NCBI RefSeq assembly: GCF_003610295.1
Contig: NZ_RAPV01000001.1
Span: forward strand, 4,712,001 to 4,776,000
Source of the DNA: Paraburkholderia sp. BL23I1N1
GTDB taxonomy: Bacteria > Pseudomonadota > Gammaproteobacteria > Burkholderiales > Burkholderiaceae
Reading direction: 5' to 3'
DNA: 64,000 nucleotides
Shown piece by piece: positions 1 through 64,000 of this stretch. A program made the position numbers and the translations under genes. The first letter of the stretch is position 1. Every line of letters begins with the position of its first letter. The notes beneath the pieces were generated by a model that had not been told where the DNA came from, did not search any database, and was given only the letters and a program-made list of their open reading frames with translations.

Positions 1-1177
1 GTAACGCGGCGCGGATGCGTGCCTCGGGCACGGCGCCCGGCGAGGCGATCTCGATCTGCGTGATCCGCACCGGACGCATGGGGAGCGTGCCATGCCGGGC
101 GCGCCACGCGGCGTAGTCGGCGGGCGAGAGCGCCAGATGCTGAAGCTGCGGCATGGCCGCGCGCGTGGCGGCGGCGCCGGCCGCGATCGCCTGGCTCGCG
201 TTGGCGAAATCGGTGAAGCTCAGTGAGCCGAGCGCCGGTTCGATCAGTAGGTCACCGGTTTGCAACTGCTCACGTTGGCGCGCAACGTTCTGGTGAATCA
301 GGATGCCGATCATCTGCTGCATCACGTCGGCGGGCGAAGCGAGCGCATTCAGCGGCCGCAGCGGTGAGCCGATATCCACGGCGATCACGACGTTCGCGCC
401 CATGCCGCGCGCCGTTTCGATCGGCAGATTGCTGACGATGCCGCCGTCCACCAAGGTACGCCCGTCGATATCGGCCGGCGCGAACAGGCCGGGCAACGCC
501 ATGCTGGCGCGAATCGCCTGCGGCAGCGAACCGTGATCGAGCACCACCTTCTGGCCGGTGCTCAGATCGGTGGCGATCGCGCGATAAGGAATCGGCAGGC
601 GGTCGAACGAAACGTTGCCCGGTACGGCGGACGTCCAGTCCTGCAGCAACGCTTGCAGGCGATTGCCCTGGACGAGCCCGACCGGCAAGCGGAAGCCATT
701 AGCGCCGTAACCGAGCGAGAGGCTGTTCGCGTACAGCCGCTCGTCTTCGCGACGGGATTGGGGCAGATCGGCGCGGTCGGTGACGTCGAAGGCGATGTCG
801 GCGAGGTTGACCCCGGCGAGGCGGTTTTGCATGTCCTGCGCGGTCATGCCGCTCGCGTACAGGCCGCCGACTACCGAGCCCATGCTGGTGGCTGCGATGC
901 AGTCGACCGGAATGCGGTTTTCCTCGAGCACCTTCAACACGCCGAGGTGGGCATAGCCGCGTGCGCCGCCGCCTGACAGCACGAGACCGACAGCGGGCCG
1001 GCCAGCCGGGCCGGCTTCGGCGCGACACGCGGAATCGGCTGCGTGAGCGGAATGCGCGAAGTTGGCGATCCCCCAGGTCAGCACCACCACGGTGCTGCGC
1101 AAACGAAGAACGATAGGCCGGCGGCGCCTGGGTGCCGCAGTTTGTTGTAGTTGTTCGCTCGCCAACGCTCGACTCAT
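1..1177 (-). CDS. patatin-like phospholipase family protein (partial, runs off the window start)
   Basis: Only the N-terminal about 390 residues are present; the reading frame is open to base 1. The chosen ATG at 1177 is followed by an arginine cluster and a hydrophobic stretch ending near HSAHAAD, a likely signal peptide. The oxyanion-hole motif SGGGARGYAHLG follows. The nucleophile elbow reads ATSMGS, so the first Gly of G-x-S-x-G is Ala. Further on, LVDGGIVSNLPIE supplies the DGG aspartate of the Ser-Asp dyad. Family knowledge: RssA/NTE-type patatins are serine acylhydrolases acting on phospholipids; an exported form would act in the periplasm or outer membrane. Substrate unknown. Confidence 0.88.
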   Translation of the reverse strand, partial: MSRALASEQLQQTAAPRRRRPIVLRLRSTVVVLTWGIANFAHSAHAADSACRAEAGPAGRPAVGLVLSGGGARGYAHLGVLKVLEENRIPVDCIAATSMGSVVGGLYASGMTAQDMQNRLAGVNLADIAFDVTDRADLPQSRREDERLYANSLSLGYGANGFRLPVGLVQGNRLQALLQDWTSAVPGNVSFDRLPIPYRAIATDLSTGQKVVLDHGSLPQAIRASMALPGLFAPADIDGRTLVDGGIVSNLPIETARGMGANVVIAVDIGSPLRPLNALASPADVMQQMIGILIHQNVARQREQLQTGDLLIEPALGSLSFTDFANASQAIAAGAAATRAAMPQLQHLALSPADYAAWRARHGTLPMRPVRITQIEIASPGAVPEARIRAAL

Positions 1178-1356
1178 CGGTTTTGATGCAAGAAGAAAGA
1201 CGAGAGATTACATCGTTTTGCACCGGTAAAAACAGGTGATTTCGTGAAAACGCAGGTTTACGGGAAAGCGCAGGCGGAACGCCTCGAGCCGCGCCTCAAT
1301 GCGAGGTGCCCGGATGAAGCGCGCCGGCGCCGGGCGCACGGCGCGACGTCTCGCTG

Positions 1357-2820
1357 CTAGCTGCGCACCAAAGCACGCACCGCCCGCGCTGCCAGCGGAT
1401 GCCCCATATCCGGTGCAACGAAATGAGCTACCTTGCGCTCGGCAAGGTTGATCGTGACGTAGTCGTTCGGCGCCTTTGTGTTGAGACCGTCAGACGCCGA
1501 GTGATACTCGATACGTAACTGCGCCGCGGTGACGACGATGCGCAGATAGCCATAATTGGTGTCGTCGTAGTTTTCCAGCACGACCTGATCGGCGGTGGCC
1601 GAGGCTGCCTGGATGATTTGCGGCGCGCGGATGGTGGGCGCCCCCTTTGCGGCGAGCTTGATCAAACCGTGCCCGCCGTTGCCGCACACGAGGTAGGGAA
1701 TCTGCGTGCCGTCCGCATTTCGTGTGCGCGTGAAGCGCTGATAGTTGTGAGCATGACCGGAAAGAAACGCGTGCGGCCACACGCCGTTCGCTTCGCAGAC
1801 CTTGTCGATCTGCGCCAGCATATCGACGCTCGATCCGTGTCCGCCCGCGGAGTAGGGTGGATGATGATCCGCGATCAGCAGTGCGCCGTTGAACTGCTCG
1901 GCTTTGATGCGCTTGAGCGCGGCGTCGAGAAAATCAAGCTGAGTACTGCCGATCTTGGGGTCTGAAATCACCCCGGGATCTTCGAGCGTATTGCTGTAAA
2001 TCGCCAGCACGCGCACGAACGGCGCCTCGAATGTGAAGAACACGCCGGGCTGAATTTGCGCGGTGCGCGACAATCCGCCGGCTTCAGGCGCTACGACGAA
2101 GGTCTCCGCACAAAAATTTCGCAGGAACGCAGCGAGACTCGTGGCATGCGCTTCCGGCGAAACCATGCCGTCGTGATTGCCGGCGCAGGCGAGGATCGGC
2201 GCCGGATAGTCGCGATAGGGTTCGTAAAACTGATCGTAATAGTACTGGCTCTCGCCAAAGCTATAGACCACGTCGCCGAGCAACAACGCGAACTGCGGCA
2301 CCTCGCTGGTGTCGGCTTCGTTGAAGTCGGCGGTCAATTTGTCGGCTACTTCGTTTTGGGTCGCCGGGCCTTTCGTACTGCCGCAATCTCCTAGCGCGTG
2401 AAAGACCAGTTGTCCGGAGGAGGTGATTTTGTTGATGGCGGCTGCGTTGCCGCCCATGACCTCGGCGAGGGTGAGCCGGGGCTCCACGCCGCCTCTCGGT
2501 GCGGGAAACGGCAACGGAAACAGTTTGTGCTCCGCATTGAGCTTGTCGATTTCCTTATAGGCCGCGTCGTCCGATGGATGGGGCACGCGGAACACCGTTG
2601 GGTCCGCGGTCGGCTGAGGCTGCGCGAATACGGGCGTGTCCAGTATCCGCGGACTGAACGCCGCGGCGGCCGTGCCTGCCGGCTGGTTCGCGGCGGTGGC
2701 GAGCGCCGCTGTTTTTTTGCCGGATGCCGCGGCCTTGGCGGCCGGCTTTCGTTTGCCTTCTGCTTTCGCCGTGCTTTCTTTCGTCCCGGCTTTGGGTTTC
2801 GACTCGCGTTTTGTCGACAT
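1357..2820 (-). CDS. purple-acid-phosphatase-like metallophosphoesterase
   Basis: 487 aa from an ATG at 2820 preceded by AGAGG; an upstream in-frame start at 2883 lacks a good ribosome site. The first about 60 residues are Lys/Ala-rich and low in complexity. The calcineurin-like core follows with metal-ligand motifs in order: ALGDCGS, LLGDVVYS, CAGNHDG, IADHHPPYSAGGHGS and SGHAHNYQRF. These ligate a dinuclear metal centre that hydrolyses phosphomonoesters or diesters. No clear signal peptide is seen, so the location is uncertain. It stands alone, divergent from the secreted repeat protein at 3177. The family is well supported; the substrate is unknown. Confidence 0.88.
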   Translation of the reverse strand: MSTKRESKPKAGTKESTAKAEGKRKPAAKAAASGKKTAALATAANQPAGTAAAAFSPRILDTPVFAQPQPTADPTVFRVPHPSDDAAYKEIDKLNAEHKLFPLPFPAPRGGVEPRLTLAEVMGGNAAAINKITSSGQLVFHALGDCGSTKGPATQNEVADKLTADFNEADTSEVPQFALLLGDVVYSFGESQYYYDQFYEPYRDYPAPILACAGNHDGMVSPEAHATSLAAFLRNFCAETFVVAPEAGGLSRTAQIQPGVFFTFEAPFVRVLAIYSNTLEDPGVISDPKIGSTQLDFLDAALKRIKAEQFNGALLIADHHPPYSAGGHGSSVDMLAQIDKVCEANGVWPHAFLSGHAHNYQRFTRTRNADGTQIPYLVCGNGGHGLIKLAAKGAPTIRAPQIIQAASATADQVVLENYDDTNYGYLRIVVTAAQLRIEYHSASDGLNTKAPNDYVTINLAERKVAHFVAPDMGHPLAARAVRALVRS

Positions 2821-3176
2821 GAGCGCCTCTTGAAGGAAGATAAAGCGGGTTGACAGGTAAGCGGCTTGCGCCGTCGCATTCATCGAACCCTACGACATGC
2901 GCTTTGCGGAAAAGTGTCACGGCGGTGTCGAACCTGGCCCTCTGTCGCGCGTTTGAGCCCGCTCGCGGCACGGGTGGAGCGCGGCCCGCAACAAGTTATG
3001 TCGCCCTATGTCACGGCGCGTTCGAATTGCCCGCAAAGCCTTGTCCAGCGGGCCTCTGTCGCGGTGAAACAGGGCGACATATCTTCGCTGCTGATTAAAT
3101 CCAGGTGCCCTTCTATAGTCCGTTTGTCGCCACGCCGCAGTGCGCAAAAGTGGCCCGAAATCAAGAAGGACATACC
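2821..3176. promoter_or_regulatory. divergent intergenic region with a 10-bp inverted repeat
   Basis: This 356-bp gap separates the phosphoesterase from the secreted repeat protein and should hold both promoters. The only structure I see is ATGTCGCCCT at 2998-3007 and its exact reverse complement AGGGCGACAT at 3071-3080, centre-to-centre 73 bp. No long ORF with a ribosome site lies here. A regulator-binding role is inference. Confidence 0.4.
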
Positions 3177-4148
3177 GTGAAAAACTGTTCGTTCGTCGTC
3201 CGAGCCACCGCCTCTGCCCCTGCCTCCGTGACGACCGTCGTATCTGTACGCAGCGCGCTTCGCAAGCTCGCGCTGACCGCAACCGTCGCCGTCCTTGCGC
3301 TCGGCAGCGCGTCGGCTTTCGCCTGGTCGCAACATGGCACCGCCTACACGTCACGCGGCACCTACAACGGCGCGCGTTACGGCTCGTGTGGCGGTGGCAG
3401 TTGTTCGCATGCCGGCGGCGTGGCCGGCCCCTACGGTGGTGTGGCGACCAACACCGGCACGGTGACCCGCAACGCCCCCGGCCAGTTCTCGAATTCGGGC
3501 ACCGCGACGGGACGCTACGGCAACCAGGTCCAGCATTCGGGCGACACCAATTGCGCGGGCGGCACCTGTTCGCATACCGGCAACCTCACCGGACCGGACG
3601 GCAAAACAGCCACGACCTCCGGCGACGTGACTAAAACCGCGCCTGGCCAGTATTCGTCGTCCGGGTCGATCACGGGCTCGAACGGCAACACGGTCAACCA
3701 TTCGGCCTCGACCAACTGCGCGGGTTCTTCGTGTTCACGTTCGGGCACGGTGACGGGGTCCGATGGTGGCACCGTCAACCACTCCGGTACGGCCACGCGA
3801 GTTGCGCCGGGCGTCGTGACGACGTCGACGAGCGCGACGGGAACGTACGGCCACACGGTGACGACTAGCGGGACGGTCACGACCACCGGTGTGGTCACGA
3901 CCGGCGGCACGACGGTTGTGGTTGCACCGAAGCCGGTTGTGGTTGCTGCGCCGCCTCCGACGGTTGTCGTACCGCCGCCGGTTGTGTATGTGCCGCCGCC
4001 TCCGGTTGTCTACGTTCCGCCGCCGCCCCCGCCGCCTGCCGTGTATGTTGCACCGCGTGTCGTGTATGTGGCACCTGTGCCGCGCCCTGTCGTGTGGGTA
4101 CCGGGTCACTGGGTGGGCAATATCTGGGTGCCGGCGCACTGGTCATGA
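3177..4148 (+). CDS. secreted Gly/Ser/Thr repeat protein with paired cysteines and Pro-rich, WVPGHW-ending tail
   Basis: 323 aa from a GTG at 3177 with AAGGA seven bases upstream; a farther in-frame GTG at 3105 lacks this. The N-terminus is a long signal peptide ending near ASAFA. The body is three imperfect repeats of about 50-55 residues. Each carries a C-x4-C pair (CGGGSC, CAGGTC, CAGSSC), a G-P/S-D/N-G turn and an APGQ/APGV segment. A Val/Pro tract (PPPVVYVPPPP) follows, and the protein ends in WVPGHW...WVPAHWS, the aromatic/PGHW motif seen in many small envelope proteins of beta- and gammaproteobacteria. The next gene overlaps by ATGA, implying coupling. Function unknown; an extracytoplasmic role is inferred from the signal peptide. 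Confidence 0.72.
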   Translation: MKNCSFVVRATASAPASVTTVVSVRSALRKLALTATVAVLALGSASAFAWSQHGTAYTSRGTYNGARYGSCGGGSCSHAGGVAGPYGGVATNTGTVTRNAPGQFSNSGTATGRYGNQVQHSGDTNCAGGTCSHTGNLTGPDGKTATTSGDVTKTAPGQYSSSGSITGSNGNTVNHSASTNCAGSSCSRSGTVTGSDGGTVNHSGTATRVAPGVVTTSTSATGTYGHTVTTSGTVTTTGVVTTGGTTVVVAPKPVVVAAPPPTVVVPPPVVYVPPPPVVYVPPPPPPPAVYVAPRVVYVAPVPRPVVWVPGHWVGNIWVPAHWS

Positions 4149-4540
4149 GTGACGACCTGCGAGTGAGAACCGGCGATGAGGCCGGGCACCGCGGTCCGCC
4201 GTGGATGAGCGGGCAGGCAAGCGCGCAGGTGGTCCGGTCGGGTTTCAACGCGGTACGCACACGCACGTTATGCAAGGTCGGTGCGTTGGCGGCGATGATC
4301 GTTGCGGCCGGTGTCGTGATTGCGATGGGTGAGGGCGTCATCAACACTGACACGCCTACCGTGCAGCGAGCGATTGAACCCCAACAGGACTGTTCGGCGA
4401 AATACACCGCGTTGCTCGACCTCGCCGAATTGGCGAGACGTGACGGCAAATCATCCGAGGTCGTGGTGCGAGGCCTGAGCGACCGCGGCGGCGCGTTAAG
4501 TGAATGTTTGCCGGTCGGCAGGAGCGCCGGGGCGAAGTAG
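4145..4540 (+). CDS. small single-pass membrane protein, unknown function
   Basis: 131 aa. The ATG at 4145 overlaps the upstream stop as ATGA, so translation is probably coupled to the repeat protein. One hydrophobic segment (GALAAMIVAAGVVIAM, about residues 43-58) is followed by a soluble domain with two cysteines (QQDC... and SECLPVG) and a short helix-like stretch. I do not recognise the family. The paired cysteines outside the membrane segment could form a disulfide, paralleling the cysteine pairs of the partner protein. Confidence 0.55.
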   Translation: MSDDLRVRTGDEAGHRGPPWMSGQASAQVVRSGFNAVRTRTLCKVGALAAMIVAAGVVIAMGEGVINTDTPTVQRAIEPQQDCSAKYTALLDLAELARRDGKSSEVVVRGLSDRGGALSECLPVGRSAGAK

Positions 4541-4573
4541 AAGCGCGAATGGCCGCTCCGGCCATTCGCGCTT
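4541..4573. terminator. perfect 14-bp stem hairpin after the small membrane protein gene
   Basis: AAGCGCGAATGGCC and its exact reverse complement flank a five-base loop (GCTCC). No T tract follows in either direction. It lies just after the stop at 4540 and before the convergent EF-hand gene, so it probably ends or stabilises transcripts. Confidence 0.5.
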
Positions 4574-4657
4574 GTCAAAGGCGGCCCTGCAAGAAAGACA
4601 CGCCCTGACTAGTGACCAACACGACAAAACATCACCAACATGACCAATGACCGGCCG

Positions 4658-5062
4658 CTAGCGGCCCTGCTGCTGAAGGTACTGCCTGACGTCGCTCATG
4701 GTCACACTTCCCTTATGGCTCGTATCGATCTGATCGAAGTGCTTGGCGACATAGCCGAGCCCCGCGGTCTGAGCCTGAGTTTTCGTGACTGCCGCGCCAT
4801 TGCTAAGGGCCGTATTCGCCCCCAGCCGCGCTTCAAGCCGCTGCTGGGCTTCCTGCTGCAGGGCAGTGCCGGTAGAAGGCGCGACGGGAGCCGCACGGTT
4901 TTGAGGGAAGAACGGACCGTCGACGCCTCTGGCCCCGGTTGGCGGCGTGGCCGGCGCAACCGCTTGCGGCGGTAACGCATGCGCGCTGCCAATCAGGCAA
5001 CCGAGGACGATCAACGGGGAAACACGCCGCAACATATCGAAAAGAGACATGATGACTCGCAT
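4658..5062 (-). CDS. exported EF-hand domain protein
   Basis: 134 aa from the ATG at 5062; an in-frame ATG at 5050 (MSLFDML) is equally possible and neither has a clear ribosome site. A hydrophobic signal sequence (PLIVLGCLIGSAHA) precedes a Pro/Ala-rich linker. The C-terminus holds one canonical EF-hand loop (DTSHKGSVTMSD) preceded by a helix ending FDQI. Position 12 of the loop is Asp rather than the usual Glu, which often lowers calcium affinity. A calcium-binding periplasmic role is inference. Confidence 0.65.
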   Translation of the reverse strand: MRVIMSLFDMLRRVSPLIVLGCLIGSAHALPPQAVAPATPPTGARGVDGPFFPQNRAAPVAPSTGTALQQEAQQRLEARLGANTALSNGAAVTKTQAQTAGLGYVAKHFDQIDTSHKGSVTMSDVRQYLQQQGR

Positions 5063-5111
5063 TGTTTGAGTGAATAGAGTATCGCGAACGAGGTACGTCG
5101 CGTCAGTTCAG

Positions 5112-6953
5112 TCAGGGCGCCGTGGCTTGCGTCGTGGCAGCAGCGGTAGCGGTCGGCTGACTGGCGGGGCTCTCGTCGCGCCATGGCGCCGGCAGCGTCC
5201 AGAGCGCGAGCGCATCCGGAAGCGGCGTGCCGCGATAGAAGCGCACCAGATCCCGTTTCATCAGCGGACGGGCAACGTCATCCAGATAGATCATATGTCC
5301 CCCCTGGAAGAAGTTGACCTGCAAGTCCGGATTCAGACCCGGTACCGTTTGCAGCCGTGCCAGTTGTTTCTCCGTATTGAAAAACGGTGTGGCCAGATCA
5401 TGAAAGCCGTTTTCCGAGAGTACCTTGAGTTGCGGGTTGAGCGTCAGCGCACCCAGCAGATCCGGGATCGTGTCGGGCAGGGGCTGTCCGTCATGCGAGA
5501 AATCCCACACCTGGATGATGTTGTCGTTCAGCGGCAAATAGGTCGCGTTCGGCGCTGTATATCCCAGGTAGTCAGGCATCTGCGTCGCCAGCGCCGTGGT
5601 GAACGGCTGGGAGATCAGGATGTCGGACGGGTCTCCATCGTTTTGCAGCCGCGGATCCGAATTCGGCAATGACACGCGTCCGTCGTAGCGGCCGATCGTC
5701 GTGCCGGGCAGGAGGCTCGTCGAGAACGGGTTGGCGCCGAAGTAGCCCTGCAGCGCCTGCAAGGTCAGACTGGATGGCAGGGTCCACGACTGAAGCGTTT
5801 GGGCGTTGGGAAACACCGGCGTGCCCAAAGCGTCAGGTATGCCTAGCTGACTGAGCACCCACGATTGCGAATACCGCCTGAACCGGTTGTACTCCGCAGT
5901 GACGAACAGGCCCGCCTGGTATGCGTACAGATCCTGATTGAGCGGGGCCGGCGACACCTGGTTGTAGTAAGCCGCAACCATGGCGTAGCCCGGGAAATAG
6001 CCGGCCAACGTATCCGTATCCAATGCCAGCGCGCTCGTCGAGTTGGTAATGGCGACGGCTTCGATCGCATCCGCGAAATAGTTCAGGATTGCAGATTGAA
6101 GAACGATGCCGGTCAGATGCACGCCGGCCGATTCGAGCGCCAACGCGAGCATATCGGTGCGCGGCGTGCCGTACGACTCGCCATAGAGATAGATCGGCGA
6201 AGTGCTGCGATTGTTGACCGTCAGATAGCGCTGGATGAAGTCGCGCATGATGTTGACGTCTGCGTCGGTCGTCCAGTACCTCTGGTTCGTATTCGGCAGA
6301 ATCGCCTCTGAAAGACCGGTTCCGGGTGGATCGATGAAGACCATATCCGTGGTGTCGATCAGGCTTTCCTTATTGTCGACGAGCGGGTAATTCGGCCAGT
6401 TCCCGAACACCGGATCGGGCGTGGCGACCCGCGTCGGCGCGAACGAGCCGAGCCGCAGCCAGATGGAGGAGGAGCCCGGCCCGCCGTTATAGACGAACGT
6501 AACAGGTCGCGGCGAGCCGTTCGTGCTCGGCACGGTGTACGCGACGTAGGACATCGTGGCTTCGGGGTTGCCGCTCGAATCGGCGGCGGTCAGGTGGCCG
6601 GTCGTCGTGGTGTAGTTGACCGGTGTTCTGCCTTGCGTCCACTGGTAATGCATGACCGCGGCATTCTCGGTGACTTGACGGGGGGCGAGTCCGTCCGTGG
6701 CATTGCCTGAGTAGGCGACCAGGTCGATATAGGTTTGATTGCCTGTTGGTGTTTGCGATTGTGCAGCTTGTTGTGCGGTGAGTTGCTGATTCGCTGCAGT
6801 CTGCTGCATGCTCACAGCCGTGCCTGAGGAAGAACCGTTATCCCCTCCGCCGCAACCGCCGAGAAGCAGGATTGCGACCGCTAAGGTTCCCATGCCCGGC
6901 AGCCTGCTATGGCGATAGTGGCTATGGCCGGTAAGACGCTCGTCTCGTTTCAT
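5112..6953 (-). CDS. S10 serine carboxypeptidase-like lipoprotein
   Basis: 613 aa from the ATG at 6953, which has AAGGA correctly spaced; the longer start at 6989 is poorer. The lipobox LLLGGC near the N-terminus indicates a lipid-anchored protein. Catalytic-triad motifs of the S10 family occur in order: NGGPGSSS (oxyanion hole), DPPGTGLS, the nucleophile in GESYG, the Asp region around GFHDLATP and the His in GGHMIYLD. Family knowledge: S10 enzymes remove C-terminal residues from peptides at acidic pH. A Thr/Ala-rich tail ends the protein. It is monocistronic as far as the window shows. Confidence 0.86.
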   Translation of the reverse strand: MKRDERLTGHSHYRHSRLPGMGTLAVAILLLGGCGGGDNGSSSGTAVSMQQTAANQQLTAQQAAQSQTPTGNQTYIDLVAYSGNATDGLAPRQVTENAAVMHYQWTQGRTPVNYTTTTGHLTAADSSGNPEATMSYVAYTVPSTNGSPRPVTFVYNGGPGSSSIWLRLGSFAPTRVATPDPVFGNWPNYPLVDNKESLIDTTDMVFIDPPGTGLSEAILPNTNQRYWTTDADVNIMRDFIQRYLTVNNRSTSPIYLYGESYGTPRTDMLALALESAGVHLTGIVLQSAILNYFADAIEAVAITNSTSALALDTDTLAGYFPGYAMVAAYYNQVSPAPLNQDLYAYQAGLFVTAEYNRFRRYSQSWVLSQLGIPDALGTPVFPNAQTLQSWTLPSSLTLQALQGYFGANPFSTSLLPGTTIGRYDGRVSLPNSDPRLQNDGDPSDILISQPFTTALATQMPDYLGYTAPNATYLPLNDNIIQVWDFSHDGQPLPDTIPDLLGALTLNPQLKVLSENGFHDLATPFFNTEKQLARLQTVPGLNPDLQVNFFQGGHMIYLDDVARPLMKRDLVRFYRGTPLPDALALWTLPAPWRDESPASQPTATAAATTQATAP

Positions 6954-7406
6954 CTCTATCCTTGGTGGTGGGTTCAGATACCTTTTCACAAAGGCCGCTC
7001 TCGCCGATCAAGATGTATCGGAGTTCGAAATATTAATGGTGCATCGTCGGCGAATGGCGGTTGAGACCAACCTGCTTCAAAGCGCATAGAACTGCATCTC
7101 TATGCAATATGCGTAGAATAACTAAATATCTGGATTGGATATTCTGGTTCTTTCGGGATACGCATTCCTTAATCGGATATCCGTATATTGGCAGCAGATG
7201 AAAAATAGGTGACGCCGACAGCGTTTGTCAAGGACGTGTCGAATTTCCGTAATTGCAACTTCGGAAAGCCGCGATTGAATTCGCGTGTGAGCCGATCAGC
7301 CGGGGCTGGGGCCCGTATGAGTTAATCGGTTATTTATTACGAAATAAAATGTCTTTGTTTGTTGATCGTAATAAATAAATTGTACTGGGCGTGCACCGGC
7401 GGACGC
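6954..7406. other. AT-rich intergenic region containing a 13-bp inverted repeat
   Basis: 453 bp between the peptidase start and the kinase stop, clearly lower in GC than its surroundings, especially 7090-7200 and 7330-7380. I see no ORF with a ribosome site. The peptidase promoter must lie in its left part. A perfect inverted repeat, TTATTTATTACGA and its complement, sits at 7330-7342 and 7366-7378. Confidence 0.5.
7330..7378. terminator. 13-bp AT-rich inverted repeat downstream of the histidine kinase
   Basis: TTATTTATTACGA and TCGTAATAAATAA are separated by 23 bases, 28 bp past the kinase stop codon. The stem is AT-rich, so it is a weak hairpin. It could be a terminator-like end for the kinase message or a protein-binding palindrome for the facing peptidase gene. 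Confidence 0.35.
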
Positions 7407-8624
7407 TTACTCGAATTCAGCCAGCGCCAGCGGAAAGCGGATTTCGAACGTGGTCCCAACGCCTTCGTGCGACGAAAAATCGACGTGCCCGTCCAATACG
7501 CGGCACAGCTCCTTGACGATCGCGAGGCCGAGGCCCGTGCCGGGAATATCTTCACCCGCGGCGCGTTCGAATTCGTCGAATACCCGGTCGGCATCCGCAG
7601 GTGCAATGCCTACGCCGGTATCCGTCACGCGAATCGACCAATGCTCCGGGCCTGCCGTTGCGAAGGCAAATTCGATCTCGCCGGACTTCGTGTACTTCGT
7701 CGCGTTGGAGAGCAGATTGACGGCAATCTGCTTAAGCTTCAGACGATTTGACGTAGCAGCGGATAGCGCCGGATCGAACTCAGTGCGCAACGTCAGTCCT
7801 TTAGCCTCGATTGCCGGGCGCGAGGCGGCAACGAGTTCATCGTAAAGCTCATGCAGCTCGACCTGTTCGCGTGCCAGTGGGGTGTCGTCGCCGAGCACGA
7901 CGGAATACTCGACCATCTGGTCGACGAGTTGTTTCATGTCCGAGGCCTGCCGGTTGGCGAGCGTCAGCGCCATATCGGCCTTTGAAGGCGCGCGTCCGAT
8001 CAACTGAAGCGCCATCGAAAACGCATTCAGAAAATTGCGCAGATCGTGGACCACGCTGCGGGTGATCTGCATGCGCGACTCGTAAAGATCGCCAACCAGC
8101 CGCTGCTTGAGTGTCAGTTCGTGATTGGCGCGTTCGAGCCTGCCGGTGTACTCGTCGATCTTGCGGTCCCGTTCGCTGACCACCTGCCTGATCGACGTGA
8201 GCGTCACCATGCTGAGTGTTTCGGCCACCAGGCGCCGTGCCCGGCCTTCGTGGCGTCGCGTGAACGTGTTGTCCTGGTCGGCGAATTCTTCAAGCGCATC
8301 GGCGAGCACCCGATGAAACAGATCAAGCTCGCGCACGAGTTCCTCGATCCGGTAGCCCTGACGCCAGCGGATCATGCCGTGTTTTCGTGCATTGCGTTCG
8401 ATCGCCGGTTCGAGGCGTTCGAGATCTTCGACGTCGAGTGCGAGGCAGAGTCCTTCGAGAATTTCCGGCAGATGATCGGCGAGCTGCTGATAGGTGAGCT
8501 TGTCCGCTTCGACGAGATCGACGTCGCCGAACACAGCCTTCATCCATCGTTCGGTCAGGCGGGTCTGCTGCTCGCGAACAAAATCGGCAAATTTGCGCAG
8601 TGGGCTAAGGTGTGTATCGGTCAT
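7407..8624 (-). CDS. sensor histidine kinase with RsbRD-like N-terminal domain
   Basis: 405 aa, no membrane segment, so cytoplasmic. Residues 1-150 resemble the RsbRD/RsbR N-terminal helical sensor domain (ARKHGMIRWRQGYRIEEL). A short coiled coil follows, then HisKA with the phospho-acceptor near H193 (VVHDLRNFLNA). The HATPase region has the N box (NLLSNATKY), G1 (DTGVGI), F box (FDEFERA) and G2 (GTGLGLAIV). No response regulator is adjacent, so it is an orphan. It is divergent from a porin gene with 445 bp between them. The signal is unknown. Confidence 0.87.
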   Translation of the reverse strand: MTDTHLSPLRKFADFVREQQTRLTERWMKAVFGDVDLVEADKLTYQQLADHLPEILEGLCLALDVEDLERLEPAIERNARKHGMIRWRQGYRIEELVRELDLFHRVLADALEEFADQDNTFTRRHEGRARRLVAETLSMVTLTSIRQVVSERDRKIDEYTGRLERANHELTLKQRLVGDLYESRMQITRSVVHDLRNFLNAFSMALQLIGRAPSKADMALTLANRQASDMKQLVDQMVEYSVVLGDDTPLAREQVELHELYDELVAASRPAIEAKGLTLRTEFDPALSAATSNRLKLKQIAVNLLSNATKYTKSGEIEFAFATAGPEHWSIRVTDTGVGIAPADADRVFDEFERAAGEDIPGTGLGLAIVKELCRVLDGHVDFSSHEGVGTTFEIRFPLALAEFE

Positions 8625-9069
8625 ATTGGGTGCTTCTGGTCAGGTTTCTACGCCGGTTTCTACCCCATTATCACCGCAATTTCAGAGCCCGACGATGCGT
8701 GTGGCGTCACAGTGAGATCGTCAGCGCGTGTTTTTTTGGCACCACGCTAATTTATTTTTGACGCGTTATTTATTTTCGACGTCATATGATCGCACTGTTC
8801 ATTTTCAGCGGCACTTGCAGGACACGCCTGCGTGACTTGATTGCAACCCATGCTGCAGTCAGTACGCGCCATTGGCCTGTCATTGAAACGCACTACACGC
8901 AGTAATCAGCTAGCGAATTCGAACGTTTCCGCAATTCGCGCGGCACCGGCGTATGAATGCGTTGCCCGTTTATCCGTCAGTCGCGTTGGTGATCACTGCG
9001 CTCGCCTGCGGGTATCGAATGCACACAATCGATCACATCCATCACCGCCCAATCACGGAGCCAACAGGT
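8625..9069. promoter_or_regulatory. kinase-porin divergent promoter region with direct repeats
   Basis: Two near-identical 13-mers, TTTATTTTTGACG at 8751-8763 and TTTATTTTCGACG at 8769-8781, are 18 bp apart in an AT-rich stretch about 290-320 bp upstream of the porin start. They could be an operator or UP-like element. No ORF with a good ribosome site is seen. Confidence 0.35.
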
Positions 9070-10230
9070 ATGAAAAAATCTTTATTCGTGGTCGCGCTTG
9101 CCGGCGCCTTTGCTATCTCGGCGCATGCGCAAAGCAGCGTGACGCTCTACGGCCTTATCGATGCGGGATTGATCTACACGAACAATCAGGGCGGACATAG
9201 CAACTGGCAGGAAGTAACCAGTTCGACGCAAAACACGGTCTTCGGCCTCAAGGGCTCGGAAGATCTCGGTGGCGGCTTGCATGCGGTCTTCAAACTGGAG
9301 CAGGGCTTCCTTCTGAATAACGGCGCCCAGGCTTTCTCCGGCGACGGTTTCGGTTCTCAGGCGTGGGTCGGTTTGCAAAGCGATCCGTACGGCACCTTGA
9401 CGTTCGGCCGCCAGTTTGACGTGATGAACGACCTTGTCGGACCGCTCACGGCGGAGTTCAATACGTGGGGCGGCAACATGGCCGCGCATCCGTTCGAAAA
9501 CGACAATCTTGCCGGCAATTCGGTTGTTGTGAACAACACGGTCAAATACACGAGCCCGACGTACCGCGGCGTCACGTTCGAAGCGATGTATGCCTTCAGC
9601 AACACGGCGGGCAGCTTCGCGAACAACCGCTCATATGGCTTTGGCGTTTCCTATTCGGAAGGGCCTGTCAATCTTGCCGCCGGATACCTGCAATTCAACA
9701 ACGCAGGCAGCGCGGGCGGTGCCGTTACCACGGGCGATACCAGTGCGAACTTTCTCGCACAACGCCAGCGCATCTGGTCGCTGGGGGGTAACTATACGTT
9801 TGGCCCGGCTACCGTCGGCCTGGTCTGGAGCCATACGCAACTCGACAATGCGTCGGGCGTCTTCTCCTTCGGAACCGGCACTTACCTCGGTGCGGGCGAC
9901 TCTTCCGCCGGAAGCCTGAGTGGGTCGCTGCGCCTCGACAACTACGAAGCAAACGTCAAGTATGCGCTGACCCCTGCGTTGACCCTATCGGGTGCGTATA
10001 CGTACACGCATGGCGCTTATAACGGTTCGTCGCCGGGATGGAATACGGGGATGCTCCAGGCCGATTATTCGATCAGCAAGCGCACCGACTTCTACCTTGA
10101 AGGTGTATATCAGAACGTGCATGGCGCACCTGCGGATTCCGTGCTCTCGCATGCCATGATCAACACGCTTTCGCCTTCGTCGTCGAACTCGCAAGTGGCG
10201 GTTACCGTGGGGATGCGTCACGCGTTCTGA
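9070..10230 (+). CDS. Burkholderia-type general porin
   Basis: 386 aa starting at the ATG at 9070 (GGAG nine bases upstream). The signal peptide ends ISAHA, and the mature protein begins QSSVTLYGLID, the signature N-terminus of the Gram-negative porin 4 family. Alternating beta-strand segments run throughout, and the C-terminus GMRHAF ends in phenylalanine as required for BAM-mediated outer-membrane insertion. It forms a trimeric diffusion channel; the specificity is unknown. An upstream in-frame ATG (8953) would bury the signal peptide and is rejected. Confidence 0.92.
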   Translation: MKKSLFVVALAGAFAISAHAQSSVTLYGLIDAGLIYTNNQGGHSNWQEVTSSTQNTVFGLKGSEDLGGGLHAVFKLEQGFLLNNGAQAFSGDGFGSQAWVGLQSDPYGTLTFGRQFDVMNDLVGPLTAEFNTWGGNMAAHPFENDNLAGNSVVVNNTVKYTSPTYRGVTFEAMYAFSNTAGSFANNRSYGFGVSYSEGPVNLAAGYLQFNNAGSAGGAVTTGDTSANFLAQRQRIWSLGGNYTFGPATVGLVWSHTQLDNASGVFSFGTGTYLGAGDSSAGSLSGSLRLDNYEANVKYALTPALTLSGAYTYTHGAYNGSSPGWNTGMLQADYSISKRTDFYLEGVYQNVHGAPADSVLSHAMINTLSPSSSNSQVAVTVGMRHAF

Positions 10231-10257
10231 TCGAACTCGCGTGACGTGACTTGCAAT

Positions 10258-10289
10258 GACGGATGCCTGCGCCTTGGCAAGCATCCGTC
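10258..10289. terminator. hairpin downstream of porin
   Basis: GACGGATGC pairs with GCATCCGTC across a 14-base loop, 27 bp past the porin stop and just before the convergent LysR pseudogene. There is no T tract, so it is a probable but not canonical terminator. Confidence 0.4.
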
Positions 10290-10305
10290 GACACCGACTG
10301 CGTGC

Positions 10306-11198
10306 TTAACCGCCAGTCTTCAGGAAATCCACAAATACGCGCAACGGTGCCGGCAAATGACGGCGGCCCGGGTAGTAAAGAAAGGGCCCCGGAAAGCGCT
10401 GCCACCACGGCTCCAGGATCGGCTCAAGCGTGCCGCTATCCAGATGCGGGCGCAGCATGTCCTCGAACAGGTGAATCACGCCCACACCCGCGACTGCTGT
10501 GCTGACTGCGAGGTCGATTGCAGCACCGGGCCTCACGAGGAGCGGTCCCGACGGATTCAGCTGGACCACCTCGCCGTCACGCTCGAAATACCAGGTCGGC
10601 GTAGCGCCGCCGGCAAATTGACCACGCAGGCACGCATGAGAAAGCAGGTCGCGCGGATGCTCGGGGCGGCCATGCATGTCGAGATATTCCGGCGCCGCAG
10701 CCGTAGCAAAACGCTGCGCACGCGGACCGATCGGCATCGCGATCATGTCCTGCTCGAGCCGCTCGTCGTAGCGAATGCCGGCGTCGCAGCCGATCGACAG
10801 CACGTCGACGAAGCCATCCTCCACACCACCTCCACGCGTATGTCGGGATAGGCCTTCAGGAACCGCGGGATGATGGTCGGCAACACGATGCGCGCGGCGC
10901 TCGACGGCACGTTGAGTTTGAGCGTGCCGCTCGGTTTGTCCCTGAACCTGTTCAGGACATCCAGCGCGGCTTCCATCTCGCTGAACAACGGCGTCAGCTT
11001 TTCGATCAGGCGCAGTCCGGCTTCGGTCGGGGCCACGCTGCGTGTGGTCCGGTTGAGCAGGCGCAACCCGAGCTTCGACTCGAGACGACGCACAGCAATG
11101 CTTAGACTGGAGGCGGAGACCCCGCTGATGCGCGCGGCGTCGCGAAAGCCGCCAGCGCGAGCGACCGAAACGAAGGCGGCAAGATCGTTGAATTCCAT
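10306..11198 (-). pseudogene. LysR-family transcriptional regulator, broken by a one-base deletion
   Basis: The N-terminal frame starts at 11198 (MEFNDLAAFVSVARAGG) and encodes a complete LysR helix-turn-helix and the start of the effector domain to YPDIRVEVV. A second frame then continues VEDGFVDVLSIGCDAGIRYDE to a normal LysR C-terminus at 10306. The two join if one base is restored at about 10824-10826, in a GTGGAGGTG repeat, giving 297 aa. The break removes most of the ligand-binding domain. It is divergent from the aldo/keto reductase at 11305, the usual target arrangement. A sequencing error is possible. Confidence 0.8.
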
Positions 11199-11304
11199 GG
11201 CCGTTGTTCAAAATGTTTAACACCCCGTGCAATTTAGGCCCGATTATCGAACAACGCAATCCCCGTCATACTGCCGCTCAACCCCTCACATCAAGGAGAG
11301 CGCT

Positions 11305-12174
11305 ATGTCGAACTTCACCCCCGTCGACACATTTCCGCTGGCTGGCCACCCCGTGCGACGCATGGGCTATGGCGCCATGCAACTGGCCGGACCCGGCGTA
11401 TTCGGGCCGCCGAAAGATCGTGACGCAGCGATCGCCCTACTGCGCGAAGCGGTGGCGTCGGGTGTCAATCACATCGATACGAGCGATTTCTACGGGCCGC
11501 ACATGACCAACCAGCTGATTCGCGAAGCACTGCATCCTTACGCAGATGACCTCGTGATCGTCACCAAGGTTGGCGCGGTCCGTGGCAACGACGGTTCATG
11601 GCTGCCGGCGGGCGAGCCGGAAGATATCGAGCGCGGCGTTCACGACAACCTTCGCAATCTCGGGGTCGACGCGCTCGACGTCGTCAACATGCGGATCATG
11701 GGCCGCGTGCACGCTCCTGCCGAAGGGTCGATTGAAAAGCAGGTCGTGGCGCTTGCCGAACTTCAACAGCGCGGGCTGGTTCGTCATATCGGTTTGAGCA
11801 ATGTGACCGCGGCCCAGATCGCCGAGGCACAGGGCATCGCACAGATCGTCTGCGTGCAGAATCAGTACAACCTGGTTCATCGGGAAGACGATGCGCTGGT
11901 CGATACACTGGCAGAGAAGGGGATCGCGTATGTCCCGTTCTTCCCGCTGGGCGGATTCACGCCGATCCAGTCGTCAGCGCTCTCCACGGTCGCGCAAACG
12001 ATCGGCGCGACGCCGATGCAGGTAGCGCTCGCCTGGCTCCTGTATCGCGCGCCTAACATTCTGCTGATTCCGGGCACGTCGTCGCTTGGGCATCTGCGTG
12101 AAAACATGCAGGCCGCACACTTGAGCCTGAGCGACGAGGTGCGCGCTGAACTGGATGCGATCGGCGCGGCGTGA
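11305..12174 (+). CDS. aldo/keto reductase family oxidoreductase
   Basis: 289 aa; the ATG at 11305 has AAGGAG upstream. AKR signatures: GYGAMQLAG near the start, the catalytic Asp/Tyr region HIDTSDFYGP and Lys in VIVTKVG. The usual active-site His strand reads VVNMRIMG, so the His of typical AKRs is replaced here. RHIGLSNVT and the C-terminal IPGTSSLGHLREN NADPH-binding region are present. It would reduce small carbonyls using NADPH in the cytoplasm. The frameshifted LysR gene upstream would have been its regulator. Confidence 0.85.
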   Translation: MSNFTPVDTFPLAGHPVRRMGYGAMQLAGPGVFGPPKDRDAAIALLREAVASGVNHIDTSDFYGPHMTNQLIREALHPYADDLVIVTKVGAVRGNDGSWLPAGEPEDIERGVHDNLRNLGVDALDVVNMRIMGRVHAPAEGSIEKQVVALAELQQRGLVRHIGLSNVTAAQIAEAQGIAQIVCVQNQYNLVHREDDALVDTLAEKGIAYVPFFPLGGFTPIQSSALSTVAQTIGATPMQVALAWLLYRAPNILLIPGTSSLGHLRENMQAAHLSLSDEVRAELDAIGAA

Positions 12175-12217
12175 TCTTGCGTAGGGAATTGCGCACGGCA
12201 CTCGTGTCGGCTCGATG

Positions 12218-13135
<918 letters not shown>

Positions 13136-13288
13136 TCATGAATTCCGCTCATAGGTGTTTGCCGATTCTACCGTCTAGTCACCTGCCTGCGCAGCCGGTA
13201 AATTGAGCGTCGTAGGCGATTTAGCTGGCATGGGCGCGCGGCGTTCGTCCGGCGGATCGTGATCTGGATTTGAGTCGGAGATAACTTC

Positions 13289-13681
13289 ATGGCGATTGAA
13301 CCCACCGAACCCACCGAACCCACCGCTGCACGCAAGGCTTTTGGCGATATCGCACCCGCACTCGCGGACTACACCGACAAGGTGCTGTTCGGCGACGTGT
13401 GGGCGCGCCCTGGGCTCTCGCCGCGCGACCGTAGTCTGATTACTGTCGCAAGCCTCGTCGCCCTTTACCGCAGCAATGAACTTCCGTTTCATATCGGCAA
13501 GGCACTCGATAACGGGGTATCGCGTGACGAATTGATCGAGTTGATCACTCACCTTGCTTTTTACTCCGGCTGGCCGACGGCCAGCACGGCGCTGCCGATC
13601 GCGAGGCGAGTTTTCGAAAGCCGCGACGCCTCACCGGCCGGCTTGAATCCTCCAACAATTTCTATCTCAGGCGTGGCCTGA
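13289..13681 (+). CDS. carboxymuconolactone decarboxylase (CMD) family protein
   Basis: 130 aa. The core FGDVWARPGLSPRDRSLITVA, the NELPFHIGKALDNGVSRDEL segment and the ITHLAFYSGWPTA helix are CMD-family signatures. There is no CxxC, so it is not an AhpD-type peroxidase. The N-terminus contains three tandem copies of a 9-bp unit (GAACCCACC, 13298-13324) encoding EPTEPTEPT, a slippage-prone tract. It precedes an aldo/keto reductase by 14 bp, so the two are probably co-transcribed. The substrate is unknown. Confidence 0.82.
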   Translation: MAIEPTEPTEPTAARKAFGDIAPALADYTDKVLFGDVWARPGLSPRDRSLITVASLVALYRSNELPFHIGKALDNGVSRDELIELITHLAFYSGWPTASTALPIARRVFESRDASPAGLNPPTISISGVA

Positions 13682-13695
13682 GCGGAGCACACACA

Positions 13696-14700
13696 ATGGA
13701 TTATCGGTATCTCGGCCGCAGTGCCCTGAAGGTTTCACCTTTGTGTCTCGGCGCCATGATGTTCGGCGGCGAGACTGACGAGGCGAGCTCGAAGCGGATC
13801 GTCGAAAAAGCCTACGACCAGGGCGTCAATTTCATCGATACGGCTGACGTCTATCACGCGGGCCGTTCGGAAGAAATCGTTGGGCGCGCCATTGCAGAAC
13901 GCCGGGACAACTGGGTCGTGGCGACGAAGTTCGGTTTTCCGACCGCACAAGGTCCGAACGAACAAGGCCAGTCGCGCAAGTGGATCATCCAGTCTGTTGA
14001 AGCGAGCCTGAAGCGGCTCGGCACCGACTACATCGACATTCTTTACTTTCACCGGGCGCTGACCGATGCGCTGATGGAAGAGGGCGTGCGCGCCATTGCC
14101 GATCTGATCCGTCAGGGGAAGATCCGCTACTTTGGCGTATCCAACTTCAAGGGCTGGCGCATTGCCGAAATCGCGCGTCTTGCCGACCAGATCGGCATCG
14201 ATCGGCCGGTCGCGAGCGAGCCGCTTTACAACATCGTCGACCGCACGGCGGAAGTCGAACAGTTGCCCGCGGCGCATCACTACGGTCTGGGTGTCGTCTC
14301 GTACAGCCCGCTCGCACGCGGAGTGCTCAGCGGCAAATATGCGGTCGATGCAACGCCCCCGGCCGATTCGCGAGTAGGTCGCGGCGATAAGCGAATCCAG
14401 CAGACCGAGTGGCGGCCGGAGTCGCTCGGGATCGCGCAGACGATCGCCGCACATGCGGCAGAGCGCGGCACGACTTCGATTGCATTCGCGCTGGCGTGGG
14501 TTCTCAAGAACCGGCTCGTTAGCAGTACCATCGCCGGGCCGCGTACCGAAGCGCAGTGGGACAGCTACGTCGATGCTTTGAAATTGCAGCTCGGACCGGA
14601 GGACGAGAAACTGGTGGATAGCCTCGTTGCACCGGGTCATGCTTCCACGCTGGGCTATACCGATCCTGGATATCCGGTTGAAGGGCGGCGCGTCAATTGA
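13696..14700 (+). CDS. aldo/keto reductase
   Basis: 334 aa; starts 14 bp after the CMD gene. The catalytic tetrad is intact: Asp and Tyr in FIDTADVYH, Lys in VVATKFG and His in ILYFHRA. The cofactor region (STIAGPRTEAQWDSY) is near the C-terminus. This is the large YajO/AKR-type class that reduces aldehydes or ketones with NADPH. It is likely controlled with the CMD gene by the divergent LysR at 12218. Confidence 0.9.
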   Translation: MDYRYLGRSALKVSPLCLGAMMFGGETDEASSKRIVEKAYDQGVNFIDTADVYHAGRSEEIVGRAIAERRDNWVVATKFGFPTAQGPNEQGQSRKWIIQSVEASLKRLGTDYIDILYFHRALTDALMEEGVRAIADLIRQGKIRYFGVSNFKGWRIAEIARLADQIGIDRPVASEPLYNIVDRTAEVEQLPAAHHYGLGVVSYSPLARGVLSGKYAVDATPPADSRVGRGDKRIQQTEWRPESLGIAQTIAAHAAERGTTSIAFALAWVLKNRLVSSTIAGPRTEAQWDSYVDALKLQLGPEDEKLVDSLVAPGHASTLGYTDPGYPVEGRRVN

Positions 14701-14732
14701 ACTTGCGGTGACCACGCGGTGACCACGCGTTT

Positions 14733-15632
14733 TCAGGTCGCCACCGAGTCCACGATGCATACTCGCAGCCATTGATGCGCCGGGTCGCGATGAGAGCGTT
14801 CATGCCAGAGCATCGTCATTTCGTAACCCGGCACTTCAACCGGCGCCTCGACGACCCTGAGCGCGCTGTTGCCGCGCACCAACCGCGCAGGCAGCATCGC
14901 CACGAGGTCGGTGTTCGCGAGAACTGACATCATGAACAGGAAGTGCGGAACCGAGAGCACGACCCTGCGCGTGAGACCTGCCTCGGCCAGCGCGTCATCC
15001 GTCACGCCGCTAAATCCGCCGCCATCCGGCGAGACGATCACGTGCTCCAGTTTGCAGAACTGCGCAAGCGTTGGCCGCCGCTTCAGGCGCGGGTGATCCG
15101 CGCGGCCTGCCAGCACATATCGTTCCTTGAAAAGCACGCGCCCGCGCAATTCGGGCGGCGCGCCTTCGCTGGTGTGAAATGCCAGATCGATGTCGCCCTG
15201 TTCCGCTTGCCTCGCGATGCGTGGCGGCACAGCTTCCACGATCGCGAGCCGGGTGCCGGGCGCCGCCGCGCGCAAACCGGCGAGCGTGGGCAGCAGGATC
15301 GTCGATTCGGCGTAGTCGGTAGCGGCCACGCGCCACGTATGGTTCGCTTCGGCCGGATTAAAGGGACTGGCCGGCGCCACCGCGTTCTCAAGTGCATCGA
15401 GCGCCTGGCGCAAAGGTTCGCGCAATTCTTCGGCCCTTGCGGTGGGCCGCATACCTCGTGGCCCCGGCAGCAACAAGGGGTCGCCAAAGACATCGCGCAG
15501 CTTGGCAAGATGCACGCTCACCGAGGGTTGAGAGAAGTTCAAACGTTCGGCAGCACGGGTCACATTGTGTTCGGACAGCAGAACATCGAGCGTCACCAGC
15601 AGGTTGAGGTCCAGTCTTCTGAGATTATTCAT
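14733..15632 (-). CDS. LysR-family regulator (NodD-like)
   Basis: 299 aa from the ATG at 15632 (AGGT upstream); an in-frame ATG at 15647 is less likely. The N-terminus LRRLDLNLLVTLDVLLSEHNVTRAAERLNFSQ is typical of the NodD/NahR/SyrM-like branch that responds to aromatic ligands. The gene is divergent, 85 bp away, from the flavoprotein oxidoreductase at 15718, its likely target. Confidence 0.88.
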   Translation of the reverse strand: MNNLRRLDLNLLVTLDVLLSEHNVTRAAERLNFSQPSVSVHLAKLRDVFGDPLLLPGPRGMRPTARAEELREPLRQALDALENAVAPASPFNPAEANHTWRVAATDYAESTILLPTLAGLRAAAPGTRLAIVEAVPPRIARQAEQGDIDLAFHTSEGAPPELRGRVLFKERYVLAGRADHPRLKRRPTLAQFCKLEHVIVSPDGGGFSGVTDDALAEAGLTRRVVLSVPHFLFMMSVLANTDLVAMLPARLVRGNSALRVVEAPVEVPGYEMTMLWHERSHRDPAHQWLRVCIVDSVAT

Positions 15633-15717
15633 GGCTATACCTGACATATTGGTAATTCATTTCCAATATACCGGATGGAAACCCATTGTGTTTCTTTCTC
15701 GCAATGGAGGTCAGGTC

Positions 15718-16494
15718 ATGAATGTTCTTCTCGTCTATGCACACCCGGAACCCCGGTCGTTGAACGGGTCCCTTAAGAACTTTTCGGTAATGCGTCTCGA
15801 AGATGCCGGGCACGTCGTGCAGGTATCCGATCTGTATGCAATGAACTGGAAAGCCTCGCTCGATGCAAACGACAACCTGGATAGCCAGGCCGGCGCGCGT
15901 TTCGATCCCTCTCTCGACTCGAAGCGTGCTTTCAGGGACGGCCGGCAAAGTCCGGACATCGCACTCGAACAGGAGAAGCTGAAGTGGGCGGATGCAGTGA
16001 TTCTGCAGTTCCCGCTGTGGTGGTTCTCGATGCCTGCGATCCTGAAAGGCTGGGTGGAGCGCGTCTATGCGTATGGCTTCGCGTATGGCGTAGGAGAGCA
16101 CTCCGACGCGCGCTGGGGTGACCGTTACGGGGAAGGCACGATGGCAGGCAAGCGGGCAATGCTGATCGTGACGACCGGCGGATGGGAGTCTCATTACAGC
16201 CAGCGGGGGATCAACGGGCCGATCGACGACGTGTTGTTCCCTATTCAGCATGGCGTTCTGTATTACCCCGGCTTCGACGTGCTGCCACCGTTCGTTATCC
16301 ATCGGACCAGCCGGGTCGACGAAGCAAGGTACTCGGAGGTTTGCGACGTGCTCGGGCAACGTCTCGATGATCTTTGGACAAGTGCGCCGATCCCGTTTCG
16401 CCCGCAGAACGCTGGGGCGTATGAGATCCCGGCGCTTACATTGCGGCCTGAGGTTGTACCGGATCGGATCGGCTTTTCAGCACATATTGAATAG
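15718..16494 (+). CDS. NAD(P)H dehydrogenase (quinone) family flavoprotein
   Basis: 258 aa, ATG at 15718 with GGAGG upstream. The flavodoxin-like fold starts MNVLLVYAHPEPRSLNGSL, the FMN/FAD phosphate-binding signature. FPLWWFSMPAILKGWVERV and TTGGWESHYSQRG are the conserved motifs of the NQO/MdaB/KefF family. It transfers two electrons from NAD(P)H to quinones or related electrophiles in the cytoplasm. The divergent NodD-like LysR suggests induction by an aromatic or quinone. Confidence 0.88.
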   Translation: MNVLLVYAHPEPRSLNGSLKNFSVMRLEDAGHVVQVSDLYAMNWKASLDANDNLDSQAGARFDPSLDSKRAFRDGRQSPDIALEQEKLKWADAVILQFPLWWFSMPAILKGWVERVYAYGFAYGVGEHSDARWGDRYGEGTMAGKRAMLIVTTGGWESHYSQRGINGPIDDVLFPIQHGVLYYPGFDVLPPFVIHRTSRVDEARYSEVCDVLGQRLDDLWTSAPIPFRPQNAGAYEIPALTLRPEVVPDRIGFSAHIE

Positions 16495-16717
16495 ATGCGT
16501 TGCCGCCTCTGCTTTCGCGTGCGCTGGGCGTGGGCGTTGAATAGGTGTTCCGTTTGGGCCGGTCCAGGTGCCCCCTGGCGCGGCGCCAAGCTGACGAGAT
16601 CGTATGCTTCGCTGAAATTTGGTTGTAAGTCGCCGTTGTTAGAGTCGTCATCAGAATTTGCCGCCGGATGCCAGACAGTGTTCTTTGGACACGTAGAAAG
16701 GGGGAGAGCGACAAACC
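16495..16717. other. intergenic region upstream of the secreted esterase
   Basis: 223 bp; the esterase ribosome site (GGGGAG) is at its right end. I see no convincing hairpin, repeat or small gene. Confidence 0.4.
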
Positions 16718-17560
16718 ATGAAAATGAATCGTGCCTTCTGGCTCGTTCTGACGCTGTTGTTCACGACCCCGGTCTGGGCGTTTCAGTCCAGGGTCGTCAC
16801 CATTCCCAGCGCGGCCATGCATAAGTCGCTCGGGGCGACTGTGGTGCTGCCTGATCAATACGCGCACGGCAAAGCAGCCGATCGTTTCCCCGTCGTCTAC
16901 TTGCTGCACGGCTCAGGTGGCGACTACACCGACTGGACCGCGAATTCGCACATCGGAAAACTCGCCGATCGCTATCACGTGATCCTCGTGATGCCGGATG
17001 GTGGTCATGAAAGCTGGTATATCGACAGCCCTGTCGATTCGCACAGCCGTTATGAAACCTATGTCGGTACAGAAGTCGTCGGCTATATCGACACGCATTT
17101 CCGCACCATTGCGACGCGCCAGGCGCGCGCGATTACAGGCTTGAGTATGGGCGGGTTCGGAGCGTTGCATATCGCGCTGGACCGGCCGGACGAATTCGGC
17201 GCCGCGGGAAGTATTAGCGGAGCCGTCGATCCGCGCGGGTGCGAAGACGAGCCGGGAATCGATCAGGTGTTCGGAGATCCCACTCGTCACGCCGACTTCT
17301 GGAACAACGAGGCAATCGTTGAGAACGCCCGTAGTCTGGCAAACGCGCATATTGCACTGACGATCGACTGCGGGGTGAATGACTCGCTTGTTCAGTCGAA
17401 CCGGATGCTGCATGCGCGGCTTGTCGAGTTGGGGGTGCCGCACGATTATGCGGAGCGGCCTGGCGGGCATACGTGGAAGTACTGGGCGAATGCGGTTCAA
17501 TACCAGGTACTCTTCTTTGCCAGTTCGTTCAAGCGGAGTGGGGGAGCGGCACAGACGTGA
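16718..17560 (+). CDS. secreted esterase (esterase D / tributyrin-esterase-like alpha/beta hydrolase)
   Basis: 280 aa with a signal peptide (WLVLTLLFTTPVWA). The alpha/beta hydrolase core contains YLLHGSGGDYTDW (oxyanion region), the nucleophile in GLSMGG, the Asp around DCGVND and the His in RPGGHTW. This arrangement matches the FrmB/mycolyl-transferase-like esterase family. It probably hydrolyses short acyl esters in the periplasm or medium. It converges with the carnitine operon end (10-bp gap). Confidence 0.85.
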   Translation: MKMNRAFWLVLTLLFTTPVWAFQSRVVTIPSAAMHKSLGATVVLPDQYAHGKAADRFPVVYLLHGSGGDYTDWTANSHIGKLADRYHVILVMPDGGHESWYIDSPVDSHSRYETYVGTEVVGYIDTHFRTIATRQARAITGLSMGGFGALHIALDRPDEFGAAGSISGAVDPRGCEDEPGIDQVFGDPTRHADFWNNEAIVENARSLANAHIALTIDCGVNDSLVQSNRMLHARLVELGVPHDYAERPGGHTWKYWANAVQYQVLFFASSFKRSGGAAQT

Positions 17561-17569
17561 GGCGTGAAT

Positions 17570-18517
17570 TCAATTCGCGTCTAGAAACTCGCAGACCGTG
17601 TGATGCAACGTCTTTACACCGGGACTCGATTCGAGCGCACGCCAGCAACCGTGTACGAGCCCGGTTCCAATCCACAACCGGGCCTGTCCGCCGGCCGCAT
17701 TAACGCGTTCGGCAAATACCCTCGCGTCGTCCCGTAGCGGATCGTGTTCAACGCCGATGGCAAGTGTGGGCGGGAGTCCATCGAAGCGCGCCGCGTCGAG
17801 CGGAATCGTCCACGCGGGATAGCGCGCGTCTTCGTCCTCGCGTTTTCCCCAGTACAGGTCCCGAAACGCAAGGACATCCGCAAGCGTCAGCATGGGTGCG
17901 TGCGCTTCGCTTTCGCGCGCGGGCATCTGTGGCTCGGTACCGAGCATCGGATAAACCAATGCAAGTCCGCGTACGCCCTGAACACCGTCGTCACGTAGCT
18001 GCATCGCGACGCTGGCAGCGAGCGTGGCGCCGGCACTATCTCCGGCCAATTGCAACGCGTTCTGGACTGGCGAATCAAACGGCAGGCGGCCTTCCAATGT
18101 CGCGAGCGTGACCTCCAGACAATCGTCATGAGCGGCCGGCGCGCGGTGTTCAGGCGCAAGCCGGTAATCGACCGCGATCACATCGAGACCGGTATCCGCG
18201 GCAATACGCGCCGTCACGATCTGATGACTCTCTAATGAACCGAGCACGAAGCCGCCACCATGAAAGTACAGGACGGTGCCACCGGATGTCCCGCCCGGCT
18301 TTCTACGATTCCGATACAGCCGCAGCCGGACCGGATGCCCGGCGCTCGCCCGGAATACAGCGTCTTCGGTTATCACGTCAGCCGGTAAAGGCGGCGTGAG
18401 TGCAGCCGCATAGCGCTCATAAATCACGCGCTGCTCGCTCGGTGGCAAGGCAGTCGAATGTCCTGCATAGATGGCAGCGGTCCGTTCGATGAACGCGGTG
18501 ATTTCCGGTTCAAGCAT
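17570..18517 (-). CDS. hocS: alpha/beta hydrolase, probable short-chain acylcarnitine hydrolase HocS
   Basis: 315 aa from the ATG at 18517 (AGGGAG upstream); the longer start at 18538 would overlap the preceding gene. Hormone-sensitive-lipase-family motifs: YFHGGGFVLGS oxyanion hole, GDSAGA nucleophile, VEHDPL Asp and VHGCW His. It lies 10 bp after cdhB as the last gene of the carnitine operon. In Pseudomonas the equivalent last gene, hocS, releases carnitine from short acylcarnitines. The family is clear; the specific role is inferred from operon position. Confidence 0.78.
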   Translation of the reverse strand: MLEPEITAFIERTAAIYAGHSTALPPSEQRVIYERYAAALTPPLPADVITEDAVFRASAGHPVRLRLYRNRRKPGGTSGGTVLYFHGGGFVLGSLESHQIVTARIAADTGLDVIAVDYRLAPEHRAPAAHDDCLEVTLATLEGRLPFDSPVQNALQLAGDSAGATLAASVAMQLRDDGVQGVRGLALVYPMLGTEPQMPARESEAHAPMLTLADVLAFRDLYWGKREDEDARYPAWTIPLDAARFDGLPPTLAIGVEHDPLRDDARVFAERVNAAGGQARLWIGTGLVHGCWRALESSPGVKTLHHTVCEFLDAN

Positions 18518-18527
18518 GCTCGCTCCC

Positions 18528-19028
18528 TTAACTTTCACCCGGCGGCGTTTTGCGCGGCAATCCGATCACGCGGCCCGCGAAGCTGGCCGTCGGCAACACA
18601 GCATGCGCTTGCGCCAATGCTCGAACGCGCGCCGCGACGTCGGGGTCGAAAGCAATTGCGCGCGGGCCACCGGTATCGACGTGCAGCAGCATCTGTTCGC
18701 CCGCGGCCACCGGCTCGACGCCATCATCGGCAAACATCTCGAGGTAAAGATGCAGCCGCTTCGCGTCATGCCCAAGCACGCGCATGTCGGCGCGAACCAA
18801 CGCGCCTTCCTTGATTTCATGCAGGTAGTTGATATGCGCTTCGAGCGTGTAGATCGAGCGGCCACGTTCTTTGCGCACCGGATCAGGCAAGCCGATTTCG
18901 TCAATCAATGCATCAGTCGCGAAGCTAAAAATCAGCATGTAGAACGCGTCGCGCAAGTGGCCGTTGTAATCGACCCACTCAGCACGCACGGTATCGCGAT
19001 AGCAGGGCAGCGAAGCGGGATCCGGCAT
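18528..19028 (-). CDS. cdhB: betainyl-CoA thioesterase
   Basis: 166 aa from the ATG at 19028; a TTG two codons upstream (19034) is closer to the AAGGAG and cannot be excluded. The hot-dog thioesterase signature VDYNGHLRDAFYML carries the Asp typical of 4-hydroxybenzoyl-CoA-type thioesterases. In carnitine catabolism CdhB releases glycine betaine and CoA from betainyl-CoA. It sits between cdhA and hocS, the order known from Pseudomonas. Confidence 0.88.
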   Translation of the reverse strand: MPDPASLPCYRDTVRAEWVDYNGHLRDAFYMLIFSFATDALIDEIGLPDPVRKERGRSIYTLEAHINYLHEIKEGALVRADMRVLGHDAKRLHLYLEMFADDGVEPVAAGEQMLLHVDTGGPRAIAFDPDVAARVRALAQAHAVLPTASFAGRVIGLPRKTPPGES

Positions 19029-19126
19029 TTGCAATGATCTCCTTGGTCAGTTTGGGCCGCACCGGCCGCTGCGGGAACGCACTGGGCTTGCGCCACAGTG
19101 CGTCTTTCGGCACGCAACGGAATCAC

Positions 19127-20092
19127 TCACTCAGTGGGAAGCAGGCCATGCCGCGCCTTGGCCTCTCCAATCGCCGCCAGCACACTCGTAATGCAGTCGT
19201 CGCGATAGCGTTCAAGCTGCTTGATCGAGCGCGGTCCGACCTGTTCAGATGTCCCATCCACAACGCGATCGATCAGTTCGTCAGTGAGTTGCGGCGCTAC
19301 CAGTTTAGTCCACGGCAGCTCCAACGCCGGTCCAAACTGCTGCATGAAGTGGCGCATGCCCGCATCGCCGCCCGCCAGCGTGTACGTCAGGAACGTGCCC
19401 ATGAACGACCAGCGGATGCCGGCGCCGAAACGGATGGCGTCGTCGATTTCGCCCGTGGTTGCCACGCCTTCGTTGACCAGATGCAGCGCCTCGCGCCACA
19501 GCGCTTCGAGCAAGCGGTCGGCGATAAAACCGGGTACTTCCTTGCGCACGAGAAGCGGTCGCATCGACAGCGAACGATAAATCTGCATCGCGGCGTCGAT
19601 GGTTGCCGGTGCTGTGCGTTCGCCGCCAAGCACTTCGACGAGCGGCAGCAGATACACCGGGTTGAACGGATGCCCGACGATGCAACGCTGCGGGTTCACC
19701 GCCCGTGCGTAGAAATCGCTTGGCAGCAGGCCTGAAGTGGACGAAGCGATGATCGCATCCGCTTTCGCCGCACGACTGATCTGTTCGTGCAGCGCGAGCT
19801 TCAATTCTTCGCGTTCGGGCGCGCTTTCCTGAATGAAATCCGCGTGTTCGACGCAGGCTTCGATCGTATCGACGAAACGCAACCTGTCGGGAGAAGCGCC
19901 CTCGGCGAGACCGACGCGCTCCAAGGCCGGCCACGCATTCGCGATGTTCTCGCGCAACTGCTTTTCCGCGCCGGGAGCGGGGTCCCACGCGACGACGTCG
20001 AGCCCATGCGCGAGCGCGCGCGCTATCCAGCCGCTGCCGATCACGCCCACGCCGATTGCCGCAAAAGTTTTGATATCGACGATCACTGCCAT
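19127..20092 (-). CDS. cdhA: L-carnitine 3-dehydrogenase
   Basis: 321 aa of the 3-hydroxyacyl-CoA dehydrogenase superfamily. The Rossmann motif GVGVIGSGW binds [14 protein letters not shown] and [15 protein letters not shown] are the diagnostic catalytic segments. The helical C-terminal domain starts near [14 protein letters not shown]. It oxidises L-carnitine to 3-dehydrocarnitine with NAD in the cytoplasm, the first step of the pathway. The neighbours supply the next enzymes. Confidence 0.92.
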
Positions 20093-20169
20093 TGCTGATG
20101 TTTCCTTTTACCGATGAGTTCTCAGGTTCCAAAGCGTGCGCTATCAAGCGCACCGGATACGCCAAATAG

Positions 20170-21099
20170 TTAAGCGTACTGTCCAGCCGCACGCCGCTCC
20201 AACTGCCGCTCGCCACGTGCGGGCAAGCCGAGTTTGCGGCGGCCTTCGGCGGGTGTCAGAGCCCGTCCGCCTAGCCGTTCGATGATCTCGACCGCGCGTT
20301 GCACGAGCGTGCCGTTCGTTGCATGCACACCTTTGTCGAGCCAGATGTTGTCTTCGAGGCCAACACGTACGTGGCCGCCGAGGAGCATCGCCTGCGCGAC
20401 CATCGGCATCTGCATGCGGCCGATGCCGAAACCGGCCCATTGCGCGCCAGGCGGCAGGTTGTCGGCCATGGCTTTCATCGTCGTGGTATCGGCCGGTGCA
20501 CCCCATGGAATGCCGAGGCAGATCTGAAACAGTGGCGGCGCGTCGAGCAGGCCTTCCGCGAGCAATTGCTTCGCGAACCATAGATGGCCGGTATCGAAGA
20601 TTTCCAGTTCCGGCTTCACGCCGAGTTCCTGGATACGCTGCGCGCCGGCGCGCAATTGCGCGGGCGTCGATACATAGATGTAGTCGCCGTCGCCGAAATT
20701 GAGCGTGCCGCAATCGAGCGTGCAGATTTCCGGCAGCAGTTCCTCGACGTGCGCGAGCCGCGTCAAACCGCCGACGAGGTCCGTTCCCGCGCCGAAGCGC
20801 ATCGGGTCTTCGCCGGGACCGATCTCGAGATCGCCGCCCATGCCCGCCGTCAGATTGATGATGACGTCGGTGCCCGACGAGCGGATCCGGTCGACGACCT
20901 CGCGATACAACTGCGGATCGCGGCTGCCGCGGCCGGTCTTCGGATCGCGCACATGACAATGCGCCACAGTGGCGCCGGCTTTCGCGGCTTCGATAGCGGC
21001 TTCGGCGATCTGCTTGGGCGTGACGGGAATGGCCGGATGCCTGCCGACCGTATCGCCCGCGCCGGTGACCGCGCAGGTCACGATGATTTCATGATTCAT
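20170..21099 (-). CDS. cdhC: 3-dehydrocarnitine cleavage enzyme (BKACE/DUF849 family)
   Basis: 309 aa. The beta-keto acid cleavage fold is shown by [13 protein letters not shown] at the N-terminus, the Zn-binding HCHVRD motif, [11 protein letters not shown], and the Glu-containing [10 protein letters not shown] near the C-terminus. It condenses 3-dehydrocarnitine with acetyl-CoA to give acetoacetate and betainyl-CoA. Its place between caiX and cdhA supports the specific assignment within a multi-substrate family. Confidence 0.92.
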
Positions 21100-21171
21100 G
21101 CGTGCTAGTTCCTGTGGATTGAAATGCGCAACTGGATGGATGCAAAGCCGACCGCGTCTAAGCCGACCGCA

Positions 21172-22125
21172 TCAAAGCCCAAGATAGGCTTTCACCGCGG
21201 GCAAGCCGTCCTTGCCGTCATAGGTCTTCACGCCTGCGAGCCACGCGTCCAGTACTTGCGGGTTCTTCTTCAGATACGCTTTGGCGGCATCGGCGGGCTT
21301 TTCCTTGTTCATTACCGATTGCATCACCACGTTCTCAAGTTGCGTCGAGAAGCGCAGATTGCTCACGAGCTTGCCCGCGTTCGGGCAACGCGTCAGAAAG
21401 TCGGGGGACGTCAGCGTATAAACGCGTGCCTCGCCGTCGTTCGGGCCGAATACGCCGTCGCTGCCGGTGAGGTATTTCATATCGATCTGGATGTTCATCG
21501 GATGCGGTTCCCAGCCGAGAAACACCACCCATTTTTTCGCGCGGATGGCGCGATCCACCGAAACCAGCATGCCCGCTTCACTTGATTCGATCAGCTTGAA
21601 ACCGCCGAGGCCAAACTGGTTGTTGGCGATCATTTTCTGAATCGCCGCATTCGCGCTGCTGCCAGGTTCGATGCCATAGATCTTGCCGTCGAGTTCATCG
21701 CGATGTTTGGCGATGTCGGCGAATGTCTTGAGGCCGGCGTCATATTCGTAACTCGGCACGGCGAAGGTCGCTTTAGCGCCGGTCAGGTTAGGCGGTTGCA
21801 GCACCTGGATCGATTTCGAATCGACGAACGGTGCAATCGCCTTCTCTTGCACGGGCCACCAGTAGCCAAGCGACACGTCGAGTTGTTTGCTCTTCAGGCC
21901 GGCGAACGAAATCGGCACCGAGGCCACGGTCGTCACCGGTTGATAGCCGAGTCCCTCGAATACGGTCGATGCGAGCGCCGTGGTCGAGGTGATGTCTGTC
22001 CAGCCAATGTCGGCAAAATGCACCGAGCGGCAGGCGGCGGGATCCTGTGCGAGCACCGGCGATGCAGCCACGACGGCCGCCAGACAGGCAAAATGGGCAA
22101 GCAAGGATTTGACGCGTAACTTCAT
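21172..22125 (-). CDS. caiX: carnitine/betaine ABC-transporter substrate-binding protein
   Basis: 317 aa with a signal peptide ending PVLAQ. The OpuAC (ProX-like) domain begins SVHFADIGWTDITSTT. Trp-containing loops (LGYWWP, FLGWEPHPMN) form the aromatic box for a quaternary amine. It is the first gene of the carnitine operon, with AAGGGGA before the start. As in Pseudomonas, no permease or ATPase is adjacent, so it probably uses a shared choline/betaine permease-ATPase (CbcWV type). The last point is inference. Confidence 0.9.
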   Translation of the reverse strand: MKLRVKSLLAHFACLAAVVAASPVLAQDPAACRSVHFADIGWTDITSTTALASTVFEGLGYQPVTTVASVPISFAGLKSKQLDVSLGYWWPVQEKAIAPFVDSKSIQVLQPPNLTGAKATFAVPSYEYDAGLKTFADIAKHRDELDGKIYGIEPGSSANAAIQKMIANNQFGLGGFKLIESSEAGMLVSVDRAIRAKKWVVFLGWEPHPMNIQIDMKYLTGSDGVFGPNDGEARVYTLTSPDFLTRCPNAGKLVSNLRFSTQLENVVMQSVMNKEKPADAAKAYLKKNPQVLDAWLAGVKTYDGKDGLPAVKAYLGL

Positions 22126-22473
22126 GACGTTCCCCTTCGGACACGTTGAACAGCGTGTTTTAATTCGGGCCGCAGCTGGAACAGCAGAGCGGCTCCCGGA
22201 CCTGCAGCGATACTGCTTGAGTGATGCCTGAACTGCACGAATGACGTAACTGACGTAACGTTAATGCCCCATATTCCCGCCAAAGCGACCGTCAGCGACC
22301 CGTTCTTGCTTCCACGCGACAACGAGGGAAAACCAGCATCGTCCGCATTGCAGTGCAGCAGTGATATGCGCGGCGTATTTTGGTGCGCCTTGCCGGCTTG
22401 CGCGCTGCTTGCTACGCTCGCCCGGAATCCCGCGTCCGTTTGCGGTTTGTGTTCCTGATCGAGTCTGTGCCAG
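22126..22473. promoter_or_regulatory. caiX-cdhR divergent control region
   Basis: 348 bp between the divergent operon and regulator. Two exact, abutting copies of TGACGTAAC occupy 22242-22250 and 22251-22259, followed by GTTAA so that TAACGTTA forms a small palindrome. Tandem sites on one face are typical of AraC/GlxA-type activators. Binding by CdhR is inference. Confidence 0.45.
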
Positions 22474-23502
22474 ATGCCCGAAGATATGTCGTTCCTGCTG
22501 CTGCCGGGCTTTTCGGCGATCGGCTTCATGTCGGCGGTCGAGCCGTTGCGCGTGGCGAACCGCTTTCGCGGCGATCTCTACCGCTGGCGCATTCTGAGTC
22601 TCGACGGCGCACCGGTCGTGGCCAGCAACGGCATTTCGATCAACGCGGAGGCGGCATTCGCCGACGTCCGCGAGGCGCAGACGGTGTTCGTCGTCGCGGG
22701 CTTCGAGCCACTCGCCTGCTATACGCGCGTGCTCGGCGACTGCCTGAAGCGGCTCGAGCGCGCCGGCGCGACGCTCGGCGGCATCGACACGGGCAGCTTC
22801 ATCCTCGCGGAAGCCGGGCTCCTCAGCGGCGCGGATAGCGTGACCATCCATTGGGAAGCGCTGTCGGCGTTTCGCGAGCGCTATGCCTCGCTGAACGCCA
22901 GTCAGGAACTGTTCGAAATCGGCGCGCGGCGCATCACGTGTGCGGGCGGCACTGCTTCGATCGACATGATGCTCGACCTGATCGGCCGCAAGCATGGCGC
23001 GGCGTTGGCCTTGGCGGTATCGGAACAGTTTGTGGTGAGCCGGATCCGTCAGCGTTCGGACCATCAGCGCATGGAAATTGCGGCGCGCTACGGCGTGCAT
23101 AACCGCAAGCTGATTCAGGTGATCGGTGCCATGGAGCAGCATATGGAAGAGCCGCTCACGCCCGACCAACTCGCCGGAGAGATCAGCGTGACGCGGCGGC
23201 AGCTGGAGCGGCTGTTCTGCGCGTCGCTGAAGGACACGCCGACGCATTTCTACTTGCAACTGCGCCTCACCCGTGCGCGCGAGTTGCTGCAACAGACCGA
23301 CATGTCGATCACATCGATTTGCGTCGCATGCGGATTCGAGTCGCCTTCGCATTTTTCGCGGACGTATCGCGCGCGGTTCGGCGTGAGTCCGAGAAGCGAC
23401 CGGCAAGTGACGGGCGGCAGAAATGGCGGCGAGGGGTTGTCGTCGAGCGAAGGCGGAGGCGAGGTAGCGCGGGCATCGGCTTTATCGCCGAGCTTCCAAT
23501 AA
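22474..23502 (+). CDS. cdhR: GlxA/AraC-family activator of carnitine catabolism
   Basis: 342 aa. The N-terminal DJ-1/PfpI-like (GATase1) domain begins SFLLLPGFSAIGFMSAVEPLRVAN, shared with GbdR, CdhR and SouR. The AraC DNA-binding domain follows with two helix-turn-helices (LAGEISVTRRQLERLF and ITSICVACGFESPSHFSRTYRARFG). It is divergent from caiX, as cdhR is in Pseudomonas, where it activates the operon in response to carnitine. The tail after the second HTH is unusually long and Gly/Ser/Arg-rich. Confidence 0.88.
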   Translation: MPEDMSFLLLPGFSAIGFMSAVEPLRVANRFRGDLYRWRILSLDGAPVVASNGISINAEAAFADVREAQTVFVVAGFEPLACYTRVLGDCLKRLERAGATLGGIDTGSFILAEAGLLSGADSVTIHWEALSAFRERYASLNASQELFEIGARRITCAGGTASIDMMLDLIGRKHGAALALAVSEQFVVSRIRQRSDHQRMEIAARYGVHNRKLIQVIGAMEQHMEEPLTPDQLAGEISVTRRQLERLFCASLKDTPTHFYLQLRLTRARELLQQTDMSITSICVACGFESPSHFSRTYRARFGVSPRSDRQVTGGRNGGEGLSSSEGGGEVARASALSPSFQ

Positions 23503-23650
23503 GCTTTCGCGACGTTTGTACCGTTTCTAGCAACAGTGAATTTGTTTATTAGGGGTTTACCCTATATCGCCTGACTCCTAGACTGTCATCACTGGCTGCA
23601 AACAAACAGGTTTGCAGCACGGCAAAAAACAATCTCTGGAGGTAGTCGTC

Positions 23651-23977
23651 ATGAAATCCCTGATCGAAGCTGTTGTTATCGCTGCTCTCATTACTGCGCC
23701 GCTCGCTGCTTTTGCCCAATCCAACCAGCCGGTGACCCGCGCGCAAGTGCGTGCCGAGCTTGTGCAACTGGAAAAGGCCGGCTACAACCCGTCGATCTCG
23801 AACGCCGACGACTACCCGTCGAACATTCAGGCAGCCGAAGCGCGTGTCGCGGCACAAAATGGCGCCGCTCAAGCCAGCGGTTATGGCACGGCGACGAACG
23901 GTTCGTCGCAAGCAGGCAGCCGCACTGAAACGACGCCGAGCTCCTACTCGGCTCCGGTTGCGAACTTCGGTCACTAA
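23651..23977 (+). CDS. DUF4148 family exported protein
   Basis: 108 aa from the ATG at 23651 with TGGAGG upstream; the longer start at 23612 is rejected. The signal peptide ends AAFAQ, followed by the DUF4148 core VTRAQVRAELVQLEKAGYNPS. This family is expanded in Burkholderia-like genomes and has no established function. It is probably periplasmic. A second member is at 54005. Confidence 0.82.
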   Translation: MKSLIEAVVIAALITAPLAAFAQSNQPVTRAQVRAELVQLEKAGYNPSISNADDYPSNIQAAEARVAAQNGAAQASGYGTATNGSSQAGSRTETTPSSYSAPVANFGH

Positions 23978-23990
23978 TAGGCCACGAGGT

Positions 23991-24027
23991 GGCGGCGCGA
24001 GTCAGTGAGTCATAGTCTCGCGCCGCC
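23991..24027. terminator. 11-bp stem hairpin after the DUF4148 gene
   Basis: GGCGGCGCGAG pairs exactly with CTCGCGCCGCC across a 15-base loop. It is 14 bp past the stop. No T tract follows. Confidence 0.5.
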
Positions 24028-24050
24028 CTGATTCGTATCGTTGTACTGCG

Positions 24051-24082
24051 GCCCTGCTTTCACATCGAAGTGAAAGCAGGGC
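24051..24082. terminator. 13-bp stem hairpin between convergent genes
   Basis: GCCCTGCTTTCAC and its exact complement enclose a six-base loop (ATCGAA). It lies just beyond the 3' end of the LysR gene at 24122, in tandem with the hairpin at 23991, and could end transcription from both sides. Confidence 0.5.
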
Positions 24083-24121
24083 TGCAGTGCATTTGAACGC
24101 TGGACGGAGCAGTGGTCGCTT

Positions 24122-25030
24122 TTAGCCGCTGACGGCAGTCAACTGCCTGAGTTGCTCCAGCAACTTCACCGTCGGACTCGGCAAGATCCCCTGACGGCGC
24201 CGAAAAGCCGTCAACGTGCGGCGCGCGACCAAACCCGGAATCGGAAGCGTATCGAACACGCCCGCCGCGCTTTCGGTGTCGTACATTGGCGTAGCCATCC
24301 AGCTCAGAAATCCCGCACGCGTCACCAGGCTTTTCAGCACCGTAATCGAGCGCGTCTCGACGGCGATTTGCGGCATGCCGAGCCCGTGCTCGGCAAACAC
24401 GTGCTGCATATGCTCGAACGGACCCGTTCCTCGCGGCGGCACACACCATTGCTGATCGAGCGTGTCGGCAAGCGTTAAATCCGTTTTGTTTCGCAACGGA
24501 TGATCGAGCGCGGCGACCACATAGCTCGTGTCTTCCCATCTGCAATCGGCAATCGCAGCGATCTCGTCCGTGTCGGGCACCGCCATGCTGAGCGCGAGAT
24601 CGATCTCGTGTTTCATCAGACTATCCGCAAGCCGGTCCCACACCCCCTCCATGATCTCCACACGCAGATTCGGCCAGCGCGCGAGTACACCACTCACCGC
24701 GAGCGGCAGCACGAGCGTCGCGATGCTCGCCACCGCGCCGACGCGAATCGTCCCTTTCGCGAGGCCGCGCATCGCGTCGATCTCCTCGCGCGCGTGATCG
24801 GCTTCGCGTTGCAGCAGGGTGGCGTGCGGCAGCAGCGCACTGCCGATCGCAGTAAGCTGCATACCCTTCGAGTGCCGTTCGAACAGCGGCGCGCCGACCT
24901 GATCCTCGAGCCGCTTGATGGTGCGGCTCAGCGCGGGCTGCGTGACGTGCAGCACTTCGGCGGCACGGCCCAGGCTGCCGCTCGCGACGATGGTTGCGAA
25001 CGCATGCAATTGTTGAAGATTGAAAGTCAT
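24122..25030 (-). CDS. LysR-family regulator of the benzoylformate cluster
   Basis: 302 aa with HTH at residues 18-37 (LGRAAEVLHVTQPALSRTIKRLE) and a CbbR/GbpR-like effector domain. It is divergent from mdlC with an 86-bp spacer, the classic layout for a LysR activator. A ligand such as benzoylformate is inferred only from that position. Confidence 0.87.
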   Translation of the reverse strand: MTFNLQQLHAFATIVASGSLGRAAEVLHVTQPALSRTIKRLEDQVGAPLFERHSKGMQLTAIGSALLPHATLLQREADHAREEIDAMRGLAKGTIRVGAVASIATLVLPLAVSGVLARWPNLRVEIMEGVWDRLADSLMKHEIDLALSMAVPDTDEIAAIADCRWEDTSYVVAALDHPLRNKTDLTLADTLDQQWCVPPRGTGPFEHMQHVFAEHGLGMPQIAVETRSITVLKSLVTRAGFLSWMATPMYDTESAAGVFDTLPIPGLVARRTLTAFRRRQGILPSPTVKLLEQLRQLTAVSG

Positions 25031-25116
25031 GCGTAAAAGTAATGCCTTTTCTCAAAAAAGGCAATTTTCAATCAACCTCGAGCTTCCGATAATGTGTCCA
25101 TCGACAGGAGACATGG

Positions 25117-26736
25117 ATGACCAGCAACGCGCCCCGCTCAGACACATTGGGATCCTCTCAACACGAATCGTTCACCGTGCGCCACGCCGTCATCGATCTC
25201 ATGCGTCGCCTCGGCATGACCTCGGTGTTCGCCAACCCAGGGTCGACGGAATTGCCGCTGTTCCGCGATTTCCCGCAAGATTTCCGTTACGTGCTGGGTT
25301 TGCAGGAAGCGGTGGTCGTCGGCATGGCCGACGGTTATGCGCAGGCCACCCGCAACGCGTCATTCGTCAATCTGCATTCGGCGGCGGGCGTGGGCAATGC
25401 AATGGGCAATATCTTCACCGCGTTCCGCAACCGCACGCCGATCGTGATCACCGCCGGGCAGCAGGCCCGCTCGATTCTGCCGTTCGACCCTTTCCTCGCG
25501 TCGACCCAGGCAACCGAATTGCCGAAGCCGTACGTGAAATGGAGCATCGAACCGGCGCGCGCCGAAGACGTGCCGCTGGCGATCGCGCGCGCCTATCACG
25601 TGGCGATGCAGGAGCCGCGCGGGCCGGTGCTGGTGTCGATTCCCGTGGACGATTGGGACCGCGCTGCGGAGCCGGTGCCGGCACGCGTAGTCAGCACGGA
25701 GATGCGGCCGGAGCCGTTCGTGCTGGAGCAGATCGGCGCCGCGCTCGACGCGTGTGAACGGCCGGCTTTCGTGGTGGGCGGCGCAGTCGACCGGGCCGGC
25801 GCCTGGGACGACGTCGTTAGCCTCGCCGAACGCCACAATGCCCGCGTATTCGTCGCGCCGATGACAGGCCGTTGCGCGTTCCCCGAAGACCATCGCCTGT
25901 TCGCCGGTTTCTTGCCGGCCATGCGCGAGAAGATCGTCGAACTGCTCGGCGGCCATGACCTGATCTTCGTGATCGGCGCGCCTGCCTTCACGTATCACGT
26001 CGAAGGGTACGGCCCGCATCTGCCTGCCGGTGCCGCGCTGTGCCAGTTGATCGACGATCCGGCTATCGCGGCGTGGGCGCCGACCGGCACCGCGGTAGCC
26101 GGCAATATTCGGTTGGGTGTAGTCGATCTGCTGTCGCGGCCCGCGCCGGAAACGCGCCCCTTGCCCACGCCACGCGCCGCATGTCCGCGCGCGGAACCGT
26201 CTGCATTGATGTCGGTGGCGTTCGCCTTGCAGACCCTCGCTGAGGTACGCCATGCGGACGATATCGTGGTCGAGGAAGCGCCGAGTTCGCGGCCGGTGAT
26301 GCAGAGCTATCTGCCGTTCACGCGCAGTGGCACTTTTTACACGATGGATAGCGGAGGCCTCGGTTATGGCATGCCCGCTGCTGTCGGCGTGGCATTGGCG
26401 AAGCCCGGATCGCGCGTGATCGGCCTGATCGGCGACGGCTCCAGCATGTATTCGATCCAGGCCATCTATAGCGCCGTGCAGATGAAACTGCCGATCACAT
26501 TCGTGATCCTGAACAATTCCCGCTATGCCGCGCTGCAGGACTTTGCGCCGGAATTCGGTTTTGGTCCGGCCGATCCTGTGCAAGGCACCGATCTGCCGGG
26601 ACTCGACTTCGTGGCGCTTGCTGCGGGGATGGGTGGCCAGGGCGCGCGCGTGACCGATGCCGAACGCCTACGTGACGTGCTGCGCGATGCGTTGACGTCA
26701 TCCGGACCGATGCTGGTCGAAGTCGTCGTGGCCTGA
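25117..26736 (+). CDS. mdlC: benzoylformate decarboxylase
   Basis: 539 aa ThDP-dependent enzyme. Features match benzoylformate decarboxylase: NPGSTELPLFRDFP with the active-site Ser, LQEAVVVGMADGYAQ with the ThDP-activating Glu, NLHSAAGVGNAMG with the catalytic His, and FTYHVEGYG with the second His. The ThDP/Mg motif GDGSSMYSIQAIYSAVQ...NN is near residue 440. It converts benzoylformate (phenylglyoxylate) to benzaldehyde and CO2. A second ATG at 25113 is out of frame; the used ATG follows GGAG. No mandelate racemase or dehydrogenase is in the window. Confidence 0.9.
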   Translation: MTSNAPRSDTLGSSQHESFTVRHAVIDLMRRLGMTSVFANPGSTELPLFRDFPQDFRYVLGLQEAVVVGMADGYAQATRNASFVNLHSAAGVGNAMGNIFTAFRNRTPIVITAGQQARSILPFDPFLASTQATELPKPYVKWSIEPARAEDVPLAIARAYHVAMQEPRGPVLVSIPVDDWDRAAEPVPARVVSTEMRPEPFVLEQIGAALDACERPAFVVGGAVDRAGAWDDVVSLAERHNARVFVAPMTGRCAFPEDHRLFAGFLPAMREKIVELLGGHDLIFVIGAPAFTYHVEGYGPHLPAGAALCQLIDDPAIAAWAPTGTAVAGNIRLGVVDLLSRPAPETRPLPTPRAACPRAEPSALMSVAFALQTLAEVRHADDIVVEEAPSSRPVMQSYLPFTRSGTFYTMDSGGLGYGMPAAVGVALAKPGSRVIGLIGDGSSMYSIQAIYSAVQMKLPITFVILNNSRYAALQDFAPEFGFGPADPVQGTDLPGLDFVALAAGMGGQGARVTDAERLRDVLRDALTSSGPMLVEVVVA

Positions 26737-26790
26737 CATCGAGCGAACGCCACGCCCGCATTCATAAAATTTTCCGCAGGAGACAACCCG

Positions 26791-28242
26791 ATGCAGAGTA
26801 TTTCGATGCTGATCAATGGCGCGGCAGTGCAAGCGAGCAACGGCGCCACCTTCGAACGCCGCAATCCGCTCGATGGCGAAGTGGCGACGCGTGCGCCCGC
26901 GGCGACGATCGCCGACGCGGTCGCTGCCGCCGATGCCGCGGCAGCAGCGTTTCCGGCATGGTCCGCGCTGGGGCCGGGCGAGCGCCGCGCACTGCTGATG
27001 AAGGCAGCACATGCGTTGGAAGCGCGCAGCGCTGAGTTCGCGGCGGTGATGGCGGCGGAGACGGGCGCATCGGCAATGTGGGCGGGGTTCAATGTGCATC
27101 TCGCCGCTGGTGGCTTGATGGAGGCGGCGGCGCTCACTACGCAGATCGGCGGCGAGCTGATTCCGTCCGACGTGCCCGGCAGTCTCGCGATGGGCGTGCG
27201 CCAGCCGGCCGGCGTCGTGCTCGGCATCGCGCCGTGGAATGCGCCGGTGATTCTTGCGGTGCGTGCGATTGCGTTGCCGCTCGCATGCGGAAACACAGTT
27301 GTGCTGAAGGGTTCGGAAGTTTGCCCCGGCACACACGGCCTGATTATCGAAGTCTTGCAGGAAGCGGGCTTGCCGAAGGGCGTGGTGAATTTCGTGACCA
27401 ACGCTCCGGCCGATGCAGGTGCGGTGGTCGAGGCGCTAATCGCGCATCCGAAGGTCCGGCGTGTCAATTTCACCGGCTCCACGCACGTGGGCAAGATCAT
27501 CGCGGCCACGTGCGCGCGCTATCTGAAACCTTCGGTGCTGGAACTCGGCGGCAAGGCGCCATTGATCGTGCTCGACGACGCGGATCTCGATGCAGCCGTC
27601 AACGCCGCTGCATTCGGCGCGTTCGCTAACTCGGGGCAGATTTGCATGTCGACGGAACGGATCATCGTCGATCAACGGATCGCCGACGCGTTCGTTGCAA
27701 AGCTTGCGCAAAAAGCGCGCGGCCTGCCGCTTGGTGATCCACGGAAAGGGCCAGTGGTGTTGGGATCGGTCGTCGATATGGCCACGGTGGAACGCTGCAA
27801 CGCGCTGATCGACGACGCACTCGCCAAAGGCGCCGCGCTCGTCTGCGGCGGCAAGGCAGACAGCACCTTGATGCCCGCCACGCTGCTCGATCACGTCACA
27901 CCCGCCATGCACATCTATGGCGAAGAATCGTTCGGGCCCGTAAAAGGCATTGTGCGCGTCAACGGCGAAGAGGATGCCGTCGCCTGTGCGAATGACAACG
28001 AGTATGGGCTTTCGTCGGCGGTGTTTAGCCGTGACGTGGCGCGCGGGATGAATGTCGCAAGGCGTATTGAATCGGGCATCTGTCACGTCAACGGGCCGAC
28101 CGTTCACGATGAAGCCCAAATGCCGTTCGGCGGCGTGAAGGGCAGCGGCTTTGGTCGCTTCGGCGGGCAGGCGGGCATCACCGAGTTTACGGATTTGCGC
28201 TGGATTACCGTGCAAACCACGCCGCGTCATTACCCATTCTGA
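26791..28242 (+). CDS. mdlD: benzaldehyde/aromatic aldehyde dehydrogenase
   Basis: 483 aa aldehyde dehydrogenase. Motifs: APWNAPVILAVR (cofactor), FTGSTHVGK, the general base in LELGGKAPL and the catalytic Cys in NSGQICMSTERIIV. The ICMSTERI form is shared with vanillin and salicylaldehyde dehydrogenases. AGGAG precedes the start, 54 bp after mdlC. It should oxidise benzaldehyde to benzoate with NAD(P). Gene name by context. Confidence 0.83.
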   Translation: MQSISMLINGAAVQASNGATFERRNPLDGEVATRAPAATIADAVAAADAAAAAFPAWSALGPGERRALLMKAAHALEARSAEFAAVMAAETGASAMWAGFNVHLAAGGLMEAAALTTQIGGELIPSDVPGSLAMGVRQPAGVVLGIAPWNAPVILAVRAIALPLACGNTVVLKGSEVCPGTHGLIIEVLQEAGLPKGVVNFVTNAPADAGAVVEALIAHPKVRRVNFTGSTHVGKIIAATCARYLKPSVLELGGKAPLIVLDDADLDAAVNAAAFGAFANSGQICMSTERIIVDQRIADAFVAKLAQKARGLPLGDPRKGPVVLGSVVDMATVERCNALIDDALAKGAALVCGGKADSTLMPATLLDHVTPAMHIYGEESFGPVKGIVRVNGEEDAVACANDNEYGLSSAVFSRDVARGMNVARRIESGICHVNGPTVHDEAQMPFGGVKGSGFGRFGGQAGITEFTDLRWITVQTTPRHYPF

Positions 28243-28267
28243 AGGGGCGATTGTTGTTTCGGTCGCT

Positions 28268-28304
28268 GCGTATCGCTGCGCGTTGATCCGCCGCAGCGAT
28301 ACGC
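28268..28304. terminator. 13-bp stem hairpin between mdlD and the MFS gene
   Basis: GCGTATCGCTGCG pairs exactly with CGCAGCGATACGC across an 11-base loop, 26 bp after mdlD and 147 bp before the transporter start. No T tract follows. It may reduce read-through or protect the upstream mdlCD message. Confidence 0.4.
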
Positions 28305-28450
28305 GCGCCGTTCAAGCCATGCCGGCATGTCATGGCTTTTGCGCGAAACGGCAATGTCAGTAGACGGTCGCTCGCTCACATACTGAACCCAAAAGCGTGA
28401 CGACAAAAGCGCGACGCTCAGATCGCGCACACAAACCAGGAGACAGCTTT

Positions 28451-29869
28451 ATGACCAGTTATGTACCACCGGCCGGCCCGGCCAGTGCGGCAAGCGGTGC
28501 GTCCGGCGCGCCGCTCGCCGGCCATCAGGCAGGAATCGAAGAGGGACGTCACGCCGTCGACATCGGCCGCACGCTCGACGAAGGCCCTTACACCACCATG
28601 CAGAAGCTTGTGGTGTTGCTTGCGGCGTTGTCGATCGTTCTGGACGGCTTCGACAGCCAGTTGATCGGTTTCGCGATTCCAGTATTGATCAAGGAATGGG
28701 GCGTCACGCGCGCGGCTTTTGCGCCCGTGGTCGCGGCCGGTTTGATTGGCATGGGCATCGGCAGTGCGTGTGCCGGGCTGCTGGCCGATCGCTTCGGCCG
28801 CCGCTGGGCCATCATCGGCAGCGTGCTGGTGTTCGGCGCCGCCACCTGCGGCATCTGCTTCGCGCCGGACATTGTGACGATTGCCGTGCTGCGTTTTATC
28901 GCCGGTCTCGGCATCGGCGGCGCGTTGCCGAGCTCGACGACCATGACCGCCGAATTCACGCCGGCTCGCCGCCGCACCTTGGCCGTCACAGCGACGATCG
29001 TCTGCGTGCCGCTCGGCGGCATGGTGGCGGGGCTGTTCGCGCATGAAATTCTGCCGACGTACGGATGGCGCGGCTTGTTCATGATCGGCGGCGTGATGCC
29101 TCTCGCGCTCGGCGTGTTGCTGCTGTTCACGTTGCCCGAGTCGCCGCGCTTTCTCGCCCGCCGGCCGCAGCGTTGGCCGGAACTCAAACGCCTGCTTGGC
29201 CGGATGTCGCGTCCGGTGGCGAGCGGCTGCGTATTCACCGACTCGCGTGAACAGGCCGTCGAAAAACATACCGGCTTTACCGCGTTGTTCCGCGAGGGCC
29301 TGGCGCTCGATACAGTGGCGATCTGGTGCGCATTCTGCCTATGTCTGCTGGCCGTCTATAGCGCTTTCAGCTGGCTGCCCACCATGCTGAGCACGCAGGG
29401 TTTGTCGGTGTCGGTGGCGGGTGCGGGGCTCACCGCGTACAACCTCGGCGGCGTGGTCGGCGCGTTGCTGTGCGCTGTGGTGATTGCTCGCACGGGTTCG
29501 CGCTGGCCGTTGATTCTCTGCAGCGCGGGTGGTGCGGCGAGCGCATTGCTGCTGCTCGGCGTGAACATCTCCGAGCACACCGGCTTGCTGATCTTCGGTC
29601 TCGGCGTGCATGGCCTGTTCGTCAACGCGGTTCAGTCGACGATGTTTGCGCTGTGCGCTTACGTCTATCCGACCCGTGTGCGCGCAACTGGCACCGCATC
29701 CGCGCTCGCGTTCGGCCGGCTTGGCGCGATTGCCAGCGCATTCGCCGGCGCGGTGGTGATTACGGCCGGCGGTGCATCGTCGTATCTGTGGATGCTCGGG
29801 ATCGCGATGGTGGTCGTGATGGTCGCGCTGATGGTGGTCAAGCGTCATATTCCGAAGCCGGGCGTTTGA
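28451..29869 (+). CDS. MFS transporter, aromatic acid:H+ symporter (AAHS) type
   Basis: 472 aa from the ATG at 28451 (AGGAGAC upstream). A Ser/Ala/Gly-rich cytoplasmic N-terminus precedes twelve predicted membrane helices. Helix 1 carries DGFDSQLIGFA, the AAHS signature. The loop 2-3 motif is LADRFGRRWAII and the loop 8-9 region is VVIARTGSRWPLIL. AAHS members (BenK, PcaK, MhpT) import benzoate-like acids with protons. Context suggests benzoylformate, mandelate or benzoate; which is unknown. Confidence 0.87.
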   Translation: MTSYVPPAGPASAASGASGAPLAGHQAGIEEGRHAVDIGRTLDEGPYTTMQKLVVLLAALSIVLDGFDSQLIGFAIPVLIKEWGVTRAAFAPVVAAGLIGMGIGSACAGLLADRFGRRWAIIGSVLVFGAATCGICFAPDIVTIAVLRFIAGLGIGGALPSSTTMTAEFTPARRRTLAVTATIVCVPLGGMVAGLFAHEILPTYGWRGLFMIGGVMPLALGVLLLFTLPESPRFLARRPQRWPELKRLLGRMSRPVASGCVFTDSREQAVEKHTGFTALFREGLALDTVAIWCAFCLCLLAVYSAFSWLPTMLSTQGLSVSVAGAGLTAYNLGGVVGALLCAVVIARTGSRWPLILCSAGGAASALLLLGVNISEHTGLLIFGLGVHGLFVNAVQSTMFALCAYVYPTRVRATGTASALAFGRLGAIASAFAGAVVITAGGASSYLWMLGIAMVVVMVALMVVKRHIPKPGV

Positions 29870-30077
29870 GGGGCGCCATGCCCTGAATCACGGCGATCGG
29901 GCGTGAGACGCTGATTGCCGCTATCTGAAGCAGTCAATTGTGTGTGCGGGGCGGATTGAACAGCGGTCGGCATCGTCACGCCTGTAATTAGTATCACTAC
30001 ATAAAAATTCCACGTATGAGCCGCATGTGGATTGGTGTGTGCTCACACAAAGCATAGGTCATGGAGACACAGAGATA

Positions 30078-31214
30078 ATGAAATTCAAACTCGCTTTGGG
30101 CAGCATGTTGCTCGGACTCAGCGCTTCGTCGTTTGCGCAGAGCAGCGTAACGTTGTACGGGATCATCGATACTGGCGTCGAATTGGTGACGCATGCCAAT
30201 GCCGCGGGGAATAGTGTCGTACGCATGCCGGGCATCACGGGCGAATTTCCGTCGCGTTGGGGGATTCGCGGCAAGGAAGGACTGGGTGGTGGGCTGTCCG
30301 CGGTATTTGTGCTGGAAAGCGGCTTTAACGCTAAGGGCGGCACGCTCAATCAAGGTGGCCGGCTGTTCGGGCGGCAAGCCTATGTAGGGATCGAGAGCCC
30401 CTATGGCACGTTGACGTTCGGCCGCCAATACACCATGACGTATTGGGCGATACTCGATTCCGATCTGCTCGGCCCTGATATATACGGCGGCACGGGATCG
30501 TTCGATCAGTACATGCCGAGCGCGCGCAGCGACAACACGATTGCGTACAAGGGTACGTTCTCGGGCTTCACATTCGGCGCGACTTATTCATTCGGCCGAG
30601 ATTCAGCCGGTACCGGCAATTCGCCGGGGCAGGGCACCTGTGTGGGGTCGATTCCGGGCAGTTCGCAGAGTTGCCTCGAATGGTCGGCGATGCTGCGCTA
30701 TGACATGAACGGCTACGGCGTGGCGAGCGCCTACGACGAACAACGCGGCGGCCCGGGCGCGGCCGCGAATATGTTCGACGGCACGGCGCCTTTTGCGCTG
30801 ACGCAACCGGGCGACAAGGACGTGCGGATGCAGTTGAACGGCTACGGTCACATCGGGCCGGTGAAACTCGGGGCGGGGTGGCTGGGCCGTCACGTCGAAA
30901 CGGTGTCCCCGGCGTTGCCGGACGTGCGCTCGAATCTGTACTACGTGACCGCGTCTTATAACGTGACGCCTGCGTTCATCTTCGACGGCGGCGTGTACCG
31001 CATCATCAACCGTGCCGACGACACCCGCGGCACGATCGCCGCGCTACGCACCACGTATCTGTTGTCGAAGCGTTCCGCGGTTTATCTGCAAGGCGCGTAT
31101 CTGTTCAACAGTCCGCATGCCGCTTACGCGGTGAGCCAGGGTGGTGGGGGCACGACGCCGGCGCCGGGCGTCGGGCAACTCGGCGTGATGGCCGGCATTC
31201 GCCATTCGTTCTGA
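30078..31214 (+). CDS. porin of the aromatic uptake cluster
   Basis: 378 aa. The signal peptide ends SASSFA and the mature N-terminus is QSSVTLYGIIDTGV; the C-terminus IRHSF carries the terminal Phe. The same family as the porin at 9070 but divergent in sequence. The start at 30078 has AGAGATA directly upstream; a farther in-frame ATG at 30027 is rejected because it buries the signal peptide. Its position after the AAHS transporter suggests outer-membrane entry for the same substrate. Confidence 0.9.
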   Translation: MKFKLALGSMLLGLSASSFAQSSVTLYGIIDTGVELVTHANAAGNSVVRMPGITGEFPSRWGIRGKEGLGGGLSAVFVLESGFNAKGGTLNQGGRLFGRQAYVGIESPYGTLTFGRQYTMTYWAILDSDLLGPDIYGGTGSFDQYMPSARSDNTIAYKGTFSGFTFGATYSFGRDSAGTGNSPGQGTCVGSIPGSSQSCLEWSAMLRYDMNGYGVASAYDEQRGGPGAAANMFDGTAPFALTQPGDKDVRMQLNGYGHIGPVKLGAGWLGRHVETVSPALPDVRSNLYYVTASYNVTPAFIFDGGVYRIINRADDTRGTIAALRTTYLLSKRSAVYLQGAYLFNSPHAAYAVSQGGGGTTPAPGVGQLGVMAGIRHSF

Positions 31215-31345
31215 GCGATGCAGTGAAAGCGCAGTGATCTGGTGCAGACTTGCGGCCGATTTTCGGTATTCGCCAGATGTTCTGGGCGACGTGCTGCCTG
31301 CTATAACGCAGGTTAAGTGCAAGTCTTCTCGGTCATGCTCAAGAG

Positions 31346-31383
31346 AAAAAGGCCACGTCAGACATTCCGACGCGGCCTTTTTT
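31346..31383. terminator. bidirectional rho-independent terminator between porin and gabD
   Basis: AAAAAGGCC...CGTC pairs with GACG...GGCCTTTTT, leaving a nine-base loop and one mismatch. A/T tracts flank both sides, so it can end transcripts of the porin (+) and gabD (-). It is the clearest intrinsic terminator in the first half of the window. Confidence 0.85.
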
Positions 31384-31385
31384 GC

Positions 31386-32846
31386 TTAGATACCGCCGAC
31401 GCACATGTACTTGATGACGACGTAATCGTCGATACCGTAATGCGAGCCTTCGCGGCCGAGACCGGATTGCTTGACACCGCCGAACGGCGCGACTTCGTTG
31501 GAAATCAGCCCGGTGTTGATCCCTACCATGCCGTATTCGAGCGCTTCCGCGACACGCCAGACGCGGCCGATATCGCGGCTATAGAAGTACGACGCGAGGC
31601 CGAATTCCGTATCGTTGGCGAGGCGGATCACTTCTTCGTCTGACGAGAAGCGGAACAGCGGCGCGAGCGGCCCGAAGGTTTCGTCGCGCGCGACTTTCAT
31701 GGCCGGTGTGACATCCGCGAGCACGGTCGGCTCGAAGAAGCCGTGACCGAGCGCATGGCGCTTGCCGCCGGTGACGATGCGTGCGCCTTTGGCGAGGGCA
31801 TCTTCGATATGCGACTCGACCTTGAGCGCAGCGGCTTCGTTGATCAGCGGACCTTGCGTGACGCCATCTTCGGTGCCGCGGCCGACCTTGAGTTGTTCGA
31901 CGGCGACGCGCAGTTTTTCAGCGAATGCGTCGTAGACCTTATCGTGCACGTAGAAGCGATTCGTGCAGACGCAGGTCTGACCGCTATTACGATATTTCGA
32001 CGCGATGGCGCCTGCAACGGCCGCATCCAGATCCGCGTCTTCGAACACGATGAACGGCGCATTGCCGCCGAGTTCTAGCGACACTTTCTTGACCGTCGGC
32101 GCGCACTGCGCCATCAGCAGACGGCCTACCGGCGTCGAACCGGTGAAGGACAGTTTGCGCACGACCGGATTGCCGGTCATTTCCGCGCCGATCGCCTTCG
32201 GCTCGCCGGTAACGACGTTGAACACGCCGCGCGGCACGCCGGCACGTTCGGCCAGCACGGCGAGGGCGAGTGCCGACAGCGGCGTGGCTTCGGCCGGTTT
32301 GACGATGATCGGGCAGCCGGCGGCGAGCGCCGGGCCGACTTTCCGCGTGATCATGGCCGCCGGGAAATTCCACGGGGTGATGGCTGCGCAGACGCCGATC
32401 GGTTCTTTCGTCACGACAATGCGTTTGTCGCCTGCCGGCGTGGGGATGGTGTCGCCGTTGACGCGTTTGCCTTCTTCCGCGAACCATTCCAGAAACGAGG
32501 CGGCGTAGAGGATTTCGCCTTTGGCTTCGGCGAGGGGTTTGCCTTGTTCGGTGGTCAGGATTCTGGCCAGATCGTCGGCGTTTTCCAGCATGAGCTCATG
32601 CCATTTGCGCAGGATCGTGGCGCGGTGTTTAGCGGTGGTGGCGCGCCATGCCGGCCATGCGGCGTTGGCCGTGTCGATTGCACGGCGGGTTTCGGTTGTG
32701 CCCATGCGGGGCACTGTGGCGATTGTTTCGCCTGTGGCTGGGTTTTTTACTTCGAATGTTGTGGTGTCGTCGGCGGATTGCCATTCGCCTGCTATGTAGG
32801 CTTTTGTTTTTAGTAGGGAGGGGTCTTTTAGGACTAGCGTCGGCAT
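31386..32846 (-). CDS. gabD: NADP-dependent succinate-semialdehyde dehydrogenase
   Basis: 486 aa. GabD-type motifs: TPWNFPAAMITRK, FTGSTPVGRLLM, LELGGNAPFIVFEDADL with the general base Glu, and NSGQTCVCTNRFYV with the catalytic Cys. It oxidises succinate semialdehyde to succinate, the second step of GABA use. It lies 3' of gabT on the same strand but 714 bp away because of the repeat. The first about 45 codons are almost all A/C-ending, including rare CTA and ATA, unlike the rest of the gene. Confidence 0.93.
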   Translation of the reverse strand: MPTLVLKDPSLLKTKAYIAGEWQSADDTTTFEVKNPATGETIATVPRMGTTETRRAIDTANAAWPAWRATTAKHRATILRKWHELMLENADDLARILTTEQGKPLAEAKGEILYAASFLEWFAEEGKRVNGDTIPTPAGDKRIVVTKEPIGVCAAITPWNFPAAMITRKVGPALAAGCPIIVKPAEATPLSALALAVLAERAGVPRGVFNVVTGEPKAIGAEMTGNPVVRKLSFTGSTPVGRLLMAQCAPTVKKVSLELGGNAPFIVFEDADLDAAVAGAIASKYRNSGQTCVCTNRFYVHDKVYDAFAEKLRVAVEQLKVGRGTEDGVTQGPLINEAAALKVESHIEDALAKGARIVTGGKRHALGHGFFEPTVLADVTPAMKVARDETFGPLAPLFRFSSDEEVIRLANDTEFGLASYFYSRDIGRVWRVAEALEYGMVGINTGLISNEVAPFGGVKQSGLGREGSHYGIDDYVVIKYMCVGGI

Positions 32847-32887
32847 TTTTGGGTTTGCTCCTGGGATTTGGGTCTTTGGGTTTTTTT

Positions 32888-33115
32888 GCCTGCGCGGCGC
32901 TTGTCTGTGTTTTTATGGTGTTGGCCTTTCCTTGTTTTCTTGGTGGTCTATTAGCGTTGCCCCTGTGCGGGGCGGCACTTACTTTCTTTGCCGCCGCAAA
33001 GAAAGATAAGCAAAGAAAGCGGCTCAAACCGCTAACTTTTAAGCGGGTCCCCCGCACAGTCACGGTAGTGGTGCATCTGGAATCCGTGCTCTCGCACATT
33101 CGGCGTGAGTGACAA
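32888..33115 (+). repeat. left arm of a large dispersed inverted repeat
   Basis: This arm is matched in inverted orientation by 33315-33550, with 199 bp between. Conserved landmarks from outside inwards: GCCTGCGCGGCGC, GGCCTTTCCTTGTTTTCTT, GTCTATTAGCG, the mini-hairpin GCCCCTGTGCGGGGC, a CTTTCTTTGC...GCAAAGAAAG hairpin, AAGCGGCTCAAACCGCTAAC, and GTGGTGCATCTGGAATCCG. A third truncated copy lies at 53703-53816. I see no transposase or ORF that looks real, so it is either a non-autonomous element or a structured intergenic repeat. Confidence 0.85.
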
Positions 33116-33314
33116 GGGCGTCATACTTCCGGCGGCGCTGCGCGCGCCGACGCCCATTTCGTAAAACCGGCCACTACTTTTTTTGCACTCGCGTTTCATT
33201 CGGCGCTTCGCCGACGCGAAGCCGATGGCCCCCGCCGCGCGACGTGAGACCCACGGTTTTCCATGCATACCCATCCGCGACGCACGCAGTGCGGAGTGGG
33301 AGCTGATGAGTTCT

Positions 33315-33550
33315 TTGTCACTCACGCGAAATGTGCGAGCGCACGGATTCCAGATGCACCACTACCCTTTCCAAGCTAGGGGACCCGCTTAAAAGTTAGC
33401 GGTTTGAGCCGCTTTCTTTTGCCTACTTTTCTTTGCGGCAGGCAAAGAAAAGTAGGTGCTGCCCCGCACAGGGGCGACGCTAATAGACCGATAAGAAAAC
33501 AAGGAAAGGCCAACGCCACAAGCAAACAGACGAACAAGCGCCGCGCAGGC
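33315..33550 (-). repeat. right arm of the dispersed inverted repeat
   Basis: Reverse-complement partner of 32888-33115, with the same landmarks in reverse order. Differences are scattered substitutions and small indels, for example CTTTCTTTTG for CTTTCTTTGC, so the arms have diverged rather than arisen very recently. Together the arms fill the gap between gabT and gabD. Confidence 0.85.
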
Positions 33551-33560
33551 CAAAACCCCA

Positions 33561-34844
33561 TCAAACAGCTACAGCAACACTCTCCTTCAGCACAGCTTCA
33601 AGAATCCCCATCGCCTCGTCAAAAACAGAGTCCTGAATCGTAAGCGGGAACAGAAACCGAACCACATTCGAATAAACACCACAAACCAGCAACAACAACC
33701 CGCGCTCAAGCGCCCGCGCCTGCACCCGCTTGGTGAACTCAGCATCCGGCTCCGTCCCACCTGCCTTGCAGAACTCGACAGCCACCATCCCGCCCGGCCC
33801 ACGCACGTCGGCAATCTGCGGCACTTCGCTCTGAAGCGCGATCAGCTTCGCCTTGACACGATCGCCCAAAACAGTAGCCCGCTCGCAGAGCTTCTCTTCA
33901 TCGATGATATCGAGCACGGCATGCGCGGACGCAACCGCCAACGGGTTACCCGCATACGTACCGCCCAAACCGCCAGGCGCCGCCGCATCCATCAAATCAG
34001 CACGCCCGACCACACCCGACAACGGCATGCCGCCCGCCAGGCTCTTGGCCATCGTCATCAGATCAGGCACCACGTCATAGTGATGCATTGCAAACAACTT
34101 GCCGGTACGGGCAAAACCCGTCTGCACTTCATCGGCAATCAGCAAAATGCCATGTTCGTTGCACAGCTTGCGCAAAGCGCGCACGAACTCAGCCGGCGCC
34201 GGATAGAAACCGCCTTCGCCCTGAACCGGTTCGAAAATAATCGCCGCGACACGCTTCGGATCGATGTCGGCCTTGAACAGAAACTCGATCGCCTTCAGCG
34301 AATCAGCCGTCGCCACGCCGTGCAGCGGGTTCGGGAACGGAGCGTGGAACACGTCCGCCGGGAACGGGCCAAAGCCGATCTTGTACGGCGCAACCTTGCC
34401 GGTCAGCGCCATGCCCATCATCGTCCGGCCATGGAACCCGCCAGTGAACGCAATCACGCCCGGGCGGCCAGTCGCGGCACGCGCAATCTTGATCGCGTTT
34501 TCAACCGCTTCGGCACCCGTCGTGAAGAAGGCAGTCTTCTTCGGATAGTCGCCCGGCGCGCGCGCGTTGATCTTTTCAGCCAGCTCCACGTACGACGCGT
34601 ACGGCACGATCTGATACGCGGTGTGCGTGAAATGATCGAGCTGGTCGCGGATCGCCGCCAGAATCTTGGGGTGACGGTGGCCCGTGTTGCACACGGCGAT
34701 ACCCGCGGCGAAATCGATGAAACGGCGGCCTTCGACGTCCCACAACTCGGCGTTCTCCGCGCGCTCGGCGTAGAAATCGCACATCACCCCAACACCGCGC
34801 GGCGTGGCGGCGTCTTTGCGGCTCTTCAGTTCAGCATTCTTCAT
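33561..34844 (-). CDS. gabT: 4-aminobutyrate aminotransferase
   Basis: 427 aa class-III PLP aminotransferase. Motifs: FFTTGAEAVENAIKIAR, FTGGFHGRT, LLIADEVQTGFARTG with the PLP Asp, MAKSLAGGMPLSG with the PLP Lys, and GGTYAGNPLA. It moves the amino group of GABA to 2-oxoglutarate, giving succinate semialdehyde for GabD. AAGGAG precedes the start. The last about 45 codons are nearly all G/T-ending, a sharp change from the 5' part. It is divergent from gabR. Confidence 0.94.
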   Translation of the reverse strand: MKNAELKSRKDAATPRGVGVMCDFYAERAENAELWDVEGRRFIDFAAGIAVCNTGHRHPKILAAIRDQLDHFTHTAYQIVPYASYVELAEKINARAPGDYPKKTAFFTTGAEAVENAIKIARAATGRPGVIAFTGGFHGRTMMGMALTGKVAPYKIGFGPFPADVFHAPFPNPLHGVATADSLKAIEFLFKADIDPKRVAAIIFEPVQGEGGFYPAPAEFVRALRKLCNEHGILLIADEVQTGFARTGKLFAMHHYDVVPDLMTMAKSLAGGMPLSGVVGRADLMDAAAPGGLGGTYAGNPLAVASAHAVLDIIDEEKLCERATVLGDRVKAKLIALQSEVPQIADVRGPGGMVAVEFCKAGGTEPDAEFTKRVQARALERGLLLLVCGVYSNVVRFLFPLTIQDSVFDEAMGILEAVLKESVAVAV

Positions 34845-34920
34845 GGTATCTCCTTCGCTCCTCGGTTTTTGCGGGGTGTCGCGCGCTCAGCGCAGCACAT
34901 GCAGCGACTATAATAAGATT

Positions 34921-34964
34921 TGGCTCTTAACTTCAGAGCCATTTCAATAAAAATATAGGAGCCA
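34921..34964. promoter_or_regulatory. candidate GabR operator
   Basis: TGGCTCT (34921-34927) and AGAGCCA (34935-34941) form an inverted repeat. A further copy, GGAGCCA (34958-34964), is a direct repeat of the second at 23-bp spacing. MocR regulators such as GabR bind repeated half-sites of this kind. The last site overlaps the AGGAG ribosome site of gabR, suggesting autoregulation. TATAAT at 34909-34914 is nearby. Confidence 0.6.
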
Positions 34965-34967
34965 ATC

Positions 34968-36485
34968 ATGCGCGCGAGCGTTTTGTCCGACTGGCTAGCG
35001 CAGCGTCTCGACCGGGGCAACGGCCAACCGATCTATCGTCAACTGCATCGGCTGTTGCAGCAAGCGATTCTGTCGCGCGAATTGCCGGCGGGCAGCAAGG
35101 TGCCGTCGTCACGTCTGCTGGCGCAGGAATTGGGCATCGGGCGCAATACCGTCACGCAAGTGTACGAGCAGCTGGTGCTCGAAGGCTATGTCAGTTCGGC
35201 AACGGGCCGCGGCACGTTCGTCGCCGATAGCGCGCCGGACGAGATCGTCGGCGCGGCCGACGCCGAGGCGCCGGCCGCGCCGCTCGAGTCACTGCCGCCG
35301 CCACTGCCGTTGCAGGGCAATCGCGCATTGTCGACGCGCGGCGCGCGGCTCATCGCGGGGGCGGGCGTGTCGAAGCGGCAATGGGGCGCGTTCATGCCGG
35401 GGGTGCCGGATGTCACGAAGTTTCCGGCGCGCGTATGGAGCCGCCTGCACAACAAGTATTGGCGCCGTCTGCGCCCGGACCTGCTGACCTACGCGCCGGG
35501 CGGCGGGCTGGCCTTGCTGCGGCACGCACTGGCCGACTATTTGCGCACTTCGCGCTCGGTGCGTTGCACGCCCGAGCAGATCATCATCACGACCGGGATC
35601 CACCAGTCGGTCGATCTGGCCGTGCGTCTACTGTCCGATCCGGGCGACGTGATCTGGACCGAAGACCCTTGCTACTGGGGCGTGCGCAGCGTGCTGCACG
35701 TGTCCGGCCTGCAATCGCGGCCGATCGCCGTCGACGAAGAAGGCATCAATCCCTCCGCCGACGATCTCGCGCAGCCGCCGAAGCTGATGCTCGTCACGCC
35801 GTCGCATCAATATCCGCTCGGCATGGTGATGAGCCTCGCGCGGCGCCGCATGTTGCTCGAATACGCGCGGCAAAATCAGTGCTGGATCATCGAGGACGAT
35901 TACGACAGCGAATACCGCTACGGCAGCCGGCCGCTGGCGTCGCTGCAAGGTCTGGACAGGTCCGGACAGGTGATTTACGTGGGCAGCTTCGGCAAAACGC
36001 TGTTTCCGGGCTTGCGCATCGGCTATCTGGTCGTGCCCGAAGCGCTGGCCGAGAGCTTTGCGACCGCGAGCGCGGAGTTGTATCGCGAAGGGCAGTTATT
36101 GCAGCAGGCGATGCTCGCGGAATTCATCGCGGAAGGGCATTTCACGTCGCATATCCGCAAGATGCGCACGCTTTACGGGCAGCGCCGCCAGACTCTGCTG
36201 GACGCTGCCGCGCACCGTTATGGCGATGCGCTGCCGGCCGTGGGCGGCGATGCCGGTTTGCATCTGGTGATGCAATTGCCTGACGGCAGCGATGATCGCG
36301 CGGTGGCGGCGGCCGCGCTGGAGCGCAATATCGTCGTGCGGCCGTTGTCGGGGTATTACGCGCAACCGTCGCTGGCGCCGTCGGGTTTGCTGATCGGCTA
36401 TGCGTGCGTACCGGACGAGGAGATCGCGCCTGCTTTCAATACACTGGCCGATGCGATCGACGCGACGCTTGTGCAGTTTGCGTGA
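34968..36485 (+). CDS. gabR: MocR/GabR-family PLP-dependent transcriptional regulator
   Basis: 505 aa fusion protein. Residues 1-85 are a GntR winged helix (AILSRELPAGSKVPSSRLLAQELGI... trimmed to its key turn at SRLLAQELGIGRNTV). An alanine/proline-rich linker follows, then a fold-type-I aminotransferase domain with DPCYWG, IEDDYDSEYRYG and the PLP Lys in VGSFGKTLFPGLRIGY. Such proteins sense GABA with PLP and activate gabT/gabD. The gene is divergent from gabT, 123 bp away. Confidence 0.88.
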   Translation: MRASVLSDWLAQRLDRGNGQPIYRQLHRLLQQAILSRELPAGSKVPSSRLLAQELGIGRNTVTQVYEQLVLEGYVSSATGRGTFVADSAPDEIVGAADAEAPAAPLESLPPPLPLQGNRALSTRGARLIAGAGVSKRQWGAFMPGVPDVTKFPARVWSRLHNKYWRRLRPDLLTYAPGGGLALLRHALADYLRTSRSVRCTPEQIIITTGIHQSVDLAVRLLSDPGDVIWTEDPCYWGVRSVLHVSGLQSRPIAVDEEGINPSADDLAQPPKLMLVTPSHQYPLGMVMSLARRRMLLEYARQNQCWIIEDDYDSEYRYGSRPLASLQGLDRSGQVIYVGSFGKTLFPGLRIGYLVVPEALAESFATASAELYREGQLLQQAMLAEFIAEGHFTSHIRKMRTLYGQRRQTLLDAAAHRYGDALPAVGGDAGLHLVMQLPDGSDDRAVAAAALERNIVVRPLSGYYAQPSLAPSGLLIGYACVPDEEIAPAFNTLADAIDATLVQFA

Positions 36486-36639
36486 GTGGAGTCGAGGTCA
36501 GGTCGGTTCGCAATCAGATTGCGTGTCCACTCGTCGTGAGAATTTTTGGCGACAAATAACCCGTTACCGAACCTCGGCGCAGCGCCATCACGCCGGCGCA
36601 CTTACACACTGGCGTGCAGTATCGAAGCGATCTGAATGA

Positions 36640-36667
36640 GGGTTGGCGAAGCGGGTTTAGCCAACCC
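36640..36667. terminator. short hairpin between gabR and phnE
   Basis: GGGTTGGC pairs with GCCAACCC across 12 bases, between convergent genes. The rest of the 209-bp gap (36486-36694) holds nothing else I can recognise. Confidence 0.35.
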
Positions 36668-36694
36668 CCTCGGCATCCACGAATCGTAAAGCGG

Positions 36695-37537
36695 TCACGT
36701 CACCCGTTCGCGCAGCCACGCCGACGCCAGATCGATCACCGTCACGACGACAATCACCATAATCATCACCGCGGCCGTTTGCGCGTAGTTAAACGAGCGA
36801 ATCGCCTCGTACAGCACCACGCCGATCCCGCCCGCGCCGACCATGCCGACCACCATCGCCGAGCGCACGTTCGATTCGAAGCGATACAACGCGTACGAGA
36901 TCCACAACGGCAGCACTTGCGGCAGCACGCCGTAAATGATTTCGTCGAGACTGGTCGCGCCGGTGGCGCGCACGCCTTCGGCCGGACGCGGATCGATTGC
37001 TTCGACGGCTTCGGCAAAGAGTTTGGCGAGCACGCCGGTGGTGTGCACCCACAACGCGAGCACGCCGGCGAACGGACCGAGTCCCACCGCGACGATGAAC
37101 AGCATCGCGAAGACCATTTCATTGATCGCGCGGCATGCGTCCATCATGCGGCGCATCGGTTGCACGATCCACATCGGCGCCATGTTGTGCGCGGACATCA
37201 GTCCGCACGGAACCGCGCACACCAGCGAGAGGGCCGTGCCCCAGACCGCCACCGACAGCGTCACGGCCATCTCGTGCAGATAGCTGCGCCATTCGGTGAA
37301 GTCCGGCGGGAAGAAGTCTCTCGCGAACTGACCCATGTTGCCGGAGTCGGAGAACAGATCGAGCGGGCGCATATCGGCGCTGTGCCACGCGCCACCCAGC
37401 ACGGCAAGCACGGCGATCCAGCCGACGAGCGACAGCCAGCTGCGCTTGCCCGCAGCGGGGGCGGCAGCGCGTGCCGCCTGCGCGGCGAGCGCCTCGCTCG
37501 CACGCGCGGGCGACGTGATCAGATCAACCGTGTTCAT
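36695..37537 (-). CDS. phnE: phosphonate ABC transporter permease
   Basis: 280 aa with about six membrane helices. The EAA-type cytoplasmic loop that contacts the ATPase is [23 protein letters not shown]. The start overlaps the phnD stop as ATGA. It forms the inner-membrane channel for the PhnD-delivered ligand. Confidence 0.9.
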
Positions 37538-38511
37538 TGCTTGGCTACGGCGCTGTTGAGCGCGCTCAGCTTCGCATCGAGCGCGGCCAGTTGAGTCTTG
37601 CGGTCGTCGTCGGAAAGATGCGTGTCGCTCTCGATCTTCTGCTTCCGCTGGAACAGCGCGACCTGGCGAATCGGCAGCAACTGCGCGTCCGACGATGCCG
37701 CGAAACCGGCGTAACCCGTAATCTGCGCCATCACGGCTTTTTCATGCGGATCGGTCTTGCCGTAGTTCAGGAAGAAGTTGCGGATCTTGTCCTTGGTGGC
37801 TTGCGGCAAATCCTTGCGCCACACGAGCGGATCCGACGGAATCAGCGGCGAGGTCCACAGCACACGTACTTGCGCAAACTTGTCCGGATGCTGCTTCTTC
37901 AGCGTGTCGAGCATTTCGGTGTTGTTGGTCGCGATGTCGATCTTGTTGTTCACCACGGCCAGCAGATTCGCTTCGTGGCTTGACGGCAGCACGGCCTTGA
38001 ACGACGTGTTGACCGGCGTATTGTGCTGGGCGAACAGGTAATAGCCGGGGATCAGCGTGCCCGAGGTGGAGTTCGGATCGCCGAAACCGAGCGTGACGTC
38101 CTTCGTGTTCTTGAACACGTCGTCGAGCGTCTTGAAGCGGCTGTTCACGTTGGTGATCAGCACCGACTTGTAACCCGCTTCGCCATTCAGATACTGGACC
38201 TTGGCAAACACTTCGCCTTGCGAACGGTCCACCGCTTCGATCGCCGAGGCATTGCCGAAATAGCCGACCTGTACCTTGTTAAAGCGCATGCCTTCGATGA
38301 TGCCGGCGTAGTCGGTCGCGAAAAACGCTTTGACGTTCAGGCCGGTTTGCTTGTTCATGTCTTCGATCAGCGGCTCCCAGCGCTGTTTCAGCACGGAGGA
38401 GGAGTCGGTCGAGATGATGCCGAGGTTGATTTCTTCGGCTTGTGCAGTGGCAACGCAGGCGAAAGCAGCCGCGCCGACGGTCAGCGTGATCAGTGAACGC
38501 AGGAATTTCAT
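37534..38511 (-). CDS. phnD: phosphonate/phosphite/phosphate ABC transporter binding protein
   Basis: 325 aa with a signal peptide ending ATAQA. The PhnD fold is shown by [45 protein letters not shown] and the ligand loop [16 protein letters not shown]. It captures phosphonate in the periplasm. The C-terminal about 40 residues are a charged helix. Which phosphonate is unknown; no catabolic gene is adjacent. Confidence 0.9.
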
Positions 38512-38553
38512 CGCTTGAAGGTCCGGTTGAGTGAACAGAATGAGTGGGCGCGC

Positions 38554-39471
38554 TCAGTTCGAGTGCGCCGGATTGAGGGCGAACGCATAGCGTGTCGAGG
38601 TAGGCTCGGCGTCTTGCGCCGGGGCGCCGGTATCGCCGCTGTTGGCGTTGTTGTCCGCCTGATTGGGCATGCTATCGGCGCTGGCCTCGTCGAGCAGTTC
38701 GCGGGCGTCGTCGCCGTAGAGCTTCTTGAGCAGGGCAGGGCTCAGTGCGGCGGAGGGGCCGTCGTAGACCACCTTGCCGTGCCGCAGTGCAACGGTGCGC
38801 GGGCAATACTGCATGGCGATGTCGACCTGATGCAGCGACACCAGCACCGTCAGTTGATGATCGAGGTTGAGCGTGCGCAGCATCTCCATCACGCGGCGCG
38901 ACGATTCGGGGTCGAGCGAGGCGATCGGTTCGTCGGCGAGCACGATGCGCGCGCGCTGCACCAGCGCGCGCGCCAAGGCCGCGCGTTGCTGCTGGCCGCC
39001 GGAGAGATTGGCGGCGCGTTCGCGCGCATGGTCGCCGATGCCGACTTCATTGAGCGCGGCCATCGACAACGACCGCTCCGCGCCCGGAAAACGCCCGGTG
39101 AGGCGGCGCCACAAAGGCAGCCGTGCAAGCGCGCCGATCAGCACGTTGGTCTCCACGGAAAGCCGGTTCACCAGATTGAATTGCTGGAACACGAAACCGA
39201 TATCGCGGCGAATGCTGCGCACTTCCCGTACGATGCGGCCGTTCTGCTGGATCGGCCGGCCGAGAATCGCGATCTGCGACGGCTGCGCATCCGAAGCCGT
39301 GAAGCCCGCGATGTGCCGCAGCAGCGTCGACTTGCCCGAGCCCGAGGCGCCGATCAAGGCAACCATTTCGCCCGGCTCGATCCGCAGATCGATTTCGTCC
39401 AGCGCCTTGCGGCCGTTGCTGAACGTCTTGCTCAACCGTTCGATACGGATTGCTTCCCGAATTGCTTCCAT
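38554..39471 (-). CDS. phnC: phosphonate ABC transporter ATP-binding protein
   Basis: 305 aa from the ATG at 39471 (AAGGGG five bases upstream); the longer start at 39519 is rejected. Walker [11 protein letters not shown], signature [15 protein letters not shown], Walker [14 protein letters not shown] and the H-loop SLHQVDIA are intact. The C-terminal 50 residues are a polar extension not needed for the fold. First gene of phnC-phnD-phnE. Confidence 0.92.
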
Positions 39472-39638
39472 AAGTACCCCTTCATGCATCCGGCCATTGC
39501 CGGTATGTGTGGGGCTCATTCTAGGAAGCGTCTGTGACGGTTGAGTGAAGGCATCGCAACGTCTAGACGACTATATCTTCATGTGTCTTTTTTGCGTCGC
39601 CGGAAAGGCAGGAAAAAGTCACTTTCCCGAATAAAAAA

Positions 39639-39654
39639 TGTCACCCGTATGACA
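39639..39654. promoter_or_regulatory. palindrome TGTCA-N6-TGACA upstream of phnC and the M14 gene
   Basis: The perfect half-sites TGTCA and TGACA flank six bases in the 291-bp divergent region. It could be a dimeric-regulator operator for either gene. It does not show the direct-repeat layout of a Pho box. Confidence 0.35.
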
Positions 39655-39762
39655 CGATTTGCATTGGATCGGCCTGGCTGCGCATGATCGCCCGTTGCCA
39701 GGCTATATTGCGTCATTCGGTGTGCCGTCCCCAATAACCTTGCAGTTCCATTCGATGTCGTC

Positions 39763-40797
39763 ATGCAGCCTTTGAGCTTTCTCCCCGACAGTTTTGCGGA
39801 GTACGAAGATCTCAAGACGATCCTCGAGCAGGGCAGTGCCAGTTTCGAGATTCGCACGGTCTGCGAGACGACGGTGCGCGGCCGGCAATTCGCCGTGCAC
39901 ACCGCGAGTATCGGTTCGACCGATCGACTTGCACCGGCCATTGGATTTTTTGGCGGCATTCACGGGCTCGAGCGGATCGGTTCGCAACTCGTGCTCGATT
40001 ACATGCGCGCGCTGCTCGCCCGGCTGGAATGGGACGAACTGCTGGTGCGGCAATTGCAGTCGATTCGTCTGATCTTTATGCCGATCGTCAATCCTGGCGG
40101 CATGTGGGCCGCCACGCGCGCCAATCCCAACGGCGTCGATCTGATGCGCAACGCGCCGCAGAATGCCGACGAACGCGTGCCGCTGCTTGCCGGTGGCCAG
40201 CGGGTGGGCGCATGGCTGCCCTGGTATCGCGGCAAGCAAGGCGATCCCATGGAGCCGGAGGCGGCGGCGCTCTTGCGGGTAGTCGAAACCGAATTGGCTG
40301 CGCGGCCCCTGAGCATTGCGCTCGACTGCCACTCGGGTTACGGCTGGCGGGATAGCATCTGGTTTCCCTACGCGCGCACGCGCAAGCCGATGCAGCATCT
40401 GCCGGAAATGTACGTGCTGAAAACCATGTTCGAGCGCGCGCATCCACATCATGGCTACGCGTTCGAACCGCAGAGCCATCAATATCTGTTGCACGGCGAT
40501 CTGTGGGACTTTGCGTACGACCGTACGCCCGCGCCGAACGTCTTCCTGCCGATGACGCTCGAACTCGGTTCGTGGCTGTGGATCAAGAAGAACCCGCGCC
40601 AACTGTTTTCGCGTCAGGGCATGTTCAATCCGGTGAAGGCGCATCGCACCGCGCGCGTGCTGCGGCGTCATGCGAATCTGCTCGATTTCCTCGCACGCGC
40701 GGCGTTCTCGTCGCAACGCTGGTTGCCGCAGGGTCATCGTCGCGAGCAATTGCTGCAAAGCGCGATCGACCATTGGACCCAACCGGAAGCGTTATGA
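39763..40797 (+). CDS. M14-family zinc carboxypeptidase-like protein
   Basis: 344 aa, no signal peptide. Zinc-ligand motif GGIHGLERIGSQ (HxxE), substrate residues in NPNGVDLMRN, third zinc ligand in ALDCHSGYG and a likely catalytic Glu in LELGSWLW. It resembles the M14/DUF2817 group that acts on small peptides or amide-linked substrates in the cytoplasm. The next gene overlaps by ATGA, suggesting a two-gene operon. Confidence 0.8.
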   Translation: MQPLSFLPDSFAEYEDLKTILEQGSASFEIRTVCETTVRGRQFAVHTASIGSTDRLAPAIGFFGGIHGLERIGSQLVLDYMRALLARLEWDELLVRQLQSIRLIFMPIVNPGGMWAATRANPNGVDLMRNAPQNADERVPLLAGGQRVGAWLPWYRGKQGDPMEPEAAALLRVVETELAARPLSIALDCHSGYGWRDSIWFPYARTRKPMQHLPEMYVLKTMFERAHPHHGYAFEPQSHQYLLHGDLWDFAYDRTPAPNVFLPMTLELGSWLWIKKNPRQLFSRQGMFNPVKAHRTARVLRRHANLLDFLARAAFSSQRWLPQGHRREQLLQSAIDHWTQPEAL

Positions 40798-41570
40798 GCA
40801 CGTGGATTCTGTTGCGTGGACTGACGCGCGAAACACGCCACTGGGGTCGCTTGCCCGACTTGCTGCGCGAGGCGACCGGCACGGAACGCCTGTTGCTGCT
40901 CGATCTGCCTGGCAACGGCGAGTTCGCTCACTTGCGCGCGCCGGCCGCAGTCGAGGATATGGTGGGCTTCGTGCGGATTGCTGCGCTGCAAACCGGAGCA
41001 ACGGGTCCCTATCGCGTGCTGGCGATGTCGCTGGGCGGCATGGTGGCGACCGACTGGGCGCAGCGGCATCCCGGCGAGATCGAGCGGCTCGTGCTGATCA
41101 ATACCAGCATGCGGCCCTTCAGCCGTATGCATGAGCGCTTGCGTCCATCCGCATGGCCGGGCCTATTGGGTGTCGCGGCACACTGGCGCGACGCGCCGCG
41201 TGCGGAAAGCGGCATTCATCGGCTTACGTGCAATAACGTCAGCGCGTTGGGCGCAGATATCGAGGCATGGAGCGAGATTCGCCAGAGCGCGCCGGTGAGC
41301 CGAGGCAATGCGTTACGGCAGCTGTGGGCCGCCGCGCGCTTTAGCGCGGCTGCAACGAAACCGCCTTGCCCGTTGCTTGTTCTTTCTTCGCACGCCGACA
41401 AGCTGGTCAATCCGGTGTGTTCGGCAAAGCTCGCGATGGCGTGGGGCGCAGCGCATCGCGAGCATCAATGGGCCGGTCACGACCTGCCGCACGACGACCC
41501 GGCGTGGACCAGCGAACAGGTTCAAGCATGGCTGAGTCAAGCGGCTGGCGAATCGAAGGCCGCGTTTTAA
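40794..41570 (+). CDS. alpha/beta hydrolase coupled to the M14 gene
   Basis: 258 aa from the ATG at 40794, overlapping the previous stop. Core: WILLRGLTRETRHWG (oxyanion region), the nucleophile in AMSLGGM, an Asp in SSHADKLV and a His in WAGHDLPHDDP. The usual HG oxyanion motif is RGL. Substrate unknown; coupling with a carboxypeptidase suggests a shared small-molecule or peptide-conjugate pathway (inference). Confidence 0.8.
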   Translation: MSTWILLRGLTRETRHWGRLPDLLREATGTERLLLLDLPGNGEFAHLRAPAAVEDMVGFVRIAALQTGATGPYRVLAMSLGGMVATDWAQRHPGEIERLVLINTSMRPFSRMHERLRPSAWPGLLGVAAHWRDAPRAESGIHRLTCNNVSALGADIEAWSEIRQSAPVSRGNALRQLWAAARFSAAATKPPCPLLVLSSHADKLVNPVCSAKLAMAWGAAHREHQWAGHDLPHDDPAWTSEQVQAWLSQAAGESKAAF

Positions 41571-41715
41571 ACAGCGGCCTTATGCTCGCTGGCAACGGGT
41601 ATAACCTAAGTGAGCTCGCGCATCGTTTTTCGGGTGGCAGGTGCATAATCCCCGTTCAGACGATGCATGCGAATCAAGCGATACTCGCTATTGCCGCCCG
41701 CCAGGGGAGTTGATC

Positions 41716-44700
41716 ATGCAAGCAAAGAATGAAGAAGCCGTCACGCACCTGCTGAACGATGTCTTCGAATTTGCGCGTGGGCGCTTGCCCGAGCCGACCT
41801 TCACAGTCGTCGAGCCTTTCCTGCGGCACTACTACGATTTCGTCGACGCCGACGATCTGCAGAGCCGCGCGATCGCCGATCTTTACGGCGCGGCGCTCGC
41901 GCACTGGCAAACCGCGCAGCGCTTCGTACCAGGCAGCGAACGGCTGCGCGTCTACAACCCGATACTCGAACAGCATGGCTGGCATTCCGATCACACGGTG
42001 ATCGAGATCGTCAACGACGACATGCCGTTTCTGGTCGATTCAGTATCGATGGCGGTCAACCGCCTCGGGCTTGCGCTGCATTCGGTCGTGCACCCGGTGT
42101 TTCGGATCTGGCGCGGGCCGGATGGCAGCATCGTGCGAGTCGGTCAGGGCGCTGAAGATTCCACCGATACGCGCTCGCAGCTTGCCTCGTTCATTCACTT
42201 CGAAGTCGACCGTTGCGGCGACGCAGCGAAGCTCGACGCCTTGCGTGACGAGATCGCCAAAGTGCTGCGCGACGTGCGCGCGGCGGTGGAAGACTGGCCG
42301 AAGATCGTTGAACTCGCGCGCACCACCGTCAAAGGCATGAAGGCCGGTGAGGCGGGGCCCGAAGGTGTCGAGGCTCGAGCATTCCTCGAATGGATGGTGG
42401 CCGATCACTTCACGTTTCTTGGCCAGTGCGACTATGAATTGGTGCAGCACGATATCGGCTTTGGCTTGCGCCCGGTACCGGGCTCTGGACTCGGCATCCT
42501 GCGTGACGCGATGCGTCCCGCAGGCGCGCCCGAAGTCACACCGCTGTCACCGGCGGCCGCCGACATTATCTCCGGCTCGTGGCCCATTTTCCTGACCAAG
42601 GCCAACTCGCGCGCGACGGTGCATCGGCCGGGCTATCTGGATTACGTCGGCATCAAGCTGACCGGTGCGGATGGCAAGGTCAGCGGCGAACGGCGTTTTT
42701 ATCGGCCTGTATACGTCTACCGCGTACCTGGTTTCGACTTCGGAAATTCCGATCGTGCGGCGCAAATGCGCGAACATCGTGCGGCGGGCCGGTTTCCTGC
42801 CGAAGGGCCACCTGGCCAAATCGCTGGTGACGGTACTCGAAACCTATCCGCGCGACGAACTCTTTCAGGCCGACGAAGACCAGCTCTACGATATCGCGCT
42901 GGGCGTGCTGCGATTGCAGGAGCATCAGCGCACGCGTCTATTCGTGCGGCGCGACCGTTTCGACCGCTTCGTGTCGTGTCTCGCGTTCGTGCCACGCGAC
43001 AAGTACAACACCGATCTGCGGCGACGCATTGCCAACCTGCTGACCGACGCATTCAACGGGGAAAGTGTCGAGTTCACGCCACTGTTGTCGGAGTCGGCCA
43101 TCGCGCGCATTCACTTCGTCGTGCGTGCGAAACCGGGTGGCATGCCCAACGTCGATACGCGCGAACTCGAAGCGCGGCTCGTGCAGGTCACGCGCCGCTG
43201 GCAGGACGATCTCGCCGATGCCTTGCTCGACGCATTCGGCGAAGAGCAGGGCAACCGTCTCCTGCAACACTATGCGGATTCGTTTCCCCCCGGCTATCGC
43301 GACGACTATCCGGCTCGCACCGCGGTGCGGGATATTGAGTTGATTGAGCGCGTGCAGGGCAGCGAGCGGCTCGCCATGAACCTGTACCGCCCGATCGAAG
43401 CCGGGCCGCGCGCGTTTCGCTTCAAGGTTTATCGTGCGGGCTTGCCGATTGCGTTGTCGCGCAGCTTGCCGATGCTCGAACATCTCGGCGTGCGTGTCGA
43501 TGAAGAGCGGCCTTATCTGATCGAAGCGATCGACGCCACGCCGGCCTGGATTCACGACTTCGGCCTCGAACTCGCGGACGATGCGGAATTCGATATCGAA
43601 CGCGTAAAGAATCTCTTCGAAGATGCATTCGAACAGGTGTGGACTGGCGGAATCGAAAGCGACGATTTCAACCGCCTCGTGTTGCGCGCGCAACTGAGCG
43701 CGCGCGAGGTGACGATTCTGCGCGCGTATGCCAAGTACCTGCGGCAAGTGGGTTCGACCTTCAGCGACGCCTATATCGAACGCGCGGTCACCGGCAATCC
43801 GGCGATTGCCCGCATGCTGGTGGAGTTGTTCGTGGCGCGCTTCGATCCGGTGTTGTGCGATACGCGTGAGGCGCGCGTCGACGGCTTGTTGAAGACGATC
43901 GACGGCGCGCTCGATCAGGTGCCGAATCTCGACGAGGACCGGATACTCCGGCAATTCCTCGGTGTTATCAAGGCGACGCAGCGCACGAACTACTATCGCT
44001 TCGATGCCGACGGCCATCCCAAGCGGTATCTGTCGTTCAAGTTCAACCCCGCGCAAGTACCCGGTTTGCCCGAACCGAAACCGATGTTCGAAATCTGGGT
44101 GTACTCGCCGCGTGTGGAAGGCGTGCATTTGCGCGGCGGCCGTGTCGCGCGCGGCGGGCTGCGCTGGTCGGACCGGCGTGAGGACTTCCGCACGGAAGTG
44201 CTCGGATTAATGAAAGCGCAGATGGTGAAGAACGTGGTGATCGTGCCGGTCGGCTCCAAAGGCGGTTTCGTCGTGAAGAATCCGCCGCCGCAGACGGAGC
44301 GCGACGCGTGGATGCGCGAAGGCATTGCGTGCTATCAGACGTTCCTGCGCGGCCTGCTCGATTTGACCGACAACCTCGCGGGTACGACGGTGGTGCCGCC
44401 GCCCGATGTGGTGCGGCACGACCCCGACGATCCGTATCTGGTGGTCGCCGCCGACAAGGGCACCGCCACCTTCTCCGACTACGCGAACGCGATTTCCCAG
44501 GAATATGGTTTCTGGCTCGACGACGCCTTTGCGTCGGGCGGTTCCGTCGGTTATGACCATAAAAAAATGGCGATCACGGCGCGCGGCGCGTGGGAGTCGG
44601 TCAAGCGGCACTTCCGGGAAATGGGCGTCGATACGCAGACGACCGATTTCACCGTGGTTGGCGTCGGCGATATGTCGGGCGATGTGTTCGGCAATGGTAT

Positions 44701-46558
44701 GTTGTTGTCGCCGCATATCAAACTGGTGGCCGCGTTCGATCACCGGCATATCTTCCTCGATCCGAATCCCGATCCGGCGGTCAGCCTTGCCGAACGGGGG
44801 CGCCTGTTCGTTCTGGACCGGTCGAGCTGGGCCGACTACGATCCGTCGTTGATCTCGGCCGGTGGCGGGGTGTTTCCACGCACGGCCAAGACGATTCCGT
44901 TGTCTCCGGCGGTGCAGTCGGTGCTTGGCATCAGCGCACCGGCGCTCGCACCCGCTGAATTGATGCGCGCGATTCTGCAGGCGCCCGTCGATCTGCTCTA
45001 CAACGGCGGTATCGGCACCTATGTGAAGGCGAGCCGCGAAACGCATCTGCAGGTTGGCGACCGCGCCAATGATGCGATCCGCGTCAATGGCGCCGATCTG
45101 CACTGCAAGGTCGTCGCGGAAGGCGGCAATCTCGGTCTCACGCAACTTGGGCGGATTGAATTCGCGCAGCGCGGCGGCCGCATCAATACCGATGCGATCG
45201 ACAACTCCGCTGGGGTCGATTGTTCGGATCACGAAGTCAACATCAAGATTCTGCTGGGTCTGGTTGTCTCCGACGGCGAAATGACCGAGAAACAGCGCAA
45301 TGCACTGCTCGCGGAAATGACCGACGAAGTCGGCCTGCTCGTCTTGCAGGACAACTATTACCAGACCCAGGCGCTCTCCATTGCAGGACGCTACGGCGTC
45401 GAATTGCTCGATGCCGAAGCGCGCCTGATGCGTTACCTCGAACGCGCGGGCCGCCTGAGCCGCGTGATCGAGTTCTTGCCGACCGATGAGGAAGTCGCTG
45501 AACGCCTCGCCGCGAAACAAGGGCTGACCACGCCCGAACGCGCGGTGCTGCTGGCCTATAGCAAGATGTGGCTGTACGACGCGCTGCTCGAATCGTCGAT
45601 GCCGGAAGACACGCTCGTTAGCGACATGCTGGTCGAATACTTTCCGAAGCCGTTGCGGCAGCGTTTTAGCGAACCGATGCAGCGTCACCCGTTGCGGCGC
45701 GAAATACTCGCCACGCATTTGACCAATGCGTTGGTGAATCGCGTGGGCTGCGAGTTCGTGCATCGCCTGATGGAAGAGACCGATGCGAAGCCCGGCGATA
45801 TCGTGCGGGCCTGCATCATGGCGCGCGACGTGTTCGATCTCGACGAGGTGTGGCGCAATATCGACGCACTGGATAACCGTGTCGCCGACGACGTGCAGGC
45901 ACGCATGTTCGTTGAAGTGGCGCGGCTAGTCGAACGTTCGGCGCTGTGGTTCCTGCGGCAGTTGCAATCGGGAGCGGTCAGCGACGGCGATGTTGCCGGA
46001 CTGCTCGCACGCTGCCGCGATGCGGCGCAACGCCTCGCGCCGCAATGGCCCGCGCTGCTGCCCGTCGCCGATCTCGACGCGCTGTCCGAGCGGCAACGCG
46101 TGCTCGTGGACGCGGGGGTCGATAGCGAGCTGGCGGTGCGTATCGCCAGCGGCGAAATCTCGGCGGCTTTGCTCGACATTGCCGAAGTGTCGTCGAGCGG
46201 TGGGCGCAGCCTCGAACTCGTGACGGGGGTCTACTTCGCGCTCGGAACGCTGCTGAACTACAGCTGGATCAGCGAGCGCGCGGCCGCACTGCCGGCGCCC
46301 ACGCACTGGGACATGCTGGCGCGCGCCACCGCGCTGGCGGAACTCGCACGCCTGAAACGCGCGCTGACGATGAGCGCGCTGGCCGACGCCGACGAGGCGT
46401 CGACGCCGGAGGGTCTGGTTCAGACATGGCGCGAGAAGCGCGCCGCGCAACTCGAGCGTTACGCGCGCCTGCTTGCCGATCTGCGGGCCACGGGTGGCGC
46501 GAGCTTGTCGATGCTGCTGGTGATCGTGCGAGAGATGGCTGCGCTCGAACGGGCATAG
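41716..46558 (+). pseudogene. large NAD-specific glutamate dehydrogenase, frameshifted by one extra T
   Basis: The ATG at 41716 follows GGGGAG. The first frame encodes the N-terminal regulatory/ACT-like part (FLVDSVSMAVNRLGLALHSVVHP) to GERRF. The second resumes IGLYTSTAY and runs to 46558 through the catalytic core (GGLRWSDRREDFRTEVLGLMKAQMVKN trimmed here to WSDRREDFRTEV; VGSKGGFVVK; GVGDMSGDVFGNG). Removing one T from the T5 run at 42696-42700 restores a single 1613-aa protein, the normal size of the 180-kDa class that oxidatively deaminates glutamate with NAD. The rest is intact, so sequencing error, recent mutation or +1 slippage are all possible. Confidence 0.9.
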
Positions 46559-46714
46559 CGCCAGGAGCCGCAAGCTAGGGCGGATGCGTTGCATACGTCA
46601 CGGAACCCGGCGCAAAACAGCGCCGGGGTTGGACGCATGCCGGCTGGCATGTCCATAATACGGACTCTTGCCAACCGAAAGCACTCTGCACACTCACGGA
46701 CCCCCGCCACGACG

Positions 46715-47620
46715 ATGAAAGAAGAATCGCCGAAAGCCATTTTCTATGCGCTTGCCGCCAACCTCGGCATTGCCGTCTGCAAGTTCGCTGCCGCCGCGTT
46801 TACCGGTTCCGGCTCGATGTTCGCCGAAGCCATTCATTCCACCGCCGACTGCGGCAATCAACTGCTGCTGCTTTTTGGCTTGCGTGAAGCGCGCAAGCCC
46901 GCGAGCCCGTTGCATCCCATGGGCAGCGGCCGCGAGATCAATTTCTATTCGCTGCTGGTGGCGTTGCTGCTGTTCTTTGTCGGCGGTGCGTTTTCGGTGT
47001 ACGAGGGCGTGCATCGTCTGTTTGCGCGCGAGCCTTTGCAGTATGCGTATGTGGCGCTCGTCGTACTCGGCGTTTCGGTGGTGCTCGAAGCGCTTTCTCT
47101 GTGGGGCGCGGTGAAGGAAATCCGCAAGACGCATCCCGACAAAAGCCTGTGGCGCTGGTTTCGCGAAACGCGCGAGTCCGAACTGCTGGTGGTGGCCGGC
47201 GAGGACATTGCCGCGTTGGCGGGTCTTGCGATCGCCTTCGTCGCCGTGCTGCTGACCATGGTGACGGGCAATCCCGTCTACGACGCGCTGGGTTCCATCG
47301 GCGTGGGTTTGTTGCTGATGGTGATTGCGTGGCTGGTGGCGCGCGAAGTGAAGTCGATGATCGTCGGCGAATCGGCGGGGCCGGAAGTGCGTCGCGCGAT
47401 CGAGGCGCATCTGCGCGCCCGCGCCGAGATTCGCAGCATCATCAACATGATTACGCTGCAGTGGGGCCGTCACGTGGTGGTGGCTGTGCAGGCCGAAATG
47501 ATCGACTACACGAGCGGGCGCGCGATGGTTGATGCGATCAACGTGATCGAAGCGGACCTGCAGGCGGCGTTTCCACAAGTGCGCTGGGTGTTTTTTGAAC
47601 CGGACGTGCCGCGGGTTTGA
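46715..47620 (+). CDS. cation diffusion facilitator (CDF) family transporter
   Basis: 301 aa from the ATG at 46715. Membrane helix 2 carries AEAIHSTADCGNQ, where the HxxxD pair binds metal; helix 5 carries GEDIAALAG. A second metal site reading HPMGSGREINFYS follows, and a C-terminal cytoplasmic domain begins VGESAGPEVRRAI. CDF proteins export Zn, Mn, Fe or Co with proton antiport. The metal is not evident; the HxxxD with ExxD-like pair is atypical of zinc-only members. Confidence 0.85.
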   Translation: MKEESPKAIFYALAANLGIAVCKFAAAAFTGSGSMFAEAIHSTADCGNQLLLLFGLREARKPASPLHPMGSGREINFYSLLVALLLFFVGGAFSVYEGVHRLFAREPLQYAYVALVVLGVSVVLEALSLWGAVKEIRKTHPDKSLWRWFRETRESELLVVAGEDIAALAGLAIAFVAVLLTMVTGNPVYDALGSIGVGLLLMVIAWLVAREVKSMIVGESAGPEVRRAIEAHLRARAEIRSIINMITLQWGRHVVVAVQAEMIDYTSGRAMVDAINVIEADLQAAFPQVRWVFFEPDVPRV

Positions 47621-47736
47621 TGCATTGTTTCGCTTGCGGTGTACGTCCGGTTCTTCTGCGGCGGGTGGATCCGGCTCAGGGTTCCACTCAGGCTCCTCCT
47701 TTTGCGCCCACTAGCCGGAAAATTGGAATTGGACGC

Positions 47737-48717
47737 TCATTTGAAGCCCGCCACCGCATGCGGTACATACAGTTCTTCAAGCTGACGGATTTCGTCCGCG
47801 CTCAGGTTCAACGACAATGCCGCGACCGCGTCGTCCAGGTGATCCAGTTTCGTTGCGCCGACGATGGGCGCGGCGACCGGCTTCTTCTGCAACACCCACG
47901 CTAGCGCGACTTGCGCGCGCGGCACGCCGCGTTCGCTGGCAATCTGGCTGACGCGCTCCACGATCCGGCGATCCGCGTCTTCGGTATGCGCGTATAGCGT
48001 GCGCCCGAATTCGTCGGTCTCCGAGCGTGCGCTTTCGGTGTTCCAGTCGCGCGTCAGGCGTCCGCGTGCCAGCGGGCTCCACGGAATCACGCCGATACCT
48101 TCGTTTTCGCACAGCGGCAGCATCTCGCGCTCTTCCTCGCGGTACAGCAGGTTCACGTAGTTCTGCATCGTCACGAAACGCGTCCAGCCATGGCGTTCTG
48201 CGACGTGTAACGCCTTGGCGAACTGCCACGCGTACATTGACGACGCACCGATATAGCGCGCCTTGCCTGCTTTCATGACGTCGTGCAGCGCCTCCATGGT
48301 TTCTTCGATCGGCGTGCCGTAGTCCCAGCGGTGGATCTGATACAGATCGACGTAATCCGTGCCGAGGCGTCTCAGGCTGTTGTCGATTTCCGCCATGATC
48401 GCCTTGCGCGACAGGCCCGCGCCGTTCGGGCCCGGATGCATGCGGCTATTCACCTTGGTAGCCAGCACGATCTCGTGGCGCTTCGCAAAGTCCTTCAGCG
48501 CGCGGCCGACGATTTCTTCGCTGGTGCCGTCCGAATAGACGTTGGCGGTGTCGAAGAAATTGATGCCGTGGTCGAGCGCCTGCTTGATAAAGGGGCGGGC
48601 CGCTTCATCGTCGAGCGACCAGGGGTGGGTGCCGCGAGCGGGCACGCCGTAGCTCATGCAGCCGAGACAAAGACGCGATACATCGAGGCCGGTGCGGCCG
48701 AGTTTCACATAATCCAT
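47737..48717 (-). CDS. aldo/keto reductase (YajO-like)
   Basis: 326 aa. Tetrad: Asp/Tyr in FFDTANVYS, Lys in VLATKVN and His in LYQIHRWD. The NADPH-binding region APIVGATKLDHLDDAV is at the C-terminus. CAGGAG precedes the start. Third aldo/keto reductase in the window and not close to the other two. Substrate unknown. Confidence 0.9.
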   Translation of the reverse strand: MDYVKLGRTGLDVSRLCLGCMSYGVPARGTHPWSLDDEAARPFIKQALDHGINFFDTANVYSDGTSEEIVGRALKDFAKRHEIVLATKVNSRMHPGPNGAGLSRKAIMAEIDNSLRRLGTDYVDLYQIHRWDYGTPIEETMEALHDVMKAGKARYIGASSMYAWQFAKALHVAERHGWTRFVTMQNYVNLLYREEEREMLPLCENEGIGVIPWSPLARGRLTRDWNTESARSETDEFGRTLYAHTEDADRRIVERVSQIASERGVPRAQVALAWVLQKKPVAAPIVGATKLDHLDDAVAALSLNLSADEIRQLEELYVPHAVAGFK

Positions 48718-48963
48718 CGTGGTGCTCCTGTGTTGAAGCGCACAAACGCGGTGCGTGCTGAGGGTCCTCCATTATAGGAACGTGCGCGTTGACGTGCAGT
48801 GGGACGGACAGGCCAACCGGACGTACGGATCGGCGGCGCTCAATCGCGGCGCATGAACTGCAGCAATAGTTAGTGGAAAATAATTTCTTCGCATCTATAC
48901 TTCTTTCGGCTTGAAAGCAGCCCCTCTCCCAATCTGCATCACAAGCAAAAAGGAAGGATCACG

Positions 48964-50019
48964 ATGCTGACTCGCACACTCGGTGCAATCTCCGCAATTA
49001 CGCTCGCGGCATGCGCCGCCTTCACGTCCGGCCCTGCCAGCGCGGACGACAACGACGGCGGCTCGCATGGGCGGCCGGTCAAGGTGATGATCATTTCGAT
49101 GTTCGGGCCCGAAGGGCAGGTGTGGCTCGATCGGCTCGGGCCATGGCGCGAGATTACGGTCGACGGCCTGTCGCCCGATTACCCGACGGTTCATTGCAAC
49201 AAGCAGGACGTGTGTGTCATGACCACGGGCATGGGGCATAGCAACGCTGCGGCGTCGATCATGGCGTTGACCTTCTCGCCGCGTTTCGATTTACGGCATA
49301 CGTACTTTATGGTGGCGGGGATTGCCGGCATCGACCCGCAGCAGGGCACGGTTGGGTCCGCCGCGTGGGCGAAGTACCTGGTGGACTTCGGGATTCAGTG
49401 GGAGATCGATGGGCGCGAGATCCCGCCAGGCTGGAATACCGGCTACCTTGGGATCAATACAAAAAGTCCTGCCGACAAGCCGCCGCTCGACTATCGGACG
49501 GAGGTGTTTCAGTTGAATACCCAGCTTGCCGATACGGCGTTTGCTTTGTCGCGTAGCGTTGTGCTGTCTGATAACGCACAGGCTCAGGCTGCGCGGGCCA
49601 AGTACTCATATGCGCCTGCGAACCGGCCGCCTACGGTTATTCAATGCGATACGCTGGCTGGGGATACCTGGTGGTCAGGGACGCTGCTTGGGCAGCGGGC
49701 TCGGGATTGGACGAAGATTCTGACCGATGGCAATGGGGTTTATTGCACGACGCAGCAGGAGGATAACGCGACGTATGAGGCGCTTAAGCGCGCGGCTTCT
49801 GTGCATAAGGTTGATTTGAGCCGTGTTGCGGTGTTGCGGGCCGGGTCTGATTTTGATCGGCCATATGATGGGCAGACTAGTGCGGATAATCTGCTTAACT
49901 ATGCTGCGCAAGGGGGCTTTACCATTGCTATTGAGAACCTGTACAGGTCGGGGAATCCGCTTGTGCAGGATATTGCTACGCATTGGGGGGAGTGGAGGGA
50001 GGGGGTGCCGAAGAGGTAG
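48964..50019 (+). CDS. NUP-family purine nucleoside permease-like protein
   Basis: 351 aa, GGAAGGA upstream. The N-terminus is a signal sequence with either a lipobox-like LAAC or a cleavage site after GPASA. NUP domain motifs: VKVMIISMFGPEGQVWLDRL, CVMTTGMGHSNAAASIMAL, YFMVAGIAGIDPQQGTVGS and the C-terminal VLRAGSDFDRPYDGQTS. Despite the name, the fold resembles nucleoside phosphorylases. The last about 50 codons are strongly G/T-ending (46 of 53), unlike the 5' part, as next to the other repeat copies. Confidence 0.85.
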   Translation: MLTRTLGAISAITLAACAAFTSGPASADDNDGGSHGRPVKVMIISMFGPEGQVWLDRLGPWREITVDGLSPDYPTVHCNKQDVCVMTTGMGHSNAAASIMALTFSPRFDLRHTYFMVAGIAGIDPQQGTVGSAAWAKYLVDFGIQWEIDGREIPPGWNTGYLGINTKSPADKPPLDYRTEVFQLNTQLADTAFALSRSVVLSDNAQAQAARAKYSYAPANRPPTVIQCDTLAGDTWWSGTLLGQRARDWTKILTDGNGVYCTTQQEDNATYEALKRAASVHKVDLSRVAVLRAGSDFDRPYDGQTSADNLLNYAAQGGFTIAIENLYRSGNPLVQDIATHWGEWREGVPKR

Positions 50020-50037
50020 AGGTTTTGTGCCTCTTTT
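50018..50037 (+). terminator. short hairpin with T run at the permease gene end
   Basis: AGAGG pairs with CCTCT across seven bases, followed by TTT, overlapping the stop codon. It is weak, but lies about 15 bp before the group II intron, a position known to attract some intron classes. Confidence 0.4.
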
Positions 50038-50051
50038 GAATTTTGAGTGGG

Positions 50052-51916
50052 GTGTGCCAAGAACGCGAGCGTCAATCGACCGATGTTTGCGGAGCTTTAC
50101 CAAAAATGAAGGAAGGCCCTTCGGAGTCGGCTTGCAGGAGCGGGCTCCAAACCGCCACAAGCTGCGTGGGTAAAGAGCCTTCGTGGTGAGCGTTGTTGGA
50201 AAAGGCAGGGATCTACTCTGTCAGGTAGGAATCAAAGAGACGAACGTAAGTGAACCGCTGATGACGTGTCGATAATTTCACGAACTGATGTCAAAACCGG
50301 AGAGCCCACTTGCTCCGGGACAAGATGGGGCGATGCCTGCTGACGGCCCCATCGGCATCCGGCATAAAGGCGGCGTGACTTTGATTCAGGCTTTGGTAAG
50401 GAACTTGGGAACCTGTCGTCCCGATGCGAAGGGAGAAATCCAAGCGGAAGGCCTCCGCAAGGATGAGAGTACCGATGCGGGGCACAGGGGCGGAGACGCC
50501 CGTAGTAGGGTTGAGGGTTCTGTAATGGGACTGGACCGAAGGGGCGTCATCGTCCGGCGTTATCACGTCGGCAACTTGAAAGAGGAGGACCGGGGTGAAT
50601 AACGCAAAGCCGTTTTGTATTTCCAGGCGAGCGGTGTGGGAGGCGTATAAGCAAGTGAAGGCCAACCGCGGGGCGGCGGGTGTGGACAGGCAGTCGATGA
50701 CGGAATTCGAGGCAGATCTGAAGAACAATCTGTATCGAATCTGGAATCGGATGTCGTCTGGCAGCTACCTTCCGCCGCCGGTCTTGCGGGTTGACATACC
50801 AAAGGACGGGGGTGCAGGGACGAGACCGTTGGGAATGCCAACGATTTCAGATCGCATCGCCCAGACGGTGGTCAAGCGATATCTGGAGCCGCTTGTGGAG
50901 CCGGTGTTCCACAACGATTCGTACGGATATCGTCCCGGACGGTCGGCGCATCAGGCGCTCGAAATGGCCCGGCAGCGATGCTGGAACCATGACTGGGTGC
51001 TGGACCTCGACATCAAGAATTTCTTTGGTAGTATTGATTGGGAACTCATGATGCGAGCGGTGCGCTGCCATACGGACTGTGCGTGGGTGCTGCTGTATAT
51101 CGAGCGCTGGCTCAAGGCGCCGGTGCACATGCCGGACGGGACCGTAGTGAAACCGGAGAAGGGCACCCCGCAGGGTGGTGTCGTTAGTCCGGTGCTGGCG
51201 AATCTGTTTCTTCACTATGCGTTCGACCGGTGGATGCAAAAGTCCTATCCGGACGTGCCGTTCGAGCGTTACGCCGATGACGCCATTTGCCACTGCAAGA
51301 GCGAAGCGCAGGCTCGGCGGCTCAAGCAGGAACTGGAGGCGCGGCTTGCGGAGTGCAAGCTGGATCTGCATCCAGAAAAGACCAAAATCGTGTACTGCAA
51401 GCAGGCCAACAGGCGTGCCGACTATCCGATCTGTCAGTTCGACTTCCTGGGCTATACGTTCAGACCGCGAAGTGTCATGAACCGGATGGGTAAGCTGTCC
51501 GTAGGTTTCACTCCGGCCGTAAGCAACAAGGCAGCCCGCGCGATGCGTCAGGAGATGCGCCGCAAGGGGCTGTTGCGTCGATACGATCTGGATCTGAATG
51601 AACTGGCGGACCAAACACGCCCGATCCTGCGAGGTTGGATGCAGTACTACGGGCGGTTCACTCGCTCTGCGCTCGCCAAGGCACTGCGTGCGGTCGATGC
51701 TGCACTGGTGCACTGGGCGCAACGGAAATACAAGTCTCTCCAGCGACGTCAGGCACGGGCATGGGTCTGGCTGGCGGGGGTCAAATCTCGCCAGCCGGGC
51801 TTGTTCGCCCACTGGGGTATAGAGGCGACGGTTGGGCGATAGGAGCCGGATGAATCGAGAGATTCACGTCCGGATCTGTGAGAGCGTGAGGGTGCGATTC
51901 CCTTGCGCTACTCGAC
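50052..51916 (+). mobile_element. group II intron
   Basis: The 5' end GTGTGCC at 50052 fits the bacterial GUGYG consensus. About 540 bp of structured ribozyme sequence precede the maturase ORF. Domain V starts right after the ORF at 51843 (GAGCCGGATGAA...GATTCACGTCCGGATC) and forms the expected stem with a GAGA-type loop. Domain VI follows with a bulged-A region, and the intron likely ends in CTCGAC at 51916. Ends are assigned by consensus, so each could be off by a few bases. Confidence 0.85.
50595..51842 (+). CDS. ltrA: group II intron-encoded reverse transcriptase/maturase
   Basis: 415 aa starting with GTG at 50595 after AGAGGAGG. Reverse-transcriptase blocks are in order: VKANRGAAGVDRQS, RPLGMPTISDRIAQ, YGYRPGRSAHQAL, DLDIKNFFGSIDW, GTPQGGVVSPVLANLFL and the catalytic FERYADD. 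FDFLGYTFRPR and a GIIM maturase domain (LRGWMQYYGRF) follow. There is no HNH endonuclease domain, so insertion would rely on nicked or single-stranded DNA. It looks intact and may be active. Confidence 0.93.
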   Translation: MNNAKPFCISRRAVWEAYKQVKANRGAAGVDRQSMTEFEADLKNNLYRIWNRMSSGSYLPPPVLRVDIPKDGGAGTRPLGMPTISDRIAQTVVKRYLEPLVEPVFHNDSYGYRPGRSAHQALEMARQRCWNHDWVLDLDIKNFFGSIDWELMMRAVRCHTDCAWVLLYIERWLKAPVHMPDGTVVKPEKGTPQGGVVSPVLANLFLHYAFDRWMQKSYPDVPFERYADDAICHCKSEAQARRLKQELEARLAECKLDLHPEKTKIVYCKQANRRADYPICQFDFLGYTFRPRSVMNRMGKLSVGFTPAVSNKAARAMRQEMRRKGLLRRYDLDLNELADQTRPILRGWMQYYGRFTRSALAKALRAVDAALVHWAQRKYKSLQRRQARAWVWLAGVKSRQPGLFAHWGIEATVGR

Positions 51917-52044
51917 TAGGTTTGGCGGGTCAAGGACGGACGTAAGGCCGGCGAAGCGAATCCTTGAGGCGCCCAGAATTGATAGGCTGAGCCGTGGCTG
52001 GTTGCGGCAGAATGCGGCAACCAGCCACGCAAGACAAAGCAACC

Positions 52045-53064
52045 ATGACGAATCAACTGTTCGAATCCGCTCCTGGAATAACCGCGCCCTGGTACGTTCA
52101 AGGCGTTGACTTTGATGCCGCCCAGCATCAACTCACCATTGCCGTGGACTTCGTCGCGGGCACCCGGTTTGCCTATGCTGGAGTTGCCGGTGAGCATCCT
52201 GTCCACGACACGCAAATCAAGCGTCTGCGTCACCTGAATTTCTTTCAACACGATTGCTTCCTGGAAGTGCGGGTGCCGCGTGTGCGCTTGCCCGATGGCT
52301 CCGTGCGGTTGGTCGAACCTGATTGGGTCGGTCAACTCAGCGGCTTTACGCTGCTGTTCGAGGCACCCGTACTGATGCTCGCCCAACAGATGCCGTTTGC
52401 CGCTGTCGCGCGTGCGGTCAACCTGTCGTGGCATCGAGTACACGCCATCTGTTCGCGGTATGTGGAGCTGGCACTCGCGGGGGCTGACCTGTCTGAGGTG
52501 ACGGCAGTGGGGCGATTGACGAAACCTCGTATCGGCGCGGTCATGAGTATCTGACGCTGGTCGCCGATATGCGGGCGCGGCGGGTCGTGTTCGTCACGAC
52601 CGGCAAGGATGCCAGCACGATTGAACGCTTTGCGGCCTATCTGGGCGAACTCGGTGGTACGTCCGAGCAAATCAGCTCTGTCAGCATCGACATGTCGCCA
52701 GCTTTCATCAAGGGCGTCAATGAACATCTGCCCGACGCGCGACTGACCTTCGACAAGTTTCACGTCGTTGCTCACGCGTCCAAGGCGCTCGACACGGTGC
52801 GCAGGCAGCAACAGAAGGTCGACCCGCAACTCAAAGGCATGCGCTGGACGCTGCTCAAAGACGCGAACAAACTGAATCTCGCCCAACTGACAGACCTCGA
52901 GGCGCTCGTCAGTCAGTACACCACCAGGCGCACGGCCCGGGCGTGGCTGTACCGCGAGCAACTGCGCGACATTCTCGAGCGCAAGCAAATCAATGTCGTG
53001 TCGGCGATGTTGCACCAGTGGTGTACGAATGTCATGCGCTCGAAGGTCGAACCGATGAAGGACG
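52045..53064 (+). pseudogene. ISL3-family transposase fragment with internal frameshift
   Basis: From the ATG at 52045 the frame encodes the ISL3 N-terminal region (DTQIKRLRHLNFFQHDCFL) and HTH to SEVTAV, then shifts at the GGGG run 52509-52512. The next frame continues AIDETSYRRGHEYLTLVAD, the first catalytic Asp region, and IDMSPAFIKG, the second. The sequence ends at KVEPMKDVA, losing the C-terminal catalytic Glu. The N-terminal zinc-finger cysteines of ISL3 proteins are absent here (FAYAGVAGEHPV). Confidence 0.8.
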
Positions 53065-53669
53065 TCGCGGGACGGTACTTCTACTGGTACATGATGAAGG
53101 ACATCTACAGCCGCAAGCTGGTGATGAACGAGGTGTGGGAACAGGAGTCGGCCGAGCACGCAAGTGTGCTGCTGGCCAAGGGATGTCTGCGTGAAGGTAT
53201 TGCGGGTCGTCCGCTGGTGCTGCACGCGGATAACGGCAGTGCGATGAAAGGCGCCACGATGCGCGCGGCCATGATCGATCTGGGCGTACAGCCTTCGTTC
53301 AGCCGGCCGCGCGTGAGCAACGACAACGCGTTTGCCGAGTCGCTGTTCCGCACGGCGAAGTACTGTCCGCTGTGGCCCGAGCAGCCGTTCGACACGCTGG
53401 AGGCTGCCCGCGCCTGGGTACAGCGCTTCGTGCAGTGGTACAACGAGGAGCACCGTCACAGCGGCCTGAAGTACGTCAGTCCGGTGCAACGGCACCGCGG
53501 TGAAGCCAACGAACTGCTGGCCCGACGGCATGCGCTCTATGAGGACGCGCGCATGCGAAACCCCGCACGCTGGTCAGGCGCCATCCGCAACTGGCATCTC
53601 GCGGATTCGGTCTATCTGAATCCGGAGAGAGTCCACGCCTCGGCCGGAATGTTTAAGCACGCAGTGTAA
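53065..53669 (+). pseudogene. IS3-family OrfB C-terminal fragment fused in frame to the ISL3 fragment
   Basis: Starts GRYFYWYMMKDIYSRKL, the middle of the integrase core, so the first catalytic Asp (in WxxDIT of intact OrfB) is missing. The later DDE residues are present: LHADNGSAMKG and NDNAFAESLFRTAKY. The C-terminal WYNEEHRHSGLKYVSPVQRH box is typical of IS3 elements. It is in frame with the preceding ISL3 part, giving a 366-aa open frame from 52569. Confidence 0.82.
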
Positions 53670-53702
53670 CGGTTCATGCGACAACTGGCTTGACACACAC
53701 CG

Positions 53703-53816
53703 GCGGCGGCAAAGAAAGTAAGTGCCGCCCCGCACAGGGGCAACGCTAATAGACCACTAAGAAAACAAGGAAAGGCCAACGCCACAACCAAACAAACGAA
53801 CAAGCGCCGCGAAGGC
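53703..53816 (-). repeat. truncated third copy of the dispersed repeat
   Basis: Matches the outer half of the arm at 33315-33550: GGCAAAGAAAGTAAG, GCCCCGCACAGGGGC, AACGCTAATAGACC, AAGAAAACAAGGAAAGGCC and GCGCCGCGAAGGC in the same order. The inner half is absent; the copy starts exactly where the IS3-type end finishes, so the insertion or a later deletion cut it. Confidence 0.85.
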
Positions 53817-53847
53817 AAAAACCAAACCCAAACCCAAATCTAATCCA

Positions 53848-53919
53848 TCACTGCGGCGCCCGATAAGGCGTCCACACCGGCGCATCCACATTCCAATCAT
53901 CAAGTTCAGACGGTGTCAT
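53848..53919 (-). CDS. candidate 23-residue small protein
   Basis: ATG at 53919 with GGAG six bases upstream, ending TGA at 53848. The peptide is acidic and aromatic with a Pro-rich end (starts MTPSELDDW, ends PYRAPQ). It lies 85 bp downstream of the DUF4148 gene on the same strand and could be co-transcribed. Codon third positions are G/T-rich, following the repeat-flank skew. No known family. Confidence 0.35.
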   Translation of the reverse strand: MTPSELDDWNVDAPVWTPYRAPQ

Positions 53920-54004
53920 AACAAGCTCCATCGAAAAGAGAGAAAACAACCACAACCGCAATGAAAATGTATTTCGGAACCCGAATCATTGCGGCGAATC
54001 CGCC

Positions 54005-54316
54005 TTACTGCCCGTTGGCAACGCGAGTCACATCGCCGCCGTTACCTTCCTGCAGTGCGATGCGCGCAGCCTGCGTCTGACCAATCAAACCTTTATTCGG
54101 ATACGACGTCCGATTCAACGAAGCCAGCGACCCGTCGCGATACGCAGCCACCAACTCAGCCTGAACTTCAGCACGAGTTTTACCGACAGTCGTCGGCGCC
54201 GGTTGCGTTTGATATGTGCCCGCATGGCCAATGCCCCCGCCGCCATTGCTTTGCGCAAACACCGGCGCGCTGGCAAGCAGCGAAACAACTAGACCTGCTA
54301 AGAGATTGCGTTTCAT
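54005..54316 (-). CDS. DUF4148 family exported protein
   Basis: 103 aa, GGAG upstream of the ATG at 54316. The signal peptide ends APVFAQS, followed by a Gly-rich turn and the DUF4148 core KTRAEVQAELVAAYRDGSL...YPNKGLIGQTQAAR. Paralogue of the protein at 23651. Function unknown. Confidence 0.82.
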   Translation of the reverse strand: MKRNLLAGLVVSLLASAPVFAQSNGGGGIGHAGTYQTQPAPTTVGKTRAEVQAELVAAYRDGSLASLNRTSYPNKGLIGQTQAARIALQEGNGGDVTRVANGQ

Positions 54317-54569
54317 GATTCACTCCTGTCGATTCGTTTGCAGCGCAAGCCGCGCTGCGACAGGGTGAAATGTAGACTTCGACTCAGTACGGATAAACCG
54401 CACTTTCGCGAAATGAATTGTCGCGATTCCGGAACAATCGCGATGAAGCCCGCAGCACTCGGTTACCGCAGGGCAATCGCGGCATTAGCGCCGCGATTGG
54501 AATTCACTGTTTCAATTTCTGTACTTCAACTCGCGCGAATCAAGCAACCAGGAATCAAGCGACCCAGAA

Positions 54570-55574
54570 TCAAGCAACCCATTCCGTTATCACCGGCGTA
54601 TCGAGCATCGGAGCAGATTCACGCTCTTCGAAAGTACGTTTCGTGCACATCGCGTCGAGACTGCCACGTCCGCTTAGCAACGGGCAGCGGTCAAACAGTT
54701 CGGCAATCCAGTCTACGAAAACACGGACTTTAGGCGACAGATGCCGACTGTGCGGATAGACTGCGGAAATCGGCATCGGCAAAGGTTTCAGCTCCGGCAG
54801 CACTTCAACCAGCTGACCCGAACGCAGATGCGGAAGCACCATGAAGAGCGCCGGCTGAATCAGGCCGAAGCTTTCCAGTCCGCAAGTTACGTAGGCATCG
54901 GCGTCGTTCACCGACACAATGCTCTTCATCTTCACTTCGATTTCTTTGCCATCAACCATGAAGGCCCAATCAATCGTGCGCCCCGTGCGGCTCGAGAAAT
55001 AATTGACTGCTTTGTGATTGTCGAGATCCTCGAGCGAAGTCGGCATGCCCGCGCGCTTGATGTAGTCGGGGGACGCGCATGTCACGCCCTCGAACAAACC
55101 GATACGTCGCGCAACCAGCGACGAATCCTGTAGCGCACCCACACGCACCACGCAATCCACGCCTTCCTGCAACAGGTCGACGGGCCGGTCCGTCAATCCG
55201 AGTTGCAGATCGATGTCCGGGTAACGCGTGTGGAATTCACACAGCGAAGGGATCACCAGCAATCGCCCGATCGATCCCGGCATGTCGATGCGCAACTTGC
55301 CGTGCGGCTTCTTATTGCCGCTCTGGAAGCTGGCCTCGGTCTCTTCGACGTCCGCGAGGATGCGCACGCAGCGTTCGTAGTACGCGGCGCCGTCCGGCGT
55401 CAGCGACAAACGCCGCGTGGTCCGATGCATCAGACGCGTGCCGAGGAACGCTTCGAGGTTCTGAATGATGGTGGTAACCGACGCGCGCGGCAGGTCGAGC
55501 GTTTCCGCTGCGCGGGTAAAGCTGTTGGTGTCGACGACGCGCGTGAACACTTGCATGGCCTGAAGCCGGTCCAT
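54570..55574 (-). CDS. ceoR: LysR-type regulator of the CeoAB-OpcM efflux operon
   Basis: 334 aa, GGAGG before the start. HTH at residues 17-36 (FTRAAETLDLPRASVTTIIQNLE) and the HRTTRRLSLTPDG linker of the DsdA-like group. The effector domain includes VDCVVRVGALQDSSLVARRIG. The extra about 35-residue C-terminus is longer than usual. It is divergent from llpE, as ceoR (bpeT in B. pseudomallei) is from llpE-ceoAB-opcM. In those species it activates the pump, with salicylate-like inducers reported. Confidence 0.87.
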   Translation of the reverse strand: MDRLQAMQVFTRVVDTNSFTRAAETLDLPRASVTTIIQNLEAFLGTRLMHRTTRRLSLTPDGAAYYERCVRILADVEETEASFQSGNKKPHGKLRIDMPGSIGRLLVIPSLCEFHTRYPDIDLQLGLTDRPVDLLQEGVDCVVRVGALQDSSLVARRIGLFEGVTCASPDYIKRAGMPTSLEDLDNHKAVNYFSSRTGRTIDWAFMVDGKEIEVKMKSIVSVNDADAYVTCGLESFGLIQPALFMVLPHLRSGQLVEVLPELKPLPMPISAVYPHSRHLSPKVRVFVDWIAELFDRCPLLSGRGSLDAMCTKRTFEERESAPMLDTPVITEWVA

Positions 55575-55727
55575 TGCAAACCTCCAGAAAGGGGCGGGCG
55601 CACTGAGCAGGAATCGAATCCGCAGAGCAATCGCGATCGATTGTTCAGAGTCGCCGAATTGTGTTGCCGGATTATAGGCATTTATTTAGGAGTCTGCCGA
55701 AGCCACAATTCGCACCATTGAAGTTCT

Positions 55728-56603
55728 ATGCGCATTGCGCGGCTCGACATGGATGCATTTAAACCGCTGTACTCCTTTGTGCCCGCCGACAGCGGCCCGG
55801 CACAGGCAACCAGCACGGCACTCGACGTCACAGACGTGCAGATAGGAGGGCACGCACAGGACATTACGTTGCGTTTGTACCGGCAGCCACAAAAAACCGC
55901 ACTGCCGGTACTGCTTTATTTTCACGGCGGCGGTTTTACCAAGGGCTCGATCGACCAGGCCGACTACGCCGCGCGTTATTTCGCAGAACACTTACCGGCT
56001 CTGGTCGTCTCGGTCGGTTATTCGCTGGCGCCGCAGTTCCCGTTTCCGGCGGCGCCCGAAGACGCACATCGCGCGGCGCTGTGGGTGCAAACACGAGCAC
56101 GCGCGTTTGGCGGGAATAGCAAGAAGGTTGGCGTAGCCGGCCACGATGCGGGCGGCCAGCTGGCCAACTGCCTCGCTTTCATCGCCCGTGATCGCGGCGA
56201 CGTGCAGATCGTCGCCCAGGCGCTGTTCGGACCGATGCTCGATCCGAGCCTCACACGCCTCGGCGACGAAAAGCGACTGGGCTCGGACATCACCGCGAAG
56301 GAATGCGCGGCGTGTTATCGCGCGTATCTGCCGCAAGCGTCGCAACGCATGCATCCGTATGCCGCGCCGCTCGAATCGTCGCGCCTCGCGGGCTTGCCGG
56401 CCACGCTGATCGCGACGGCGCAAAACGATGTGCTGCATGTGGAAGCGGAGAAATACGCGAGCAGTCTGATCGACGCGGGTGTGCTGACCCAGGTGGTCCG
56501 CTATCCCAGCATCTCGCACGCCGCGTTGGCCGACCATCCGCCTGCATTGCAGGAGGCGGTGAGATTTTTTCAGTGGCGCTTCGATGCACGCGCCCATCGC
56601 TGA
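55728..56603 (+). CDS. llpE: lipase-like alpha/beta hydrolase of the efflux operon, nucleophile Ser replaced by Asp
   Basis: 291 aa with hormone-sensitive-lipase-type motifs: YFHGGGFTKGS oxyanion hole, the Asp in TAQNDVLHVE and the His in ISHAAL. The nucleophile elbow reads VAGHDAGGQ: residue 140 (GAT at 56145-56147) is Asp where GDSAGG would have Ser. First gene before ceoA, as llpE is in Burkholderia. Esterase activity is therefore doubtful; a dehalogenase-like Asp nucleophile or a non-enzymatic role are options. An in-frame ATG at 55749 is an alternative start. Confidence 0.85.
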   Translation: MRIARLDMDAFKPLYSFVPADSGPAQATSTALDVTDVQIGGHAQDITLRLYRQPQKTALPVLLYFHGGGFTKGSIDQADYAARYFAEHLPALVVSVGYSLAPQFPFPAAPEDAHRAALWVQTRARAFGGNSKKVGVAGHDAGGQLANCLAFIARDRGDVQIVAQALFGPMLDPSLTRLGDEKRLGSDITAKECAACYRAYLPQASQRMHPYAAPLESSRLAGLPATLIATAQNDVLHVEAEKYASSLIDAGVLTQVVRYPSISHAALADHPPALQEAVRFFQWRFDARAHR

Positions 56604-56648
56604 GACAGAAATAAGCAGAACTTTAATCAACGATACCGGGAGCTTCTC

Positions 56649-57860
56649 ATGACTATCCTTCCTCTTTCCCGTCGCCGTGTGGCGATTGCCGCGCTAGTCG
56701 TCATCGTCGTGGCAGGACTGGGCACGTTCGGCGCGATTCGCGTCGACGCGAGCTCGCCCGCTGCGCCCACCATCGTGCCGGAAGTCGATGTGGCCACCGT
56801 GGTGCAAAAGACCATCACCGACTGGCAAAGCTATTCGGGCCGCCTCGAAGCCGTCGAAAAAGTGGACGTCCGTTCGCAGGTGCCGGGCACGATCGTGTCC
56901 GTCAACTTCAAGGACGGCGCACTCGTGAAGAAAGGCGACACGCTGTTCGTGATCGACCCGCGTCCGTACGCGGCCGAAGTGGACCGCGCCGAAGCACAGG
57001 TCGCGGCGGCGCAGGCGCGTACGGGCTACACGCAAAGCGATTGGGAGCGTGCGCAGCGCCTGATCGCCGACAACGCGATCGCCAAGCGCGATTACGACGA
57101 GAAGCAGAACGCCGCGCGCGAAGCGAGTGCCAACCTGAAGGCCGCGCAAGCCGCCGTCGAAACCGCGCGCATCAATCTGGGCTACACGAAGATCGTCGCG
57201 CCGGTGTCGGGCCGTGTCTCGCGTGCGGAAATCACGGTGGGCAACGTGGTGTCCGCGGGGGCAAGCTCGGCGCCGCTGACCACGCTGGTGTCGGTTTCGC
57301 CGATCTACGCTTCGTTCGACGTCGACGAACAAACCTACCTGCAATACCTGAGCCGCGCGAAAGATGGCCGCAAGGTGCCGGTGGACCTGGGTCTGGCGGA
57401 TGAAAGCGGCTACTCGCGCAACGGCACGATCGAATCGGTCGACAACCGGCTGGATACCTCGTCCGGCACGATCCGGGTGCGCGCGCGTTTCGATAATGAG
57501 GACGGTGCATTGATCCCGGGTCTGTATGCGCGCGTGAAGGTCGGCGGCAGCGAGCCGCATCCGGCACTGCTGATCGACGACGCCGCGGTGGGCACCGATC
57601 AGGACAAGAAGTTCGTGCTGGTGGTCGATCAGAGCAATCACGTCGTCTATCGCGAAGTGCAGGTGGGCTCCATGCAAGGCAACCTGCGCGTCGTCAAGGG
57701 CGGATTGCAGGCGACCGACCGCATTGTCGTGAACGGTATCCAGCGTGTGCGTCCGGGCGATGCAGTCCGCGCTCACATGGTGCCGATGACCGCCGATCAG
57801 GACCCGAACAGCGCGCCGCTTGCACAAACGCGAGCAAAAGCAGCTGACAAGAATTCGTGA
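56649..57860 (+). CDS. ceoA: RND efflux periplasmic adaptor
   Basis: 403 aa, GGAG upstream. An N-terminal membrane anchor (VAIAALVVIVVAGLGTFG) has no lipobox Cys, unlike MexA. The lipoyl halves are VDVRSQVPGTIVSVNFKDG and the later APVSGRVSRAEI; a coiled coil (residues about 115-175) lies between; beta-barrel and membrane-proximal domains follow. It links CeoB to OpcM. 45 bp after llpE. Confidence 0.93.
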   Translation: MTILPLSRRRVAIAALVVIVVAGLGTFGAIRVDASSPAAPTIVPEVDVATVVQKTITDWQSYSGRLEAVEKVDVRSQVPGTIVSVNFKDGALVKKGDTLFVIDPRPYAAEVDRAEAQVAAAQARTGYTQSDWERAQRLIADNAIAKRDYDEKQNAAREASANLKAAQAAVETARINLGYTKIVAPVSGRVSRAEITVGNVVSAGASSAPLTTLVSVSPIYASFDVDEQTYLQYLSRAKDGRKVPVDLGLADESGYSRNGTIESVDNRLDTSSGTIRVRARFDNEDGALIPGLYARVKVGGSEPHPALLIDDAAVGTDQDKKFVLVVDQSNHVVYREVQVGSMQGNLRVVKGGLQATDRIVVNGIQRVRPGDAVRAHMVPMTADQDPNSAPLAQTRAKAADKNS

Positions 57861-57933
57861 GCCTCGTGCGCCGCGTTTATCCAGTGACATTGACTGGTTG
57901 TACCGGCGCATGCTCCAACGTTGAGAGCTTCCC

Positions 57934-60900
57934 ATGAACATATCCAAATTCTTCATCGATCGACCGATCTTTGCCGGTGTGCTATCGGTATTGATCCTGC
58001 TGGGGGGCATCATTTCGCTCTTCAAGCTGCCGATTTCGGAGTACCCGGAAGTCGTGCCGCCTTCGGTGGTAGTGCACGCGCAATATCCGGGCGCCAATCC
58101 GAAAGTGATTGCCGAGGCTGTTGCCGCGCCGCTCGAAGAGCAGATCAACGGCGTCGAGAACATGCTGTACATGCAGTCGCAAGCCAATAGCGACGGCAAT
58201 CTCACGCTGACGGTGACCTTCAAGCTCGGCACCAATCCGGACCTTGCGACGCAACTGGTGCAGAACCGCGTCAACCAGGCGCTGCCGCGTTTGCCGGAAG
58301 ACGTGCAGCGTCTCGGCATCACGACCATCAAGAGTTCGCCCACGCTGACGATGGTGGTCCACCTGATCTCGCCGAATAACCGCTACGACATGACGTATTT
58401 GCGCAACTACGCGCTGCTCAACGTCAAGGACCGGCTGGCCCGGATTCAGGGCGTCGGCGAAGTGCAGTTGTGGGGTTCGGGCGACTATGCAATGCGCGTG
58501 TGGCTCGATCCGCAGAAAGTCGCGCAGCGCGGTTTGACCGCGACCGAAGTGGTCAATGCAATCCGTGAGCAGAACATTCAGGTGGCGGCCGGTGTGATCG
58601 GCGCATCGCCTTCGGTGCCGGGCACGCAATTGCAGTTGTCGGTGAATGCGCGTGGCCGCTTGAAGACTGAGGGCGAATTCGGCGACATCATCGTCAAAAC
58701 CACGCCGGACGGCGGCGTGACGTACCTGCGCGATATCGCGCGTGTCGAACTGGCGGCGTCGGAATACGGCCTGCGTTCGCTGCTCGACAACAAGCCTGCG
58801 GTGGCGCTTGCTATCAATCAGGCGCCGGGTGCGAACTCGCTTGCGATTTCCGATCAGGTTCGCGCGGCAATGAAAGAGCTGGCGGAAGACATGCCGGCGG
58901 GCGTCGAATACAAAATCGTCTATGACCCGACGCAGTTCGTGCGTTCGAGTATCGAGGCGGTGATCCACACGCTGCTCGAAGCGATTGCGCTGGTGGTGAT
59001 CGTGGTGATCGTGTTCCTTCAGACGTGGCGTGCGTCGATCATTCCGTTGATTGCGGTACCGGTGTCGATTGTCGGTACGTTCTCGTTGCTGCTTGCATTC
59101 GGCTTCTCGATCAATGCGTTGTCATTGTTCGGGATGGTGCTCGCCATCGGGATCGTGGTGGACGATGCGATCGTGGTGGTGGAGAACGTCGAACGGAACA
59201 TCGAAAGCGGGCTCAGTGCGCGCGATGCGACCTATAAGGCGATGCAGGAAGTGAGCGGGCCGATTATCGCCATCGCGCTGACGCTGGTCGCCGTGTTCGT
59301 GCCGCTCGCGTTCATGACCGGTTTGACGGGCCAGTTCTACAAGCAGTTTGCGATGACCATCGCGATCTCGACGGTGATCTCGGCGTTCAACTCGCTGACC
59401 TTGTCGCCGGCTTTGTCCGCGATGCTGTTGCGCAGCCACGGCGCCAAGGAAGACTTCCTGACGCGTGTGATGAATCGCGTGCTGGGTGGCTTTTTCAAAG
59501 GCTTCAACAAGGTGTTCCATCGCGGCTCGACGGAATACAGCCGCGGCGTGACGGGCGTGCTGCGCCGTAAGGGCGCGATGCTCGCGGTCTACGCGATCCT
59601 GCTGGGCGCAACGGTGCTGATCGGCCGCGTCGTGCCGGGCGGTTTCGTGCCGGCGCAGGACAAGGAATACCTGATCGCATTCGCGCAATTGCCGAACGGT
59701 GCGTCGCTGGATCGCACGGAAAAAGTGATCCGCGATATGAGCGCGATCGCACTGAAGCAGCCGGGCGTGGAAAGCGCGGTGGCATTCCCGGGTTTGTCGG
59801 TGAACGGTTTTACCAATAGCTCAAGCGCGGGCATCGTGTTCGTCACGTTGAAACCTTTCAAGGAACGTGGCAGCAAGAAGCTCTCGGCCGGTGCGATTGC
59901 CGGTGCGTTGAACCAGCAGTACGGCGCGATCAAGGATTCGTTCGTGGCAGTGTTCCCGCCGCCTCCAGTGCTCGGCCTCGGCACGTTGGGCGGCTTCAAG
60001 ATGCAGTTGGAGGATCACGGCGCGGTGGGTTACGCGGAACTGAACAAGGCGGCGGAAGCCTTCGTGAAGAAGGCGGCGCAAACGCCTGAACTCGGACCGA
60101 CCTTCTCCAGCTATCAGATCAACGTGCCGCAGTTGAACGTCGATCTGGATCGCGTGAAGGCCAAGCAACTCGGCGTGCCAGTCACGGACGTGTTCAACAC
60201 GATGCAGATCTATCTGGGCTCGCTGTATGTGAACGACTTCAACCGCTTTGGCCGCGTGTATCAGGTGCGGGTGCAGGCCGACGCGCCGTTCCGTCAACGC
60301 GCTGACGACATCCTGCAACTGAAGACGCGCAATGCCGCTGGCGACATGGTGCCATTGTCCTCGCTGGTGACGGTGACGCCGACGTATGGTCCGGAAATGG
60401 TGGTGCGTTACAACGGCTATACGGCTGCCGACATCAACGGGGGCCCCGCACCGGGCTTCTCGTCGGGCCAGGCGCAAGCCGCGGCTGAACGCGTGGCGGC
60501 GGAAACCTTGCCGCACGGTGTGAAGCTCGAATGGACCGACCTGACGTATCAGCAGATCATCGCCGGCAATGCGGGTTTGTGGGTGTTCCCGATCAGCGTG
60601 CTGCTCGTGTTCCTCGTACTGGCCGCGTTGTATGAAAGCCTGACGCTGCCGCTCGCGGTGATCCTGATCGTGCCGATGAGCGTGTTGTCCGCGCTAACCG
60701 GTGTGTGGCTCACGGGGGGCGACAACAACATCTTCACGCAGATCGGCTTGATGGTGCTGGTGGGGCTGTCGGCGAAGAACGCGATTCTGATCGTCGAGTT
60801 CGCCCGGGAGTTGGAGCATGACGGGCGTACGCCGCTGGCGGCGGCGATCGAGGCGAGCCGTTTGCGTCTGCGTCCAATTCTGATGACGTCGATCGCTTTC

Positions 60901-61119
60901 ATCATGGGTGTGGTGCCGCTGGTGCTCTCAAGTGGGGCGGGTTCGGAGATGCGTCACGCGATGGGTATCGCGGTGTTCTTCGGCATGCTTGGCGTGACGC
61001 TGTTCGGCCTGATGCTGACCCCTGTGTTCTATGTGGTGCTGCGTACGTTGGCGGGCGGGACGATTCACGTCGCGCAGAAAGACGCACCGCACCTTGGTGC
61101 GGCAGTGCCGGACGCCTGA
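57934..61119 (+). CDS. ceoB: RND multidrug efflux inner-membrane pump
   Basis: 1061 aa with the AcrB/MexB plan. N-terminus FFIDRPIFAGVLSVLI; TM4 proton-relay Asp pair at D410-D411 (GIVVDDAIVVVENVERN); TM10 Lys at K948 (VGLSAKNAILIVEFA); two large periplasmic loops. A proton-driven drug exporter; CeoB/BpeF homologues export chloramphenicol, trimethoprim and fluoroquinolones. Followed at 13 bp by opcM. Confidence 0.95.
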   Translation: MNISKFFIDRPIFAGVLSVLILLGGIISLFKLPISEYPEVVPPSVVVHAQYPGANPKVIAEAVAAPLEEQINGVENMLYMQSQANSDGNLTLTVTFKLGTNPDLATQLVQNRVNQALPRLPEDVQRLGITTIKSSPTLTMVVHLISPNNRYDMTYLRNYALLNVKDRLARIQGVGEVQLWGSGDYAMRVWLDPQKVAQRGLTATEVVNAIREQNIQVAAGVIGASPSVPGTQLQLSVNARGRLKTEGEFGDIIVKTTPDGGVTYLRDIARVELAASEYGLRSLLDNKPAVALAINQAPGANSLAISDQVRAAMKELAEDMPAGVEYKIVYDPTQFVRSSIEAVIHTLLEAIALVVIVVIVFLQTWRASIIPLIAVPVSIVGTFSLLLAFGFSINALSLFGMVLAIGIVVDDAIVVVENVERNIESGLSARDATYKAMQEVSGPIIAIALTLVAVFVPLAFMTGLTGQFYKQFAMTIAISTVISAFNSLTLSPALSAMLLRSHGAKEDFLTRVMNRVLGGFFKGFNKVFHRGSTEYSRGVTGVLRRKGAMLAVYAILLGATVLIGRVVPGGFVPAQDKEYLIAFAQLPNGASLDRTEKVIRDMSAIALKQPGVESAVAFPGLSVNGFTNSSSAGIVFVTLKPFKERGSKKLSAGAIAGALNQQYGAIKDSFVAVFPPPPVLGLGTLGGFKMQLEDHGAVGYAELNKAAEAFVKKAAQTPELGPTFSSYQINVPQLNVDLDRVKAKQLGVPVTDVFNTMQIYLGSLYVNDFNRFGRVYQVRVQADAPFRQRADDILQLKTRNAAGDMVPLSSLVTVTPTYGPEMVVRYNGYTAADINGGPAPGFSSGQAQAAAERVAAETLPHGVKLEWTDLTYQQIIAGNAGLWVFPISVLLVFLVLAALYESLTLPLAVILIVPMSVLSALTGVWLTGGDNNIFTQIGLMVLVGLSAKNAILIVEFARELEHDGRTPLAAAIEASRLRLRPILMTSIAFIMGVVPLVLSSGAGSEMRHAMGIAVFFGMLGVTLFGLMLTPVFYVVLRTLAGGTIHVAQKDAPHLGAAVPDA

Positions 61120-61132
61120 GGAGAAAACAACA

Positions 61133-62743
61133 ATGAAGCGTTTTGAATCTTTAAGCGGGTGGGGCAGAGCGGCTGCCAGCGGTTTGCTGGTGGCGTTGCT
61201 CGCGGCCTGCTCCGTGGAGCCCACGTATAAGCGGCCGGAGGTGGATGCACCGGTCGCATTCAAGGAAGCGCCTGTTGCTGCTTCGGGCGCGTCCGCTACA
61301 TCGGCTACGTCCGCCGCATCGCCGCAGAACGCGGACACCTTGAAGCAGGCTCAACCCGCCGACGACGCGCATCGCGGCGAATGGTGGACGGTTTTCGGCG
61401 ACCCGCAGCTTAACGCGCTGGAAGAGCAGGCTGCGGCCGCGAATCAGGACCTGAAGGCGGCTGCGGCGCGCGTGCAACAGGCGCGTGCGGTCACGCAGGC
61501 GGCGAAGTCGGACTGGTTCCCGAAGTTCGACGCGGGTTTTGGGCCGACGCGTGAACGGGCATCGGCGGCCTCGCAGCTTCAGCCGGATAGCGTGGGTGGT
61601 ACGAACGGCACGATCTGGCGTGCACAGGTGGGGGCGTCGTATGAAGCAGATCTGTTTGGGCGTGTCGGGTCGAATGTGAATGCGACGCGTGCGGACGAGC
61701 AGCAAAGTGAAGCGCTGTTCCGATCGGTGCAGTTGTCGCTGCAGGCTGACGTCGCGGCGAACTACTTCGAGTTGCGCGAGCTCGATACGGATCAGGATCT
61801 GTACCGCCGTACCGTGGCGTTGCGCGAGGACACGTTGAAGCTGGTGGAGCGCCGTTTCAGGGAAGGCGATATCAGCGAGCTGGATGTTTCGCGCTCCCGC
61901 AACGAACTGGCGAGTGCGCGGGCCGATGCGGTTGGCGTAGCGCGTCAGCGCGCAGCCTCTGAGCACAGTCTTGCGATTCTGCTCGGCAAGCCGCCGGCGG
62001 ATTTCTCGTTCGCGGAAGCGCCGCTCGTGCCGGTGACGGTGCGCGTGCCGCCGGGTCTGCCTTCGGCGTTGCTCGAACGTCGGCCGGATATTTCGGCGGC
62101 GGAGCGGGCGATGATGGCGGCGAATGCGCGGGTCGGTCTGGCGAAGTCGGCATTTTTCCCGAAGCTCGATATCACGGGCGCGGCTGGCTTTGAATCGGCG
62201 ACGCTCGGCGATCTGTTCAAGTGGTCGAGCCGCGCATTTCTTCTCGGGCCGATCGCCGGCACGGCGCTGACGGTGCCTTTGTTCGACGGTGGCCGCCGCA
62301 AGGCGAACCTTGCGCAAGCTCGCTCGAAGTACGACGAGGACGTGGCGCAATATCGTCAACAGGTGCTGGTGGCGTTCCGTGAGGTTGAAGATAACCTCGC
62401 TGATCTGCGGTTGCTCGACGATCAGATACGCGCGCAGAACGATGCGGTCGTGGCTTCGCAGCGCGCGGCGCATTTGTCGAGCACGCAGTACACGGAAGGT
62501 GCGGTCAGTTATCTGGATGTGATCGACGGCGAGCGGCAGGTGCTGATTTCGCAACTGCAGGCGAGCCATCTTTCGGGCACGCAGGCGGTGGCGACAGTGG
62601 ACCTGATTCGCGCGCTGGGCGGCGGCTGGGGCGACGTGAAGCCTGCGGGCGATGAAGCGGTGGGGGCGGTTACGCCGGCTTCGGGTCCGACTGCTGCATC
62701 TGCCTCTATTGCTGTGGCGGCGGATCAGGTGGCGAAGCGCTAG
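61133..62743 (+). CDS. opcM: outer-membrane efflux channel lipoprotein
   Basis: 536 aa from the ATG at 61133; the GAGGAG ribosome site overlaps the ceoB stop. Lipobox ALLAACS with lipidated Cys26. Two OEP repeats give the TolC-like barrel and coiled-coil tunnel (VQQARAVTQAAKSDWFPKFD and the second at RVGLAKSAFFPKLDITGAAG, both partial). C-terminus has an Ala/Ser-rich tail. It completes the CeoA-CeoB-OpcM pump. Confidence 0.93.
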   Translation: MKRFESLSGWGRAAASGLLVALLAACSVEPTYKRPEVDAPVAFKEAPVAASGASATSATSAASPQNADTLKQAQPADDAHRGEWWTVFGDPQLNALEEQAAAANQDLKAAAARVQQARAVTQAAKSDWFPKFDAGFGPTRERASAASQLQPDSVGGTNGTIWRAQVGASYEADLFGRVGSNVNATRADEQQSEALFRSVQLSLQADVAANYFELRELDTDQDLYRRTVALREDTLKLVERRFREGDISELDVSRSRNELASARADAVGVARQRAASEHSLAILLGKPPADFSFAEAPLVPVTVRVPPGLPSALLERRPDISAAERAMMAANARVGLAKSAFFPKLDITGAAGFESATLGDLFKWSSRAFLLGPIAGTALTVPLFDGGRRKANLAQARSKYDEDVAQYRQQVLVAFREVEDNLADLRLLDDQIRAQNDAVVASQRAAHLSSTQYTEGAVSYLDVIDGERQVLISQLQASHLSGTQAVATVDLIRALGGGWGDVKPAGDEAVGAVTPASGPTAASASIAVAADQVAKR

Positions 62744-62773
62744 GGTTTGCTTTTGGTGAGTTGGCTGGTGAAG

Positions 62774-62810
62774 AACGCCGGGTTGCGCGGAAGCGCGGCC
62801 CGGCGTTTTT
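62774..62810 (+). terminator. rho-independent terminator of the ceo operon
   Basis: AACGCCGGG pairs exactly with CCCGGCGTT, 31 bp past opcM, followed by a TTTT run. The 16-base loop can itself pair as CGCG/CGCG. It is a canonical strong terminator that isolates the following sulfur-type gene. Confidence 0.88.
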
Positions 62811-62951
62811 CGTTAACGCGCTGTGTGCCTATCCCTGTGCAGGGGCGTTCACCCCCAAATTATTTTTTCCCGCTTTCCTTCCAAAAATCCGTTCGTAGAC
62901 CGCCGGTTTCCCGCCGTCTATGATGATTCTCACCTCATCTGGAGAGAGGCG

Positions 62952-62984
62952 ATGACCTGTCCGACCTGCCGCTGTCCGCGCTGA
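62952..62984 (+). CDS. ten-residue cysteine-rich leader peptide
   Basis: ATG at 62952 directly after GGAGAGAGGCG, a strong ribosome site. The peptide is MTCPTCRCPR with three cysteines in ten residues, ending TGA. The strong translation signal without a sizeable product is typical of leader peptides. Being upstream of a MetQ-like gene suggests regulation by cysteine or sulfur supply through ribosome stalling. Function is inference. Confidence 0.6.
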   Translation: MTCPTCRCPR

Positions 62985-63129
62985 TCCGCGCGCGTTCTAT
63001 TGCTGCTGCGCGCTGATTAAACCGCGTGCTGCAGATTTCCGTTGTCCTACCGATTCCGGCAAGCGAGCCCGCAAGCCGTGGGATCGGCTCGTCTCGAAAC
63101 ACACTACGCCCAACCCTAAAGAGTTCACC

Positions 63130-63969
63130 ATGCGCATTTCTCTCTCTGCAGTGCAGCGGTTTTTCCAGGCGCCGACGCTAACGCTCTTCGGCGTGTTCGG
63201 CCTCGCGCTGGCGCTGTCGGCGGCGCCCGCATCCGCGGCAGACACGCCCACGCTGAAGATCGGCACAGCCACCAGCCCGCAAATCGAGGCACTCAAAGTC
63301 GCCGCGCGCGAAGCGAAGGAACAAGGGCTGGACGTGAAGATCATTGAGTTTACCGACTGGAATACACCGAACGCTGCGCTCGCCAACAAGGATATCGACG
63401 TCAACTATTTCCAGCACATTCCGTTTCTCGAGAACGCAAAGAAGCAGGGCGGCTATAACTTTGTCGCAATCGCGCCGGGCACGATCATGAAGATCGGGCT
63501 GTACTCGAAGAAAATTAAACGCTTCGATGAATTGAAGGACGGCGCCACCGTCGCGATCGCTAACGATCCGGTCAACGGTGGCCGTGGTTTGCTGTTGTTG
63601 CAACGCGCCGGTCTCATCAAGCTGACTCCGGGCATCGACTATCGCGCCACCACGCTCGACATCATCGACAACCCGAAGCATCTGAAAATCGTCCAGCTCG
63701 AAGCATCGCAGTTGGCCCGCTCGCTCGACGACGTCGACCTCGCGCAGGGCTACCCGAGCTTCATCAAGCTCGCGGGCACCACCGATCCGAATAGCGCATT
63801 GCTGTTCGACGGGCTGGAAAACAAGAACTACGCGATCCAGTGGGTCGTGCGCCCGGAAAGCGTGAACGATCCGCGTATCCGCAAGTTCATAGCGATCTAT
63901 CAGCACTCGCCCGCTGTGCGTGCCGCGCTCGATAAGGCGTTCGGCAATCTGTACGCCGTCGCCTGGTAA
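63130..63969 (+). CDS. metQ: MetQ/NlpA-family ABC transporter substrate-binding protein
   Basis: 279 aa with a signal peptide ending ASAAD. NlpA domain: LKIGTATSPQIEALKVAAREAKEQG, DIDVNYFQHIPFLENAKK, VAIANDPVNGGRGLLLLQRAG and the C-terminal region around RPESVNDPRIRKF. There is no lipobox Cys, so it is probably soluble in the periplasm. Members bind methionine or related sulfur compounds. The ATPase and permease are not in the window; they may follow beyond 64000. Confidence 0.85.
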   Translation: MRISLSAVQRFFQAPTLTLFGVFGLALALSAAPASAADTPTLKIGTATSPQIEALKVAAREAKEQGLDVKIIEFTDWNTPNAALANKDIDVNYFQHIPFLENAKKQGGYNFVAIAPGTIMKIGLYSKKIKRFDELKDGATVAIANDPVNGGRGLLLLQRAGLIKLTPGIDYRATTLDIIDNPKHLKIVQLEASQLARSLDDVDLAQGYPSFIKLAGTTDPNSALLFDGLENKNYAIQWVVRPESVNDPRIRKFIAIYQHSPAVRAALDKAFGNLYAVAW

Positions 63970-64000
63970 GTCAGGCAACCGAGCCAGGTAACTGAGTCAG

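Follow-up and report, generated by a model that had tools for sequence, protein, structure and literature searches.

A repeat dispersed in genomes of the Paraburkholderia type has left a smooth, one-sided G/T track of about 1 kb in the DNA that adjoins it, and this effect is both real and general. At all 69 measurable arms of the repeat in the stretches fetched from this genome, the strand that runs 5' to 3' into the arm, here called the top strand, is G/T-rich. The repeat was noticed in a window of 64,000 nucleotides (the whole stretch of DNA that was analysed), where it lies between gabD (31386-32846, minus strand) and gabT (33561-34844, minus strand).

The element in the window

The element consists of two arms that are 86.7% identical. 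The outer side of the left arm (32880..33130, plus strand) is on its left, and that of the right arm (33315..33558, minus strand) is on its right, where it adjoins the gabT stop codon. The left-arm core (32982..33019, plus strand), CTTTCTTTG - CAAAGAAAG - CAAAGAAAG, has the Y-R-R order of a putative intrastrand triplex, and its three strands co-vary. The right-arm core (33412..33452, minus strand), CTTTTCTTTG - CAAAGAAAAG - CAAAAGAAAG, is assigned from its sequence and strand co-variation. Outward-reading matches to Rfam RF02421 (Bp1_684, a Burkholderia sRNA candidate) span the outer part of each arm. The right-arm match scores slightly above the gathering score (33446..33544, plus strand; 45.5 bits against 44), and the left-arm match is sub-threshold (32894..32988, minus strand; 32.6 bits). 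The element has no match in the phage collection searched.

The plus strand is G/T-rich in the left gradient (31900..32879), which spans the gabD start, and the minus strand in the right gradient (33559..34560), which spans the gabT end; both outer limits are approximate. The initial annotation had reported 74% G+T in 32761-32880 and 70% A+C in 33551-33670, and recounts give 74.2% and 70.0%. The first 44 third positions of gabD include 40 A/C (41 had been reported) and the last 46 of gabT include 41 G/T (about 40 reported). The same third-position measures are 0.60 and 0.57 in distant parts of gabD and gabT, respectively. A third copy in the window, a truncated arm that retains the outer half (53703..53821, minus strand), had been said to obey the same rule, and does so more weakly: in successive 100-bp steps, the G+T content of the flank on its right is 0.67, 0.62, 0.55, 0.54, 0.56, and 0.50.

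The gradient across the genome

Arms of this family occur at 40 loci genome-wide (132 matches, merged by the authors). The arm census covers the fetched stretches, with at least four further cores elsewhere in the genome, and leaves out duplicate rows of locus L044, one short hit at L021, and two half-arms without the outer part. Mean G+T at 0-500 bp from the arm is 0.634, compared with 0.500 (sd 0.034) in a null set of 2004 overlapping 500-bp segments, all lying over 3 kb away from the arms; the lowest value among the 69 arms with a full 500-bp flank is 0.548. In the first 100 bp, G+T is at least 0.57 at all 70 arm ends in the window and 39 fetched stretches. The skew begins at the core and has a decay length of 519 ± 27 bp. 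The gradient is seen again at 128 cores of named relatives. The excess of G/T toward other copies, whose absence had been named as a refuting outcome, is therefore present.

The whole strand is shifted, inside genes and in intergenic DNA alike. A gene lies within 400 bp of 43 of the 70 arms (genes from the authors' own caller, one being counted twice), and in all 43 arm-gene pairs the top strand has a G/T fraction of 0.59-0.95 at four-fold sites over the nearest 100 codons. Near the element, the share of C at four-fold sites drops from 0.42 to 0.11, that of T climbs from 0.08 to about 0.35, and A declines. Genes oriented toward the arm and away from it are both skewed. The earlier claims that the skew belongs to the repeat and is indifferent to gene identity, that it fades over hundreds of base pairs, and that a single strand is the target are borne out.

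The arms are polar, and one arm suffices. Outer skew is 0.635 at solo arms (n = 20) and 0.631 at paired arms (n = 41) in this genome, and 0.630 (n = 37) and 0.628 (n = 83), respectively, in the named relatives, while on the inner side of 22 solo or broken arms mean G+T is 0.46-0.53 (20 bins over 2 kb). Because solo arms are skewed on the outer side only, and as strongly as paired ones, the mirror symmetry originally described does not stem from the palindrome but is that of two polar arms back to back. The direction of replication has no effect: arms met by the fork from the outer side (24) and from the inner side (22) both average 0.700 (P = 0.96; contig C1, with fork direction read from the sign of GC skew along that contig and arms on C2 and C3 excluded).

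Homologs with and without the element

For four genes, copies beside the element are mostly skewed and element-less copies mostly are not. Values for gabT codons 328-377 are 0.63-0.86 in 8 genomes with the element and 0.30-0.53 in 15 without it (codons anchored by tblastn). Citrate synthase and helicase were each compared in 4 genomes with the element and 26 without; in both, copies with the element are mostly skewed, with some overlap. The proposed link between skew and element in orthologs thus generally holds, with the exception of gabD copies in 3 of 8 element genomes, which have the element but little skew, not exceeding the element-less range. Likewise, the same codons are generally not found in orthologs that lack the repeat, the exception being one helicase copy that is skewed with only a possible element remnant nearby. 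The ratio of near to far four-fold divergence is 1.12-1.79 in 7 pairs in which both members have the element and 0.90-1.08 in 5 of 6 element-less pairs, the sixth being 1.41; these pairs have members in common.

Substitution types and sequence context

Tables of substitutions, restricted to sites with at least 60% agreement among the chosen element-less genomes, reveal C>T and G>T changes, together with C>G and T>G that occur only at a base preceded by G (5'-GX to 5'-GG). Over about 1 kb, most of the top-strand bases that have changed are C and G. Pol IV is said to favor 5'-GX>GG, a preference attributed to Wagner and Nohmi in 2000, and on the copied strand such changes are found: 5'-GC>GG is 0.39 in gabT/gabD and 0.44 in a second gene pair (0.05 and 0.06 in controls), and 5'-GT>GG is 0.70 (n = 20; control 0.07, n = 45). 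There is no excess of C>G after pyrimidines in the second gene pair. G>T is 0.14-0.23, compared with 0.02-0.05 in controls. C>T in gabT/gabD is strongest after pyrimidines (0.40-0.42; controls 0.04-0.06), and in the second pair it is 0.37 after G (control 0.16) and 0.33 after C (control 0.05); C is depleted in all contexts examined. Glycine and arginine codons hold many of the 5'-G four-fold sites, making codon family a partial confounder. A like 5'-context tendency in non-coding flanks argues against its being the whole cause of the 5'-G effect.

The prominence of C>G at 5'-GC, T>G at 5'-GT, and G>T points to error-prone copying of the top strand, and we take the GX>GG-type changes to match DinB/Pol IV-type polymerases. 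Genes for Y-family polymerases also occur in genomes without a detected element, and their presence was rejected as a discriminator.

The core as a triplex motif

The symmetry of the core is that of a known intrastrand-triplex motif (class II, Y-R-R), with a pyrimidine stem, a purine stem, and a mirror-matched purine third strand. Among 190 cores (5 skipped and 14 with one purine strand untyped), all 171 others have the same variant in both purine strands. In this genome, where cores were not chosen by pattern, 46 of 62 allowed both strands to be typed, and the two always agree; both are typed and agree in 125 of 128 cores of the named relatives, most of whose loci were picked by the three-strand pattern. 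The three core variants amount to only two coordinated changes and could be three founder lineages. The exact A/T pattern occurs in 29 of 369 genomes of the class; the pattern read backwards has none among the matches listed.

Flanks of a G/C-rich triplex motif (30 loci with 35 cores) have no outer skew (0.495, 0.509, and 0.490). Possession of a triplex motif is therefore insufficient, and the notion that any intrastrand triplex gives skew is refuted. Copies of the exact A/T core from 25 genomes of other families (68 cores) have outer skew for only about 200 bp, so that the long gradient must require some feature of this genus. The stretches fetched around cores of other genomes number 60, cover part of the listed places, and in some cases stop at contig ends. 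Holder et al. (PMC4666352) observed no stable triplex in vivo for the G/C-rich motif.

Possible origin of the gradient

We tentatively favor, at somewhat less than even confidence, the reading that every arm acts as a polar mutator. A polymerase copying the top strand moves outward from the core whatever the fork direction. The initiating event would be the folding of the single-stranded core into a hairpin plus third strand, an intrastrand triplex that could stop this polymerase. Synthesis would restart farther out and leave a single-stranded gap of roughly half a kilobase on the outer side, which a DinB-like, error-prone polymerase may fill, perhaps on a damaged template. Its slippage errors would convert GX to GG and its insertions of A would replace C and G by T. 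Many such rounds in the course of evolution would yield a G/T-rich top strand whose bias fades with the distribution of gap lengths. Evidence against this model comes from the unskewed G/C-rich motif, the short skew of the A/T core in other families, the gabD copies with little skew, and the truncated and split arms described below.

A rival that shares the polymerase signature but starts differently has the bottom strand nicked at the core by a nickase or relaxase of the host, with the resulting 3' end priming error-prone synthesis outward, by strand displacement or nick translation. The polarity and outward top-strand synthesis fit this equally well, and a genus-specific enzyme would account for the short gradient in other families. 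No such enzyme was found, and we consider this unlikely. The sole RAYT-like protein occurs in each of the 23 genomes of the genus that were compared, including three without a found element (G009, G010, and G011), and was rejected as the nickase; its active-site residues seem to be substituted (judged by eye in G000). The initial annotation had proposed spontaneous deamination or other damage, with no special polymerase, on a top strand exposed for long. The loss of C and A and gain of T at four-fold sites agree with this, but deamination yields neither G>T nor the C>G and T>G seen after a 5' G. Deamination of the C>T plus A>G kind is thus insufficient by itself, prolonged single-strandedness that begins at the repeat still fits error-prone copying, and damage as the whole explanation is quite improbable. 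A strand-specific cytosine deaminase acting near the repeat could explain the peak of C>T after pyrimidines in gabT/gabD, but C>T in the second gene pair is as frequent after G as after C, and GX>GG and G>T would be left unexplained. The depletion of C in every context examined speaks against a context-specific enzyme, and a deaminase of any kind is very doubtful.

Selection for a G/T-rich strand beside the element, for RecA or Chi-like loading or for lack of structure, would shift the whole strand, genic and intergenic, as observed. However, no 6-8-mer goes far beyond composition (best z 4.4), which rejects Chi-like or other motifs; neither G>T nor the lower share of G within G+T is predicted, the result varies with the 5' base, and CTA and ATA codons turn up in gabD (by eye). 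Selection is therefore held to be a slim possibility. Least probable, and largely refuted, are replication or transcription asymmetry and palindrome cleavage followed by resection. G/T enrichment of the strand that enters a site like a terminus looks like the usual leading-strand skew, but the equal skew for both fork approaches leaves the replication asymmetry suggested earlier unsupported and rejects a polar fork barrier (C1 arms); the skew of genes in both orientations rejects transcription, and single arms that act alone and only outward reject cruciform cleavage. Diversity-generating retroelements and REP/RAYT systems do not fit either. In place of the adenine-specific mutagenesis of diversity-generating retroelements, the substitutions involve mainly C and G, and in place of the active, linked RAYT (HUH plus Tyr) of a REP/RAYT system there is a conserved homolog with apparently lost active-site residues (by eye).

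Relation to known systems

REP/BIME elements with RAYT transposases are dispersed single and inverted paired palindromic units. The present arms are far longer, no linked RAYT was found, and the core has triplex symmetry; we know of no comparable flank gradient for REP/BIME elements. To our knowledge, Pol IV mutagenesis is known from overproduction or stress, not as a repeat-anchored evolutionary footprint. Pol IV (DinB)-dependent mutagenesis shares the C>G and T>G changes, as far as the available parts of two papers go: Pol IV raises A:T>C:G, A:T>G:C, and C:G>G:C changes (PMC12549603), and C.C mispairs are extended by Pol IV and uncorrected by MutHLS (PMC8278400).

The closest structural likeness is to TM-ECO-type motifs, which in the available portions of their description (PMC4666352) also have a Y stem, R stem, and R third strand on one DNA strand, are dispersed and also found as inverted pairs, and are associated, in the authors' view, with variable flanking DNA. 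The present element differs in having A/T-rich stems within a longer arm and a polar, kilobase-long, base-specific substitution gradient, which the G/C-rich motif does not. The word "skew" is absent from the main text of Holder et al. 2015 (PMC4666352). RF02421 is described, in the excerpt available, as an sRNA candidate at one B. pseudomallei locus (PMC3521395), whereas the sequence matched here belongs to a dispersed DNA repeat. Among the matches listed from the open-licence literature, in the parts visible, there is no prior account of such a gradient or of the letters of the core.

It is conceivable, at a little short of an even chance, that bacterial genomes carry dispersed directional mutator elements, short cis-acting repeats that time and again trigger outward DinB-type synthesis at one of their ends and so hypermutate one strand of a fixed-length window in any neighboring gene. 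If so, such elements shape codon usage and possibly local evolvability, and are the bacterial equivalent, on an evolutionary scale, of strand-coordinated clustered mutation. A repeat can override the codon usage and raise the divergence of adjacent genes. Dozens of sites per genome offer a natural read-out of the places at which single-strand gaps may arise and of the polymerase that may fill them. Now that core, orientation, range, and mutation signature are defined, the long-standing question of how bacterial non-B-DNA repeats affect their neighbors can be tested directly.

Truncated arms without a whole core have skewed flanks nonetheless, and these are read as fossils. At locus L016 an insertion splits the arm at the core; the end of the insertion adjacent to the arm has no skew, and the insertion may be young.

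A polar G+T gradient beside each arm

The element, which occupies positions 32880-33558 of the window, is a pair of arms in inverted orientation, each roughly 250 bp long. G+T on the top strand, the strand that runs 5' to 3' into the arm, averages 0.746 at 0-25 bp from 70 arm ends, 0.670 at 50-100 bp, 0.615 at 200-300 bp, 0.609 at 400-500 bp, 0.545 at 700-1000 bp and 0.505 at 1.5-3 kb. An exponential fit of this decay gives an amplitude of 0.205 and a length of 519 ± 27 bp. The initial annotation proposed that the G/T excess recurs at other copies; it is present at each of the 69 arms whose 500-bp flank is complete, where G+T is at least 0.548 (null 0.500, sd 0.034). At four-fold sites C declines from 0.42 at 4-6 kb to 0.11 at 0-100 bp and A from 0.07 to 0.02-0.05 near the arm, while T rises from 0.08 to about 0.35 and G from 0.43 to 0.48-0.58 at 0-500 bp. 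The skew affects genes of either orientation relative to the arm; those reading away have lower values in most bins and a lower baseline (0.463 versus 0.555 for those reading toward it). Non-coding DNA beside the arms is likewise skewed. By eye, the range of the gradient differs between copies within the genus.

The inner side is flat in 22 solo or broken arms (means 0.46-0.53 across 2 kb). Outer skew is the same for solo and paired arms, both in this genome (0.635, n = 20, and 0.631, n = 41) and at named loci of relatives (0.630, n = 37, and 0.628, n = 83), where the profile is repeated at 128 cores. The mirror-symmetric pattern noted earlier is therefore real but does not arise from the palindrome, since single arms skew their outer flank alone; it reflects two polar units facing apart.

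The fetched stretches, an arm-selected and non-random sample, contain another four 300-bp segments of strong skew at a distance from known arms. A putative decayed arm in stretch L017 (by eye) adjoins two of them. This faint relic, at 3380-4475, is flanked on opposite sides by G/T-rich and A/C-rich sequence, and the mutation track seems to outlast the element there. In L016 a 2.6-kb insertion (10060-12620) interrupts an arm at the core; the insertion end adjoining the half-core is unskewed, which suggests that the insertion is young or the half-core inactive.

Distribution of the element

A search of the 9.1-Mb genome returned 132 element matches, merged by hand into 40 loci, a lower bound because further copies are present; 39 stretches beyond the window were analysed. 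Arms occur both singly and as inverted pairs. The element is present in 29 of 35 same-genus genomes searched, this one included, and the exact core, among the matches listed, at no fewer than 80 named loci in Paraburkholderia and one strain of Burkholderia, sp. OK233. The Rfam sRNA family Bp1_684 overlaps the outer part of the arm at 33446-33544 of the window and, with a score below the gathering threshold, at 32894-32988. Because this is part of a dispersed repeat, some Bp1_684 annotations in genomes may be element copies.

Comparison with element-free homologues

The initial annotation linked the codon skew to the repeat, and this is borne out in gabT codons 328-377 and in the third bins of citrate synthase and a helicase, but not in three of eight gabD genes. 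G/T values of gabT codons 328-377 are 0.63-0.86 in eight genomes with an adjoining element and 0.30-0.53 in 15 without; over the final 49 codons the two groups overlap (0.67-0.93 and 0.45-0.76). In gabD codons 1-50, five of eight element genomes have 0.77-0.90 and three have 0.57-0.62, within the 0.42-0.66 of 14 genomes without the element. Where gabT and gabD share a contig, the gap between their matched parts is about 715-1002 bp with the element and 17-187 bp without; G008, in which gene parts are missing, is excluded. The closest relative without it, G022, has a 97% identical GabT and ordinary codons; the simplest reading is thus that the skew postdates the element's arrival.

Citrate synthase, in three bins from its 3' end, has 0.87/0.81/0.78 in four element copies and 0.58/0.58/0.61 in 26 without. 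The 17 same-genus copies without, several of which appear to be a second paralogue rather than orthologues, reach 0.78 in bin 1 and 0.75 in bin 2, slightly overlapping element copies (from 0.77 and 0.70); bin 3 separates them (at most 0.70 and at least 0.74). The DEAD-box helicase beside a solo arm has 0.86/0.90/0.80 in four element copies and 0.65/0.53/0.52 in 26 without. Bin 1 overlaps (at least 0.72 with, up to 0.86 without), bin 2 of element copies (at least 0.87) is reached only by G035 (1.00, with no aligned sites in bin 1), and bin 3 separates (at least 0.75 with, at most 0.71 without). The G017 helicase is skewed (0.86/0.72/0.71) without an element; a weak 29-bp arm match downstream (E = 0.004) is perhaps a remnant. 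Pairs that both carry the element show moderately higher divergence close to it (ratios 1.12-1.79 versus 0.90-1.41), which suggests that the mutational process is still ongoing.

Substitution spectrum

Measured against a consensus built from six relatives lacking the element, the three closest genomes that carry it show, at near sites, C>T at 0.43, C>G at 0.33 and G>T at 0.17, compared with 0.05, 0.17 and 0.04 in leave-one-out controls. In gabT/gabD, C>G clearly exceeds the control only with a 5' G (0.39 versus 0.05); after A, C and T it is 0.29, 0.30 and 0.23 (controls 0.26, 0.28 and 0.30). In citrate synthase and helicase, C>G after G is 0.44 (control 0.06) and GT>GG is 0.70 (n = 20; control 0.07, n = 45). 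After pyrimidines, C>G has no excess there (Fisher P = 0.30) and C>T does (P = 3e-5), both P values being too small as the lineages share history. In non-coding flanks the largest G gain is where the 5' base is G. The odds of G rather than T in these flanks, for sites preceded by G relative to those preceded by a pyrimidine, change from 0.69 at a distance to 1.34 close by.

A change to G of whatever base follows G, on the strand being copied, is the signature of E. coli Pol IV, as Wagner and Nohmi reportedly found in 2000. Here copying would run outward, with the top strand as template. The T gains would fit either A insertion or damage. PMC12549603 credits A:T>C:G, A:T>G:C and C:G>G:C to Wagner and Nohmi 2000.

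Core structure and possible mechanism

The skew starts at the core, a pyrimidine stem, a purine stem and a mirror-matched purine third strand. It has three variants (CTTTTCTTT, CTTTCTTT and CTTCTCTTT), with both purine strands matching in each. Of 190 cores, five were set aside and another 14 have a purine strand that could not be typed. The two purine strands agree in variant in all the remaining 171, and a discordant pyrimidine strand is seen in five. The set free of selection is limited to the 46 cores typed in this genome, most named loci having been picked by the three-strand pattern. The arrangement is that of the class II intrastrand triplex described by Holder et al. 2015 (PMC4666352).

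Replication asymmetry, an alternative suggested earlier, is not supported: on contig C1 the first 100 bp average 0.700 whichever side the fork meets the arm (24 versus 22 arms, P = 0.96). Any polymerase that copies the top strand travels away from the core. A stall of top-strand synthesis there, with the outer gap filled by an error-prone DinB-like polymerase, would therefore account for the skew being one-sided, for a single arm being enough and for fork direction having no effect. The same three features would follow from a nick at the core. We tentatively favour the stall, at somewhat under even chances, since the symmetry conserved in the core matches a structure that should block polymerases; the nick is rather unlikely.

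GC skew of sampled stretches along C1 (6.98 Mb) forms four arcs, as if two replicons had fused or been joined in assembly. A RAYT-like (Y1_Tnp) protein, encoded at about 1460-2166 of stretch L156 (about 80 kb on C1), is conserved in 23 of 23 same-genus genomes examined. In this genome its HUH and tyrosine positions are apparently replaced (by eye), and it is possibly a domesticated, non-catalytic relative.

Other motifs and families

Triplex repeats with variable flanks are already known (PMC4666352). We class the phenomenon with non-B-DNA-associated local mutagenesis; searches of open-licence papers showed no earlier description of a polar base-specific gradient with a polymerase-like signature. 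A G/C-rich motif of the same class is present in 79 of 369 genomes, and skew is absent at the 35 cores read. Of 369 genomes of the class, 29 carry the exact A/T core. Outer G+T at the 68 A/T cores from 25 genomes of other families starts at 0.615 and 0.550 within 200 bp and is level by about 300 bp; 60 of the 68 exceed 0.5 when 0-300 bp is taken together. Between 75 and 200 bp, a distance at which copies cease to align in the four genomes checked, it is 0.565 on the outer side (52 of 67 above 0.5) and 0.521 on the inner. Polarity is thus common to other families, but a range of a kilobase is peculiar to this genus. In L170, a stretch from a distant genome, a REP-like CCCCGGC-GAAA-GCCGGGG palindrome lies upstream of the core, near the outer side (by eye).
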